This document shows positions 1-64,000 of a DNA stretch of 64,000 bases, piece after piece (positions within the stretch are counted from its first letter, which is position 1; the number at the start of each line of letters is the position of its first letter). Under the pieces are notes generated by a model. It made no database searches. It was not told the DNA's origin and worked only from the letters and a program-made list of their open reading frames with translations. Where the stretch lies: assembly GCA_008638375.1 (NCBI GenBank), contig CM018035.1, positions 38,033,058-38,097,057 of the forward strand, read 5' to 3'. This DNA comes from Nyssa sinensis. Lineage: Eukaryota; Streptophyta; Magnoliopsida; Cornales; Nyssaceae. The translations under genes and the position numbers were made by a program.

Positions 1-337
1 CAGCGTAGGAGACTTTCTGTTCAGTTGTGCAAGGCATCACGGTAAAAATGCGCTCCATTTCTCTTATCCATGATTCTGCACTAATCGTTGTATCCAGTCC
101 ATCAAACCTAGGCGGTTTGAATCCTTGGAATGTTTTATAAGTCGATGTGTTGGCTGCCTCAGCAGGTCGTACCAGATTTAGTGGAGGTTCAGGAGCTTGG
201 ACTGGTTGGGGCACTGGTTGGGGCATTTGGCCCTGAGCTTGGATACCTGCCAATGTCCGGCCCATTGCCTCTATAAGTTGCTCCATCCTATCCATTCTGT
301 CCTCGGAACTTCCCGTAGTCCTTCTGGTATTCACCAT
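1..337 (-). CDS. gag: Ty3/Gypsy gag polyprotein, N-terminal part (runs off left edge)
   Basis: Open reading frame of 112 codons on the minus strand from the ATG at 335-337 to the window edge, with no stop. The protein starts MVNTRR, has a charged/hydrophobic helix (residues about 12-30, DRMDRMEQLIEAMG), a Gln/Pro-rich linker (about 35-50), then the start of the Retrotrans_gag domain: FKPPRFDGLD, SWIREMERIF and CTTEQKVSYA. This domain order is typical of chromovirus-like Ty3/Gypsy gag, which forms the particle that packages element RNA. It lies about 565 nt downstream of an initiator-Met PBS, so it is the first ORF of element 1. The intact frame suggests a fairly young copy. Family is certain; a Tekay/Del-like lineage is likely but unproven without the reverse transcriptase. 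Confidence 0.9.
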   Translation of the reverse strand, partial: MVNTRRTTGSSEDRMDRMEQLIEAMGRTLAGIQAQGQMPQPVPQPVQAPEPPLNLVRPAEAANTSTYKTFQGFKPPRFDGLDTTISAESWIREMERIFTVMPCTTEQKVSYA

Positions 338-902
338 TTTTGCTGAAAACACACATCCATTAGTTTTCTATCACATGTTCATTGCATAAAATTTACTTTT
401 ATTTACTTCATGTTCTCAATGTGGGTTACCTTTTATCATCCCTATTTCTTTTACTTAAACACGGGTCCCATACCCCGTCTTCCTATCATATACGTACTTC
501 TAATAACTTGACTTACTCTAGTGCAGGTCCCATACCCTGCCCTTACATTACATTACATATCACGTACTTACATATTTAATTCATGAACTGCGAGTCCCAT
601 ACCTCGCCTTTACTTTACGTTACGTACTTTGTGTATCTATTTCATATAATGCGGGTCCCATACCCCGCCTTTACTTCATAACATATACTCCACATAATCA
701 TTTCATATATCGCGGGTCCCATACCCCGCCTTTACTTCATATTACTTACTTCACATATTTAGGTAGCCTAAGACTTACCTAACTCATAATTCTATTTTCG
801 AATCCTCTATCGTTACTAAGTTGATCTTAAGTCAACCTAGAACTAATCTTAATCATTCTTAACTTAAATTTCAGTCTTTTCCCAAAAGACCTAATACCTA
901 GT
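338..902 (-). other. Untranslated leader of element 1 between PBS and gag
   Basis: No coding potential. In element sense it runs from the PBS to the gag ATG. It contains a tandem array of about 61-bp units (461-729), each with a small hairpin, described separately. The rest is AT-rich and unremarkable. This is where packaging, dimerisation or translation signals lie in other LTR elements. Confidence 0.75.
461..729 (-). repeat. Five tandem hairpin units with compensated stem changes in the gag leader
   Basis: Five hairpins start at 461, 523, 590, 651 and 712 (spacing 62, 67, 61, 61). On the plus strand each is a 5-bp stem around an invariant loop TCCCATAC. Stems are ACGGG/CCCGT, GCAGG/CCTGC, GCGAG/CTCGC and twice GCGGG/CCCGC. 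Every change on one arm is matched on the other, so all five pair perfectly. An alternative fold adds one T-A pair with a bulged C and a CCCAT loop. Linkers between units are AT-rich and diverged far more than the hairpins. Confidence 0.85.
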
Positions 903-914
903 GCTCTGATACCA
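903..914 (-). promoter_or_regulatory. Primer-binding site, initiator tRNA-Met type (element 1)
   Basis: The minus strand reads TGGTATCAGAGC, complementary to the 3' end of plant initiator tRNA-Met. It sits three nucleotides inside the LTR boundary at 918. It fixes element 1 as minus-strand oriented with its 5' LTR at 918-5008. Confidence 0.9.
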
Positions 915-1353
915 TGTTGTCACGACCCGAAACCCACCCTAAGCGGATTACCGGATCGCGATCGCCGCCCGGAGACCCGAGGGCCCCGAGACAAGGCTCG
1001 CATATGCAGCGGTATCGAATAGATGTGCAACATACGTTTTGCGGAAGCGTGAAAAAACTTTTTCTTTTCTTTTATCATATTTAAATTATGCACATCCGTT
1101 CGGTACTGCCGCTCCATACATAGCATACATGGTTACACATTCAGAGTATAACTAAAAACTTAAAGACTTCATACATTCATACCATACATAACTGATTTGC
1201 CCAGAGGGCTTATTACATTACCTTACTATGTCTACTAATATAAAAGTACTATTAGAGTTTACAGACTTATCAAAAGAGACTAATTAACCATGTTCCTCCC
1301 AAAATCAGCAGACTTGTCATCATCGTCCTTAAATCCAAACTGCTGCTAATTAC

Positions 1354-2211
1354 CTGAAAGGGGGGGGGTCCGAACAAAGTCCGGGTAAGCTAATCTAAGC
1401 TTGTGAGCAATTCCAGTATTCGTCATGGTGTTTTTCAATTGGCAGCGGTTTAGTACATAAGAGTTCGTAAAATAGTCACCGCCAATTGTTCATATGATTG
1501 AATACAAGATATATGCATTCCTTAAAACATGTAGCTGTGAAGTATTTAAAACATTCAAGCTAAACTTATACATGTGAACTTTAAAACATATAACATATCA
1601 TGTATTTCTTAAATAGAGTATATAAAACTCAACATATGCATAATGAAAATGAGAGTAAAAACTTGCTTCCATTTTCAAATCATTTGTCATCTTATCACTT
1701 CCATTAGTGGAATCCGTTTCGAACCGGAGTCCCATATTACTTATCTATGGAGATATCTCATCTGCCTGAGGGATTAGATCCTGCTACCGGGCATTTTACA
1801 GGGCAATTGAGTTCCGTAAAACCCAAAATCCTGCCTATTTTACAGGGCAACTGAAAACTCAGAATCCTGTCTAAGTGCTTATGCACCATTATCTTGTAAA
1901 ACATTTATCATGTGACTTGTCTTATAAATACTTTTCATAAATTCGTAATAACATTCGTATACTTGAAGTAAGCAAATTCAGAATATTTAACAATAATTGC
2001 ATTTTAACTAGACATGCTAAAAAGTATTTGAAGGAAAAACTGTTGCAGAAACCAATCACTAAGCATGTCACAATGAATTTCTAAAACAGAACAATTAAAA
2101 ACTGAATCATGTAAATACTGAATTTGAAACTTCAAATACTTCATATCTTATACTTAAAATTCTTTTTAAATCATGGAGTTAAATCTCCAATTCAAATACA
2201 GGGTTACTCAC
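1354..2211 (-). other. Predicted intron 2 in the element 1 LTR
   Basis: The minus strand shows donor ACAAG|GTGAGTAACCC at 2212/2211 and acceptor CCCCCTTTCAG|GTAATTAG at 1354/1353, 858 bp apart. The same two sites occur at equivalent places in A (6823-7716), N (15696-16468), B (22881-24948), B' (32497-33838), D (28198-29074), G (48231-49057), J (55308-56141) and K (58304-59116). Splicing itself is inferred. Confidence 0.6.
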
Positions 2212-2231
2212 CTTGTACTTTTAGTCTTGTT

Positions 2232-2516
2232 CTATTTGGGTGCTTTGCCCCTGGCTTCCTTTAGCCTTTGAAGCCATTGCTGCAATGTTTCCGTATCTTC
2301 CCGTTTCTTAAGCTGTTTAGCTGCTAATTGCTCCTTTGTTATTGTCTTGTAAATAAAGGGGCTTACGCAGCATACTTCATTTGTTTTAGAAATTCGGATA
2401 CGATTTTGAATCAGCTGAAGTTGTCTTTCTAGCTGTTCCCGGAAAGCTTGCTGTCTTGGGTCACTTGCCAATTGGGCCCTTGTCTTCATAGGAGTGACTT
2501 CCTTTTCTTGGCTCAT
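2232..2516 (-). CDS. LTR-encoded small protein, 94 aa, unknown function
   Basis: The ORF opens at an ATG 20 nt after a possible acceptor (AAACAG at 2536-2538) and closes 20 nt before the conserved donor at 2211, so it would fit inside one spliced exon. The protein is basic and Gln/Lys-rich: MKTRAQLASD (about 10-19), a helical stretch REQLERQLQLIQNRIRI (about 26-42), and a C-terminal stretch DTETLQQWLQRLKEARGKAPK. I do not recognise a family. Its C-terminus is homologous to coding sequence in G (40244-40500, minus), which keeps a 190-bp intron exactly at the R/L boundary that is contiguous here. That makes it more than a chance ORF. It could be an LTR-native protein or an old host-gene capture. 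Expression is unknown. Confidence 0.5.
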   Translation of the reverse strand: MSQEKEVTPMKTRAQLASDPRQQAFREQLERQLQLIQNRIRISKTNEVCCVSPFIYKTITKEQLAAKQLKKREDTETLQQWLQRLKEARGKAPK

Positions 2517-3391
2517 TTTGTGTTTAATTAATTATCTGTTTAAAACACAATTTATCATGTCAAGAAAAATAGATTTCTACAATCATACTCTTCTGGGAGT
2601 TCCATTAACTTTTAATTTAAAGTTATTTACTTAACATGTTTACGTGTCGTGTCTTATCGTATTTCATTTCTCGTATTTGCCTCAGTTTAGTCCTTTGGCA
2701 ACAATTCAGTTCATAGTCATCTAACAGATGCTATTCATCAAATTTTATGTCTTTTTATTTTAGACATTTCTTTAGGTCGAATAGACTCTACCATTGAGTC
2801 CGAAGTGTTTAAGAAAGTCGGTTTAGACCTTTTTTGATTTCATTTTGGCTTTAGGGGTACCAGGGGTATTTTTGTCATTTTACCCTCCTTACGTGTCTTT
2901 ATTTTTCGGGACCCCGTCTCATGTCGTGGACCTCACCATTGGACTCAGAAGGTCCAAAATAGTAAGAATACATTAATAATTTGTCAATTTTGGTCAAGGG
3001 GTATTTTGGTAATTTACCCCTTACGTGACTTTATTTTTCGGGCTCCGTCTCGTAAAACGGACCCTACCATTAGTCTCAGAATATCCGAAATAGTAAGGAT
3101 ACACTATTCATTTATTAAATTTGGACTTTGTTTGACTTGTTTATGGGGCAAGGGCATTTTGGTCATTTTGACATTTTCTAGGGGTCTTAAATTTTTCGGG
3201 ACCTCATCTCATGTTGTGGACCTCACCAATGGGCTTAGGGGGTCCAAGATAGTAGGGTTACATATATAACTTGTAATTTTTGGACAACGGGCCATTTCGG
3301 AGTAATTAATTTAATTAATCAAATTTAATTAAATTAATTATAACATGTAATATATATATTATTAATGGGAAAAGGAGAATAGGTTGAATAG

Positions 3392-3417
3392 GATGGCACG
3401 CTGGCCAGCGTGCCATC
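3392..3417. repeat. 26-bp perfect palindrome
   Basis: The half site GATGGCACGCTGG is followed directly by its exact reverse complement with no spacer. It lies in the inferred intron 1 of the element 1 LTR, next to AT-rich sequence. No counterpart was found in the other LTRs. Confidence 0.85.
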
Positions 3418-3536
3418 TCCCTCCCCATACATCACAGGATCGAGTCCCACCAGGTGCGGCTGCACCTTTTTTATTTCCGTAATATATACATTATAATATA
3501 TATATATATATATATCGTGTTTATAAATGGACACAT

Positions 3537-3605
3537 GTGAGCGCGTGGCCGAGTGGAAAGGAGGAGACTTCCCACGCGCGAGGGTTAGGGATCGAAACCC
3601 CTTAG
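3537..3605 (+). other. tRNA-like segment, antisense to the LTR
   Basis: The plus strand carries TGGCCGAGTGG (A-box-like, D-arm of Ser/Leu-type tRNAs) and, about 35 nt on, GGGATCGAAACCCC (B-box/T-arm-like with a 7-nt loop). The cloverleaf is incomplete, so I do not call a tRNA gene. It is a relic of a tRNA or tRNA-derived SINE. Like the others in this window it is antisense to its host LTR. Confidence 0.45.
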
Positions 3606-5008
3606 CCACGATTTGCTTCCTTTCTCTTATTTTTTTACAACACGGTTTATATATAACCGTATACGCCCCTAAACGGCGCCGTTCCAATAACTCGGTGGCA
3701 AGCCCCAAGGCTGCCACCTGTCCCGAGTCCACCCACTGTTTTAAACAGTGCACGAGTCGACTCGGTCGTCTTCCCCGAGCGACCGACTGAAAACCCTAAT
3801 TCCCGATTTCCTTTTTCTCCTATTTCGTGACGTTTTACTCTTCCAAGCTCGACTGTTTTTGTCCCAATTTATCCCTAAGGTTCATACAAATCGATTGGCA
3901 TTGATTTTGAGCTTTAAAACTCCTTCACATGCGCGGTTTTGGACATGATAGCTGAACCTGTAATAGCCTCGGTTCATACTCGTTTCTTGACCATTTGTTA
4001 TGAGGTTTGGCTTGTTGTGATCCCCTCTTCATGGAGATCAAGTTTTCATTTAAATAAACGGCTTAAATCATGCGTTTAGAGGTTTGGGGTGTAGACCCGA
4101 AACCTGCAACTTGACATTTGAGGGCCTTTGTTCATGCTTTTTGGTCGCGGTCACACGTTTTTAACATGTTTATGTGGTCTAGAATAGGTCCCTATACACC
4201 AAACCAAGTTTGGTTTCCCTTCGATCAGACCTGCTTGAGCAAGGTCCATCCATGGCCGTGGCTTATGGGTCATGCAATCTTAGGTGTTTTTAAGCTAGAT
4301 TTTCATGCTTGTTAAGGTTTAGACGTGTTCTAAACATCATATATACAAATTGGAAGCTTTAAATCAGTTCATATGTAGAGAAATTCTAGAGAGGGAATTT
4401 CGACAGTTTTGAACACTCTCACCTTTTTGGTTGGTTTTCTTCCTCTTTCTTGCTTTAATCCTTCTTCTCTTCTCTTCAGTTCTTGTTCTTATGGTTTCTT
4501 TAGCAAGAAGAAAGCATGATTTGCATGCTTGGCCTTTATAGAGAAGTGACCGACTCTTCTCACTCCTCCCACCTCTCTCTCTCTCTCTACAGCTATCTTT
4601 CTCTCTCTCTACATTCTGAATTCTAGCCCTACATAGACTTCCCATCTCATAATTTCAGCCTTCTCTCTTTCCTACTTTGCATTAATTTCCCATAGATATT
4701 TATACATATTATATACATATATATACATATACACATATATATACAAGACACACACACACATACATTTGCCGACACACACACACACATTCACATTATTCAC
4801 CTCTTCACTTTTCATCTTTTTCATATTTCATTTATTTAATATATATATATATATACATTTACATACATTTAATTAATCCATATATATATATATATATCAA
4901 GTCTTATAATTAATTAATTAATGTAATAATCAATTAATTACATATATATGATTTTCTTCCCTCGTAGTACGTGTCACGTGACCCGGTATCCCGGGTCGGG
5001 ATATTACA

Positions 5009-5887
5009 ATAAGGGTGGCCAGACATGGTCCAAAAGGGTGTCCAAACATGGCCCAAAAGAGTGGCCAAACATGGCCCAAAAGGGTTGCAAACATGGCCCA
5101 AGGATTGGCCAAACATGGCCCAAGGTGGTTGACCAACATGGCCTAGGGGTTGGCCAAACATAGTCCAAGGCAAGTGGCCAAAGGTTGTGGCAAGGAGGGG
5201 CAAGGAGGCTGGGTGCACATGGGGTGTAGTGGCGCAGGCGCGCGTGCATGGAGAGGGGAATGGACTTGCGGGGGTGCGGGGGTTGCTGGCTGACCCAGTT
5301 CCTATAGCTACAATATATTTACTGCAACCTGATTTTTCCCTTTTTCTGAATTTTTTTTAAAGTGCTGCAAGCTGATTTTTTTAATTTTTAACCTACTTTC
5401 TCAAGGTTTTTAACCCTCACTTTTTGGCACTTTTCCCACTCATATATGGGCATTTTACACACTTAATAACTCTTTTTAATTCACAAATTTTTTGACATGG
5501 TCTCCTTTATTTTCTAAGCATTTTCCACCTAATATTTTACAACAATTTATATATACAAGTATATGCATAATCCACCCTCACTCGATGGCCACAAGTTTAT
5601 GAAAATTTAACATACACCTATATTATCAAGTAGTTCAAGGCTCAATGCCTACTTTCCTAATTCCACATATACTAACATTCATACTTGCATATAATCCTTA
5701 CCATGGTCCTTTTTCTTACATTGTTCTTAGCATATACATGTGATGCACATTAAACAAAAATACTCTATTTGTTATTTGGGTTTAAGTCCTTTCATTACAA
5801 AATGGCCCAAGGCCTACAATCCACCGTTTTTCAAATTAAACATAAGTTATTTAGGCTTATGCTCATACATACAAAATATAGCCCTTA
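5009..5887 (-). mobile_element. Element C, LTR segment (left piece)
   Basis: This segment resembles 60178-60980 (C') over most of its length, including a 23-bp repeat array, the phrase TTTTTAACCCTCA, and CCACCCTCACTCGATGG. It starts at the element 1 boundary and is cut at 5887 by solo LTR B. It resumes at 25388, where the text continues in register with C'. The CCTTA target duplication of B (5883-5887 and 25383-25387) proves the join. No coding sequence is seen. Confidence 0.75.
5012..5190. repeat. 23-bp tandem repeat with internal inverted repeat
   Basis: Seven to eight degenerate units of about 22-24 bp built on TGGCCAAACATGGCCCAA. Each good unit contains GGCCA-AACA-TGGCC, a perfect 5-bp inverted repeat with a 4-nt spacer. 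Overlapping ORFs through it in several frames are products of the periodicity. The same repeat recurs at 60178-60320. Confidence 0.85.
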
Positions 5888-6466
5888 TGTAACACCCCGA
5901 CTTTGCGTAATTAATAATTAGTTATTAATTATTAATTAATACCGGCTTATAGAATGATCTAGGGAATTAATCATAATCCCGACGGTCATGATAGACCGAT
6001 AAAATAATTAAATATGTCTGGAGGAAAAGGGTAAAATACCCGAACCCAATTTCTGATTAATTCGGCGAAATAACACTGCTTTAACACTAATGAAATCCGA
6101 ATTAGCTAACCCGAAAAATCCCGAATGTATAATAAATGACACGGAACCTCTGACACTGAAGATAACTGAAATATGAAACTCCCGGAACAAACCGTGTCGA
6201 AAAAGGAGTTACGGAATGAAAGTTATGAAGGAAATACTGAAACTGAATTTCTGCGCAACCAAACGTGGCCTTAACCGAAAATATGGGAAAAATGGCCAAA
6301 TGAGAGGCCAAGGGAATTGAACCCTTGACCTTTGAGTGGAAAGTAATTTTATCCAAAAACTTACCAGTTGGGCTACCCACACCTTTATGCATATATTTGC
6401 AACTTATTTGTATATAGCACTGAATTATCCTAATCTGCCACCCAAACTGACCAATGAGGTTGCATG
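5888..6466 (+). mobile_element. Solo LTR B, 5' part
   Basis: Starts TGTAACACCCCGACTTTGCG directly after the target duplication CCTTA (5883-5887). It is interrupted at 6466 by element A and continues at 20159. The homologous inverted copy B' (32002-37246) is uninterrupted and confirms the join. An antisense tRNA-like module lies at 6303-6384. Confidence 0.88.
6303..6384 (-). other. tRNA-like (pol III A/B box) module, antisense in LTR B
   Basis: The minus strand reads TAGCCCAACTGGTAAG (A box, D-arm-like) and, about 45 nt on, CAAGGGTTCAATTCCCTTG: a perfect T-arm stem with the 7-nt loop TTCAATT, a good B box. Total length is close to a tRNA. The acceptor stem is poor and no anticodon arm is clear, so a tRNA-derived relic is more likely than a gene. 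Near-identical modules are in B' and related ones in N, D and I. Confidence 0.6.
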
Positions 6467-9400
6467 TGTCACGACCCGAAATCCACCCTATGCGGATCTC
6501 GTGTCACGGGGCCGACCCGAAGGCCGTCCCTATTTTTTTCATTTTTGTATCATAGTACTAATATGCAAAGTACTAAAACCTCAAAACAATAACAGCGGAA
6601 GTCTTATCAGTAATAGTACATCAGCGGAAGTCTTTCAATACACAAGGTTAGCGAAAGTCTTTACAATACATAATATGGTTCTACATAAACAAAATAAGAA
6701 CCAAACATGACCAGCACCCGAGGGTGGTGAATACATGGGAGAACTAAAACATAAACTGATGCATTTCCCCAAATGTCCTTCTATGTCTTTAAACTCCTAC
6801 CGGGGTCTCGCGGCATCAGTACCTGAAATGGGGATGAGGAGGGTGGAATGAGCTACAAGAGCCCAGCAAGTAAATACAGATCTCCGACACTGGTATCGAG
6901 GATCATAAAAGAATATGAATCCAAGAACAAGAATATGATAGCCAATCATAAGAAATAAGATGCTATGATAGCCAATGGGAACAGTTGCCATAAGGGCCAA
7001 TAAACAATAGAACACCATGTACAATTAGGAGTAAGGGACATAACATCAACATGAAACTCTTAACATGTGAATAGTGGCAAATGAACAGTGGAATCACAAT
7101 GTGTAATCAGTAGGAATGGCATAATAATGTCCTGGAATTCTCGACGATAATACAATAACAAGAAAACACTGCCATTATAATTGATCAACAATAAATCAAT
7201 AAAGGAATATCTCGCAATACAAGATAATCACAAGAACAATGTAATTCAACAATTATAGTTGAGCAATCGTATAAGAGATGCTTTTGTTCTGTGTCAGGGC
7301 TTGATATGCCCTCGGTCCTTGGGGGCCCGGTTTACCCCCTTCAGTGCATTCCAGTGTATGGCCATATGTCCGTTCACGGACTCGACCCGAAGGTCTTCAA
7401 TGAATTTAAAAGCATCGGATGGATATTGTGACTGAGCACAAATCCAGTATACATAAACATTTCATGATCATACATGATTCCATAGGAGTATATAAAAATG
7501 GAATATCATCAATTCAATGGAAACATAACAATAGGCATTTCAAAGCACGGTTCAACATGATAACAATGGTACAACAATAAATCAATGTCCACCAGATAGA
7601 ACAATATCACATTGTGGAGACAATAACATCAGATACGCTCAGGAGTACAAGTTTGGCAGTAAAAGAATGAACTTGGCTTGATAACACCACATGGGAGAGA
7701 AAGGGTATCTACTTACCTCTAATGCATTGCTAAATCAGTCTCCTGTAGGTTTTCCTTTTCCCGTTGAGTTCCCTATATATCAGTAAATACGTTTCAGAAT
7801 AATTTCTATTCACCAAATTCTATGCCTTGCTATGATCAGTATTTCTAATACTTATTTAGACTTTTATATGTCCGTTGTTCTCGGAACTTCTTTTCATAAT
7901 TTTGACATTACCAATAGATTCGGAAGGTTCAGAATAATAAAAATTCACTAGTTCTTTAATTCAATCGGAGTCCATTTGACTCACCTATGAAGCAGGGGTA
8001 TTTTGGTCATTTTTACAAGTCGTAACTTTTTGGGACTCCGTCTCGTGAAACGGACCTCACCATTGGACTCAGAGCATGCGAGATAATAAAAATTGACTAT
8101 TCATTTGCCCTATTTGGACCTCGTTTGACCCATTTTTGAGTCAGGGGTATTTTTGTAAAATTAACATTTCTCTGTTGGGCCTTAGTGGAATTATCTATAA
8201 CTTTTGGGGTCAAAATGTAAATAGCCAGAGTTACGGTCTGAACCAGTTGGTTCAGAACCAGAAACCCTAAACCGGTTCTATTTCACTGTGAACCAACCGG
8301 TTCAGTTAACTTCAGAGAACCGGATTGAGATATCCAATTCTCTCACCCTATCCACGGTTTGGACAACCCCAACCCAATTTTAATCCCTTATATCCATGAC
8401 CAAACAAGCCCAAATTATTTTAAATTTTTAAAACAAAACGACACAGTGTTGGTACCCGTATTGCAGTCGGTCGGATCTCAACCCGACCCGACCCAGACCC
8501 GGTCTCATCCTGACCCGAAGAAGCCCCCGTTAATCCGGTCTTCTCCGGTGGGTTTTCCGGCCACAGTCGCCGGAATAGCGAAATTCCCTACGGATCTTAG
8601 CGATTTCACGTCCAAAATCTACTGTTTTTCTTCCCAATGAATTCTAAAATTGTAAGGAACATTTTAGGACTGGTTTTAACCTCCAACATCACCGGTTTCA
8701 CGCACCCATTCCCAGTTTCCGGCGTTGCACCGGTGAGGGAATAACTGGCCACAGAATGGCCATTTCTTGACCATTTAAGCTGATTCAAAGTGTTTTGGAA
8801 TCCTGGGGCAGTGTATTATTCATATCAGGGTTCAAATTTCTATTTAGGTTCACCTATTTTAAATCACCATTTCCAACCGTAAACCCAGTTCTGGTTTTTC
8901 TTGTTTTTTTCTTTCCTGTTTCAAGTCCTACCAATTTACAATAGCATGCAAGAAGAATCTACGCAACACAGCAAGGTTTGGTTACCTGTTTTAGTTGCTG
9001 ATTTCCTTCAATTGCTTAAATCGGTTCTCTCTCTCTCTCTCTAACTTCTTGCCCCTCGATTTCCTTCTTTTCCTGCATTTCAGTTTTTCTCTCTTCCACT
9101 AACCCTTTCTTCCTTCCCTTAACCGACCCCCCAGTCGGTGGCCCTTGCCACCTGTAGCTGCGGTGGCAGCATATCCATGCACACACGACACCTCACACAT
9201 GCACACTAGATTTCTGGCTCTCTCTCTCTCTCTCTCTTCTCATCACACGTAACACACACCTCATATTCTATTCTTTTCCCATTTCTGATTCCTTATCCAC
9301 CTATGCACACATATATAAATATATATGTATACGGCCATGTGTGTATATATATATATATAAATTTACATTGATACATTATCTATGTATATATTCTTATATA

Positions 9401-9528
9401 CCTATCCATTTAATTATGCGCGCGTGTACGCATTACAAAATTCAATTGGCGGTTTATTCGGGTAATTAAATATTTTATAGCCCGGTTCAGCCCGGTGTAC
9501 ATGCTATATCCCGGGTCGGGATATTACA
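6467..9528 (-). mobile_element. 3' LTR of element A (3062 bp)
   Basis: In element sense it runs from TGTAATATCCCGACC (9528) to GGGTCGTGACA (6467). Inferred layout: TATA region 9335-9360; CT/GA runs near 9030-9045 and 9220-9237 with two (CT)n tracts; exon 1 donor ACAG|GTAACC at 8985; intron 1 7773-8985; 56-nt exon 2 at 7717-7772; intron 2 6823-7716; last exon 6467-6822. The hairpin GTCCGTTCACGGAC is at 7368-7381. Subrepeats with GGGGTATTTTGGTCATTTT lie at about 7900-8170, and ACCGGTTC motifs at about 8240-8330. Confidence 0.92.
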
Positions 9529-9543
9529 TTCTTACCCCCTTAA
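9529..9543 (-). promoter_or_regulatory. Polypurine tract of element A
   Basis: The minus strand reads TTAAGGGGGTAAGAA directly against the start of the 3' LTR (TGTAAT). It is the usual plus-strand primer position and agrees with the PBS at the other end. Confidence 0.85.
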
Positions 9544-12500
9544 AAATAAGTTTGTCCCCAAACTTAACGGTTCTAACTCGGTGGTTTTCGTGGTTCCTTT
9601 AACATCACGATATAACTTAAATAGGCTGTTACATTAACTAGATAAAGATTTTCTGCTGAGAATCAAGTTTTACTGTCACGTTAGATCAAGTTTTACAATC
9701 ACATCAAATCAAGTTTTACTGTCACATCTGTAACTGTACTACCCTCTTTATAATTCCACGTATGCTTCGAAACCTTCCCATGAAACACAATTTCCTTCCT
9801 ATGGTTCTTTTCGGCTTCTGTAATTTAAGATATCTTTTGATGAAGGAAATTTTAAAATTTCTAAACGTAGCTTGACAACATTCTATCCATTCAGTCTACT
9901 AATATATCCAATGTATATATATCATTTGAAATGATATTATGTGGAACTCATAGAGTTCGCATTGGCTTCTATGTATCATTTCCTCTACAATAAATCTGTG
10001 ATTCTACTAATCGTTCCTTGACCTCAAGTTAGCTATGTAGAGTACTTGTATTCCTAGTCTATATTTCACATGTCCTGTATCTAACACGTTTCAATGATAG
10101 TTCTCTTGACGGTCACATAAGCAATGAGTCAATGGTCCAGGCGTTCAGTTTCTACATTCAGTTAGTAACATATGGAAACACATTAAATGTGTAACATAAC
10201 ATAGAAGATAGACCAATCATAAGTAACCCTAAAAGTATCATTTTCCAATAATGTATTTTGATTAACTGTTACTCATCACCTGTATCACCTTTCAAGGTGT
10301 CATTCCTTTATCTAGATATCACCATTAATTTTGCTACCTTTCCAAGGCGTTTTCCTGTCATTTAGATATTACTATTAGATTCACTACGTTTCAAAGTGTC
10401 ATGTTTCCAATCCTATATTACATTCTATCCCTCAATGAGCACTAATCGTTTCCCTCATTTATTATGAAACATAATTTAATTCTCACATATTCTCACTGTA
10501 TAGAAAATCAACAAGTTCCTAATCCGTAAATAGAATTTCAATTCTCAATAACTCTCGTAATATAGATTGATCGTTCAACTATAAACATCAAGTCTGTAGA
10601 CTAGATATAGTAATTTAATTCTTAAGGCTCCCTCAGTGCAGAACAATCATCAACCATAACTCAATAAATATCAAGTACGTGTTTCCATAAGATAAAACAA
10701 TCTCAGGGATTTCTAAATCCAATATTACTATGATTCCTTCCAAGCTTAACTAGTATCTCCCATCGAAACCTCGTTGATCTATCTATATCCTACTCAAGAC
10801 TCTTCATATTTCCCGGTACGTCATCAATTTATTTAGAATATCAACTCCCCTGTACTTACCCCCTTAAGTTCCCTTATATATATATAACAATCATCAAATA
10901 GTAACCCAATGGATATTCATTATGTACCTTCATAAGACAAAATAATCATTATGGATTATTTATTTCATTATTGCTATGATTCCTTCCAATTTCTTTTAAG
11001 TATGACTACTATTTCCTACTCAAGTTTCACTTCTCTGTCTATATCAGTTATCAAAACCTCCTTCAGTATTGTCAATGTCGAATCTCAAGAATTCTCATCA
11101 CTTATCCTTAAGTACACTGCTATCCTTAAGGGTCACTAGTCAATAATCATCAATTTTTTTTTTTTTTTAATATGTAGTCGTTTTCCAAGACTAGTTGACT
11201 TTTAATATCTTAACTTGCTTTTGTCTTTGGACAGCCCCAATTCATTTAATGTGTTTCAATACACCAAGTTCTTTCTTGGATCAGTTAAACTATACACTTA
11301 TGATCTGTACCTCCCAAATTCTATGTATATTGTTCATTTCTAATGATTCCCCAGTGTATAGTATTCAGTGATAATGACTCTTTCAAGAGTTGCCATTTAT
11401 TCAATCTCGTCTATCCAGTAATCATTCCTATCTATAACAGTATGTAATTCATTCTAAAGATTATAAATCTTATATTTATTCTATCATTGTTCCCTGAAAT
11501 TTATTAATTATGAAATCACTTGGCTCATCAATGTCTTTTAATTTTTCAAGTGGATAATATATCGATCTAACACTCATATATCTATGTTACATACTCTACT
11601 TATTTCATGCATAACATCTATCATCAATCATCATCCTTGAACAGTTAACATATAACCTAAGAGTTCTGTCTCTATGTTCGGCTAGCAGTAAATGTTGAAA
11701 TTCTAAATCAGTATGTAGAGTAATATTTAACAATATTGAGCATTTGTAAACAACTATAAATAATACCTGCGACTACTGGTACAGTAGCCTAATCATCTCC
11801 CAATTCGCTGTAAAAGATCAATGGTCAGAATTCACGTACAAGTTTATTTATCATGTCAGGATTTACTCTATTTGACATTAGTAATACCGGTGCATCAATC
11901 TCATTTCCCATGAACCATTATTACAAAACTGTTTCAACACCCAATCTTTTGATATCACTGGGCTTAAGAATTTGACTTAATGCTCCAATCATTTCCTAGC
12001 ATCATTAGGTTTGGTAGGATAGATGTCGTGATATTGTAGCATTCTAATCCTCAAGTCCTCTGGGGTATACGTCGTTCTAACAGTATCATAAAGGATTCGT
12101 AGTATCCAAATTGGGTAAGGTAGCACTGTGTGTTTCTCAGTTACCCTAGTTACATGATAAGGCGGCCGTTCCTCACCGGTAACAGAGGTCCTGATAGCAC
12201 ATCAGTGACTGTCAATTTTCCACATTTTCTCTTTTACCGTTCACAATCACCGTTATTCATTTTCATAATTTATATTCACTCCTGATCTTTAGTCTCGATT
12301 TCTTCTACATCACTAGACCTAACTTCCAAGTATAGGTCACTTGTTGATAATATTCGTGATTTTGCTCCGTATCTCGTGTTCTATGCTCAATATTTCTAAC
12401 CAATAATCTTCAAGGTAACCATCAAAGTTCTCGTGTTTCTCTGTCTAACATTCTTCAATAATAACCTTCCAGATGTAATAGAATCAGTAAATCAATCATC

Positions 12501-13157
12501 CAAATGTTCAATTACTAAGTTCAGTTCGGCAATTACATGGAAACACAATCAAGTATGTAAGGATCTCTTAAGATCTAAACAGGTTATAAATAACTGGAAG
12601 GGTACCTGTGGCTATCTGGGTAGTAGTTTAATCTTTCCTTGACACCAACAAGGCTGGTGAGGTAGGTGTGGCACTGGTCGTAGCCTTAGCTTTCCGAGGG
12701 TAATTCCTTGTTCACCCTGTGGGGTGATCCTTAACGGTGCCACTATTTCGATGCACATAGTTGTCTGTTGGGGTGGGCTTGAGGCAGAGATTTGAGAATC
12801 TCTTCTATAAGGCGCTCAATTCAGTCTAATTGATCCTTGCCTATCCCAATATTCCTAGTATACACCATTGCTCTAAACCATAAGTGTCAGATAAGTATGT
12901 CCATAAAAGTCTACTCGTCTATGGTCTAATCGAGTCAATATAATCTATTAAGATATTCCTTTTTGTTAACCTTGTCTATAAGATAACCATCAATGCTCAA
13001 AATAACAATCAATGTTCACATGAAATCTATATCATAGAGACTTCAATTCTATCTATTGATTCTAACTCTAAGTGATCTGTATATTTCATAACTATCGATG
13101 TATTCCTTGTGATAACCATGTCTATAAAGATAACTAGTAAGGATAACCCGTAAGATG
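9544..13157 (-). other. Internal region of element A, mostly non-coding
   Basis: AT-rich, full of stops on both strands, with no recognisable pol domain. A loose duplication is visible: about 10640-10770 and 10880-11010 share CAATCATCAA..., CATAAGA.AAAA.AATC and CTATGATTCCTTCCAA. A gag relic lies at 12650-12868. The stretch 12869-13157 is leader sequence with repeated GATAACCATC/GATAACC words. The duplication AGATG at 13153-13157 marks the insertion of N. Confidence 0.7.
12650..12868 (-). pseudogene. gag: gag start relic of element A
   Basis: The ATG at 12866-12868 (minus) opens MVYTRN...GKDQLD, then a TGA, then IERLIEEILKSLPQ. This parallels the start of the element 1 gag (MVNTRR, then DRMDRMEQLIEAMG). 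Two early stops and no further domain match show it is dead. It places the PBS-to-gag leader of A at about 420 nt once N is removed. Confidence 0.65.
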
Positions 13158-16100
13158 TGTAACACCCCGACCCTGATTAAGTAATGATTAGTTACTAATC
13201 ATTTATCTGAACCAAACATAAAGAATAATTAAGAAGCTAACCTAATTAGGAGTTGACCAGAAGAAACGGCGTCGAAAAATAAGTCACAGAATAAAAGTTA
13301 AGTAGGAAATAGTGAAACTGCATTAATGCGCAGCCAAACAGGGCCTAAGCCTAAAATAGGGAAAAATAGCCAAAAGTGTGGCCAAGGGGGACTTGAACCC
13401 TTGACCAAGTGGGCATGATTATTGTTACCCAAAAAATTACCAACTAGGCTAGGAATCTCTTTGTGAACATATGTGCAAAGATATATATATAAATACCATT
13501 CAGATTTGACCATTCCCCAAAGTGGCCAATGGACAAGCATGCAACACCTCAGCATGCATCATCCTAAACCCTAGCCATCATGCCCCTCACCCCATGATTA
13601 CACCTCCCTCCCAACCAAATTGCATGCAATACAATCATGCATTTGGGGAAATGAAACATCAAGAGGAGACTTGATATGTATATACAATCTCCATATATGC
13701 AGATCTGCCATTTAGAGAGTGTTGATATACTGTTTATAGATAGGAAAAGTAGTGAGAGAGAGAGAGAGAAATCCTAGAGGGAGAGTGAGAGGTACACAAG
13801 TTGTATACCTTGGTGAGCCATTGAAGGAGCTTGAGGAGGCCAACGAACTGCACGGGGGAGGATCCAATCCAGCTCTTGAAGCTTCTGCTTGAGCACAACC
13901 AGTGAGGAAACCACTGTACACGTGAGTTATTCAAATTTTTTTTCAGAAATTCTCTTGAATTTTAGCTACTGTTTTATAGTTTTAGGATCTGTCATTGCAT
14001 GTGTAGTATTTTAACTTGAGAACTGGGTCATTTATAAATGATTTGGACCAACAAAACTGCCCTAAAACATAGAAATGGAAACAAACCGCCATTGATGAAG
14101 CTTGAGTTGCAGGTCTGATCCGACCTCAACCAACCGAGCTTTTGAGGGTTGAAACATGAAATAGGACATCTTAGGATCTTGGAAAACCCCAACCGCGACC
14201 TAGAAACCTAGGTTTAAACCCCCAAAAATGGCATTATTCTTTTCGGCCCAAATATGGATTCTTTGATTTTGACACTTAAACCGAAATTTTTGAGTTGGGA
14301 ATTGAAGTGCATGTTGTAAGGGTTGCAAAGGATCAAACCTCGTGCAAAATGATGAAGGAATGAGGCTGTATGGACTGACTGTAATTTCCCACAATAATCG
14401 GCTAGAACAGTCCCCTATTGTTGATTGTGATGCTTGAAATCGATGCCAAAAGGTTGGCCGAACCTCTAGGGTCATAGAACACCAAGAAACAGAGAGAAAC
14501 ACCTCTCCAAAACTCACAAAAATGGAAAAGAATAAACCCAGAAATTAGGGCAACAGTCCACTGTTCGATGAAGAAGACGACGAGTCGACCGAGTCGACTC
14601 GTCCAACGCGTCTAGACCCACTGAATCGACTCAAACACGTGTCAACCTAAGACCGTGCCACCGTTTAATCGAAACTGCGCCGTTTTGGTTTAAACGTTTT
14701 AAATTAAAACCTGGAGATGGCCTGTTTGGTCACGGGTTTTGTAAATTAAAATCAAATTTTTGAGTTAACCAAATCAGGGATAAGGGATTTAATGGGGCTA
14801 TGGCATTCCGGTTTTCCTGAAGTGGACTGGACCGGCTGGTTCAGTGAGTTGGTCGACCGGTCTAGGGTTTCAAACCCAAAGCCCACTGGTTCACAGAAAA
14901 ATTTAAAATAAACAAAAACCAAGGTTTTTGGAAATTACGAAATGACCCAACAGTTTTGGGAAAATTTCATTCTGGCCCAGATTTTGAAACTTTAATTCAT
15001 TTATACCCCTGATAAATTAATAAATAATAAATTAAATTATTTAATTAATTTATTAATTAAATAAAAATGACCAAATTACCCCTAGGTCATAAATAAGTCA
15101 AACGGAGTCCGAATAAAGTAAACGAATAGTGGATTTTGACTATTTTGGACGTTCCGGACTCAATGGTGTGGTCCGTTTTATGAGACGAGGCTTCAAAAAT
15201 TACGATACGTTAAAGTACAAATTACCAAATTGCCCCTAATGTAGTCGATGCCCAAATAAGACAAGTTATTAGTGTAATCTTATTCTCTTGGGCCTTCTGA
15301 GATCAACAGTGAGGTCCGATTCACGAGACAGGACTCCAAAAAATATGACGCACGAAATGACCAAACTACCCCTAAGGTACCCGAAGCCCAAATGAACTAA
15401 AAGATAGTCTATTTTGACTATGTCGGACATTCCAAACCCAACGGTGAAGTCTATAACACCAAAATAGGTACGGAAAATTTAGTCACGTGGAAAATAAAAC
15501 TCATCAAGTCACCACGAGTTGACTAGTAAGACCAATCCTAGGAAGTTAGGATACGTTAGGCCTAAAATTAAATGAAAGAGCATGAATAGGTAACGATTTA
15601 AGGTAAATATGAAGTTAACGAGTTCTTTATAATTTTCTTAGGAAATACAAAGGAAAGGGAAAAGCCCACCAGTAGTGCAAACCCGGGGAATCAAGGTGAG
15701 TAACCTCACATTTGAAGTGGAGATTTAATTCCACGGATTTGAATGATGTTTTAAATATCAAATTCTGTCTTTACACAATTCCGTTTTAAATATTCTGTTA
15801 TGACATGCTTCCTGAATAATTTACTACTGTTCTTTGAGAGATACTTCTGCATGTCTAAAACTTCGATTTCAAATGTTATTATATATCCTAAATTTACATG
15901 TTTCACGTATTTCAATACCCTATCATGAGATTATGAACTGTATGTTTTGAATGCTTTTAAATGCATCCACACGAAGGAATTATGGGTTAAATGCTTTTAA
16001 ATGCAAGATAAATTGTGCATAAGCACCACGGATTTCTATCGGGTTTCTTAGGAACCCAACTACGATACGAATAAATGCCAGGTAGCAGGATCTAATCCCC

Positions 16101-16931
16101 CAGGCATATGAGATATCTCCACGAAAAGTAAAATGGGAATCTGGTTCGAAATGGATTCTGTTAATGAAAGTGATAAGGTGTGTGTTGAAAATGGAAGCAG
16201 GCTTTTTCCTCATTTTCACCATGCATATTTACATGATTTGAAATTCACATACTTTACTCCGAAAGTACAAGTTAGCTTGAATACTGTAATGTTTCAAGCC
16301 ATTGTTTAAAGAATGCATGTACTCTATGTTCCAAGTATACGAGCAATTGGTAGTGAGTATTTTACAAAATTCTCACGTGCGAAACCACTACCAATTGAAA
16401 CCCATGACAGATGTTAGAATTACTCACTGGGCTTTTCGAAGCTCACCCCATTCCCTAACATTTTTCAGGTGATGACGATGGGTGGACCCTTGCCCAATTT
16501 GGGGAGAAATGATAGGCAGCTCCATTAGGATTCTGGAGATATTTTTGGGAAGTATTAGGGCCTATGGTTTGTTGAATTTTGATGTCGTACTTTTGGACAA
16601 TTATGTATTTAAGCCCAAGAGGCAACCACATATGTACTTAAGCCCTTGAGGCATTCGAATATGTGTCATGTATAAGACTTTAATTTTTAGTATGCTCTGA
16701 TGTGATTATTCATGTGTACCGCTATGAAGAGCGACAGTACCGGACGGCTGTGCGAAAGTTTTTAAAGGATTTTTTTTTAAAAAAAAGAAAAGGGTTTTCA
16801 CGCTTCCGCAAATCAAGGCCGCACCGCTATTCGATACCGTCGCCTAAGTTTTGCCTTGCCCTCAGGCTCCCGGGCCTGAAGGCGGCGGTCGCGATCCGAG
16901 ATCCGCACAGGGTGGGTTTCGGGTCGTGACA
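13158..16931 (+). mobile_element. Solo LTR N nested in element A (3774 bp)
   Basis: Starts TGTAACACCCCGACCC and ends GGGTCGTGACA with the exact duplication AGATG on both sides (13153-13157, 16932-16936). No PBS or internal sequence adjoins it, so it is a solo LTR. Inferred layout: TATA at 13481-13494; GA run near 13755-13770; exon 1 donor ACAC|GTGAGT at 13922; intron 1 13922-15641; 54-nt exon 2 15642-15695; intron 2 15696-16468; last exon to the end. Intron 1 holds subrepeats at 15060-15440 and an ACACGTGTC motif near 14636. Confidence 0.93.
13373..13455 (-). other. tRNA-like module, antisense in LTR N
   Basis: The minus strand shows TAGCCTAGTTGGTAA (A box) and CAAGGGTTCAAGTCCCCCTTG (T-arm with a TTCAAGT loop, B box). 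Same type and polarity as in B, but about 215 bp from the LTR start instead of about 415. Confidence 0.6.
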
Positions 16932-17054
16932 AGATGTCCAGTCAATCAATAAGAGAAAAATCAAGGATCGTATGAACTCTATATAAGGAAGGTCAGTTAC
17001 ATCTATTCATTCTATTTCTAGTCCTATCTCCCATGACTCACAATCGAACCTATA

Positions 17055-17066
17055 GCTCTGATACCA
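17055..17066 (-). promoter_or_regulatory. Primer-binding site of element A
   Basis: The minus strand reads TGGTATCAGAGC, complementary to initiator tRNA-Met, three nucleotides inside the LTR boundary at 17070. Confidence 0.92.
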
Positions 17067-17069
17067 AGC

Positions 17070-19824
17070 TGTCACGACCCGAAATCCACCCTATGCGGAT
17101 CTCGTGTCGCGGGGCCGACCCGAAGGCCGTCCCTACTTTTTCCATTTCTGTATCATAGTACTAATATGCAAAGTACTAAAACCTCAAAACAATAACAGCG
17201 GAAGTCTTATCAGTAATAGTACATCAGCGGAAGTCTTTCAATACACAAGGTTAGCGAAAGTCTTTACAATACATAATATGGTTCTACATAAACAAAATAA
17301 GAACCAAACATGACCAGCACCCGAGGGTGGTGAATACATGGGAGAACTAAAACATAAACTGATGCATTTCCCCAAATGTCCTTCTATGTCTTTAAACTCC
17401 TACCGGGGTCTCGCGGCATCAGTACCTGAAATGGGGATGAGGAGGGTGGAATGAGCTACAAGAGCCCAGCAAGTAAATACAGATCTCCGACACTGGTATC
17501 GAGGATCATAAAAGAATATGAATCCAAGAACAAGAATATGATAGCCAATCATAAGAAATAAGATGCTATGATAGCCAATGGGAACAGTTGCCATAAGGGC
17601 CAATAAACAATAGAACACCATGTACAATTAGGAGTAAGGGACATAACATCAATATGAAACTCTTAACATGTGAATAGTGGCAAATGAACAGTGGAATCAC
17701 AATGTGTAATCAGTAGGAATGGCATAATAATGTCCTGGAATTCTCGACGATAATACAATAACAAGAAAGCACTGCCATTATAATTGATCAACAATAAATC
17801 AATAAAGGAATATCTCGCAATACAAGATAATCACAAGAACAATGTAATTCAACAATTATAGTTGAGCAATCGTATAAGAGATGCTTTTGTTCTGTGTCAG
17901 GGCTTGATATGCCCTCGGTCCTTGGGGGCCCGGTTTACCCCCTTCAGTGCATTCCAGTGTATGGCCATATGTCCGTTCACGGACTCGACCCGAAGGTCTT
18001 CAGTGAATTTAAAAGCATCGGATGGATATTGTGACTGAGCACAAATCCAGTATACATAAACATTTCATGATCATACATGATTCCATAGGAGTATATAAAA
18101 ATGGAATATCATCAATTCAATGGAAACATAACAATAGGCATTTCAAAGCACGGTTCAACATGATAACAATGGTACAACAATAAATCAATGTCCACCAGAT
18201 AGAACAATATCACATTGTGGAGACAATAACATCAGATACGCTCAGGAGTACAAGTTTGGCAGTAAAAGAATGAACTTGGCTTGATAACACCACATGGAAG
18301 AGAAAGGGTATCTACTTACCTCTAATGCATTGCTAAATCAGTCTCCTGTAGGTTTTCCTTTTCCCGTTGAGTTCCCTATATATCAGTAAATACGTTTCAG
18401 AATAATTTCTATTCACCAAATTCTATGCCTTGCTATGATCAGTATTTCTAATACTTATTTAGACTTTTATATGTCCGTTGTTCTCGAAACTTCTTTTCAT
18501 AATTTTGACATTACCAATAGATTCGGAAGGTTCAGAATAATAAAAATTCACTAGTTCTTTAATTCAATCGGAGTCCATTTGACTCACCTATGAAGCAGGG
18601 GTATTTTGGTCATTTTTACAAGTCGTAACTTTTTGGGACTCCGTCTCATGAAACGGACCTCACCATTGGACTCAGAGCATGCGAGATAATAAAAATTGAC
18701 TATTCATTTGCCCTATTTGGACCTCGTTTGACCCATTTTTGAGTCAGGGGTATTTTTGTAAAATTAACATTTCTCTGTTGGGCCTTAGTGGAATTATCTA
18801 TAACTTTTGGGGTCAAAATGTAAATAGCCAGAGTTGCGGTCTGAACCAGTTGGTTCAGAACCAGAAACCCTAAACCGGTTCTATTTCACTGTGAACCAAC
18901 CGGTTCAGTTAACTTCAGAGAACCGGATTGAGATATCCAATTCTCTCACCCTATCCACGGTTTGGACAACCCCAACCCAATTTTAATCCCTTATATCCAT
19001 GACCAAACAAGCCCAAATTATTTTAAATTTTTAAAACAAAACGACACAGTGTTGGTACCCGTATTGCGGTCGGTCGGATCTCAACCCGACCCGACCCAGA
19101 CCCGGTCTCATCCTGACCCGAAGAAGCCCCCGTTAATCCGGTCGGCTTCTCCGGTGGGTTTTCCGGCCACAGTCGCCGGAATAGCGAAATTCCCTACGGA
19201 TCTTAGCGATTTCACGTCCAAAATCTACTGTTTTTCTTCCCAATGAATTCTAAAATTGTAAGGAACATTTTAGGACTGGTTTTAACCTCCAACATCACCG
19301 GTTTCACGCACCCATTCCCAGTTTCCGGCGTTGCACCGGTGAGGGAATAACTGGCCACAGAATGGCCATTTCTTGACCATTTAAGCTGATTCAAAGTGTT
19401 TTGGAATCCTGGGGCAGTGTATTATTCATATCAGGGTTCAAATTTCTATTTAGGTTCACCTATTTTAAATCACCATTTCCAACCGTAAACCCAGTTCTGG
19501 TTTTTCTTGTTTTTTTCTTTCCTGTTTCAAGTCCTACCAATTTACAATAGCATGCAAGAAGAATCTACGCAACACAGCAAGGTTTGGTTACCTGTTTTAG
19601 TTGCTGATTTCCTTCAATTGCTTAAATCGGTTCTCTCTCTCTCTCTCTCTCTAACTTCTTGCCCCTCGATTTCCTTCTTTTCCTGCATTTCAGTTTTTCT
19701 CTCTTCCACTAACCCTTTCTTCCTTCCCTTAACCGACCCCCCAGTCGGTGGCCCTTGCCACCTGTAGCTGCGGTGGCAGCATATCCATGCACACAGACAC
19801 CTCACACATGCACACTAGATTTCT

Positions 19825-19864
<40 letters not shown>

Positions 19865-20153
19865 ATCACACGTAACACACACCTCATAGTCTATTCTTTT
19901 CCCATTTCTGATTCCTTATCCACCTATGCACACATATATAAATATATATGTATACGGCCATGTGTGTATATATATATGTATATAAAATTACATTGATACA
20001 TTATCTATGTATATATTCTTATATACCTATCCATTTAATTATGCGCGAGTGTACGCATTACAAAATTCAATTGGCGGTTTATTCGGGTAATTAAATATTT
20101 TATAGCCCGGCTCAGCCCGGTGTACATGCTATATCCCGGGTCGGGATATTACA
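17070..20153 (-). mobile_element. 5' LTR of element A (3084 bp)
   Basis: Nearly identical to 6467-9528. Differences seen are mostly transitions plus changes in (CT)n and (TA)n tract length: the tract at about 19831-19860 is clearly longer than its partner at 9220-9237. The same intron signals are kept at an offset of 10603. This is the LTR that would drive transcription of A. Confidence 0.92.
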
Positions 20154-23100
20154 GCATGCAAACCCCACATGATTGCTTCCCTCAGCTCCATCATTTCTCT
20201 GCCCTATACTGAACCCTACAAGTGATATACATATATGTGTATGTATAGGAATCCTAGGGGAGATATATATGAATTATATATTGGGTATAGGAATAAGGCA
20301 CACCATGAGAGAGGATTGAGAAATCAGAATATTGGTGTGTGAAATATGGAGACTGTGCAGCAGTGGGGGGCATGCATGTGATCTGCTAGAGAGAGAGAGT
20401 TTGGGTGAGACCATGGAAATACAAGCATGGTGTCCATGATGTCTTCATTAGAAATGAACATAGGAGAGGAAGAACTGGGCCCTGTGTGACTGATCTGAGG
20501 CATGGCTGGATCTGAACAAGCACAACCAAGGCACTGAACTGAGCTGAGAGGGAGGAACAGTGGCCGTTTATGAGGTAAACACCTCAACTGCAAAATTTTA
20601 TGTTTTGATTTATTGGTACTGCTCTGATTATTTTTAATCCATATGAATCATATATACATGCCCCTGAGAGACCCTAGAACTGATCTGGAACAATTGGGAC
20701 AGTCGGATGGCAATGAAAACCCCAGAACTGTAACACGGCCGCCCTAAATGACCTTGAGGTTGCAGGTCTGAATTGACCTCAACCAAACCGACTACTGATG
20801 GTCTGAACATGAACTAGATCTTCCTAGGGTTACAAATACCACCATCCGCGACCTGAAACCACACTGGAGGACCCTCAAATTGGGCATTATTCTTTTCGGC
20901 CAAAGAACCCAAAACTTGAGATAGCCTTGTAGACTGAAATTAATAAATTGGGAATTGAAGCCCCTGTTCTAAGGGTCACAACAAGACAAGAATTGTGCGA
21001 TTTGGTTGAGAAATAAGGCCCCACGACCGAACTGAAACTCTGTACGATAATCGGCTATACAGAGCTTAATCCGTGGATTCGAAGCATGAAAATGATGCTA
21101 TGTTGTTGGAATCACTCCCAGAAATGTTTTGGAATCAAAACATGTTGAAAACCGTGCTTGAAATAGCACGAAATTGAGAAAAATCAGGACTGGTATTAGG
21201 GCAACAGTGCGTAGAAAAGTTAGGGAAGATGGAGTTGACTCGGCTGAGTTGACCGAGCCAAGCCGAGCTGACTCGGACACGTGTCGCCTCAAGACCGTGT
21301 CACTGTTTTAATAAAACTGCACCGTTTTGATGTCTGATGTTTTAAATTTAAAACCTAGAATTGGCCTGTTTGGTTACGGGTTTTAAAAAATTGAAATTTG
21401 GGATTGGGCTAATCCTGAACACGGATAGGGGGGCAAATTGGGGATAACTGGAGTATCTTATTCCGGTTTTCTGAGGGACCCTGAACCGGTTGGCTTCTTT
21501 GAATTCTGGACCGGTTCAACAGTTTAATTCTTGAACCCTATGGTTGAACCCTAACTTATGAAATTAGTCTTTTAACCCTAAATACTTTCTGAAATTACAT
21601 ACTAATCCCCAACAGTTTTGGGATATTATACAGTGGCCCAAATGTTGGAAAAATTATACATTTAAGCCCCTGAAAAATTAATTAAATAATAAAATAATTA
21701 TTTAATTATTTTATTAAATAGGTAAAATTACGATTTTACCCCTGGACATTAAATATGTCAAACGGAGTCCAAATAAAGCAAATAAATAGTGTATTTCCAC
21801 CATTTCAAATATTCTGGACTCAATGGTACAGTCCAAATTAGGAAATTATGTACCGAAAAATACAGACCTGTAAGTGACAAATGACTGTACTACTCTTGAG
21901 GGTACCCAGGCCCCAAAAAAAAAAAAAAAAGACAGTCTATTCTGATTATGTCGGACGCTCTGGACCCAATGGTGAGGTCCATTCTGTGAACTGAGGCACC
22001 GAAAAATATGACGTATGAAATTACCAAAATACCCCTGATACTGTACGAAGCCCAAATGAAGTCCGATTGGGACGAAATTGATCCCGATAGAAGCCCAGAT
22101 ACTGGTGAAACTGTAAACATGATTAAATGATGATTCGGAGTCAGAATCTTACAAAACGTAAAATGACCAAAATACCCCTAAGCACAGTAAGTGCAAAGTA
22201 GGGGTCAAATAAAGGTCAAACTGATCTGATAAATTATCATAAGGATAATTATGAACACTGAAGGGCTAAATAAGACTCCGGAACAGTTAACGCGTAAAAC
22301 GAGAAACGACTAATGTGTCCCGATGACCAAAAACAGATACCAAACGAAGTCCAAATGACTTAGAAAATTATATCTAAGATATGTGGACTATTCTGAGGAC
22401 CACGATAGGGTCCGGGACAAGAATGGACAAATTACCATTTTACCCCTAAGGCTAAATAAGCACTTAACTGATAGCGATTCAAGTCTAAAAGACTTAGAAC
22501 TTCATGTATACGATATATGGGATATTCTGAGAACCACGACTGGGTCTAGGGCAAGAGTGATAAAATGACCGTTTTGCCCCTAAGGTTGGATAAGTAACTG
22601 ACTGATAACGATTGAAGTCTAAATGACTTGGGTTATAATCATGATGACTGCTAAGCCTAATTTAAGAATAAAATAGCCCCGGATGAAACCCGATGAGAGG
22701 GCGACAGACTACTAGGTTATCTTAGGTAATCCGATAGACACCTAAGATGACGAATAAGACCTGAATGGATAAATTCTGATCTGTCTGTGATTGATGATGA
22801 TTGTTCAGGATATACATGGTGATGCCTGACGTACTTGGAGGTTATCAGATTGTTTATGCAAGGAGATAACCGTAACAGTTGTGAGTAACCTTGACTCCTG
22901 ACTTGGTGTATAAGTACACTGCCTAGTTACTGTATTTTAAAAATATTGTACTGTACTGTTCTGTCTGATTCACTGATTTCATGCTTTTACTTAATGCATG
23001 ATTTTTACTCTGTCTGGTTTCTCTGCTCTGTACTGAAAGAAACCGCTATTTTTTTAACTGGTTCTGAAAAGAACAACTGATTCTTGGTACCATCTCAGTC

Positions 23101-23284
23101 TTGAGCACTATATGAGCATACTGCACTGTTTAATCTGTGCGTACTGTACTGTTTATTCTGTTATACTGTTCTGCTTTGCTCATCACTGATCTGTTCTGTT
23201 ATTCTGATGCTTTAACTGATCTGTTCTGTTACTCTGATGTTTTAACTGTACTCCTATTTTTAATACCGTTTCAAATGAACGTGT

Positions 23285-24780
23285 TTAACTAACTGTTATG
23301 TCTGATCTGTCCTGATCTATTCTGTTGATCTGTCTGACCCGTTCTGTTTGATCTGTCCTGACCTGTTCTGTTTGATCTGTCTGACCCGTTCTGTCTGATC
23401 TGTCCTGATCTGTTCTGTTGATCTGTCTGACCCATTCTGTTTGATCTGTCCTGACCTGTTCTGTTTGATCTGTCTGACCCATTCTATTTGATCTGTCCTG
23501 ACCTGTTCTGTTTGATCTGTCTGACCCGTTCTGTCTGATCTGTCCTGATCTGTTCTGTTTGATCTGTCTGACCCGTTCTGTTTGATCTGTCCTGACCTGT
23601 TCTGTTTGATCTGTCTGACCCGTTCTGTCTGATCTGTCCTGATCTGTTCTGTTTGATCTGTCTGACCCGTTCTGTCTGATCTGTCCTGACCTGTTCTGTT
23701 GATCTGTCTGACCCGTTCTGTTTGATCTGTCCTGACCTGTTCTGTTTGATCTGTCTGACCTGTTCTGTTTGATCTGTCTTGACCTGTTCTGTTTGATCTG
23801 TCCTGACCTGTTCTGTTTGATCTGTCTGACCTGTTCTGTTTGATCTGTTTTGTCCTGACCTGATCTGTCTGATCTATTCAGTCCTGATCCGTCCTGATCT
23901 GTTATGTCTGATCTGTTTTGTCCTGACCTGTTCTGTTTGACCTGTCTGATCTGTTCCGTCCTGATCCGTCCTGATCTGTTATGTCTGATCTGTTTTGTCC
24001 TGACCTGTTCTGTTTGATCTGTCTGATCTGTTTCGTCCTGATCCGTCCTGATTTGTTATGTTTGATTTGTTCCGTCCTAACCTGTTTGCTTTGTTTCGAT
24101 CTGTTCCGTTCTGTTCTGTCCCGTCCTGTTCTGCTCAATACTGATCTATCATGTTCTTTGATGATGTACCTGTATCTCTGACTGACGTATTGTTTCCGCT
24201 CAGTTTTGTCTTGTTTCGTTCCGTTGATGATATACATGTATCCTTGATTGATATACTGTTTCCACTCAGTTTTGTCTTGTTTCGTTCCGTTGATGATATA
24301 CATGTATCCTTGATTGATATACTGTTTCCACTCAGTTTTGTCTTGTTCCGTTCTGTTGATGATATACCTGTATCTCTGGTTGACATATTGTTTCCGCTCC
24401 GTTCTGTTATGTTCTGTTCTATTTTATTCTGATTTGTTATGTTTTATTCCGTTCTGTTCGGTTATGATTTGCTATGACCTATTCCGTTCTATTCGGTTAT
24501 GACTTGTTATGTTCTGTTCCATTCCGTTCTATTATGTTTTATTGTGATCCGTTCTGACCTGTTCTATTCTGATCTGTTCTATTCTGACCCGTTCCATTCT
24601 GACCTGCTCTGTTCTGATTTGTTGTGCTTTGTTTCATCCTGCTCTGATTTGTTATGTCCTGCTCTGCTCGGTTCTGCTCCGTCCTGACCTGTTGTGTTCT
24701 GTTCTGTACGATTATGCTTGATATAGTCTGTCATGTTCTGTCTATCCTGATCTGTTGTTTTATTTTGTGCAGTCATGCTT
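23285..24780 (+). repeat. Pyrimidine-rich tandem array in intron 2 of LTR B
   Basis: About 1.5 kb built from variants of CTGATCTGTTCTGTTTGATC, with higher-order units of roughly 40-45 bp (GTTCTG..TGATCTGTC.TGACC). Apparent ORFs on both strands here are repeat products. The array explains why this intron is about 2.07 kb against 1.34 kb in B'. Confidence 0.88.
24160..24409 (+). repeat. 66-bp tandem repeat, nearly four units
   Basis: Units start at 24160, 24226, 24292 and 24358, each opening GATGATRTACMTGTATC and containing GTTTTGTCTTGTT. The exact 66-bp period (22 codons) creates spurious ORFs. Middle units are almost identical, so the expansion is recent. Confidence 0.9.
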
Positions 24781-25387
24781 TATTCTACTGAAACTGTATT
24801 TAAAGTAGATTTATAAAACTGCTATTTCAGAAACAACTGAACTACCCTTGCGCTTTGTAAACAAGAAATGGTTTTGAAACCCTTGACAGGGAACCTGTGT
24901 TACTCATTGGGCTTTTCGAAGCTCACCCCATTCCCTAACATTTTTCAGGAACGATATCTATTGGATCTGATGGCACTGATCTGTGGAGACTGGATTATTG
25001 AGGATTGAATCTATTTAATCAGGTGAGTGATGTACTTGACTGATATGTACTGAATATAGATATGGCTCATGGATTTAAACGGTACTCTAGAGATTATAGT
25101 TCTGCTCTGTTGTTATATGTCGAATTATAGATATGCTCTGAGGTTGAGTTGTTAGTTGTTGGATTTTAGACTTGCTCTGTGTGATACATATCCTACGGTG
25201 GATACATGAATTGCATTCCCGTGATAAAAGGAAAAAAAAAAGTTTTAAATTTCGCTGCATCTGACCCTATAGTCGGAGTGCAATTCACTGGAAAGTTCAG
25301 AAATTGCCTTCGGTTGGTTGCGTGGCTGCTAACTGGCATCACGTCCTCGACATCCGCGTAGGGTGGGGTTCGGGATGTGACACCTTA

Positions 25388-26649
25388 GGCCAAATATGCT
25401 TCAAAATCTATTTTCCCCTCTGTACTTCAATGATTTCATCAAGTCTCAAGTTTTGGGAGTCTCATCTGTAATATTTAATCCCATAAAGGGTAAGCACGAC
25501 TGCTTGTATGACATAATGCTAATATAAAGAACAAAGTTAAGGCGTGGCATGTGCAAAGTGTACATTTATAAGCTATATGCCTTCCAATTCATCAATGTAA
25601 TGCAATGGCAATATGCATGATACACACATGCAACTCTATGCCCAACATATGTCTCGCTTTGCGGTCCTTCTCTGTCAGTACACGAGTACTGTCGTATGTC
25701 TCGCTTCACAGTCCGTCCTCGTTGGATCGCGAGTACCATGGCCAATTTTGGGTTTTTTACCATAGGATCTACACCCTCATAATGCATTGCACCAATGTGC
25801 TCAACACACACCATGTTTCCAAAGATTCACATATGCCAAGATGCCATAATTTTTCTATGCAATTTCAATGAGGCATTTATCAAATAGAAGGGGTATGCCT
25901 TAAACAATGCATCATACATAAAGCAAACTATAACTTTTAAACCACAAAAATTTGTCTAAATGAACTTAACATATAATCTAATCAATTGTACACATAATCA
26001 TGTTACATATTTACAACCTTACCAAATTCTCAAAGATTACACAAATACACAAAGTACCAATACATTAATCAAAACATAACGTTCAAAGTACAAGACTTTG
26101 TCTACATGAACATTAGCTAGAATGCAATGAATTATACATATATTCATATTACATATTCATCATTTCACCAAATTCACAAAGAATACATAAGTACACAAGG
26201 TACTAACCTTAAGTTTTCAAAGTAACTATACGCTAGGTAGTTTTTTAACAATAACTAAGCATGTAAGTCATATAATCAACATATAAAAACACTTCTAAAC
26301 TTAACTCTATTCTTTACTTAGCAAAATATCATACCTAGAAGGGTCTTTCTCAACCCTAGGGAGTTGTGCTTGCTATGTAGCTGAACCAATAAGTAAGAAT
26401 GTAGCCTTTGAGGTGGGGAACAACTTTCTAGAAGGAAGCCTTGTGAAATTCTAAGGCTAGAGATGAGTATTGGAAGGTGGAAAGTTGGAGAACCTAGGCT
26501 TTTCTCACCTTTTTTCTCCAAGCACGACCTGCTGTATATCTTCATACCAATTCTAAGAATTTCAAGTGTCAAGTGCTATATTTATACTCAAGGGGCTAAG
26601 GGGTGAAAAGACCCTTTTTGCCCTTAATGAGTTGCGGGACCCCGTTACA
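25388..26649 (-). mobile_element. Element C, LTR segment (right piece)
   Basis: Continues C after solo LTR B: the opening CTTCATCAAGTCTCAAG-type text matches C' near 61030. In minus orientation it has a TATA box (GAGTATAAATATAG, about 26575-26590) and a plausible LTR start TGTAACGGGGTCCCGC at 26649. A short duplication near 25644-25735 (TATGTCTCGCTT repeated) lies within. No coding region is recognised. The right boundary is a best guess. Confidence 0.55.
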
Positions 26650-27002
26650 CTACAATCCGTCCCGAAATGCCTCAATTTGACATTCTGCTTTAACCAAAGT
26701 CCTTAAAATTATTTTAAATGATATTTTTACAAAAAAATTATTTTTCTTGTTGGCGGTTGCGGCCGGGCCCACCCGGGCCACCCGGGATGCCCTTTTCAGA
26801 GCTATTTTTCAAACTATCTCTGATTAGGCTCAAATTCTCACAAGAGGTGTATTTTAACATTCTAAGCATATTTTCCTTCTATATAATACTCAATTTATGC
26901 TTCTAAATATGACTTATGTCTAAATGATGCATGTACAGTGCCCTACGAGCAAATAGTGCATGAATAGTGCCCTACCGGTAAAAATGAAAAAATTATCCTA
27001 AT
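26650..27002. other. Unassigned spacer between element C and the pol relic
   Basis: No gene is seen. It includes a GC-rich patch at 26752-26793 with repeated CCACCCGGG, inside otherwise AT-rich DNA, and two similar phrases (AGTGCCCTACGAG, AGTGCCCTACCGG) near 26937-26975. It could be more of C or linker sequence of E. Confidence 0.4.
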
Positions 27003-27758
27003 TTTTTAGATCTTTACATATCGTCCACCTAATTTGGAATTCAATTGTTGACCTAAGATTGGCTAATGCATCAGCATGACAATTTTCCTTCCTTAGGAGC
27101 TGTTGAATTGTGTATTATATAATTGAACCGAGTTATTTTTGAATTTTCTCTTTGTAGTAGCCATTATGTGGTCTTTGGCCTCGTAGTCCCCATTGACTTG
27201 ATTGGCTACTAGTTCTGAGTCACAGAAGATATGTAGCTTCTTTATTCCTAACTTATAGGGTAGTTTTACTAAAGAAAAGGGTTTCAAACTCTACTTTACT
27301 GTTTGAGGCCTTAAATCTATGTGAGATAGCTTGTTCCATCATTGAACCTTTTGGGGTAAATAGTACTAGCTCGACCCCTGATCCTATCTTTCGTGATGAG
27401 CCATCTACGAAGAGTCTCCATTGTTGTTCAGACTTTTCTTTTTTGTCCTTTTGACTAGCTCCCGTTGGTGAAAATTTAGCCAAAAAGTCAGCTAGAACTT
27501 GTCCTTTGATGGATGTATGGGGACAATATTTGATATCGAACTTCCAAGTGCCACCGACCATTTTGACACTTACCCAGAAGCATTTGGACTGTGTAAAATG
27601 GACCTAGGTATTCTATGATAATATTTATGGTAAATACTTGGATATAAGGTCCTAGCTTTCAAGAGGCTACTACCACGGCCAAAATTAGTCTTTCAAGCAT
27701 TAGGTAGCGTGTCCGTGCATCTTGTAATGCTTAGCTAAAATTGTATATCAACTTCTAC
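27003..27758 (-). pseudogene. pol: Ty3/Gypsy (Tat-like) pol relic: RNase H C-terminal part plus second RNase H
   Basis: Minus-strand frames, linked by at least two frameshifts and several stops, give in order: RTRYLMLERLILAVVVAS (core of the first RNase H), then WKFDIKYCPHTSIKGQVLADFLAKF-type sequence (connection), then LFVDGSSRKIGSGVELVL, KLHIFCDSELVANQVNG and NCHADALANL. The last three are the DG, D-S and D motifs of the extra archaeal-type RNase H known from Tat-lineage Gypsy elements. RNase H removes RNA from the RNA/DNA hybrid during reverse transcription. The frame continues across solo LTR D into 37866-37991. It is long dead. Confidence 0.8.
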
Positions 27759-30700
27759 TGTCGCGACCCGAAACCCACCTTATACAGATTAAGGGTATTG
27801 ACCGACACTACCACTTGGACAGGCTGTAGAAAATCAGATGAATTGTAAAAGAGTGAATTTTTTTTTTTTTTTTTTTTTTTATAGTTTTTTTACAACATAA
27901 ATCACATATCACTGGATTATTTAAAGTGGAAGTCACACTAATACAATTCACCTGATCAAAAGCTCATCTCCAATTACCAATAATCAGAATATCTCCAAGT
28001 ATAATTTAATCACGATGATCCAACATACTAGGCTAACCTCATCACTAATGATGCAATATTATAATAAATAATTTTAAACTTAACCTTACAGAAAACGTGG
28101 TCAACTTTGACTTGGAGTTCATATCATTAATGTTAATCATTTGTGCTTCACTAGCTCCACTAGTTATCTTATTGCATTTCATCCCTCATAAGGCCACCTG
28201 AAAAATGGTCATAAGTAAGGAGTGAGCTAACTTAGCTCAGTAATTAAATTCCTAGCTTTGCCATGGGTTAGGGTTAGTCTACAAGAATATAGAAGAAAAA
28301 GATATCATATAGCTAGTTACCAAGATAAAGCAATAATGACTTAAGGGTCCAGAAGGCTTATCCCACAATATGATACAAGAAAGTGATGAAAAAATTATCA
28401 AAAATGGGATCTAGCCTAACATAATGATTCATTACCACAAACAATACGTTAGCCAATCAAAAGTGTATCATGCTTGCAATAATATGATCATTCACTGGGC
28501 ATAGAATATGATGATCCAAACAGAACAGATGCATAAATAATCGGGGCTTGACATACCCCTAGAAACGCACATTCAGGTCCACCTCTCTCTTGGGCTTACT
28601 GAATATTCCTAGAGCTCTTTCATCTCAAGTCCTCAAAGGACACAAATAACCCCATGAGTCCACCACGCAATTTGTGAATAGATGGGCCATTGTGACTGAG
28701 CACAACCCTAGGCACTTACAAAATATCATGATCATCAAAATTTCACACAAGATGTACAATCATATGAAATAGCCAAAATCTCAATCAATGAGACATAAAG
28801 TGTGTGGAACAACAAGATCTCCATCAATAAGATATATCATAAGATCATGACATGGTATAAAGGCACAATTATTCTCAAATATTGATAATCAAGTTCTCAA
28901 AATCATATAGGCAAGCAAATTGAATCCGAAGTATAGGCATAAACAAATAATCACAAGTCGATTGGCATCAAATCAGAGAAATCAAGTTCAAATAGAGTAC
29001 AAATTTTGGTAGCATTTGAAAATGAATGTGACTTGACTAGGAACAACCCATATTAAAATATAGGAGTTACTTACCTCGGTTTATTAGTATCGCATTCTCA
29101 TACGGGTACCATTATTGTTATCCAACAACTTCTTTTCATTTCCATCGCTTAGGTGATCCTATAATCGTGGATCCAAAAATATTGCATAATGAATTAGTAC
29201 TCACTTTAACTCTAAACATTGTTATGCAATGTTTTAAGTTCCTTTGAACTCAGTCTATTCAATTAAGGGTTTTTAGTTTCTCATTTTAGGGTTCCCTGTA
29301 GCCTTATAGCATAGTTGGCCCTTCAAAGGCGATTTGATAATTTACACTTTTTAACATCCCATTCTTTTCGTTCAGAGTTTATGTATTCTGACTCTGCTTT
29401 GAGTTTATTGGTCCTTGCAACATTTTTGTAGACTTATTTATCTCATTATTACTCTCCTGGTAACTTCATTGTGTCCTAAGGATGTATTCGTCATTTTTTT
29501 CTAATTTGTTACTGGGTCTTATATAACTTTTTGAATCTTTTCGATCTCATTTGTATCTATTTTCGATTACCGAAACACATCGGTCATTTCCCATTTTATA
29601 CTTTGACTTTTCTAGAGTTTTATTTCGACCTTCAATTTTCATAATTATGCTTATTACAGTCAATTATATTAGATTGGCCCTCTTTTAGAATTTATTTGGC
29701 CTTTACTTTGTATTTTCTATGCTTAGGGGTATTTTGGTCATTTCATATTTTATGCAATTCTGACTTCAAATCATTATTTAGTCATATATATCAGTTCATA
29801 ATTATTTGGGCCTCCACTGGCATCAATTTCGTCCAATTCGGACTTTATTTGGGCTTCGTATTGTATTAAGGGTATTTTGATAATTTTATAGATTATGGTA
29901 GGACCACCCTAGAGTCCCCGGATGTCCAATCTGACATTTTCATTGTGTCTGGAATGTTCAAAACTGTTAAAATAGCCTTTTTTCTGGATCTCAATTCAGA
30001 CTTTATTTGTGACTCACATTAAGCATAGGGCATTTTTGTAATTTTATACTTTCACGCGTCCCATTTTTCGGTACTTCATTTGCTAATATGGATTCCACCA
30101 TTGAGTCCAGGGTGCCCAAAATAGTCAGACTATGTCCCCATTGACATTTGTCTAGCTTTTGGAATACTAAGGGTAAAATTGTCATTTTGACATTTCACGT
30201 GTCTATTATTCCAAGACTTCGTTTCACAAAATAGATCCATTCATTGGGTCCGGAATGTCCCAAAATGTTGAGGTAAATAATTTTGTAGTCATCGGGGTCC
30301 CTTTGGTCACTTAACTGATCATTAAGGCGTATTTAGAATTATCCTAGTTTGTCTGTTCGTATTTTTTGGTATTTATTTAGGCTTTACGGACCTCACCATT
30401 TGATCCATAATGTTCGACATAATTAAAATTGACTATCTTTTATGTTTAATTAGCCCTAAGTATCATTAGGGGTAATATAGTCATTCATAATTTACGTGTC
30501 TATATTTTTTGGGACTTAATTTCACCAATTGGACTCCATCATTGAGTCCAAAATGCCTAAAATAGTAAAACTACACTATTTATTTATTTTATTTGGGCTT
30601 CGTTTGACTTATTTAGTGTTCAAGGGTAAAATGGTCATTTTACCCAATTAATAAAATAATAAAATAAATTATTTTATTATTTTTCAGGGGCTTATTTGAA

Positions 30701-31917
30701 TTAATTCTTTAAAATTTGGGCCATAACAGAATTATTGGGAAGTGTTGGGGTCAAATTTGAATTTAAAAAAGTCTTGATTTTTCACTTTTAATTTAAAATA
30801 GTGAACCACTTGGTTCAGTTGACCTAACCCTAAACTGGTTCACTATTCCCCTGAACCGACCAGTCTAGGCTTCCCAATGAACTGGAATTAAATATTCTAC
30901 TTAACTCCTTTATCCACGGTTGGGTTAGCCCCTTATTCCCAATTTCCAATTTCTTATAGCCGCAACCAAACATACCTAATTGAATTTAAAATTTAAAACA
31001 TAACGCCCAAATGACGTAGTTCCATTTAAGACCCAAACCATTTTATATTCGGGTCGGAGCCCAACTTGAATCCGAACCATTGACCCGACCCTACACTGTT
31101 CTTCTTCTCCGGCAATGCTCCGGTAAGCTTCTCCAGTGTCTACGACTGTCGCCGATTAGTTTTTTAGAGTTTCTCAACATGGTTTAAATCAAATTTTTTT
31201 TTTTTGTGAGGGTTCCATATCTACCTCTAGATTTTTATTTGAGCCTCATCTTGGTCGTTGAATGGCCAATTACAGCAGCTGCTCCGGTGAGGGCCGCTTT
31301 TCTGGCAAGTGTTTAAAAACCTATTTCGTGTTGTTTCAGGCCAACATTTTCCTTCTTTTTTGTTGCTATAAGTTTTTGAAACCTCAAGGATCATTTTCCC
31401 ATTCATAATAATATGTAAATCAACCAAATCTCAACTATCCAAATTGTTTGACCGAACCTGCAACTACCATTATCTCTATGGTCTCTTGACCATTTTGACT
31501 TATTCAAGTTACAGTATGACCTATTTTCCATGCTATTTTGAGCCATGAAGTTGGTTCTAAGCTTGGTGTATGATAGGTCAAAATTTCAATTTTTCATGTT
31601 TCGGGTTTTAAGTCTCCTAGGGTTTCTAAGCTTCAAACCTTACAATTTTGCTCCCATTTTCTTAGCCCTACAAAATACTCTTCATGCATGCAACAATCAG
31701 ACCATAGACAAGCTTGCACATGAATAAATTTTTAGAGAGAGAAATTTTTTTGACCTTTTCTCTCTCTTTAGCTTTCTCCCTTCTCGGTTGCTTCTCTCAC
31801 CTTCAAGTTAGGACAGCCATGCATGTAGCCTATCTCGTATTCTTCTCCTTCTTTCACTTTCTCTCTCTACTCTAGCCGAGACTTACACAATTCTAATACA
31901 CGCACTCACATTACGCA

Positions 31918-31958
<41 letters not shown>

Positions 31959-32001
31959 AACACTTATATTTTTTATTTTAAATATGTTACATGAAATGTG
32001 A
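27759..32001 (-). mobile_element. Solo LTR D, 3' part
   Basis: The plus strand starts TGTCGCGACCCGAAACCCACC after TCTAC. It continues to 32001, where B' is inserted, and resumes at 37252. Intron 2 is inferred at 28198-29074 (donor CCGAG|GTAAGTA, acceptor TTTTTCAG|GTGG). A 23-base T run is at 27858-27880. A subrepeat array fills 29500-30660. (CA)n and (TA)n tracts at 31919-31958 mark the promoter end. No coding sequence. Confidence 0.85.
29500..30660 (-). repeat. Degenerate ~145-bp tandem subrepeats in LTR D
   Basis: About seven units, with the marker GGGTATTTTGGTCATTTT or variants near 29726, 29869, 30027, 30169, 30322, 30469 and 30622 (spacing about 142-158). Each unit also carries a phrase like GGACCTCACCATTGAGTCCAGAATG and TATTTTTCGGGAC. 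The same unit occurs in fewer copies in every other large LTR of the window, always upstream of exon 2. Confidence 0.85.
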
Positions 32002-33239
32002 TGTCACATCCCGAACCCCACCCTACGCGGATGTCGAGAACGTGACTGCCAGTCGGTCGTGACGCGACTAACCAAAGGCAAATCCTGAACTTTCCGACGA
32101 ATTGCACTCCAACTGTAGGGTCAGATGCAGCAGAATTTAAAACTTTTTCTTTGTGTCACGGGAATGCAACTCACTTATCCACCATAAAGGTATGTACCAC
32201 AGAGCAAGTCTAAATCCAAAACAGTTAACAGTTCTAAGTTCAGAGCATATCTAAAATCAAGCATATATTACAGAGCAGATCTAATATCTTTAGAGTACCG
32301 TTTATTTCCATGAGCCATAATTATCTATCCAGTACATATAAATCAGGTTAGCCGTATCATATCACTCACCTGAATAACAGAATCAGTCCACAAGAATCCA
32401 GTCTCTACAGATCAGTGCCGTCAGATCCTTTACTTCAAGTGCCACTCGGCCTACCATGTCATATCATGGTGTCTTCTAATCCATCAGAGATAATCCCTGA
32501 AAAATGTTAGGGAATGGGGTGAGCTTCGAAAAGCCCAGTGAGTAACACAGGTTCCCTGTCATGGGTTTCAAACCCGGTCTTGTTTATAAATCACAAGGAT
32601 AGTTCAATCGCTTAGGAATAACAGTTTTATAGATCTACTTGAATACAGTTTAAGTAGAATAAAACGAGACTGAACTAAACAGAATAACAAATCAGAACAG
32701 AAGGAACAGTGCATGATGCCAACATATCAATCGAGAGTATAGGCAATTAATTCAATATTAGAACAGGTCAGTACTGGGCGGAATATAACAGGGCATAACA
32801 AACAATATATTAGTTAGGCACATAATCAAGCCTACTTATGCCAGACCGCTCATAATCAGAATGGTACCCAGAGTCAGACACATCATAGCAGAACAAAATC
32901 AGACAGACCATAAAACGGGACAAGACAGACCGAACAAAACAATAGTAGGACGGGACAAAATCATGCCGCGTACAATACAGTATAAAAGTTTGCATTTAAA
33001 AACATGCATTCAGACAGTATAACTTTTAAAACCGTACAGTGCATCAAAATACAGTATCTATGCAGTAACTTATATACCAAGTCAAGAATCCGGACAGATC
33101 ATAACGGAACTGGACCATATATCAATCAAGACAGACAGATCATTAACGGACGGAACATAACAGAATCAGACGGAACAATACGTCAGTCAAAACAAGGACA
33201 TATCAGTAACGGACAGACCATGAAACGGATAGATCATAA

Positions 33240-33720
33240 CGGACAGAACAAAACGGAACAATTATCAATCAGGACAAGTCATATCGGAACTGAACATGAC
33301 GGAACAAACGGTACAATATCAATTAGATCAAGTCGTATCGGAACTGAACAAGTCGGAACAAAACGGTACAATATCAATCAGATCAAGACATATCGGAACT
33401 GAACAAGTCGGAACAAAACGGTACAATATCGATCAGATCAAGACATATCAGAACTGAACATGACGGAACAAAACGGTACAATATTAATCAGATCAAGACA
33501 TATCAAAACTGAACATGACGGAGCAAAACGGTACAGTATCAATCAGGCCAAGACATATCAGGACTGAACAAGTCAGAACAAAGTGGAACAATATCAATCA
33601 GGACAAATCATATCAGGACTGAACATGACGGAACAAAACGGAACAATACATCAATCAGAACAAGACATATCAGAGCTGAACATGTCGGAACAAAGCAGAA
33701 CAATATCAATCAGGACAAGG
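33240..33720 (-). repeat. ~55-bp tandem repeats in intron 2 of LTR B'
   Basis: About eight units of the form ACGGTACAATATCAATCAG..CAAGACATATC.GAACTGAAC.. on the plus strand. They are the purine-rich complement of the arrays in B but differ in unit length and number. Array turnover since the two copies separated is evident. Confidence 0.85.
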
Positions 33721-36700
33721 CATATCGTACATTAAATATATGCTTTTTAAACAGTATAACATTCAAAACGGTACAGAGCTTCAAAATACAGTATCTAGAC
33801 AGATCTTATACACCAGTTCAGGAGTCAGGGTTACTCACAAACTGTTACGGTTATCTCCTTGCACAACAATCCGATAACCTTCAGATACGTCAGGCATCTC
33901 CATGTATATCCTGAACAATAATCATCAATCATATACAGATCAGAACTCATCCATTCAGGTCTCATTTGTCATCTTAGGTATCTATCGAATCACCTAAGAC
34001 AGCCTAGTAGCCTATCGCCCTTTCACTGGGTCTCACCCGAGGCTATTTCATTCTTTAATTAGGCTTAGCAGTCATCAGGATTATGATTTAAGTCATTTGG
34101 ACTTCAATCGTTATCCGTTAAGCACTTATTTGACCTTAGGGGCAAAATGGTAATTTTGTCATTCTTGCCCCGGACTCTGTCATGGTCCTCAGAATGGTCT
34201 ACATATCTTATGTATGAAGTTCTAAGTCTTTTAGACTTAAATCGGTATCAGTTAGGTGCTTATTAGCCTTAGGGGCAAAATGGTAATTTTTTCATTTTTG
34301 CCCCGGACCCTGTCGTGGTCTTCAGAATGTCCCATATATTATGTATATAATTTTCTAAGTCCTTTGGACTTCATTTGGTATCTGCTTTAGATCATCGGGA
34401 CACGTCAGTCATTTCTCGTTTTACGCGTTGATAGTTTCGGAGTCTTACTTAGCCCTTCAGTGTTCATAATTATACTTACGATAATTTATCAGATCAGATT
34501 GACCTATATCTTGCACTTACAGTGCTCAGGGGTATTTTGGTCATTTTACGTTTCGTAAGATTCTGACCCCGGTTCGTCATTTATTCGGGTATACAGTTTC
34601 ACCAGTGTTCGGGTTTCTATCGGTATCAGTTTCGTCCCAATCGGACTTCATTTGGGCTTCGTACAGTATCAGGGGTAATTTGGTAATTTCACGTGTCATA
34701 TTTTTCGGCACGTCAGTTCATAAAATGGACCTCACCATTGGGTCCAGAGTGTCCGACATAATTAAGTTGGACTATCTGTTATGTTTAATTGACCCTGAGA
34801 ATCATTAGGGGCAGTATGGTCATTTACACTTTATGTGTCTGTATTTTTCGGGACTCCAGTTCGTTAAACGGACCTCACCGTTGAGTTCAGAATGCCCGAT
34901 ATAGTCAAAATAGACTGTCTTTTATTTTTATTTGGGTCTGGTGCCATCAGGGGCAGTACAGTAATTTATCACTTACAGGTCTGTATTTTTCGGTACATAA
35001 TTTCCTAATTTGGACTGTACCATTGAGTCCAGAATATTTGAAATAGTGAAAATACACTATTCATTTAATTTATTTGGACTCCGTTTGACATATTTAATGT
35101 CCAGGGGTAAAATCGTAATTTTACCTATTTAATAAAATAATAAAATAATAATTTTATTATTTAATTAATTTATTCAGGGCTTAAATGAAAGAGTTTTCCA
35201 AAATCTGGGCCACTGTGTAATTCCCCAAAACTGTTGGGGTCAAAAACCAATTTACAAAAGTTCTGGTTCAGTTTTTTAATTTCAAACAGTGGACCATTGG
35301 GTTTTCAATTCAAAACCCTAAACCGGTCCCTTTATCAACTGAATCAGCCGGTTCAGGTCCCCCCAGAGAACCGGGATAACATATCCCTCATATCCCAAAT
35401 TGGTCCTTATCCGTATACAGGTTTAGCCCCAAATCAATTTCAATTTCTGATTTATTAACTCTGTTGCCAAACGGTCCGAATTCAATTTTTTTAAAACACA
35501 TCAGTTTAGCCAAACGGTGCCGTTCCATTAAAACGGTGGCACGGTCGTTGGCCGACACGTGTCTCGGTATGACTCGGCCAACTCGGCCGAGTCGACTCCA
35601 TCTTCCCCATCGCGCAGGGCGCTGTTGCCCTACTTCTGCAGATTTTCTTCTTCTATTTCGTGATTTTTCAGGTACAGTTTCCAGCTGTTTCTGGTTCCAA
35701 TCAGTCCCTAGGTGTCATGCCAATATTTTGGCATCCATTTCATGCATCGAAGCCATGCATGGGGTGCTGTTTGGCCGATTGTCTCACAGAGTTTCAGTTC
35801 GGTCGTGGGGCCTTGTTCCTCAACCAAATCGCACTTGGTTTGGTTCTTTGTGACCCTTATAACAGGGGCTTCAATTCCCCATTTTCAAATTTCAGTTTAG
35901 ATGTTTGATTCAGATTTTGAGTTTCTTGGCCGAAAGGAATAGTTTCAGATTCGAGGGCCTTACCATGCGATTTTGGGTCGCGGGTTGGTGTATTTGGGAC
36001 CCTCTCAGTGTCTAGATCATTTCTAGGCCATCAAAACTTGGTTTCATGGAGGTCGAATCAGACCTGCAATTCTTGGTCCATCCATGGTGGACTTAGGTAC
36101 GGTCAGTGGGTTTCAAGCCCTATTGGCCTTCCTAATCGGTTCAGAATCGTTCTAAGGCCTCACAGGAACGCATTTATACAGTTTAAATGGATTAAAGCTA
36201 TCAGAACAGTATGTCAAATTTTAACAGAAAATTTTTCAGTTTAAAGAGGAGTATACCTTGGTTCAGGCCATTGTTCCTCTCTCTCCCATAGCTCAGTTCA
36301 GACCTTGGCACCTCAGGTGTGCCCCAGTCCCAGTCGTGCCTCAGTGCCTCAGTCTTCCTTTGGTGCATCACATTAAGGACACATCATCCTTCACATGCAC
36401 ACACCCACTTGCATACACATGCAAGCTCACCATGGCAGCCCTCTCTATCCGAGCCCACACACAGGCAGTTCTTAGGTCTCTCATTCATTCTGTTCTGGTT
36501 TATACACAGAACCTATTTGTGTCCACAATGAATCACCATATCATGTGTATTATCTATACACTTATACATATATATATCTCTATATGTATGTGCAGGGTTG
36601 AGGTGATTGAAAATCAGAGAGTCAGGTGAGCTGAGGTGGGCTGAGGGGAGTAATCATGTGGGGTTTGCATGGGTTGTCATTGGGTGATTTGGGTGGCAAG

Positions 36701-36759
36701 TTGGGGCAATACAGAGATATATACAAATAAGTTGCATATATATGCACAAAGTAATGGGC

Positions 36760-36835
36760 AGCCTAACTGGTAAGTTTTTGGATAAAATTTCTTTCCACTC
36801 AAAGGTCAAGGGTTCAATTCCCTTGGCCTCCCATT
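36760..36835 (+). other. tRNA-like module, antisense in LTR B'
   Basis: Plus strand: CAGCCTAACTGGTAAG (A box) and CAAGGGTTCAATTCCCTTG (T-arm/B box). It is nearly identical to the module at 6303-6384 in B and at the same distance (about 410-490 bp) from the LTR start. Confidence 0.6.
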
Positions 36836-37251
36836 TGGCCATTTTTCACCATTTTTTGGTTAAGGCCACGTTTGGCTGCGCAGTAATTCAGTTTCTGATG
36901 TTTGCCTCATAACTTTCATTCCGTAGCTTCTTTTTCGATGCGGTTTGTTCCGAGAGTTTCATATTTCAGTTATCTACAGTATCAGAGGTTCCGTGTCATT
37001 TATTAAACATTCAGGATTTTCCGGGTTAGCTAATTCGGGTTCCGTTAGTATTAAAACGGCGTTATTTCACCGAATTAATCAGTAATTTGGGTTTGGGGTA
37101 AGGTACCCTTCCCTCCAGACATTTAATTATTTAATCAGTCTATGGCGACCGCCGGGATTATGATTAATTCCCTAAATCATTCTGTAAGTCAGTATTAATT
37201 AATAATTATTAATTAATTATTAATTTCACGGGATCGGGGTGTTACATGTGA

Positions 37252-37865
37252 TTGGTTAGTTTGGGAGGTGAGGGCTTTATTTTATGTACATATATACATA
37301 TACATTATAATATTTAGCACAAAAAGTGGGTAGCTCAAGTGGTATCTTTTTGGGTGCTTAAGTGCTTGCTTATTTAGGTCAAGGGTTCAAAACCCATTGG
37401 CCTCAATTTTGGCTTATTTTTCCTATTTTTATGCTTATGCCTCATTTGGCACGCGTAGTTTATCATTTTGGCTTTTTCCCTTCTATTTTCTTTTCTATTC
37501 CTCTTTTTACGAAACAATTTCTTCTGGTCGTTTCCTACTTGGGTTGGCTTCGAGGTTCAAAGCCTTGCGTAATTTATCATTTCCTTGTGGTCTTCGTGGC
37601 TTGTTAATTCAAATTTTTGTATGTTAAAATCAGGCTAAGATGACTAAATTAACGCATTAAATTCTAAAAAGACATCATTACATTAATTAATCAGTAAACT
37701 AGGTTCGGGGTATTACATTCTTCCCCTGTTGACGTACTTAATTATTTTATTGGTCTCTCATAATTATGGAGAAATCCCGATTAATTTTCTTAATTATTCT
37801 TTATATTGTTTCTAGTTAATAATTAGCGAACTAATTTATAAAGTAATCGGGGTCGGGGTGTTACA
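37252..37865 (-). mobile_element. Solo LTR D, 5' part (D totals about 4.86 kb)
   Basis: Completes D and ends GGTCGGGGTGTTACA at 37865, followed by TTTAC. The other flank is TCTAC (27754-27758): 4 of 5 match, and removing D with one copy restores the pol reading frame. A tRNA-like module (TAGCTCAAGTGGTAT ... AAGGGTTCAAAACCC) lies at 37325-37405 on the plus strand. An internal GGGGTATTACA at 37718 mimics an end but is not one. Confidence 0.85.
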
Positions 37866-37991
37866 TTTACACTTTCACTTCTTCTCTAATTAGTGTCGCA
37901 TTGACGGTAAAGTCTGAGATAGCCATATACAAGTAAAGTTCTTCTCCTGATGGGTTAGGTACTACTTTAGCTTTTGTGAGAGGGTCTTTAA
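37866..37991 (-). pseudogene. pol: Pol relic E: N-terminal part of first RNase H
   Basis: Minus frame with GEELYLYMAISD and NATLIREEVKV, the start of a Gypsy RNase H domain (usual form LYLYLAVSD...VLVREE). It leads directly into the part at 27758 once solo LTR D is removed; a TAA follows the join. Truncated at 37992 by element F. Confidence 0.75.
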
Positions 37992-38896
37992 TGTGAGTCT
38001 AGATGATAATAATCAACCTAGGGGGGGTGAATATGTTGTATCACAATTTATGCACAATATGACCGATTAGAATTTGCATGCACTCTATACAAATCAATTA
38101 ATCAAGAAAATTAATCGATTAACAAGTTAATATTATCAAATTCAGTAGAAGCATCCACACATTAGATAATCAGAAACATGAAAGCATGTAAAAAGAATAG
38201 AGAAGTGAAAATCGATATGGAGATGAAGAAACCATCACAAATCAACGATTTATGATGTAAAACTCTGGGGCCCTAGCCTAAATGAAGAGTCCACTAGAAA
38301 TGCTCCGATTGAATACACATTACCAATGACACGGACACTAATTCCCTCTAGTCTTTTTCATCTCTCCGATTTTGATCGGTCTTGAAACCTTATAGTGCTT
38401 CTTCGGTGGAAACTTTATCATAACCATGAACTCCACATTGAACTCTTCCGATTGCTCGATGCTTGAATCGCCACAAGATTGAACTATGTAATGGTGGAAG
38501 ATATGAATTCAGGGCCTTAGCATGATTTGGATCTATGTGCGTAAGCAAATCATGTGAATGCTTTTTGGATTTGAAGAGGTGGGCTCTCAAGAACACTCTA
38601 AAAATATTACCTCGTAGAAATGAATTATGGGTCTTTTAACCAATGGTTGCAGATCTCAAAATGGTGCATCAAATCTTGAAAAGGAAATGTTTGACGTACG
38701 ATTCGTTCAAACGAGAACCTTTTCATTCGAACAAAATGGCCTTCATTCAAATAAATTATTGAAAGAGTAAGATTAAAAAAGCTACAAGAAAAATCGTGAG
38801 AATGAGCCTTTTAACCCTATCAGATGAACACCTTTTAGAAAACTCATGGGAACGAGTTTTGAAGCTCAATCGAATGAGTGCCAAACAAACATATTC
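37992..38896 (-). mobile_element. Element F (SIRE-like Copia) 3' LTR, left piece
   Basis: In element sense the LTR ends ...TTCACCCCCCCTAGGTTGATTA...CTAGACTCA, the C-run phrase seen near the end of SIRE/Maximus-type Copia LTRs. The exact end is 37992 or 37994. It is interrupted at 38896 by G and continues at 49485. No coding sequence. Confidence 0.55.
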
Positions 38897-40243
38897 TGTC
38901 ACAACCCAAAACCCACCCTGTGCGGATCTCGTATCGCGACCGCCACCTTTCGGCCCGAGGACCTTAGGGCAAGGCTCACATAAGTAACAGTATTGGACGG
39001 CGGTGCGGCCTGTGTTTTGCGGCAGCGTAAAAACTTTTTCTTTTCTTTTCTTATTTAAATCTCTCGCACATCCACCTGGGACTGCTGCTCTTCAAAGCGG
39101 TACACCTGATAGTACATTTAGAGCATAATAAAATTTCTAAAGTTTTATATACAATACATATTCAGCTGCTTCGTGGGGCTTAATACATAACTGTGTATTG
39201 TCTTCTAATACCAAATTTACCATTAAAATTTCATAGGTTTTCACAAAGAAACTTCTTAAACATTCCTCCCAAACGGTTAGACTCATCATCATTGTCACCA
39301 AAATCAAGACTGCTGTCGGTCACTTGAAAGGGGGACGGATAAAAATTTGGGTAAGCTAAACTAAGTTTGTGAGTAATTTCAGCATTTGTCATGGGGTTTC
39401 AATTGGCAGTGTTTTAGCACAAGAGAGTTTATAAAACAATCACTACCAATTGCTAGTATACTTCGAACACAGAATATATGCATTCATTAAAACAGATAGC
39501 TTTGAAACATTTAAAGTATTCAAGCTAAACATATATTTCTTCAAATAGAATATATGAACTTCAATATACGTAGATATGCATAGAAAAATGAGAGTAAAAC
39601 CTGCTTCCATTTTCACACATATCATCTTCTCACTTTCATTAGTAGAATCCATTTCGAACCGGACTCCAGTTTTACTACAATGGAGATATCTCATATGCCT
39701 GGGGGATTAGATCCTACTACCTGGCATTTTACGTGTCATAGTTGAATTTCGAGGAAACTCAACATCGCATGTAGTGCTTATGCACGCTTATCTTGCATTA
39801 CCAGTGGCAACAGGAGGTAATAAATTACTTACAAATAGATGCTATTTAAAAACATTAAAACATGACCTCCTTGTAGTCGCAGTTTTTTTTTTTTTTAAAT
39901 ACATTTAACACATGACTTCTTCACATAGATGCTTTTATGAGCATTTAAAACATGATGCTCATGACTTCATGATAAAATCTTCAATACTTGGAATATGCAA
40001 TTTCAGAATATTTAATAACATTTTGTATTTTAAATCTAGACATGCTGAAACATTTTAAGGAGAAACTTGTAGAAGAAAACATTCACTGAGCATGTCACAA
40101 TAGGGTTTGTAAGAACAGGAATACTTTAAAACAGGAATCATGTAAATACTGAAATTGATATTCAAATGCTTTACATATTTTGAACTTAAAACTTCTTCAA
40201 ATTCATGGAGTTAAATCTCCACTTCAAATACAGGGTTACTCAC

Positions 40244-40735
40244 CTTATATTCCTGGGTTGGAGTTATTATTGTGCTTTCCCCTTGTCCTTTTTCAACCTA
40301 AAATAATTTAGGAAGATTCCATAAATCTCACATTTATTTAAGTCATCGTGTGATCTTAGTCTATTCCTAGACTATGTAAGCCTAGTTCGATGATAGGTTT
40401 TACTTTTTAAAATTGGCCTAACTCATAGTGATTTATAATTGTATTACATATCTATTTATGTTATGTGCTTATTTAACTAGACATTACCTCCGAAGCATTT
40501 CCTTAAGCGTTTCAGTGTCTCCCTCTCATTTCTTCCTCTTTTAAAGCTTTTTCAACAAGTTTCCTTGCTGCGGCTTCCTTCTGATGGCCATCATAATTGA
40601 TTTAACATCCCAAAAGATCATCCTGTGCCTTAGATGTGAACATATCCAACCTTTGTCTGGCTGCAGTCAACATTCCACTGGCACTGTAATCACTATTTAA
40701 CCCTCTAGCTGACCTGGTAGGACAGTTCCTCTTGT
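40244..40735 (-). pseudogene. Broken coding exons of an LTR gene (homologous C-terminus to 2232-2516)
   Basis: Minus strand: a frame with ARQRLDMFTSKAQDDLLG, one TAA, then EAAARKLVEKALKEEEM, a one-base frameshift, and DTETLKEMLRR up to 40488. A 190-bp intron follows (40298-40487; AG|GTAATG donor, TTATTTTAG|G acceptor). The 54-nt exon 2 then reads LKKDKGKAQ and a stop. The 94-aa ORF of element 1 ends DTETLQQWLQR|LKEARGKAPK with no intron at the bar. The intron position, phase and exon length agree. I do not recognise the protein family; it is basic and probably helical. Confidence 0.55.
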
Positions 40736-40784
40736 TTCTCCATTCCAAACCCCAACCACGTGACCTTCCAATGGATTTCTACTA

Positions 40785-41222
40785 TTTACAAATCTAAACT
40801 CTGGAATGATTTAATCAAAGATCTTCTATACCAAGGCTGCTTCTTAACATGAAGCATATGACAAGATATTTTACATGACAGTGCCCTTACAGATCTGCGG
40901 CTCCATTACCGTTGCCTGGAGACCAACAACCCCTCTAATTATAATGCATATAAAGAGGGCTCTGTCCTTGACCACGTCAACGCAGAAATCATTTATCTAT
41001 GTAGCCCGTGTTTCAAATGTATTAAAGAAATTGCCTTCAAACTCATGAAGATTTGGCTTGTCTGAATAACCATAAGACCCATTAAGAATACCCTTTGTGA
41101 CTGTGCTAGAACTGGAATGTTTTCCCTCCAATGGTCACTGTTTACTCCAACACCATAAGTTAAAACTAATGCTAGGCCACTGTTCCCCAAATACTGATTT
41201 CTGGTTCAGATAACTCTCCAGG
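40785..41222 (-). pseudogene. Captured fragment of a CLD1/pheophytinase-type alpha/beta hydrolase
   Basis: Minus-strand frames give, in order, LALVLTYGVGVNSDHWREN and IPVLAQSQRV, then (shifted) GYSDKPNLHEF, NDFCVDVVKD, GVVGLQATVMEPQICKG and (shifted) MLHVKKQPWY. The order and motifs match the plant alpha/beta-hydrolase group of chlorophyll dephytylase and pheophytinase, chloroplast enzymes that remove phytol. The usual oxyanion H-G is Y-G here, and the nucleophile elbow (NSIGG) is degraded. At least two frameshifts and several stops make it dead. No intron interrupts about 145 codons, which suggests capture from RNA. It abuts a serine carboxypeptidase fragment on the same strand. Confidence 0.75.
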
Positions 41223-41228
41223 TTCGAG

Positions 41229-41366
41229 CCAGCATATACAAGCAACTTGATTCCATCCTTAAGAAGAGCATGAATACCCACTTCAAAATTCCTAATTCAG
41301 TCCGTAAGCATGGCCTGATATACGGTAGTGCTGCACAAAATTAAGGAATCCCAAACCTGAACATCC
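41229..41366 (-). pseudogene. Captured fragment of a serine carboxypeptidase (S10)
   Basis: Minus strand: CSTTVYQAMLTD, stop, IRNFEVGIHALLKDGIKLLVYAG. This matches the region just before the catalytic Asp segment of plant serine carboxypeptidase-like proteins (usual form VYDAM..DWM.N...GIP.LLE.GI.LLVYAGEYD). The match stops after YAG, and the hydrolase fragment starts within about 7 nt. Only about 46 codons remain. The fragment upstream (41367-41594) has no clear coding match. Confidence 0.7.
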
Positions 41367-41594
41367 ATTATCTCCTTTATCCCATAAAACTACTACACGT
41401 ATACATATACATACATAAGTTCCTACTACAGCATCAATCTCTCTCCCATCCAATCATCCAGCATTAGCCTCGGCATCACAACCACCAATCACCTCACCCA
41501 TGAAGCGCCAACCCAATTTTCATTTTGTGGCCACCTGAGTTATTAGCGCACAACCTACTGCTAAATCATTTAGAATACTGTCTCATGATCGCCC

Positions 41595-42235
41595 TGTAAT
41601 ACCCCAAAAATCTGACAAAGACCCAGATTACACCTCGACCTAAGAAAAATTGGTTATGTAATATTAATGATTTAAAATAGCTCAAAATACAGTAGGCCAT
41701 GATGGAATTAATTATTAGAAAATATAAAATTAATTCAGACCACTAAAAATAATATAGGCTCAGGAAATAGACGACCCGGTTAACTGAGTGCCAGGATAAA
41801 TCAATGGGATTGATACGAATCATAAATTATAAAAATTAATATGAATATAATATGGGGCACAAACGAGTCCAATACTGGCAAAATAAATAATTAAGATACA
41901 GAGTCTCGGCTTTAAGCCACATTTATTGCCATTCATAGATTAATATTTTATGAAATAAAATATTAATGTGGTAACATATAAAATATATTATAAATATTTA
42001 CACATGTGATATATATAAAGATATATATATATATATATTATTATCTTTATATCCAGGAACTAATGAGAAGCTGTTGAAATTTTTATATAATGAATGCATC
42101 AAACTTGGAAATCACAAGTGAATGGCCTTGGGTTAGGATTACTATCGGTATTTTGATAAACACAAAATATGATGGGTGCCTAATTGGCTGGTCATATACC
42201 CTTAATCCGCATAGGGTGGGTTTTGGGATGTGACA
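41595..42235 (+). mobile_element. 5' LTR of element H
   Basis: TGTAATACCCCAAAAATCTG to GGGTTTTGGGATGTGACA. A TATATATA run near 42018-42040 is a likely promoter. The end motif resembles that of B, pointing to related integrase end recognition. Confidence 0.92.
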
Positions 42236-42239
42236 AACT

Positions 42240-42251
42240 TGGTATCAGAGC
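42240..42251 (+). promoter_or_regulatory. Primer-binding site of element H
   Basis: TGGTATCAGAGC, complementary to initiator tRNA-Met, four nucleotides after the LTR end. Confidence 0.92.
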
Positions 42252-42409
42252 ATAGGGATTTAGTGGGTCATAGGAGATTAGTACTAGGATGTTAAGACCG
42301 CTAGAGTCTAAGAGATAAGTATTAAGTAAACTCATATAGTGAATAAGAGTTTCCTTGACTGACAACTACCGATCTTTTATGATAGGTAATCCGTAACCAA
42401 AGTATTATT

Positions 42410-43333
42410 ATGGATTCAGATCATTTGGATAGAATAGAACATCTACTAGAGCAAGTTGTGGAAGCTCTACCTAGAGGAGGCACGATTGAACTAATGTGGC
42501 CCGACCATATTGGTAACCGAGAAGCCCAATTAGGTGATGAGATAAACCGATCACACCAGTACATGTAGTCCCTAGATTTGAAGCTGCCGACATTCAATGG
42601 TTGTGGTGGTCTTACAGTAGCATAAAAATGGTTGCTAGGAATGAGCCATATAGTCTGGGCTCTCACCTGTAGTGAAGAGCAGAAGCTGGCCTATGCCACA
42701 CACCTGTTTGAAGGGATAGCCCGTGAATGGTGGCAATTAGAAACAACTCGGGAACCCAATGCAAGTTGGCCGAGATTTACGAAACTCTTTAATGAGAAGT
42801 ATATCCCTTAAGAAATATGAGACTAGAAGATAGCCGAATTCTTAACACTGCAGCAAGGAGGAATGACTGTCGATGAATATGAGACCAAGTTCGCTGAGTT
42901 GGCCAGTTTCCTCCCTAGTGTCCTCAACATCGAGAATATTAAGGCCTACAAATTTGAAGGAGGCTTGAAATGGGCTATGCAAGACTAGATCAGGCCTTAG
43001 AAATTAGCCACGTACCATGAGGTGGTAGCAATAGCGAGAGTAATAGAATAGAGCGAAAAGGAAATTTCCAAGAAGTAAGGGAACCAAAGACGAAGAGGAA
43101 ACCAAAGTGGCAGACAAGGATCCTCATCTTCCAAACGAAATAAGAGAATACTCAACATAGGGATGAGAACCGGCCACAAAAAGACCAAATCCCATAATGA
43201 GGACACCCTTAAATGCCCCATTTGTCAGAAGGACCATTGGGGGCAGTGTTATAGAGAGATCAATGCTTGTTTCGCTTGTGGGCAAGTCGGGCACTATATA
43301 AAGTCTTGTCCCAAGAGGGCCGGTGCTACATAA
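42410..43333 (+). pseudogene. gag: gag of element H, with nine internal stops
   Basis: One frame of 308 codons from ATG at 42410 to TAA at 43333 with no frameshift but nine internal stops. It contains the Retrotrans_gag core (LKLPTFNG, THLFEGIAREWW, SWPRFTKLFNEKY, LTLQQGGMTVDEYETKF) and two zinc knuckles near the C-terminus: CPICQKDHWGQC and CFACGQVGHYIKSC (CX2CX4HX4C). Several stops are what C-to-T change at CAA, CAG, CGA or TGG would give (for example three within 42810-42830). The frame is otherwise whole, so decay is by point mutation. Chromovirus-like by order and spacing. Confidence 0.9.
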
Positions 43334-43789
43334 GCTGCATTAACTCTTATGCAAAGTTCCCCACAGGGAAATGAAAGACCCGGGATCGAGCAGCAACAAC
43401 CAAGGGGAGTTTTGTTTAGCACACTTAGTGATGATCGACCCTCTACCTCGAGAGCTGCAGGTATATTCATATCTTTTGTATTTACTATTGATTCCTCACT
43501 CTCATAAGTATCATTCGTACTATGTTAAGCTAAATATAGAAATTAAATTCCTAGTTTATTCATTTGCCATTTTGATTCCTTTAAGAAGAGTCACTAAAAG
43601 AAAATACTAGATGAGGGTCATGTAGGAATAAAGCCATGAGTACTCTTTACCGAGTTAGTGGCTAACTAGAGATCTTTAAAAGGTTAACCCATGATCAAGG
43701 ATCATAAGAGAACATCGTGAGAACATCTAAAAGTCATCCTTAGGAGAAGAACCTTGAAAAACAATAAGCCGAAGGCCTAGAAGTTTTGC

Positions 43790-44110
43790 TTGCAGGATTG
43801 CCATGCAGATGGTATTGATTCAAGCCTAAACAAGATGGGTATCGAAGTAGTTTCACCAAACAATACAACCTATTTGGCTAATTTAATAATTCGCCTTACA
43901 TTGGTGGAACAGATCAAAGATCGTCAAACTCAAGGTACTAGAGGGATTAGAATTTGCGAGGAAGCGAAGTCAACAAGAAGAGCTGACTTCGGCAATCGGG
44001 AGACATTAGATTTTGACTTGCATGTTTACCGAGTAAGTCCTTGCGATGCTAAAGTCTTAAGCTTGAAGATGTATCCAAAATTCTTGTATTGGGGAAGTGA
44101 CTCTCTATGA
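43790..44110 (+). pseudogene. pol: pol fragment of element H (RNase H-integrase linker)
   Basis: A 106-codon ORF containing NKMGIEVVSP, LANLIIRLTLVEQIKDRQ and FDLHVYRV. This is the linker following RNase H and leading into the integrase zinc finger in chromovirus pol (usual form LR.RPTL...I...Q.....L). The H-H-C-C finger and D,D35E core that should follow are absent. The ATG used is incidental; this is a deletion remnant. Confidence 0.6.
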
Positions 44111-45500
44111 TAGCTTTCATTATCGTCTTGAACAAACGAGGGACATTTCATATGAATGCTGAACCTTATATATAACCCCATCGAATTAGGATGAAGAATT
44201 ATCGAAATCAATTTTTATTTCGTGCCATATGAATTAGAAAGCATTGAGAAAACTTGTGCATAGAACTTAAAAATCAATCACGACTTAGGAGTAAGTTCAC
44301 ATTCTCTGTTGCGAAGCACCTGATCTTCATATATGATTCAGAGTCTATTATGAATAGACCAATTGTGCAAAAATAGGAAGCATTTAATGTTGATGGTGCT
44401 CTTACTATTATCCGAATAAATTAGGTTAAAGCTTAAGGCTGCCGTATTTTCTTTATGTCCTGGATCTATGTATCTATTCTCTAAACATTCTTGCTACTGC
44501 ATCTGGAAGGTGTTTCTGATTTATTCAATGTGTATTTGGGGGAGAATAGGAATCAGCTAGGTTGTTAAACGTAGTTTGGTATGATGTAGTATTGCACTTA
44601 TATCTCAATTTTGATTTTACTTCCAGGGGTTATTTATACTACTTCTTTTGTAACCATCTGACAATATATAATCTATGTTGACATGCAAATTGGTAATTAG
44701 GTGAAACACTTTGTGCTATAATTGCGTCTCAGTTGAATCATGTTGAAGATTAAATTGTGTTCTTGATGTGGTTGGTTGCCAGGAAAATGGCGTGATGTGT
44801 AGATTTGGTATTGGAGTGATTTTAATTCCTTCTTAAATTCAGTTAATGGGAATCTTTGTCGACCGATCCTATTTGCCATCATTTTGGCTAGTGGTGGCCG
44901 TGCCTGGTGTTTTGAGTTTAGTAGGAATTTAGGTTTTATCCTAAAGTATTATTTTGTGGTTGTTAGTTGAGGGTTCAGTATTCATATTAAATCAGTGACC
45001 TGTAGGGTCTATAATTGGTATTGAAGGGTTATAAATTTTTCTTTTACCTTTTGCACTATAGATTTCTTTGTTCTTTAAGATGAAACGAATATAGATTAAC
45101 CAATCTTCATTGATAATTGTGATTATGGATATCTAAATGAGTATTTTGTGGAATCAAATGTCATTGAATGATCCTAGTAGATGATTTCTACTTATTTGAG
45201 GATGATTCCCAACTTTGAAGTAAAATGGATCTAATGTTGAATCTTGGGGATAGCACACATTTTGTGGATCAAACTTCTTGTGGATTTTCTGGATTTGACC
45301 TTACACTTGTATACTTGGGGGATTATCGACTGGTGTTAATTGAAGACATGTTAAAAGAAGTAATTGAGGTTAAACCTTGTGACATTTTTAGAGACACTAG
45401 ACATTGGACTATCTTACGAATAAATCTGACTGCTAGATGATTACTCCACTATATGGCTAGTTGAGTTTTGGGGACAAAACTCTTTTGAAGGTGGGTAGAT
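44111..45500 (+). other. Remainder of element H interior
   Basis: No recognisable integrase or chromodomain. A 71-codon ORF at 45225-45440 matches nothing I know. The last bases (TTGAAGGTGGGTAGA, about 45485-45499) are the polypurine tract, and GTTTTGGGGACAAAAC just before it is typical of the 3' end of Gypsy coding regions. Confidence 0.55.
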
Positions 45501-46143
45501 TGTAATACCCCAAAAATCTGACAAAGACCCAGATTACACCTCGACCTAAGAAAAATAGGTTATGTAATATTAATGATTTAAAATAGCTCAAAATACAGTA
45601 GGCCATGATGAAATTAATTATTAGAAAATATAAAATTAATTCAAACCACTAAAAATAATTTAGGCTTGGGAAATAGACGACCTGGTTAACTGAGTGCCAG
45701 GATAAATCAATGGGATTGATATGAATCATTAATTATAAAAATTAATATGAATATAGTATGGGACACAAATGAGTCCAATATTGGCAAAATAAATAATTAA
45801 GATACCGAGTCTCGGCTTTAAGTCATACTTACTGCCATTCGTAGATTAATATTTTATGAAATAAAATATTAATATGGTAAGATATAAAATATATAATAAA
45901 TATTTGCACATGTGATATATAAAAAGATATATATATATATATATATTATTATCTTTATATCCAGGAACTAATGAGAAGTTGTTGAAATTTTTATATAATG
46001 AATGCATCAAACTTGGAAATTACAAGTGAATGGCTTGGGGTTAGGATTACTATCGGTATTTTGATAAACAAAAAATATGATGGGTGCCTAACTGGCCGGT
46101 CATATACCCTTAATCCGCATAGGATGGGTTTTGGGATGTGACA
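45501..46143 (+). mobile_element. 3' LTR of element H
   Basis: Same ends as the 5' LTR, about 5 percent different, followed by the target duplication CGCCC. Confidence 0.92.
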
Positions 46144-46148
46144 CGCCC

Positions 46149-47560
46149 AATGGTGGCCAACGCCAAAATTGCCTCAGCCTCGTTCCTTTTGCCACTGTCT
46201 CCTCCTCACTGCTGCACCGCTACACAAACACACATATATAAATGCCCATATATCCCCCTGCTGCACACTTTCAGTAAAATGTAGCACTCACACACTCCTT
46301 ATACTTGCTCTCCTAGATCGGCCTTTGCATCAATGACTGAGTCGTCTACTCTTTCTCACACTTCTTTTTTCTCTCTTTAATTCCTTTCCTTGATCAACTT
46401 TAAGGTTGTGGCGTTGCCACCTGTTAAGATGGAGACACCACATGCACATGGCTGCATGCAACCACTCATGCTCTCTCTCTCTCTCTCTCTCCCCATTTCT
46501 CTCCTTCACCGACGTTAAGGTCGGTGGCTTGCCACCCATCTATGCTTCTTTCCCACTTCTTCCACTTGTTTTCCACTACCACACACACCACACTACACCC
46601 ATTCCTTGCTGCATGTCCACATGGCACACACAATACACACTCACACGCTGCATTATGTACATGTGGGATACATCTACACACATATGCACATGGCTGCCTG
46701 CAACAGTCCTTTCTCTCTCTTCCTTTTCAATTCTTCTCCTCTCTTCTACAACGTTCTCTTAACTTCTTTCTAATCTCTTCTGATTTCTTCTTTTTCTTTT
46801 CTACAAATTCTTTTCTCTTGTTTTCATATATATATATATATATTTATATATAATGGAGACCGTACATACATATATATATATATATATGTATATAATCCAT
46901 ACCATCCATATACATGTATTAACTTAATCCCATGTATATACACATGCATACACATATATATATATATTATTACTGATACATTTTGTTTTGCATTTTAAAT
47001 TTTAATTTTTAAATTTTAATTCTTTCTTTCTCTTTTATTTCCTTTCTTTTTATTTGATCACATTTTCTCTTATTTTATTGTTTCATTTCCCTTCATTATT
47101 TCATTTTATTATTACATTATTTTTTGTGCGACGGGCCGGGTCTCGACCCGAACCCAGATCAAGCCCAAACCCAATTTGACCCAACACTATTCATCATCTT
47201 CCCCAACTCATCTCGCTGTCGCCCTAATTTCTAGGTTTCATTTTTCTCAATTTTGTGCATTTTCAATCACTGATTTCCTTTGTTATTGGGTGATATGAGT
47301 TCTTGGGGGTTCGGCCAATCTTTTGGCATTCATTTGAAGCCTTAAATCTAACTCAAACGTTCGGTCTAAATCTTGATAGCCGAACCTACAACTCCCTAGC
47401 ATACTTTCATTTTAACACCAAATCTCATCTAATTTGGTCTGTTATCCTTAGTTGGTCATGGGGTTTCATCCCTCATTCTCAAAATTCTTTTTTTTGATCA
47501 ATTTGTGAGATTGGTCTTCAAGACGCGAACCTGCAAGTCAGGTTTTGGTGGTCTTCCCTA
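46149..47560 (-). mobile_element. Element G, middle part: minus-strand LTR promoter and intron-1-like sequence
   Basis: Resumes G after H. It resembles the promoter side of the A LTR in minus orientation: (CT)n at about 46470-46492, CCGACGTTAAGGTCGGTGGC hairpin-like phrase, CACATGCACATGG words, TATA runs at 46830-46970. From about 47130 intron-1-like text follows (CGGGTCTCGACCCGAACCC, CGCCCTAATTTCTAGG), out of the usual order, so the region is rearranged. ORFs at 46406-46853 are low-complexity products. Confidence 0.55.
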
Positions 47561-49479
47561 GGGGTTGGCTATCTTATTTCGGTTTGCTGAAATAAACTGA
47601 ACTGGTTGGTTTAGTAAAGGATTGGACCGGTTTAGGGTTTTGCCCAGTGAGCCCACTGGTTAAGACTAGAACTGTTGGAAGTTGTAAAGTGACCCCAAAA
47701 AGTCTGGAAAATCTCACTAAGTCCCAAACAGAAAAATTAATAAAATATTATTTTAAAGAAAATTTCTAAAATACCCCTAAGTCAAAAATGGGTCAAACGA
47801 ACATTTTGGACCCAACGGCGAGATTTTTTTTATGAGACGGAATCCCAAAAAATAAAACACGTAAAGGGGTAAAATGACCAAATTACCCCTAGAGCCCCTA
47901 AAGCCAAATGGAAGTCCAAGAAGGTCTAAATTGAATTTCTTCGACGTTCTGGACTCAATGGTGAGATCCATATTATGAAATAAAGTATGGAAAAATATGA
48001 CAACATGTAAAGTTATAAAATTAAACCTTATGATTTAATGAAGCTACCAGAATAATATATCTAAAAAAAGTATACGCCTAAGATAGAAATTAGAATTTAA
48101 GCATAAGTTAAGAGCATCAATAAGTGGTATTGTAGTGAATATGAAGTTAATGAGATTATTTATGGATTGTTCTTAGGAACTACAGAGGAAGTGGGAAAGC
48201 GCATTATTAGCATTAACTCTAAGGACCGAGGTGAGTAACCCTGTATTTGAAGTGGTGATTTAACTCCGCGGATTTGCAAAAGTTTTAAGTTCAAAATATG
48301 TGAAGTGTTTGAATAGAAAATTCAGTGTTTACATGATTCCTGTTTCAAAGTACTTCCATTCTTACAAATCCTATCGTGACATGCTCAGTGAATGATTTCT
48401 ATTATAGCTTCTTTTTAAAATATATTCCAGCATGTCTAAGTTTTAAATGTCGAATGTTGTTAAATATTCTGAATTTACATATTCCAAGTATTTGAAGATT
48501 CTATTATGAAGTCATGAACATTATGTTTTGAATGCTCATAAAAGCATCTATGTTAAAAGTCACGTGTTAAATGTTTTTAAATGCAAAATAAACTGTACAT
48601 AAGCACCACGGATTTCATTGGGTTTCTTTGGAACTCAACCACGATACACATAAATGCCCAGTAGCAGGATCTAATCCCCCAGGCATATGAGATATCTCCA
48701 CGTAAAGTAAAATGAGAATCTGGTTCGAAACGGATTCCATTAATAAAAGTGATAAGGTGTGTGTTAAAAATGGAAGTAGGTTTTACCCTTATTTTCAACA
48801 TGCATATTTACATATTTTGAAGTTCATATTCTCTATGTGAAAGAGTATATGTTTAGCTTGAATACTTTAAATGTTTCAAAGCTATCTGTTTTAAAGAATG
48901 CACATACTCTGTGTTCCAAATGTACAAGCAATTGGTAGTGAGTATTTTATAAACTCTCATATGCTAAACCACTGCCAATTGAAACCCCATGAAAAATGCT
49001 TGAATTACTCACAAGCTTAGTTTAGCTTACCCGAATTTTTATCCGTCCCCCTTTCAGGTGACTGACGACAGTCTTGATTTTGGTGACAATGATGATGAGT
49101 CTGACCATTTGGGAGAAATGTTTAAGTAGTTTCTTTGTGAAAACCTATGAACTTTTAATGGTAAATTTTGTATTAGAAGACAATACACAGTTATGTATTA
49201 AGCCCCACGGGGCAGCTGAATATGTATTGTATATAAAACTTTAGAAATTTTATTATGCTTTGAATGTACTATCAGGTGTACCGCTTTGTAGAGCGGCAAT
49301 ACCGGGTGGATGTGCGAGAGATTTAAATAAGAAAAGAAAAGAAATTTTTTTTATGTTTCTACACAGGTCACATTGCCGTCTGATACTGTTGCTTATGTGA
49401 GCCTTGCCCTAAGGTCGTCGGGCTGAAGGGTGGCAGTCGCGATACAAGATCCGTACAAGGTGGGTTTCAGGTTGTGACA
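47561..49479 (+). mobile_element. Element G, right arm: plus-strand LTR 3' part
   Basis: From about 47561 the orientation flips: GGTTGGCTATCTTATTTCGG, ACCGG motifs and subrepeats (47770-48000) read in plus sense. Then come a 54-nt exon 2 (48177-48230; acceptor TTCTTAG|G), intron 2 48231-49057, and the last exon to GGTTGTGACA at 49479. Flank TATTT against TATTC on the left (4 of 5). Inverted relative to the left arm. Confidence 0.7.
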
Positions 49480-49484
49480 TATTT

Positions 49485-49890
49485 TGTTGCTTGTTCAAAC
49501 GAGGGAGCTTTCATTCGGACGACCAATAAAATGGCCCAAAAGCATGGAATGTGAAATATTTGATCCCCAATAAAAAGTTTAAAACATAAAGTTTTCTAAT
49601 AAAGGCTGGGGAAAATATTTCATAAACCAAATATAACACACACATGTGAAAAATAGTAAATATGCAATGCATGATGTGTGAGTGTGTGAGATCCAATTCA
49701 TGACAAAGTCCACTATACCTCATGAAGAATAAGAAGACTAGAAGATGTGCATGGCAATAATGCTTTAGTCTTCTTGAGAGAGATACAAGGCTTGAGAGAC
49801 CCTAAGCCTATGAATAAGTTACAATTGCACACAAATCAGTTTTGTCAACACGGCTTAGCCAATTACAACAATAGACTCAAGGTCCTAACA
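49485..49890 (-). mobile_element. Element F 3' LTR, right piece
   Basis: In element sense it starts TGTTAGGACCTTGAGTC at 49890. With the left piece the LTR is about 1.31 kb. No coding sequence. Confidence 0.6.
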
Positions 49891-49902
49891 AACTCCCCTA
49901 TT
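49891..49902 (-). promoter_or_regulatory. Polypurine tract of element F
   Basis: Minus strand AATAGGGGAGTT directly before the LTR start TGTTAG, in the phrase TTGCCAATAGGGGAG typical of SIRE-type Copia elements. Confidence 0.65.
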
Positions 49903-51153
49903 GGCAATTTGTGACAAATATGCACAAATAGTACAAGAATACAAAAAATATAAAATACACAATCCCCTAAGAGCTTAAAAGAAAGGAAATTACAATTTTG
50001 ACCTAGTATTCTAGACTATCCTAACACTTGATGTTGTTTGGAAGAAGTCAAACTTGTTTCCTACACAACACCACTAAACAATACCACGTAAAATCATATC
50101 AAGAGATATAACAAATAATGACATTGAATCTCAGAAATAGAAACATATAACAATAACATCATGTGCAATACGCAAGAAGACTAAGCAATATAAATAATCA
50201 AGCAAGACAAGTGATAACCAATCTATCTCAAGCATATGCTAAATGAGAAAAACTCCCCCCACTGTGCAAAAACTACTTCCCCTTTTTGTCACGAGATGAG
50301 AAAGGGAATAATCTAGTAAAATTGAGAACATAAAAGAAAGAGAATATAACTAGAAAAGCATACATGCATAGAGAAAACAATAGAGACAGCTAAACAAGAA
50401 GATAAACACTAGTAGAAAAGATATCTATATCTATATATATATATACACACACACACAAAACCAACTATCGTGAGTCTATCATCCATCATATCCAAAAACA
50501 AAATATCAATAGTAAGGATAAAAGATAAAGTTACCAAAATGTAGTTGATAAGTGAAGATACATAAAAATCCTCACTACAAATGTCACTCATCACTTATAT
50601 CAAGAACAAAAACTAGATCACAAATCAGCATCAAGAGGTGGTGGAGAGTGTCCGACAACATCCAAGTATATTGGAGGGAAGTCCTTGGAAATGTTTCTAG
50701 TGACCTCTCTTCGTATCAATTCTACTCAGAATCTACAAAAGTGCTCGTCCATCACTTTAAACTTAGAAAATTACTTATCTATATCAGCTCAAGTCAGAGG
50801 CTAAGCTATAGAAGATGAAGACGTACCTATTGTCTCTTAAAAGCATGGCTGAAAGAAAGATCCCTGTCTTAAAGGGAAGTGATGTTGTGGAGGTGTTTGA
50901 TCAACAAGGTAGTCCTCTACATGAATATGCTCCTCCTACTATGGTGGTTGTTGTTGCTGCTGCTACTATGGCTGCTCATCATCATCGGCAGGCTCGACAT
51001 CATCCCCACTATTGTTGCTTTCATTCTCAAGAAGTTGTATAACATGGGCTTAAGATAAGGACAAGGTTCGACTGGTGAAAGAAGCAGTCTGAAGACCTAG
51101 GGTGTTAGATGGGTAGAATTGGACACCCTAGGCAGCACATATCCTAGTGCTAA
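49903..51153 (-). other. Interior 3' end of element F, no intact gene
   Basis: AT-rich. A second purine-rich phrase (minus GACAAAAAGGGGAAG near 50270-50287) is of the kind found at the 3' end of SIRE-like interiors. A minus frame at about 50970-51040 ends in the acidic tail SGDDVEPADDDEQP and a stop, possibly the end of an ORF. No integrase, reverse transcriptase or envelope-like domain is recognised. Cut by element I at 51154. Confidence 0.4.
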
Positions 51154-53308
51154 TGTAACATCCCGACCCAATTAAGCAAAGCAATTAACGATAATGACAA
51201 TTATCATAAGTTAATTTGCTTAATAATCATGGGCAACGCTAGTTATGACTAGTGACTCGTAAATATGAAAGTAAAGGTATAAATGATGAAAACAATTAAT
51301 TCTAAATTAAAAATGACCAATTTGAGAATGCAATTTAATGTCGAGGGTCATGATTTTATAAAAGTTACAACTAGTGTTAATTGAGGATTAACACACAAGT
51401 GAATGTGGAAAATTAGTGCAAGAAGTGTACCTGAGCAAGTTAGCATAACGTACGAATGAGCGCGTTTAATCGGGATTATTCCAATAATTATAATGGACTA
51501 TTAGAATAATGAAAATATATCAAGATGAGACAATGAAGGCTATGAAAATTTGATAAGATCTCGATTTATGAATCGACACATGAAGAAAATGAATAAATAA
51601 CACAAGTACTTGAGGAGGAAACAAAATTAATGCAACAAGAAAAAGGGGATTAAGTGAAAAATGCCAAACAAGGAATAAAAAGGGAAAAAAGGAAGAAAAG
51701 GAGGCCAAAAGTGTTAGCCCAAAGTCTTGAACCCAAGACCAAAAAGAGGGAGAAAACTTATACCTAAAAATATAGCCAACTTGGCTGCAACACTTTTGTG
51801 CTATATATCCCACAAGATATATACGTAACCCATATTAAGCCCCAAGTTTGCATGCTTAAAAGCTAAGGTGTTAACACTTCATTGGGCCACTCTCTTATCT
51901 AATTAAAATACTTGCACAACATATATATATATGCCATATATGTATATGCATAATATGTGTGTATTGTACGTGTGATGAAAAAATAGACCAAGTGTGTACA
52001 TGTGTGTGTGGTGTGTGGTTAGAGAAAGAGAGAGAGAAAGTTGTAGAGAGAGAAAGTGAAGAAGAAGAAGAAGGAAGAAGAATAAAGGAGAAGCAAGAAG
52101 AAAAATTGGAGAAGTTATAGAGAGGAAGGAAAAGCCAAAGAGTGGTAATTTTCTTTTTCTAGAAAATTTGCCAAAAAAAATTATTTGAGCTTGTTTATAG
52201 CCTAGAATGTACATGCATGTACCTAATATTGAAAGAGGATGAAAATTGGAAGGAAATGGCACAAAATTGACACAAGGAAACCTTAAGAAACTCAAACCCG
52301 AAATATGGAAAAAATGGTTTTTTTTACCCAACTTGATTAAATTTTAAACTAACTTCATGGTGCAAAAGGGCATGAAATATGGAGCACAACGCAATTTGAA
52401 TGAGTAAAAATAGTCAAGGAATCATCAAGAAATGTGAGGTTGCAGTTTAGAGAGAGAGTTTGCATGGACGGGTTAGGGCTTGATTTGGGGTGTTTTAGGA
52501 ACGAGAATGTGTTCCCCACACTTCCTGGAGCTTATAGAAAAAAATGGAGGCAAAACAGTGGATGGAATGCCTCAAAATAGGAAATTGTGGCTCATGGGAG
52601 CAACCATTGTAACAACCTGGTTCGACGGCTAAACGTTATAAAATCCATTTTTGAAAATGGATATGAAACTCCATGGAAAAGGGGTTAAACCCTGTTGGAG
52701 TGGTCATCAAGAGTGGTCAGTGACGGTCACCGACCACGAAAAAAGGTGACCGGAACCCTCCCCAAAGACTTGGGGATGAAGACTGTTCACGGGTCAGGTC
52801 ATGAGACAGATCTCGAGTCAGGTCCTGTCCCATTTTTTAATTGGATTTGGTTTTAAAATGAAACGGCATCATTTTGCTTAAAAGAATTAAAAAATAAAAA
52901 AGTAGGGTTGATGTCAGGATGACGTCAGCATGATGCAACGAACCAGACGAAAAGGTTGGTTCTTTACTGTTTGAGACCGGTTCACTTGGAACCTAACTAA
53001 AATAATGAAATAGTTTCTAAAATTTCAATTGGACCCTCAGAACCTTCTGTTAATTATAAAATAACCCCAACAGTTTTCATTAATTATGGATTGGCTCAGA
53101 AGTTAACTAAATATTAAATTTAAATCATTCTAATTATAAGGGAAATTACCAAAATGCCCTTAGGCCAAAAATAGGTCAAATGAAGGCCAATTAAAATGAA
53201 AGAATAGTGTAATCCAATATTTTTTGGCATTCTGGACTCAACGGTAGAGTCTGATTTGTGAAATTAAATCACAAAAATTATGAATGGACAAACTAGAATA
53301 ATTTCAAA
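51154..53308 (+). mobile_element. Element I, LTR 5' part
   Basis: Starts TGTAACATCCCGACCCAATTAAGC after GCTAA. It has GA-rich sequence at 52021-52090 (promoter side), an antisense tRNA-like module at about 51705-51795 (minus: CAGCCAAGTTGGCTA and CTTGGGTTCAAGACTTTGG), an ACCGGTTC motif near 52976, and subrepeats at 53150-53280. Interrupted by J at 53308. Its end lies outside the window, so solo or complete status is unknown. Confidence 0.65.
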
Positions 53309-56162
53309 TGTAATACCCTGACCCAAATTGTAATTGATCGAGCCATGTAAACCCAAGCCGTTAGGGTGTTCTGTTTTGAATAAAATGGACGGTTTGGAAA
53401 CTCAATGGTTTCGAAAGTACGAATGATGCCCGGGCGATGCCCAAGCAAGCTATGAACAAATACCGAAATAAAAATAACAAATAAAATAAATAAAAATAAG
53501 AAAAAATAAAATAAAATAATTATTATTTATGTATTTATATATAAAGCCATATCTATATACGTGTAATATATATATATAGGTATATATAGTGGGCCATACA
53601 TGCATGTATATATATATATACACCAAGATTAGATAAGGGAGGGGGGTGTGGCTAAGGGATCGGGAGGAGTTTTATTTCAAAAGAAAAAGGGGAAGAAGTT
53701 GATAAGGATTCAGAACAGAAAAGATTAGAGAGAGAGAGAAACTGTGGGCGCCGAAAGAGGGAGGGGCGAATGGATATATATATATACACACACACCTATA
53801 CGTGAGTTGATAGGAAGTTAGAAGAGGAGGAGTAAAACAAGGAAAAGAGTTTGGGATTGAAGTTCTGAGATTCAGAAAAAGGAACTAGGGTGATTCAGAA
53901 GGAGATATTGCGAGCAGAAACGTAAGAAGTAAGGTAAGCCAAGTGAATTTTGTTTTAGATTTTTAAGCATCAAGGTTAGGTTTTATTGCTAGGGTCTGAA
54001 TAAGCATGAAAAAATGGGTTAAATAGGAAAAAGAATCAGAGGAAATGATGCAGAACTGAGAAAGAAATATGCATTTACAGGTTATGTGGGATAATCAGAA
54101 TTTTGTAGAAGTATGCATTAAACCATATTCAAATGATGCAAAACTGTTTATACCATGTCCAGATTTAATGTAGGGTTAAATTGGGAGGAAAATAGTGACT
54201 TAACAGTCACAAAATTAGAAGTAAAAACTTGGCCAGAAGTTCGGGTCTACTGGAAAACCCAACTAAAAACCCTTATTCGGAGAGTTCTAGAGACCTAATC
54301 CAACAATAGAGGATGGATATGGAACCCTTGAAGAAATTGGGATCGAACCCCATTGAATTTGGGTGAAAAACAGGTCAAAAAATGCCACCGACGCTGGAGG
54401 GGACGCCAGAGACTGATGAGGGAAGATGATGAATAGTGACATCTAAATGATGTCTTGTTGAGGGGTTGCCCACCTAAGCTACGTCATTTAAAAGGTTACT
54501 GTTTTAATTTTATTTATATGCATTGGACTGTTTGGTTACTGAATTAAGAGATTGGGTTAGATATGCTGATAGGGGATGGGGTTATTCTATCCCTGTTCTA
54601 ACCTAGTTCGCCGTTTGGTTTAGGAAATTAAAGAAAAAAATACGCGGGGGTTGCTGCCCCCACGGTTTGAACCAAGGACCAAATTGAAGTAAGGATCCAA
54701 ACACTAATACATGGACCACTGTGCCACTGAGGCACACGTGATCCTAATTCACCGAAATAAGTATATATCATATAATTAATTAAATAAATAAATAAATAAA
54801 ATAAATCAATTAAATTAGAATAAATTAAGATAATTAACCTGTAGTCCAAAATAAATGAATAAATAATGTTTTCTTATTATCTTGAATATTCTAAGGCCAA
54901 TGGAAAGGTTTGTTTCATGAGACGGAGTCCTAAAAAATAAAATACTCGTAGAAATGCCAAAATGACCAAAATACCCCTAAGTCAAATGTCAGTCAAACGA
55001 ACTTTGATCAAATTAAATAAATAGTGAATTTTTATTATTTCGAACCTTCTGGACTCAACGATGAGGTCCAAATTGTGAAAATAGAACCTAAGAAATAGAG
55101 ACATGTAAATGACCATTTTGCCCTTTCGGTATAGAAGTCTAAATGGAAAACCGTGAAAAGCCTAAATTAGTAAAAAAAATACTTAGAGTAGCGAGATGTA
55201 CAAATTGATGAATGACAATAAAACTGAGACGTGTTTATTGATGTATAGGCAAGGCAAAGGGAAAAAAGAAAGACACAGAATACTAAAGTAAATTGTATGA
55301 ATTTAAGGTAGGTAAACTTCTATCTCTTATATGTGGTTTTCCAAGCCACACTCCTTCTATTACTGCCAAGATTTTGTACTCATGTAGGTACTCGTTGTTG
55401 TTGTCCTACCATTGATATTGCCCTATCTGGTGGATGGTTATTGACTGTTATCTTATGATTTACCTCATTGTACTATGCCTATTATTATATGTTGACTGCA
55501 TGAAATTCCATACCTTATACACTTCTTATGGAATTACGATAAAATTTTGATTTATGATAAATGCTGGATTTTGTGCTCAGTCATAATTTCTTTCTGATGC
55601 TATCTGATTGATAGGACCTACGGGTCGAGTCCGTGAACGGACACATGGCAATGATGGTGTTTTTACGCAGTGAGTTAAAAGGGCATTTTATATGCATTCA
55701 TGTTAAGGGGGGTATGCCCGGCCCTTAAAAGATCGAGGGTCTGCCAAATCCTGAATAGAGTAAATGCATCATTCATGTTTGACTGTTATGTTGACGTTTA
55801 TTGGATTCATAGGATGCTTTTATTTCTTTATGATTGATTCCATGTTGATAGTTCCTTATTTATTGGACTTGACTGTGACCGTTTTATTGTGGCAGTATAT
55901 TCATGTTGATTGCGATTATTGAGCTTTATCCATATCCATGCTACTCTATTACTCATACTTGTTTATTGTGCCTTACTTTTCATTGGCCATTGTGGCATTT
56001 TACTGTTAACTACAATCGTTGTCATAACTGGCTATCTGTTACCTTTGAGTTTATATTCTTCTATGTAATCCCTAACCTGTATGGGAGATAGGCTTTTACT
56101 TACTGAGCTTTGTTAGCTCACCCTACTTATTATTTTTTTAGGTAAGTATGCTACAAAACCAC
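53309..56162 (+). mobile_element. Solo LTR J, 5' part
   Basis: Starts TGTAATACCCTGACCC after TCAAA (53304-53308). Inferred: TATA 53605-53622; GA run near 53728-53740; exon 1 donor GTAAG|GTAAGCC at 53934; intron 1 53934-55248; 59-nt exon 2 55249-55307; intron 2 55308-56141; start of last exon. Intron 2 contains GTCCGTGAACGGAC at 55629-55642. A degraded tRNA-like segment is at about 54645-54735 (minus). Split by K at 56162. Confidence 0.88.
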
Positions 56163-56189
56163 TGTAATATCCCTACTCGGGATATTACA
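56163..56189. repeat. 27-nt inverted repeat at the LTR K start
   Basis: TGTAATATCCC, a 5-nt spacer TACTC, then its exact complement GGGATATTACA. A shorter form (TATCCCG/CGGGATA) is present at the starts of A (9507-9523) and element 1 (4987-5003). Confidence 0.85.
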
Positions 56190-56639
56190 CATACATCGAG
56201 GTAGAACCAGTTGGGTAATGTAACACAAGTTGTAACCTGAGCTGTTTTAAGCTCTATATCATAGTATTTTATGGAACAGTACAATCATGAAATGTGAATG
56301 GTTTGTATAGTATAGCCAGTGCCGAGCGGCACCCGAGCAACCCAACATTGAATCTCGTAATGCATGCACGCGTGCATCCCCATGCACGTATACGTAGTAT
56401 ATTTAATATTAGTGTATGGGTATACTATTAAAAGTAAGTAATCATGTATACATGTGAATGTATATGCTAATATATAATTGTGGGATAAATATATATATAT
56501 ATGTAGATTTAGCATTTTATAAAGTATAAATGTATATATGCATATATTTTAAATACAAGAGAAAAGGGAATTGAAAGAAGTGGACTGCATGTGTGTCGTG
56601 TGGTAGTGGCAACATGCAGTGCATGTGTGTGCTAGGTGG

Positions 56640-56743
56640 CAATTATATGTATATATATATATATATATATAAATATTGTGAGCTTAGTATGTGGAAGATG
56701 GTGGAGATTCAAGACGCAGATCACGGCAGTCAAGAATGACTGC

Positions 56744-56798
<55 letters not shown>

Positions 56799-56820
56799 AG
56801 AGAGAAAGAGAGAGAGGATT
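56640..56820 (+). promoter_or_regulatory. Putative LTR K promoter and exon 1 start
   Basis: A TATATATA tract at about 56648-56672, then about 70 bp on a long (GA)n tract (56745-56817). GA/CT tracts just downstream of a TATA box are common around plant start sites. The exon 1 donor AAATAG|GTGAGTC follows at 56986. The start site itself cannot be placed. Confidence 0.5.
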
Positions 56821-56985
56821 AAGCGGTTGATGTTTTCTCATAAATATATGTGTGTGGCTATTTGAGTGTTAAGAGAAAAATAGGAAGAAGGAAACAAGGA
56901 AGAGACTGAGAGCAATTTGAAGATACAAAAGTGGAAATCAAAGGAAGGAAGTGGAGGATTTTGCAACAGGAGAAATCAGAAATAG

Positions 56986-58246
56986 GTGAGTCAAAATTGG
57001 AATTCTATCAAGTTATATTTTCTGAATTTTAGGAAATGAAGCTTGATAAAAACTATAGGGGCATGTAACTGGGTTTAAGAGGGAAATTATACAAAAAGAA
57101 TGAAAGGAAATGGATAAGGAATAGGGGAGAAATTTAGAGTTACAGGGAGTGGGTTTATGATTCAAAAACTTAAGAATCTTAACTAAACTTCATTTTGAGC
57201 TTGTAAATGAGTCAAAAATCCAAACAGAAATCTAACGCAACAAAAAGGAAGAAAAATGACCCAAAAATAACCATGTTACAGTTAAGTAATCCCCACCGGT
57301 GCAACGCCGGAAACTAGAAAAAAGGGGTTATGGAAACTATAGTTTTCTTGAGTTTAAAACTATCCAAATGGAAGCTTAAAACTGTGGGATTAGTTCGGCA
57401 TGAAAAGATCCAAAAATCAGTAGAAATGGACGTTAAAAACTTGAGAAAACAGTGAGGGTGGTACTTTTTCGGCGACTGTGGCCAGAAAAACAACCGGAGA
57501 AGATGACCAAAATATCGAGGGGTCGATCGGGTTAAAGTTAAAACCGGGTTTGGGTCGGTTGGGTCGGGACCCGACCGGAAATGAAAGGGGCAAATGATAC
57601 TGCGTCGTTTTAGGTTTAAAGAATTTAAATTTAAAAGTGAATTTGGTTTGTTTGGCTATAGAGATAGGAAATTTGAAATTGGGTTTGGGTTTAATTGAAC
57701 TGTGGATAAGGTAGACAGAGTGGATATCTTATTCCGGTTCTTGGAGGTATACTGAACCGGTTGGTTCAGTGAAGGATCAGACCGGTTTAGGGTTTTTCCT
57801 AGTGAACCCACTAGTTCAGACCAGGACTGTTGGAAATTACATTTGAACCCTAGAAGTTTTGGAAAATTATACTAAGGCCCAATAGAAAATTAATAAAATA
57901 TTACTTTTATTACGAAAGTACCCCTAAATCAAAAATAGGTCAAATGAAGTCCAAACGAGGCAAGTGAATAGTCAATTTTTATTATCTCGAACATTATGAA
58001 TTCAATAGTGATGTCAAAATTATGAAAAAGGGTCCTGGAAATAAAAGACATGTAAAAATGCAAAATGACAGTTTTGCCCTTTTCAATCCCGAAGTCCAAA
58101 TGGAATTCCGCGAAAGCCTAAACCGACTTTCTTTGGCATTTTGGACTTAATGGTAAAGTCTAAATTAGTATTAGAGATACTTAAGATAACAACACATAAA
58201 ATTTGATGAATAACATTAATTTTGAGACAGATTTATTGACATATAG
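56986..58246 (+). other. Predicted intron 1 in LTR K
   Basis: Donor ATAG|GTGAGTC and acceptor TTTATTGACATATAG|G, 1261 bp. Equivalent pairs: J 53934-55248, N 13922-15641, A 7773-8985 (minus), B 20575-22808, B' 33911-36256 (minus). The acceptor phrase TTATTGAYRTATAG is shared with J. Contains ACCGGTTNGGTTCAGT motifs and ~145-bp subrepeats. Confidence 0.55.
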
Positions 58247-58303
58247 GGAACTTGAAGGGGAAAGGCAAACTCACGGATTTTTGATATAGGACTGCATTTA
58301 GAG

Positions 58304-59116
58304 GTAAGTAAATTCCATTTCTCTTCCATGTGGTATTTCCAAAGCCAAATTTATTCTCTTTACTGCCAACCTTGTACTCTTGAACGTGCCTGATATTATT
58401 GTTTCCCACAATGTGATATTTTTCTATCTTGTGGACATTGATTAGCTACTATATCATTGTTACCATGCTACACCATGCCTTGAAAGGCCTACTGTTATGT
58501 TTTTACTGTATATACGATATTCCATTTATATATTCTTATGGAATCACTTATAATCATAATATGTTCATGTATACCAGATTTGTGCTCAGTCACAATATCC
58601 ACCTGATGCTTTCTGATACACTAGAGACCTACGGGTCAAGTCCGTGAACGGACATATAGCAATACATTGGAATTCACTGGGGGGTATGCCGAGCCCCAAA
58701 GACCGAGGGTGTCCCAAGCCCTGACACAGAATAAAAGCATCTCTTATATGATTGTTCGACTACGACTATTGAATTACACTATTATTGTGATTATCTTGTA
58801 TTGAGAAATATTCCCTTATTGATTTGTTTATGATCGGTTTATTGTGGTAGTACATTCTTGTTGTTATATTATCATTGAAAATTCCATGACAATGTTATAC
58901 CCATTACTTCTTACTGTACATTGTGACCCCCACTGTCCATTGGCCATCATGGCAACTGTTCTCATTGGCTATCACAGCATCTTACTTCTTATGATTGGCT
59001 ATCATATTCTTATTCATAGATTCATATTCTTTTATGATTACTGATACCAGTGTCAAAGATCTGTATTTACTTGCTGGGCTTTTGTAGCTCATTCCACCCT
59101 ACTTACCCCTTTTCAG
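58304..59116 (+). other. Predicted intron 2 in LTR K
   Basis: Donor TTAGAG|GTAAGTAAATT and acceptor CTTACCCCTTTTCAG|GTAATGAC, 813 bp; the 57-nt exon 2 (58247-58303) precedes it. The hairpin GTCCGTGAACGGAC is at 58640-58653, and three ATTGGCYATCA words are at 58937-59005, just upstream of the acceptor. Confidence 0.6.
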
Positions 59117-59450
59117 GTAATGACACTACAAGACCCCAGTAGGAGTTTGAAAGCATAGGAGGACATTTTTAGGAACTGTACTAGTTTATGTTTTAGTTCT
59201 CCCATGTATTCACCACCCATGGGTGCTGGTTATGTTTAGTTTTTGACTCGACGTTGTAAAACCATATGATGTATGTTATAGACTTCCGCTGACTACTATA
59301 TTGATAAGACTTCCACTGATCATTGTTTTAAAACTTTAGTACTTTGCATATTAGTACTATGATACAGGAATGGGAAAAGTAGGGATGGCCTTAGGGTTGG
59401 TCTCGCGACACGAGATCAGCATAGGATGGGTTTTGGGTCGTGACAACCAT

Positions 59451-59730
59451 AGTAGGAAATTAAGAGCTTAGGGAGATAGTTGAGGAGCATGATAAAATAA
59501 TGTATTCTCTCCCATGTACTCGCCACCTAAAAGTGGTTTTATGTTTAGTTTATTGTCAGTTAAAATTTTCAGTCATTGAACAATATTTTGTATTAAGACT
59601 TCCGCAATTTAATGTTATGTTCATATTATTTATTGTTATCATTGATACAAAGAATAGAAAAAAGTAGGGACGACCAATGGGTTGGCCCCGCAACATGAGA
59701 TCCGCATAGGGTGGGTTTCGGGTCGTGACA
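59451..59730 (+). mobile_element. Solo LTR J, 3' part (J totals about 3.13 kb)
   Basis: Continues J after K and ends GGGTTTCGGGTCGTGACA at 59730, followed by TCAAA, an exact match to the left duplication. Confidence 0.88.
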
Positions 59731-59735
59731 TCAAA

Positions 59736-59848
59736 TATGTCCTAATAATTAATTAAGCTATCAATTGGACTCTGATAACTATGAAAATATATACTTTAAC
59801 ATTTTGGGACATTCTGGACCCAATGACGGGATCCATTTTCTGAAATGA
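59736..59848 (+). mobile_element. Element I, short continuation
   Basis: Carries the subrepeat phrase GGGACATTCTGGACCCAATG in plus sense, as expected for the intron-1 part of I following 53308. Cut by C' at 59849. Confidence 0.55.
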
Positions 59849-61083
59849 TGTCACGCCCTGAATTTTCACAAACCCGAAGAGTGAGTGAAATGAATTAAGA
59901 AAAATAAATAAAAGAAAATTAAATAAATTTAGTCGATTATTCATTTATTTCTCCACGTTTCTCTAAGATTTGAAATGAAAACTTACTATTAGGCTTAACC
60001 AAAATGATCTTCTAATGTCCCTCAAACATCCCTCCTAATCAAGCCATGTTAAAAAATGGCCTCCAAAATAGCCCTAAAATGTCTCTAAACATGCCTTGGA
60101 ATAATGGCCCAAATGGGCCCCAAATGCCCTTAAGACATAAACCAAGAATAGGTCAAGAAATTCTACCAAAACTTGTTTAAGGAAGTGGCCAAACATGGCC
60201 CATGAGAGTGGCCAAACACAGTCCAATAAGGTGGCCAAACATGGCCCAATAGGGTGGCCAAATATGGCTCAAAAGGGTGGCTAAACATGGCTCAAAAAGG
60301 TGGCCAAAGGCTGGTGTCAAGGGGCTATCAAGCTAGTGTGCATGGGCTGTCAAGTAGGCAATGGCATGGGCGCACAAGGGCAGGCACGAGCGCGCGGTAG
60401 GCGTAGGCGCGAGAGTGGGGGGCACATGGGCTAGGGCTGGCGTGCTGCTGGGGCATGGCCTGGGTTGTTTTTCCTGCATTTTCACTGTAGCGACTACGGC
60501 TAAATTTCTCTCTCCAGTAGCCAATTTTCTCTGTTTTTAAAATTTTTTTTCAAAGTTTTGCAAGCTACTTTTTCCCCATTTTTAGCCTATTTCTTCAAGG
60601 TTTTTAACCCTCATTTTTGAGCATTTTTGTCACCTATATATATATGGTGTTTTACACACTTAATTCTCTCTCTTAATTCCATAAAATTTTTGACATAATC
60701 TCATTTGTTTTCTAAGCATTTTCCACCTAATATTTTGCAACCATTCATATACATAAGCATATCACAATCCACCCTCACTCGATGGTCATAATTTATGGAA
60801 ATTAAGCATACATCCATTACCCCCAACATATACATGTAATGCACATTAAACAAACGTATCCTACATGTCATTTTTGAGTTTAAACCCTTTCATTACAAAA
60901 TGGCCCCAGGCCTGTAGTTCACCATTTTTTCAAATTAAAACACAAGTCTTTTGGGCTTATGCCCATACATACAACTCAAAATATGCCCCAAGGGCCAAAT
61001 ATCCTCTATGGTCCATTTCTCCTCCGCTCTTCAAGACTTCATCAAGTCTCAAGTACCGGGAGCCTCATTTGTAATATGATATT
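59849..61083 (-). mobile_element. Element C', LTR 3' part (C family)
   Basis: Plus strand starts TGTCACGCCCTGAATTTTC. From 60178 it matches C (5012-5887, then 25388 on): 23-bp repeats, TTTTTAACCCTCA, CACTCGATGG, and CTTCATCAAGTCTCAAG. Cut by L at 61083. No coding sequence. The ORF at 60333-60524 is low-complexity. Confidence 0.7.
60178..60320. repeat. 23-bp tandem repeat (second locus)
   Basis: Six units of about 23 bp of GGTGGCCAAACATGGCYCAA, same family as 5012-5190, with the GGCCA-AACA-TGGCC inverted repeat kept in the best units. Confidence 0.85.
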
Positions 61084-62678
61084 TGTAACACCCTGATCCA
61101 GAATAATACACGTAAACCGAAATGTGAACTGTACATCATGACAAGCGTTCGTACTCGAACTCGTACGTGTATATGTATGTATATGAATGAATAGTATATA
61201 AATATATATATATATATATATGTGTATGTGTGTGTATCATAAAATATAAGTGTGTACGCATTCAAAAAAATAGATTAGACGTATACATAAGTATATATGT
61301 GTATAGGTAGAATCCAAAAATGTACATATGAAAAAATATATGTGTATATAAACACATATACTATTATACATACAATAGATATATGATGCAAGTATGCATG
61401 AGGGGAGGCACCAGCCATGTACATTGCATGTGCTGTGTGTGAAATTGTTGTGAGTTCATGGTGTCGGTTGAGTGTGTGTGTATTTACATGTGTGTTAGTG
61501 TGTGTAATTATAAAATACACATATATAATACAAAATATCAACCCACCATAAATGCAAAGCTGCACTTTGAAAAAGGAGGAAAAAGAAGAAGTAAATAGAG
61601 CAGTAAAAATGTCAATGAAAGGGGTTGTGAGGTCATGAAGAGAGAGAGGGAAAAAAGAGAGAGAAGATGGGCAACCGACTTGAAATATGTATATATATAC
61701 ACGCACTATATGTGCAATTAGAGGAAAGGAATTGAAGCTAAGAAAAACTTGGGATATTCAGAAGGAAGAAAACTGAAAGAGAAAAGGGAAAAATTCTGTT
61801 AAAAAGGTAAACCCATAAAACCACCATATTTCTCTCTCTAAGAATTTTAAGCATATGTAAACTGTTTTATGCTTTCTTAGATATGCATGAAGTTATTCTT
61901 GATATCCTAAACTATTAGAATTAAACTAGAAGGTCAAAAATGGATTGACATACCCAAACCATGAGGAACAGCCATTAAAGGACTTTGCTTAGTGCAGGTC
62001 TAAAATCATGTGAAACAAAACCCATGTGGCTTATTGGACCCTTAACTAGACCCTCAAAGTGTTTTAAAAAGACCAAGCTTCAACCTAGAAAAATAAGGGA
62101 AGCCTTAAAAACAATAGAGTTGCAGGTTCGGGTTTTAAAACCCAACCCCACAAACTCAGTATAAAACTCACTTTTGAGGATGAAGTCTTGAACCCCATAA
62201 AAAATGAGTCATCCCAGAAGAAACCTCATGGATTTTGACTAAAAAACAAGTCTATATGGCCAAGTTTCAAGTCTTGGTATCAACCCCCAAACCACGACCT
62301 TGAGCCCAAACTTTAACCCCAAACCAATGCCGAACTATCCCTTGATGTTCCACAAATGATGTAGGATTGAAAACAGAGAGATTTGATCCCTCAAACTTCA
62401 CAAAAATGAAAATGGAAAATTCAAGAATTAGGGCAACAGTAGCTTGAGCGTGGGGAAGAAGGAGACCCCGCTGAGCCAACTCGAGAGTTGACTCAACCGA
62501 TTCTTGATCGAGTTAGGTTAAAAGCTGTGTCGACTTAGACACGTGTCGCGCTATGGGGCTAACCACCGCATTATTAGAACGACACCGTTTTTGCCTTAAG
62601 AGTTTAAAACCCTAATTAGGCCTGTTTGGATACGCGAGTATGAGTTAATTTCATAAACTACGTGCGAATAAGATAACC
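61084..62678 (+). mobile_element. Element L, LTR 5' part
   Basis: Starts TGTAACACCCTGATCCAG after ATATT. TATA tracts at 61198-61220 and 61685-61700; a probable exon 1 donor AAAAAG|GTAAACC at about 61806; the motif GACACGTGTCGCG near 62539 and ACACCGTTTTTG, as in intron 1 of B and N. Cut by M at 62678. No coding sequence. Confidence 0.65.
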
Positions 62679-64000
62679 TGTCACGACCCGAAACCCACCT
62701 TATGCAGGTCTCGTGTCGCGGGGCCGACCCTAAGGCCGTCCCTACTTTTTCCATTTCTGTATCATAGTACTAATATGCAATGTACTAAAAATTTAAAATA
62801 ATAACAGCGGAAGTCTTAGCAATGGCAGTGATCAACGGAAGTCTTTCCAATAACAGTAAATTAGTGGAAGTCTTTTCAATACATAATATGGTTCTACAAA
62901 AGTAAAATAAGAACCAGGCGTAACCAACACCCGGGGGTGGTGAATACATGGGAGAACTAAAACATAGACTGGTACAGTTCCTCAAAATGTCCTCCTACGC
63001 TCTCAGACTCCTACTGGGGTCTTGCAACGTCAGTACCTGAAAGGTGGTAAGTAGGGTGGAATGAGCTATGAAATCTCAGCAAGTAAAAACAGATCTCCGA
63101 TACTGGTATCGGTGAAAAGAATATGATTCCATGAATAAGAATATGATAGCCAATCATAAGGAAAAAGATGTTGTGATAGCCAATGAGAACAATTTCCATA
63201 ACGGCTAATGAACAATGGGGTTACAATGTACAATCAGGAGTAATGGATATAGCGTCAACATGAACTTCTCAATAACAATATATCAACATGAAAGTATCGC
63301 CACAATAAACCGATCACAATCAAATCAATGAAGAGTGTCCTCTCAGTGTAAGATAAATCATAAGGAACGGTGTCATTCAATAACGTAACCATATCAATCC
63401 CTAAGAGATGCATTTACTCTGTTTCCCATGTAGAATGCCAGTGGAAATGCAAATGACATGCCAGTGGAAATGCAAATGAAATGTCAGTGGAAATGCCAGT
63501 GGAAAGCCTACGAGGAATATCATTCCCGCCACCTGTCCATTCACGGACTCGACCCTTAGGTCTCCAATCAAGTTAGAAAGCATCAGATGGATATTGTGAC
63601 TGAGCACAAATCTGGTATACATAAACATTTCATGATCATAAGTGATTCCATTAGAGTATAAAAATGGAATATCATATATACAATGAAAACGTAACAGTAG
63701 GCCTTTCAAGGCATGGTTCAGCATGATAACAATGATATAGCAGTCAATCAATGTCCACAAGATAGAACAATATCACATTGTGGAAAACAATAATATCTGG
63801 TACGTTCAAGAGTACAAGTTTGGCAGTAATGAGAATAAACTTGGCTTGGAAACACCATATGGAAGAGAAATGGAATTTACTTACCTCTAAATATGCGTTC
63901 CTAAATCAATCTCCTGTGGGTTTGCCTTTTTCTTGTCGAGTTCCCTATAATCAGTAAATACGTTTCAGAATAAATGCTATTCATCAAATTTTATGCCTTG
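62679..64000 (-). mobile_element. Element M, LTR 3' part (A family, runs off right edge)
   Basis: Plus strand starts TGTCACGACCCGAAACCCACC after TAACC and is close to A and K. In minus sense: last exon 62679 to about 63040, acceptor CTTTCAG|GTACTGACG near 63040, and donor ATTTAG|GTAAGTAAATTCC near 63885. A short tandem ATGCCAGTGGAAATGCAAATG occurs at 63424-63500 (about four units), not present in A. Whether M is solo or complete is unknown. Confidence 0.8.

Follow-up and report, generated by a model that had tools for sequence, protein, structure and literature searches.

Background

In HIV-1 MAL, an A-rich loop of the viral RNA pairs with the anticodon loop of tRNA-Lys3, with a G-A pair closing the contact, and a loop of HIV-2 upstream of the PBS likewise contacts the tRNA-Lys3 anticodon (PMC3185550). 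The same source describes that HIV-1 HxB2 was primed by tRNA-His, tRNA-Met or tRNA-Lys1,2 once both the PBS and the A-loop had been matched to them, and that the anticodon contact is disputed for HIV-1 NL4-3 and HxB2 (PMC3185550). HIV-1 infectivity is reported to have fallen when the anticodon contact was abolished, and the contact was reported to protect the RNA from RNase H (PMC7793103).

For Ty1 and Ty3, the source passages describe an extended or bipartite PBS, where further segments complement the T and D arms of tRNA-iMet and have a role in packaging or initiation (PMC4974528, PMC5371799). Half-tRNA priming is described for Drosophila copia, yeast Ty5 and fungal Helenus, which use a complement of the anticodon region, of tRNA-iMet among others (section of PMC10886601). 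In Sireviruses, a short dyad is repeated 8-32 times in the LTRs and before env, and the source section reads these repeats as likely transcriptional sites (PMC2829016).

Here we analysed an LTR retrotransposon at the left end of the window (the whole stretch of 64 kb of Nyssa sinensis DNA), with five hairpins between its PBS and gag. As for the HIV-1 A-rich loop, the six inner letters of the hairpin loop complement the anticodon loop of the very tRNA that the PBS designates as primer. HIV-1 has one U5 loop upstream of the PBS and its contact was shown experimentally, whereas here 3-12 repeated loops on covarying stems lie downstream, the primer is initiator tRNA-Met and the contact is predicted from sequence. 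Since the positional feature of HIV-1 is absent, the array may work like the HIV-1 kind and we do not file it as a member.

With Ty1/Ty3, the element shares the tRNA-iMet primer, and its gag is similar to the Ty3 capsid; its D-arm complement (11 nt, exact here) may correspond to their extra arm complementarity. It has an anticodon-loop hairpin array, and none is mentioned for Ty1/Ty3 in the source passages (PMC4974528, PMC5371799). As in copia, Ty5 and Helenus, the RNA is complementary to a tRNA anticodon loop; those elements, however, use the anticodon complement as their PBS, whereas here the PBS pairs with the 3' end of the tRNA and the other complements are over 100 nt away. The Sirevirus motifs are also repeated short dyads in the non-coding DNA of a plant LTR element. 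However, those are CGG-CCG palindromes for which the source section reports no covariation (PMC2829016), whereas the units found here lie between PBS and gag and have covarying, variable arms around a fixed, asymmetric centre. The array differs from the known systems in its repetition, its position and its primer. Among the open-access papers listed by literature searches, no title or abstract opening described such an array, and the hairpin sequence strings had no match in the open-access papers searched.

The element and its five hairpins

The element lies on the minus strand, with its LTR end at about 918; the PBS comes next, and roughly 570 nt of leader separate it from the gag start (Table 1). 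The original prediction of a minus-strand transcript with five hairpins upstream of gag, all with one 8-nt loop and compensated stems, was borne out: the gag ATG and the PBS fix the orientation, and all five stems have 5/5 pairs intact. On the plus strand the loop TCCCATAC starts at 466, 528, 595, 656 and 717 (spacing 62, 67, 61 and 61), which in the transcript is the 8-nt loop GTATGGGA on a 5-bp stem. Two further loop octamers in the 64-kb window (45756 and 56079) were without such a stem.

Table 1. Features of the element at the left end of the window
Feature	Position in window	Strand	Description
gag start	1..337	-	ATG at 337-335, MVNTRR; cut by the window's left end
Hairpin 5 of transcript	461..478	-	stem ACGGG/CCCGT, loop GTATGGGA
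Hairpin 4 of transcript	523..540	-	stem GCAGG/CCTGC
Hairpin 3 of transcript	590..607	-	stem GCGAG/CTCGC
Hairpin 2 of transcript	651..668	-	stem GCGGG/CCCGC
Hairpin 1 of transcript	712..729	-	stem GCGGG/CCCGC
PBS TGGTATCAGAGC	903..914	-	complement of initiator tRNA-Met 3' end
LTR box	1041..1051	-	complement of the D arm (nt 15-25) of initiator tRNA-Met

The minus-strand RNA of window positions 436-770 had a folding energy of -77.6 kcal/mol (z -2.43; 2 of 100 shuffles were equally stable), and both its minimum-energy and its centroid structure contained all five hairpins. Rfam covariance models gave no match at E <= 1 in window positions 1-4000, and in four relatives the sole match was snoR23, far under its cut-off (34.9 vs 70 bits).

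From its gag domains and LTR-adjoining PBS alone, the element is assigned as a Ty3/gypsy-like LTR retrotransposon. The whole gag frame of the window copy (L074, 365 aa) matched Pfam Retrotrans_gag (E 2.8e-15), Ty3_capsid (9e-10) and zf-CCHC (6.6e-8). The 112-aa gag piece inside the window had no match, and a search of the protein collection gave no gag relatives at E <= 0.001.

Three further observations were made in the window. A short hairpin, spotted by eye, lies directly downstream of the PBS at 881-900 on the minus strand (GTCTTTT-GGG-AAAAGAC in the transcript). A PBS at 42240-42251 (+) belongs to another initiator-tRNA-primed LTR element, with no hairpin of the array type in the next 700 nt. 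At 16799-17066, an exact initiator-tRNA PBS at 17055 (-) has its leader broken by an LTR in inverse orientation, and this LTR contains the D-arm box described below.

Distribution of the hairpins and sampling of leaders

Three loops at the spacing of the window copy were found at 1,662 places in the genome (1,000,968,657 bases; overlapping triples within one leader counted separately) vs 115 for the reversed pattern. As this reversed, non-complemented triple occurs 115 times, some other tandem repeat holds CATACCCT at such spacing. A triple with the variant loop TCCDATAC stayed near its control (21 vs 13). In IMG/VR, 23 stretches had three loops at the spacing, with the stem absent at all sites among the matches listed (at most six each), and no place had the D-arm box together with the PBS.

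Leaders of this one genome were sampled by three routes: similarity of leader DNA (8 loci), the loop pattern (47 leaders on contig C1 and the start of C2) and a gag search blind to the hairpins, from which we took the best 30 of 150 scored matches (family A) and 10 copies of a second family, at 66-71% identity. The 95 pooled leaders, each with at least 3 units, formed 61 clusters at 97% identity. Units with more than two loop letters changed or with badly decayed arms were left out of the counts. The leader-DNA and loop-pattern sets bias the pair-state, tree and loop counts given below toward the loop, whereas the gag-picked sets are without that bias.

Rather than missing from most relatives, the units were present in every gag-picked copy: 3-7 hairpins in 30/30 of family A and in 10/10 of the second family (40/40). 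Over the 95 leaders, the number of units ranged from 3 to 12. The spacing was 58-62 nt in 184/251 cases, with a full range of 41 to 168 nt. The first hairpin lay 102-178 nt downstream of the PBS in 52/53 leaders and 261 nt downstream in the remaining one.

Stem covariation and loop conservation

In the 61 representatives, the exact loop was present in 286/312 units. Compared with the commonest pair at each position, the stem pairs of these 312 units comprised 1,213 reference states, 120 compensated Watson-Crick doubles, 129 single G.U, 59 single A.C, 35 single transversion mismatches and 4 double mismatches. Paired cells amounted to 1,462/1,560, against a mean of 1,380 and a maximum of 1,402 in 2,000 shuffles. 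Since these tree-free counts are dominated by wobbles at pair 1 (77 G.U vs 13 A.C) and show an excess of A.C over G.U at pair 3 (20 vs 15) and pair 5 (5 vs 2), we relied on a tree-based count.

The unit tree was built from the flanks alone (52 nt) and midpoint-rooted. On its internal branches, the stems underwent 13 changes from Watson-Crick to G.U, the outermost pair accounting for 8, as well as 11 compensated doubles, 5 changes from G.U to Watson-Crick, 3 from Watson-Crick to A.C, 3 from Watson-Crick to other mismatches and 1 from A.C to Watson-Crick. Terminal branches had 60 changes from Watson-Crick to G.U, 54 to A.C, 25 to other mismatches, 15 doubles and 14 others. The ratio of single G.U to A.C changes was thus 13:3 on internal vs 60:54 on terminal branches (Fisher p 0.034). 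Even numbers of G.U and A.C on terminal branches are as expected for the decay of inserted copies, and the lineages that kept jumping tolerate G.U rather than A.C, read on the transcript strand.

In an offset-pair control, where the left base was combined with the wrong partner, no Watson-Crick to Watson-Crick double fell on internal branches. When changes were scattered independently per arm on the tree, pairs 4 and 3 were significant (2/400 and 5/400), and pairs 2, 5 and 1 were not (60, 119 and 207 of 400). The covariation of the original prediction is therefore significant against this null at pairs 3 and 4 but not at pairs 1, 2 and 5, and our covariation claim rests on these two pairs and on the G.U pattern.

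For the loop, the eight columns underwent 1 internal vs 26 terminal changes, and the 50 flank columns 490 vs 725 (Fisher 2.8e-5). In the 30 gag-picked leaders of family A, linkers had a mean pairwise difference of 0.046, compared with 0.018 for stems, 0.010 for loops and 0 for the PBS. Restricted to G/C columns, stems still differed less than linkers (0.020 vs 0.073), and the permutation p for loop vs linker was 0.0035 in G/C columns and 0.029 in A/T columns. Linkers said to have diverged freely have done so relative to stems and loops. One-sided stem mutation did not run at the linker rate.

The claim of selection for RNA structure is supported by the units of the 40/40 gag-picked relatives and by stems changing less than linkers. 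Three results weigh on the other side: the one-sided changes common on terminal branches (60 G.U, 54 A.C and 25 others), the significance of only pairs 3 and 4 against the tree-based null, and a cruder comparison with nearest orthologues, where stems differed more than flanks (0.125 vs 0.061; loop 0.023). We infer that this stem excess comes from choosing orthologues by flank similarity and from CpG in the stems. The frozen loop and the compensated stems are direct observations, and the hairpins are very probably under selection as RNA. A frozen loop on a stem that is free to change but stays paired fits recognition of the loop in trans, with the stem in a structural role.

Two explanations do without a selected RNA structure. 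Tandem duplication could have spread a functionless hairpin, with template switching in the quasi-palindrome producing compensated changes that are not selected. Units are gained and lost, as their variable number (3 to 12) and spacing (41 to 168 nt) indicate, and most doubles arise within one branch (11 internal, 15 terminal), as such switching would have it. However, the frozen loop (1 internal vs 26 terminal changes), the presence in 40/40 gag-picked copies and the scarcity of internal A.C changes are left unexplained, and we regard this origin as highly improbable. The other explanation takes the units as DNA dyads bound by a transcription factor, similar to the Sirevirus palindromes. Repeated dyads are indeed described in the non-coding DNA of plant LTR elements (section of PMC2829016), but a fixed asymmetric centre with arms that vary pairwise is the opposite of a dyad site, and internal branches tolerate G.U and not A.C on the transcript strand. 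We give this explanation very little credence.

Complementarity to the primer tRNA

The PBS matches the 3' end of initiator tRNA-Met, which is therefore the primer. The 3' half of this tRNA was found at 13 places in the genome, 10 of them letter-identical; the search pattern itself demanded CCCATAAC, so this count is no test of the loop. ARAGORN called two of four such places as tRNA-Met(CAT) with the anticodon loop CCCATAA and left the other two uncalled.

TATGGG, at letters 2-7 of the loop, exactly complements CCCATA, six of the seven anticodon-loop bases of initiator tRNA-Met. Given the leader composition, a random 8-mer contains a 6-mer complement of the anticodon loop with a chance of 0.0024, rising to 0.025 when the whole tRNA is considered, and 9/16,318 linker 8-mers contained one. 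The calculated duplex of the loop with CCCAUAA had -8.4 kcal/mol, compared with -5.4 for the U33 loop CUCAUAA. C33 in place of U33 is a mark of the initiator tRNA. This tRNA also has t6A at position 37, which may weaken one of the loop-anticodon pairs. Dimerisation through the loops, one of the functions first suggested for the hairpins, is unlikely, as the loop self-duplex has only -0.4 kcal/mol.

Two other readings of the loop were tried and rejected. Pairing in cis was not favoured, as 138,382 nt of collected sequence in transcript sense contained CCCATA only 16 times, under the 34 expected. A G-quadruplex (cf. PMC3902901) seems at odds with the GCGAG and GCAGG units, where the first G run is broken.

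The LTR holds a second complement, CACGCTTCCGC, an exact 11-nt match covering the D loop and 3' D stem (tRNA nt 15-25). It emerged when, after the loop match had been seen, 53 leaders were compared with the tRNA over its full length; the original prediction had overlooked both matches. Every 8-mer of CACGCTTCCGC was present in 27-29/53 leaders (shuffled mean <= 0.1). After setting aside 6 of the 61 representatives without a PBS call and 6 with a short upstream sequence, the box was found within 3 mismatches in 41/49 (exact in 28) and was missing in 8; with 3 mismatches allowed, such a box is expected by chance at some point of a 200-nt stretch with a probability of about 0.2, which is not rare. 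Its distance before the PBS was 133-138 nt in 36/41 and about 137 nt in the window copy, a nearly fixed distance that holds across subfamilies. The stretch around the box is generally conserved (0.92 vs 0.87-0.89 upstream).

At genome scale, box and PBS at such spacing occurred at 477 places (reversed control 0), and the PBS dodecamer at 15,780 (control 20), so that most initiator-type PBS are without an exact box at that spacing. On contig C1, 19/25 box and PBS places adjoin a triple-hairpin place and 6 do not. The calculated duplexes with the tRNA had -20.5 kcal/mol for the D box and -19.9 for the PBS.

A third complement, TGGGACCT (tRNA nt 43-50, towards the T arm), was present in 24/53 leaders within GCAGG-type hairpins. 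Being part of these hairpins, it indicates that some complementarity may be fortuitous; its pairing would need the stem opened, and it is left out of the model below.

Proposed mechanism and alternatives

On the strength of these complementarities, we lean towards the reading that the hairpins give the genomic RNA a multivalent anti-anticodon array, with contact to the primer tRNA as their main use. In the loop G-UAUGGG-A, the six inner bases would kiss the anticodon loop of initiator tRNA-Met, forming a loop-loop helix with its bases C-C-C-A-U-A. On either side of these six bases, G1 and A8 could make a closing G-A pair as in the HIV-1 A-rich loop. The tRNA would then be held at three points, its 3' end by the PBS, its D arm by the D box and its anticodon loop by one or more hairpin loops. 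Several equal loops would raise the odds of holding a tRNA and its local concentration for packaging and annealing. Array and D box together might keep the primer on the template so that reverse transcription can start, with the CCHC zinc knuckle of Gag as a putative annealing chaperone. The PBS, the exact complementarities and the knuckle are observed; the tRNA pairing itself would be their consequence, and primer capture its probable use rather than translation repression or RNA protection. The same contact could alternatively act as a shield against RNase H, an effect reported for HIV-1, or it could cover the AUG of the loop and so repress translation.

We extend this reading only tentatively to a tandem tRNA trap, with up to 12 covarying anti-anticodon hairpins and a D-arm box, that perhaps began as a copy of the primer tRNA in the leader. 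The hairpin and the antisense of the whole anticodon arm are alike (GYGGG-GTATGGGA-CCCRC vs GTGGG-TTATGGG-CCCAC). In another stretch of the genome (L116, C3:425209-425329), a PBS precedes an antisense copy of initiator tRNA-Met, longer and with the anticodon arm included, as if the primer tRNA had been copied into a retroelement; antisense primer-tRNA copies do occur.

Doubt on the tRNA contact comes from a match that was noticed after the fact, from the equal conservation of the non-pairing G1 and A8, from only two stem pairs being significant and from the use of one genome. Moreover, only six nucleotides would pair, and the array is downstream of the PBS whereas the HIV-1 loop is upstream.

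The conservation of G1 and A8 (308/312 and 311/312, as conserved as the other loop bases) bears on a different explanation, where the Gag zinc knuckle or a host protein reads the GUAUGGGA loop on its stem, selecting genomic RNA for packaging, export or localisation, and the anticodon match is due to chance. All eight loop bases are conserved, including the two unable to pair with the tRNA; repeated hairpins with a fixed loop and a free stem suit protein binding, and gag has the CCHC knuckle. However, neither the 6-nt complementarity with the anticodon loop (0.0024) nor the D-arm box would follow from such binding. We know of no protein that binds the hairpin loop GUAUGGGA. A multivalent protein-binding signal is the main alternative, though a rather unlikely one.

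The loops also contain AUG in 302/312 units, with G at -3 in 304/312 and G at +4 in 302/312. Hairpins and loop AUGs could slow scanning and catch ribosomes on short uORFs, keeping gag low and sparing RNA for packaging. The loop uORFs are short (median 10 codons), and in family A they have 10 codons in 27/30 for the first unit and 6 codons in 30/30 for the last, although these constant lengths may reflect shared descent. Over all units there are 19 different uORF lengths, and a uORF requires neither a covarying stem nor fixed bases ahead of the AUG. Leaders contain about 16 further AUGs on average, so those of the loops are not special; plain scanning to gag looks difficult with this number. 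For the array as a whole, we consider translation control improbable.

Significance

To our knowledge, little is known of how plant LTR retrotransposons recruit their primer tRNA and package their RNA. Even in Ty1/Ty3, the cis-acting packaging sequences are described as not clearly defined in the source section (PMC4974528). Should the tRNA reading prove wrong, the retrotransposon RNA would still have a strongly conserved, multivalent array of hairpins that needs explaining. If it is true, the array would be a natural, repeated and genetically variable case of the anticodon-loop contact long debated for HIV-1, and hundreds of leaders within one genome would exemplify contact with the anticodon loop of the primer.
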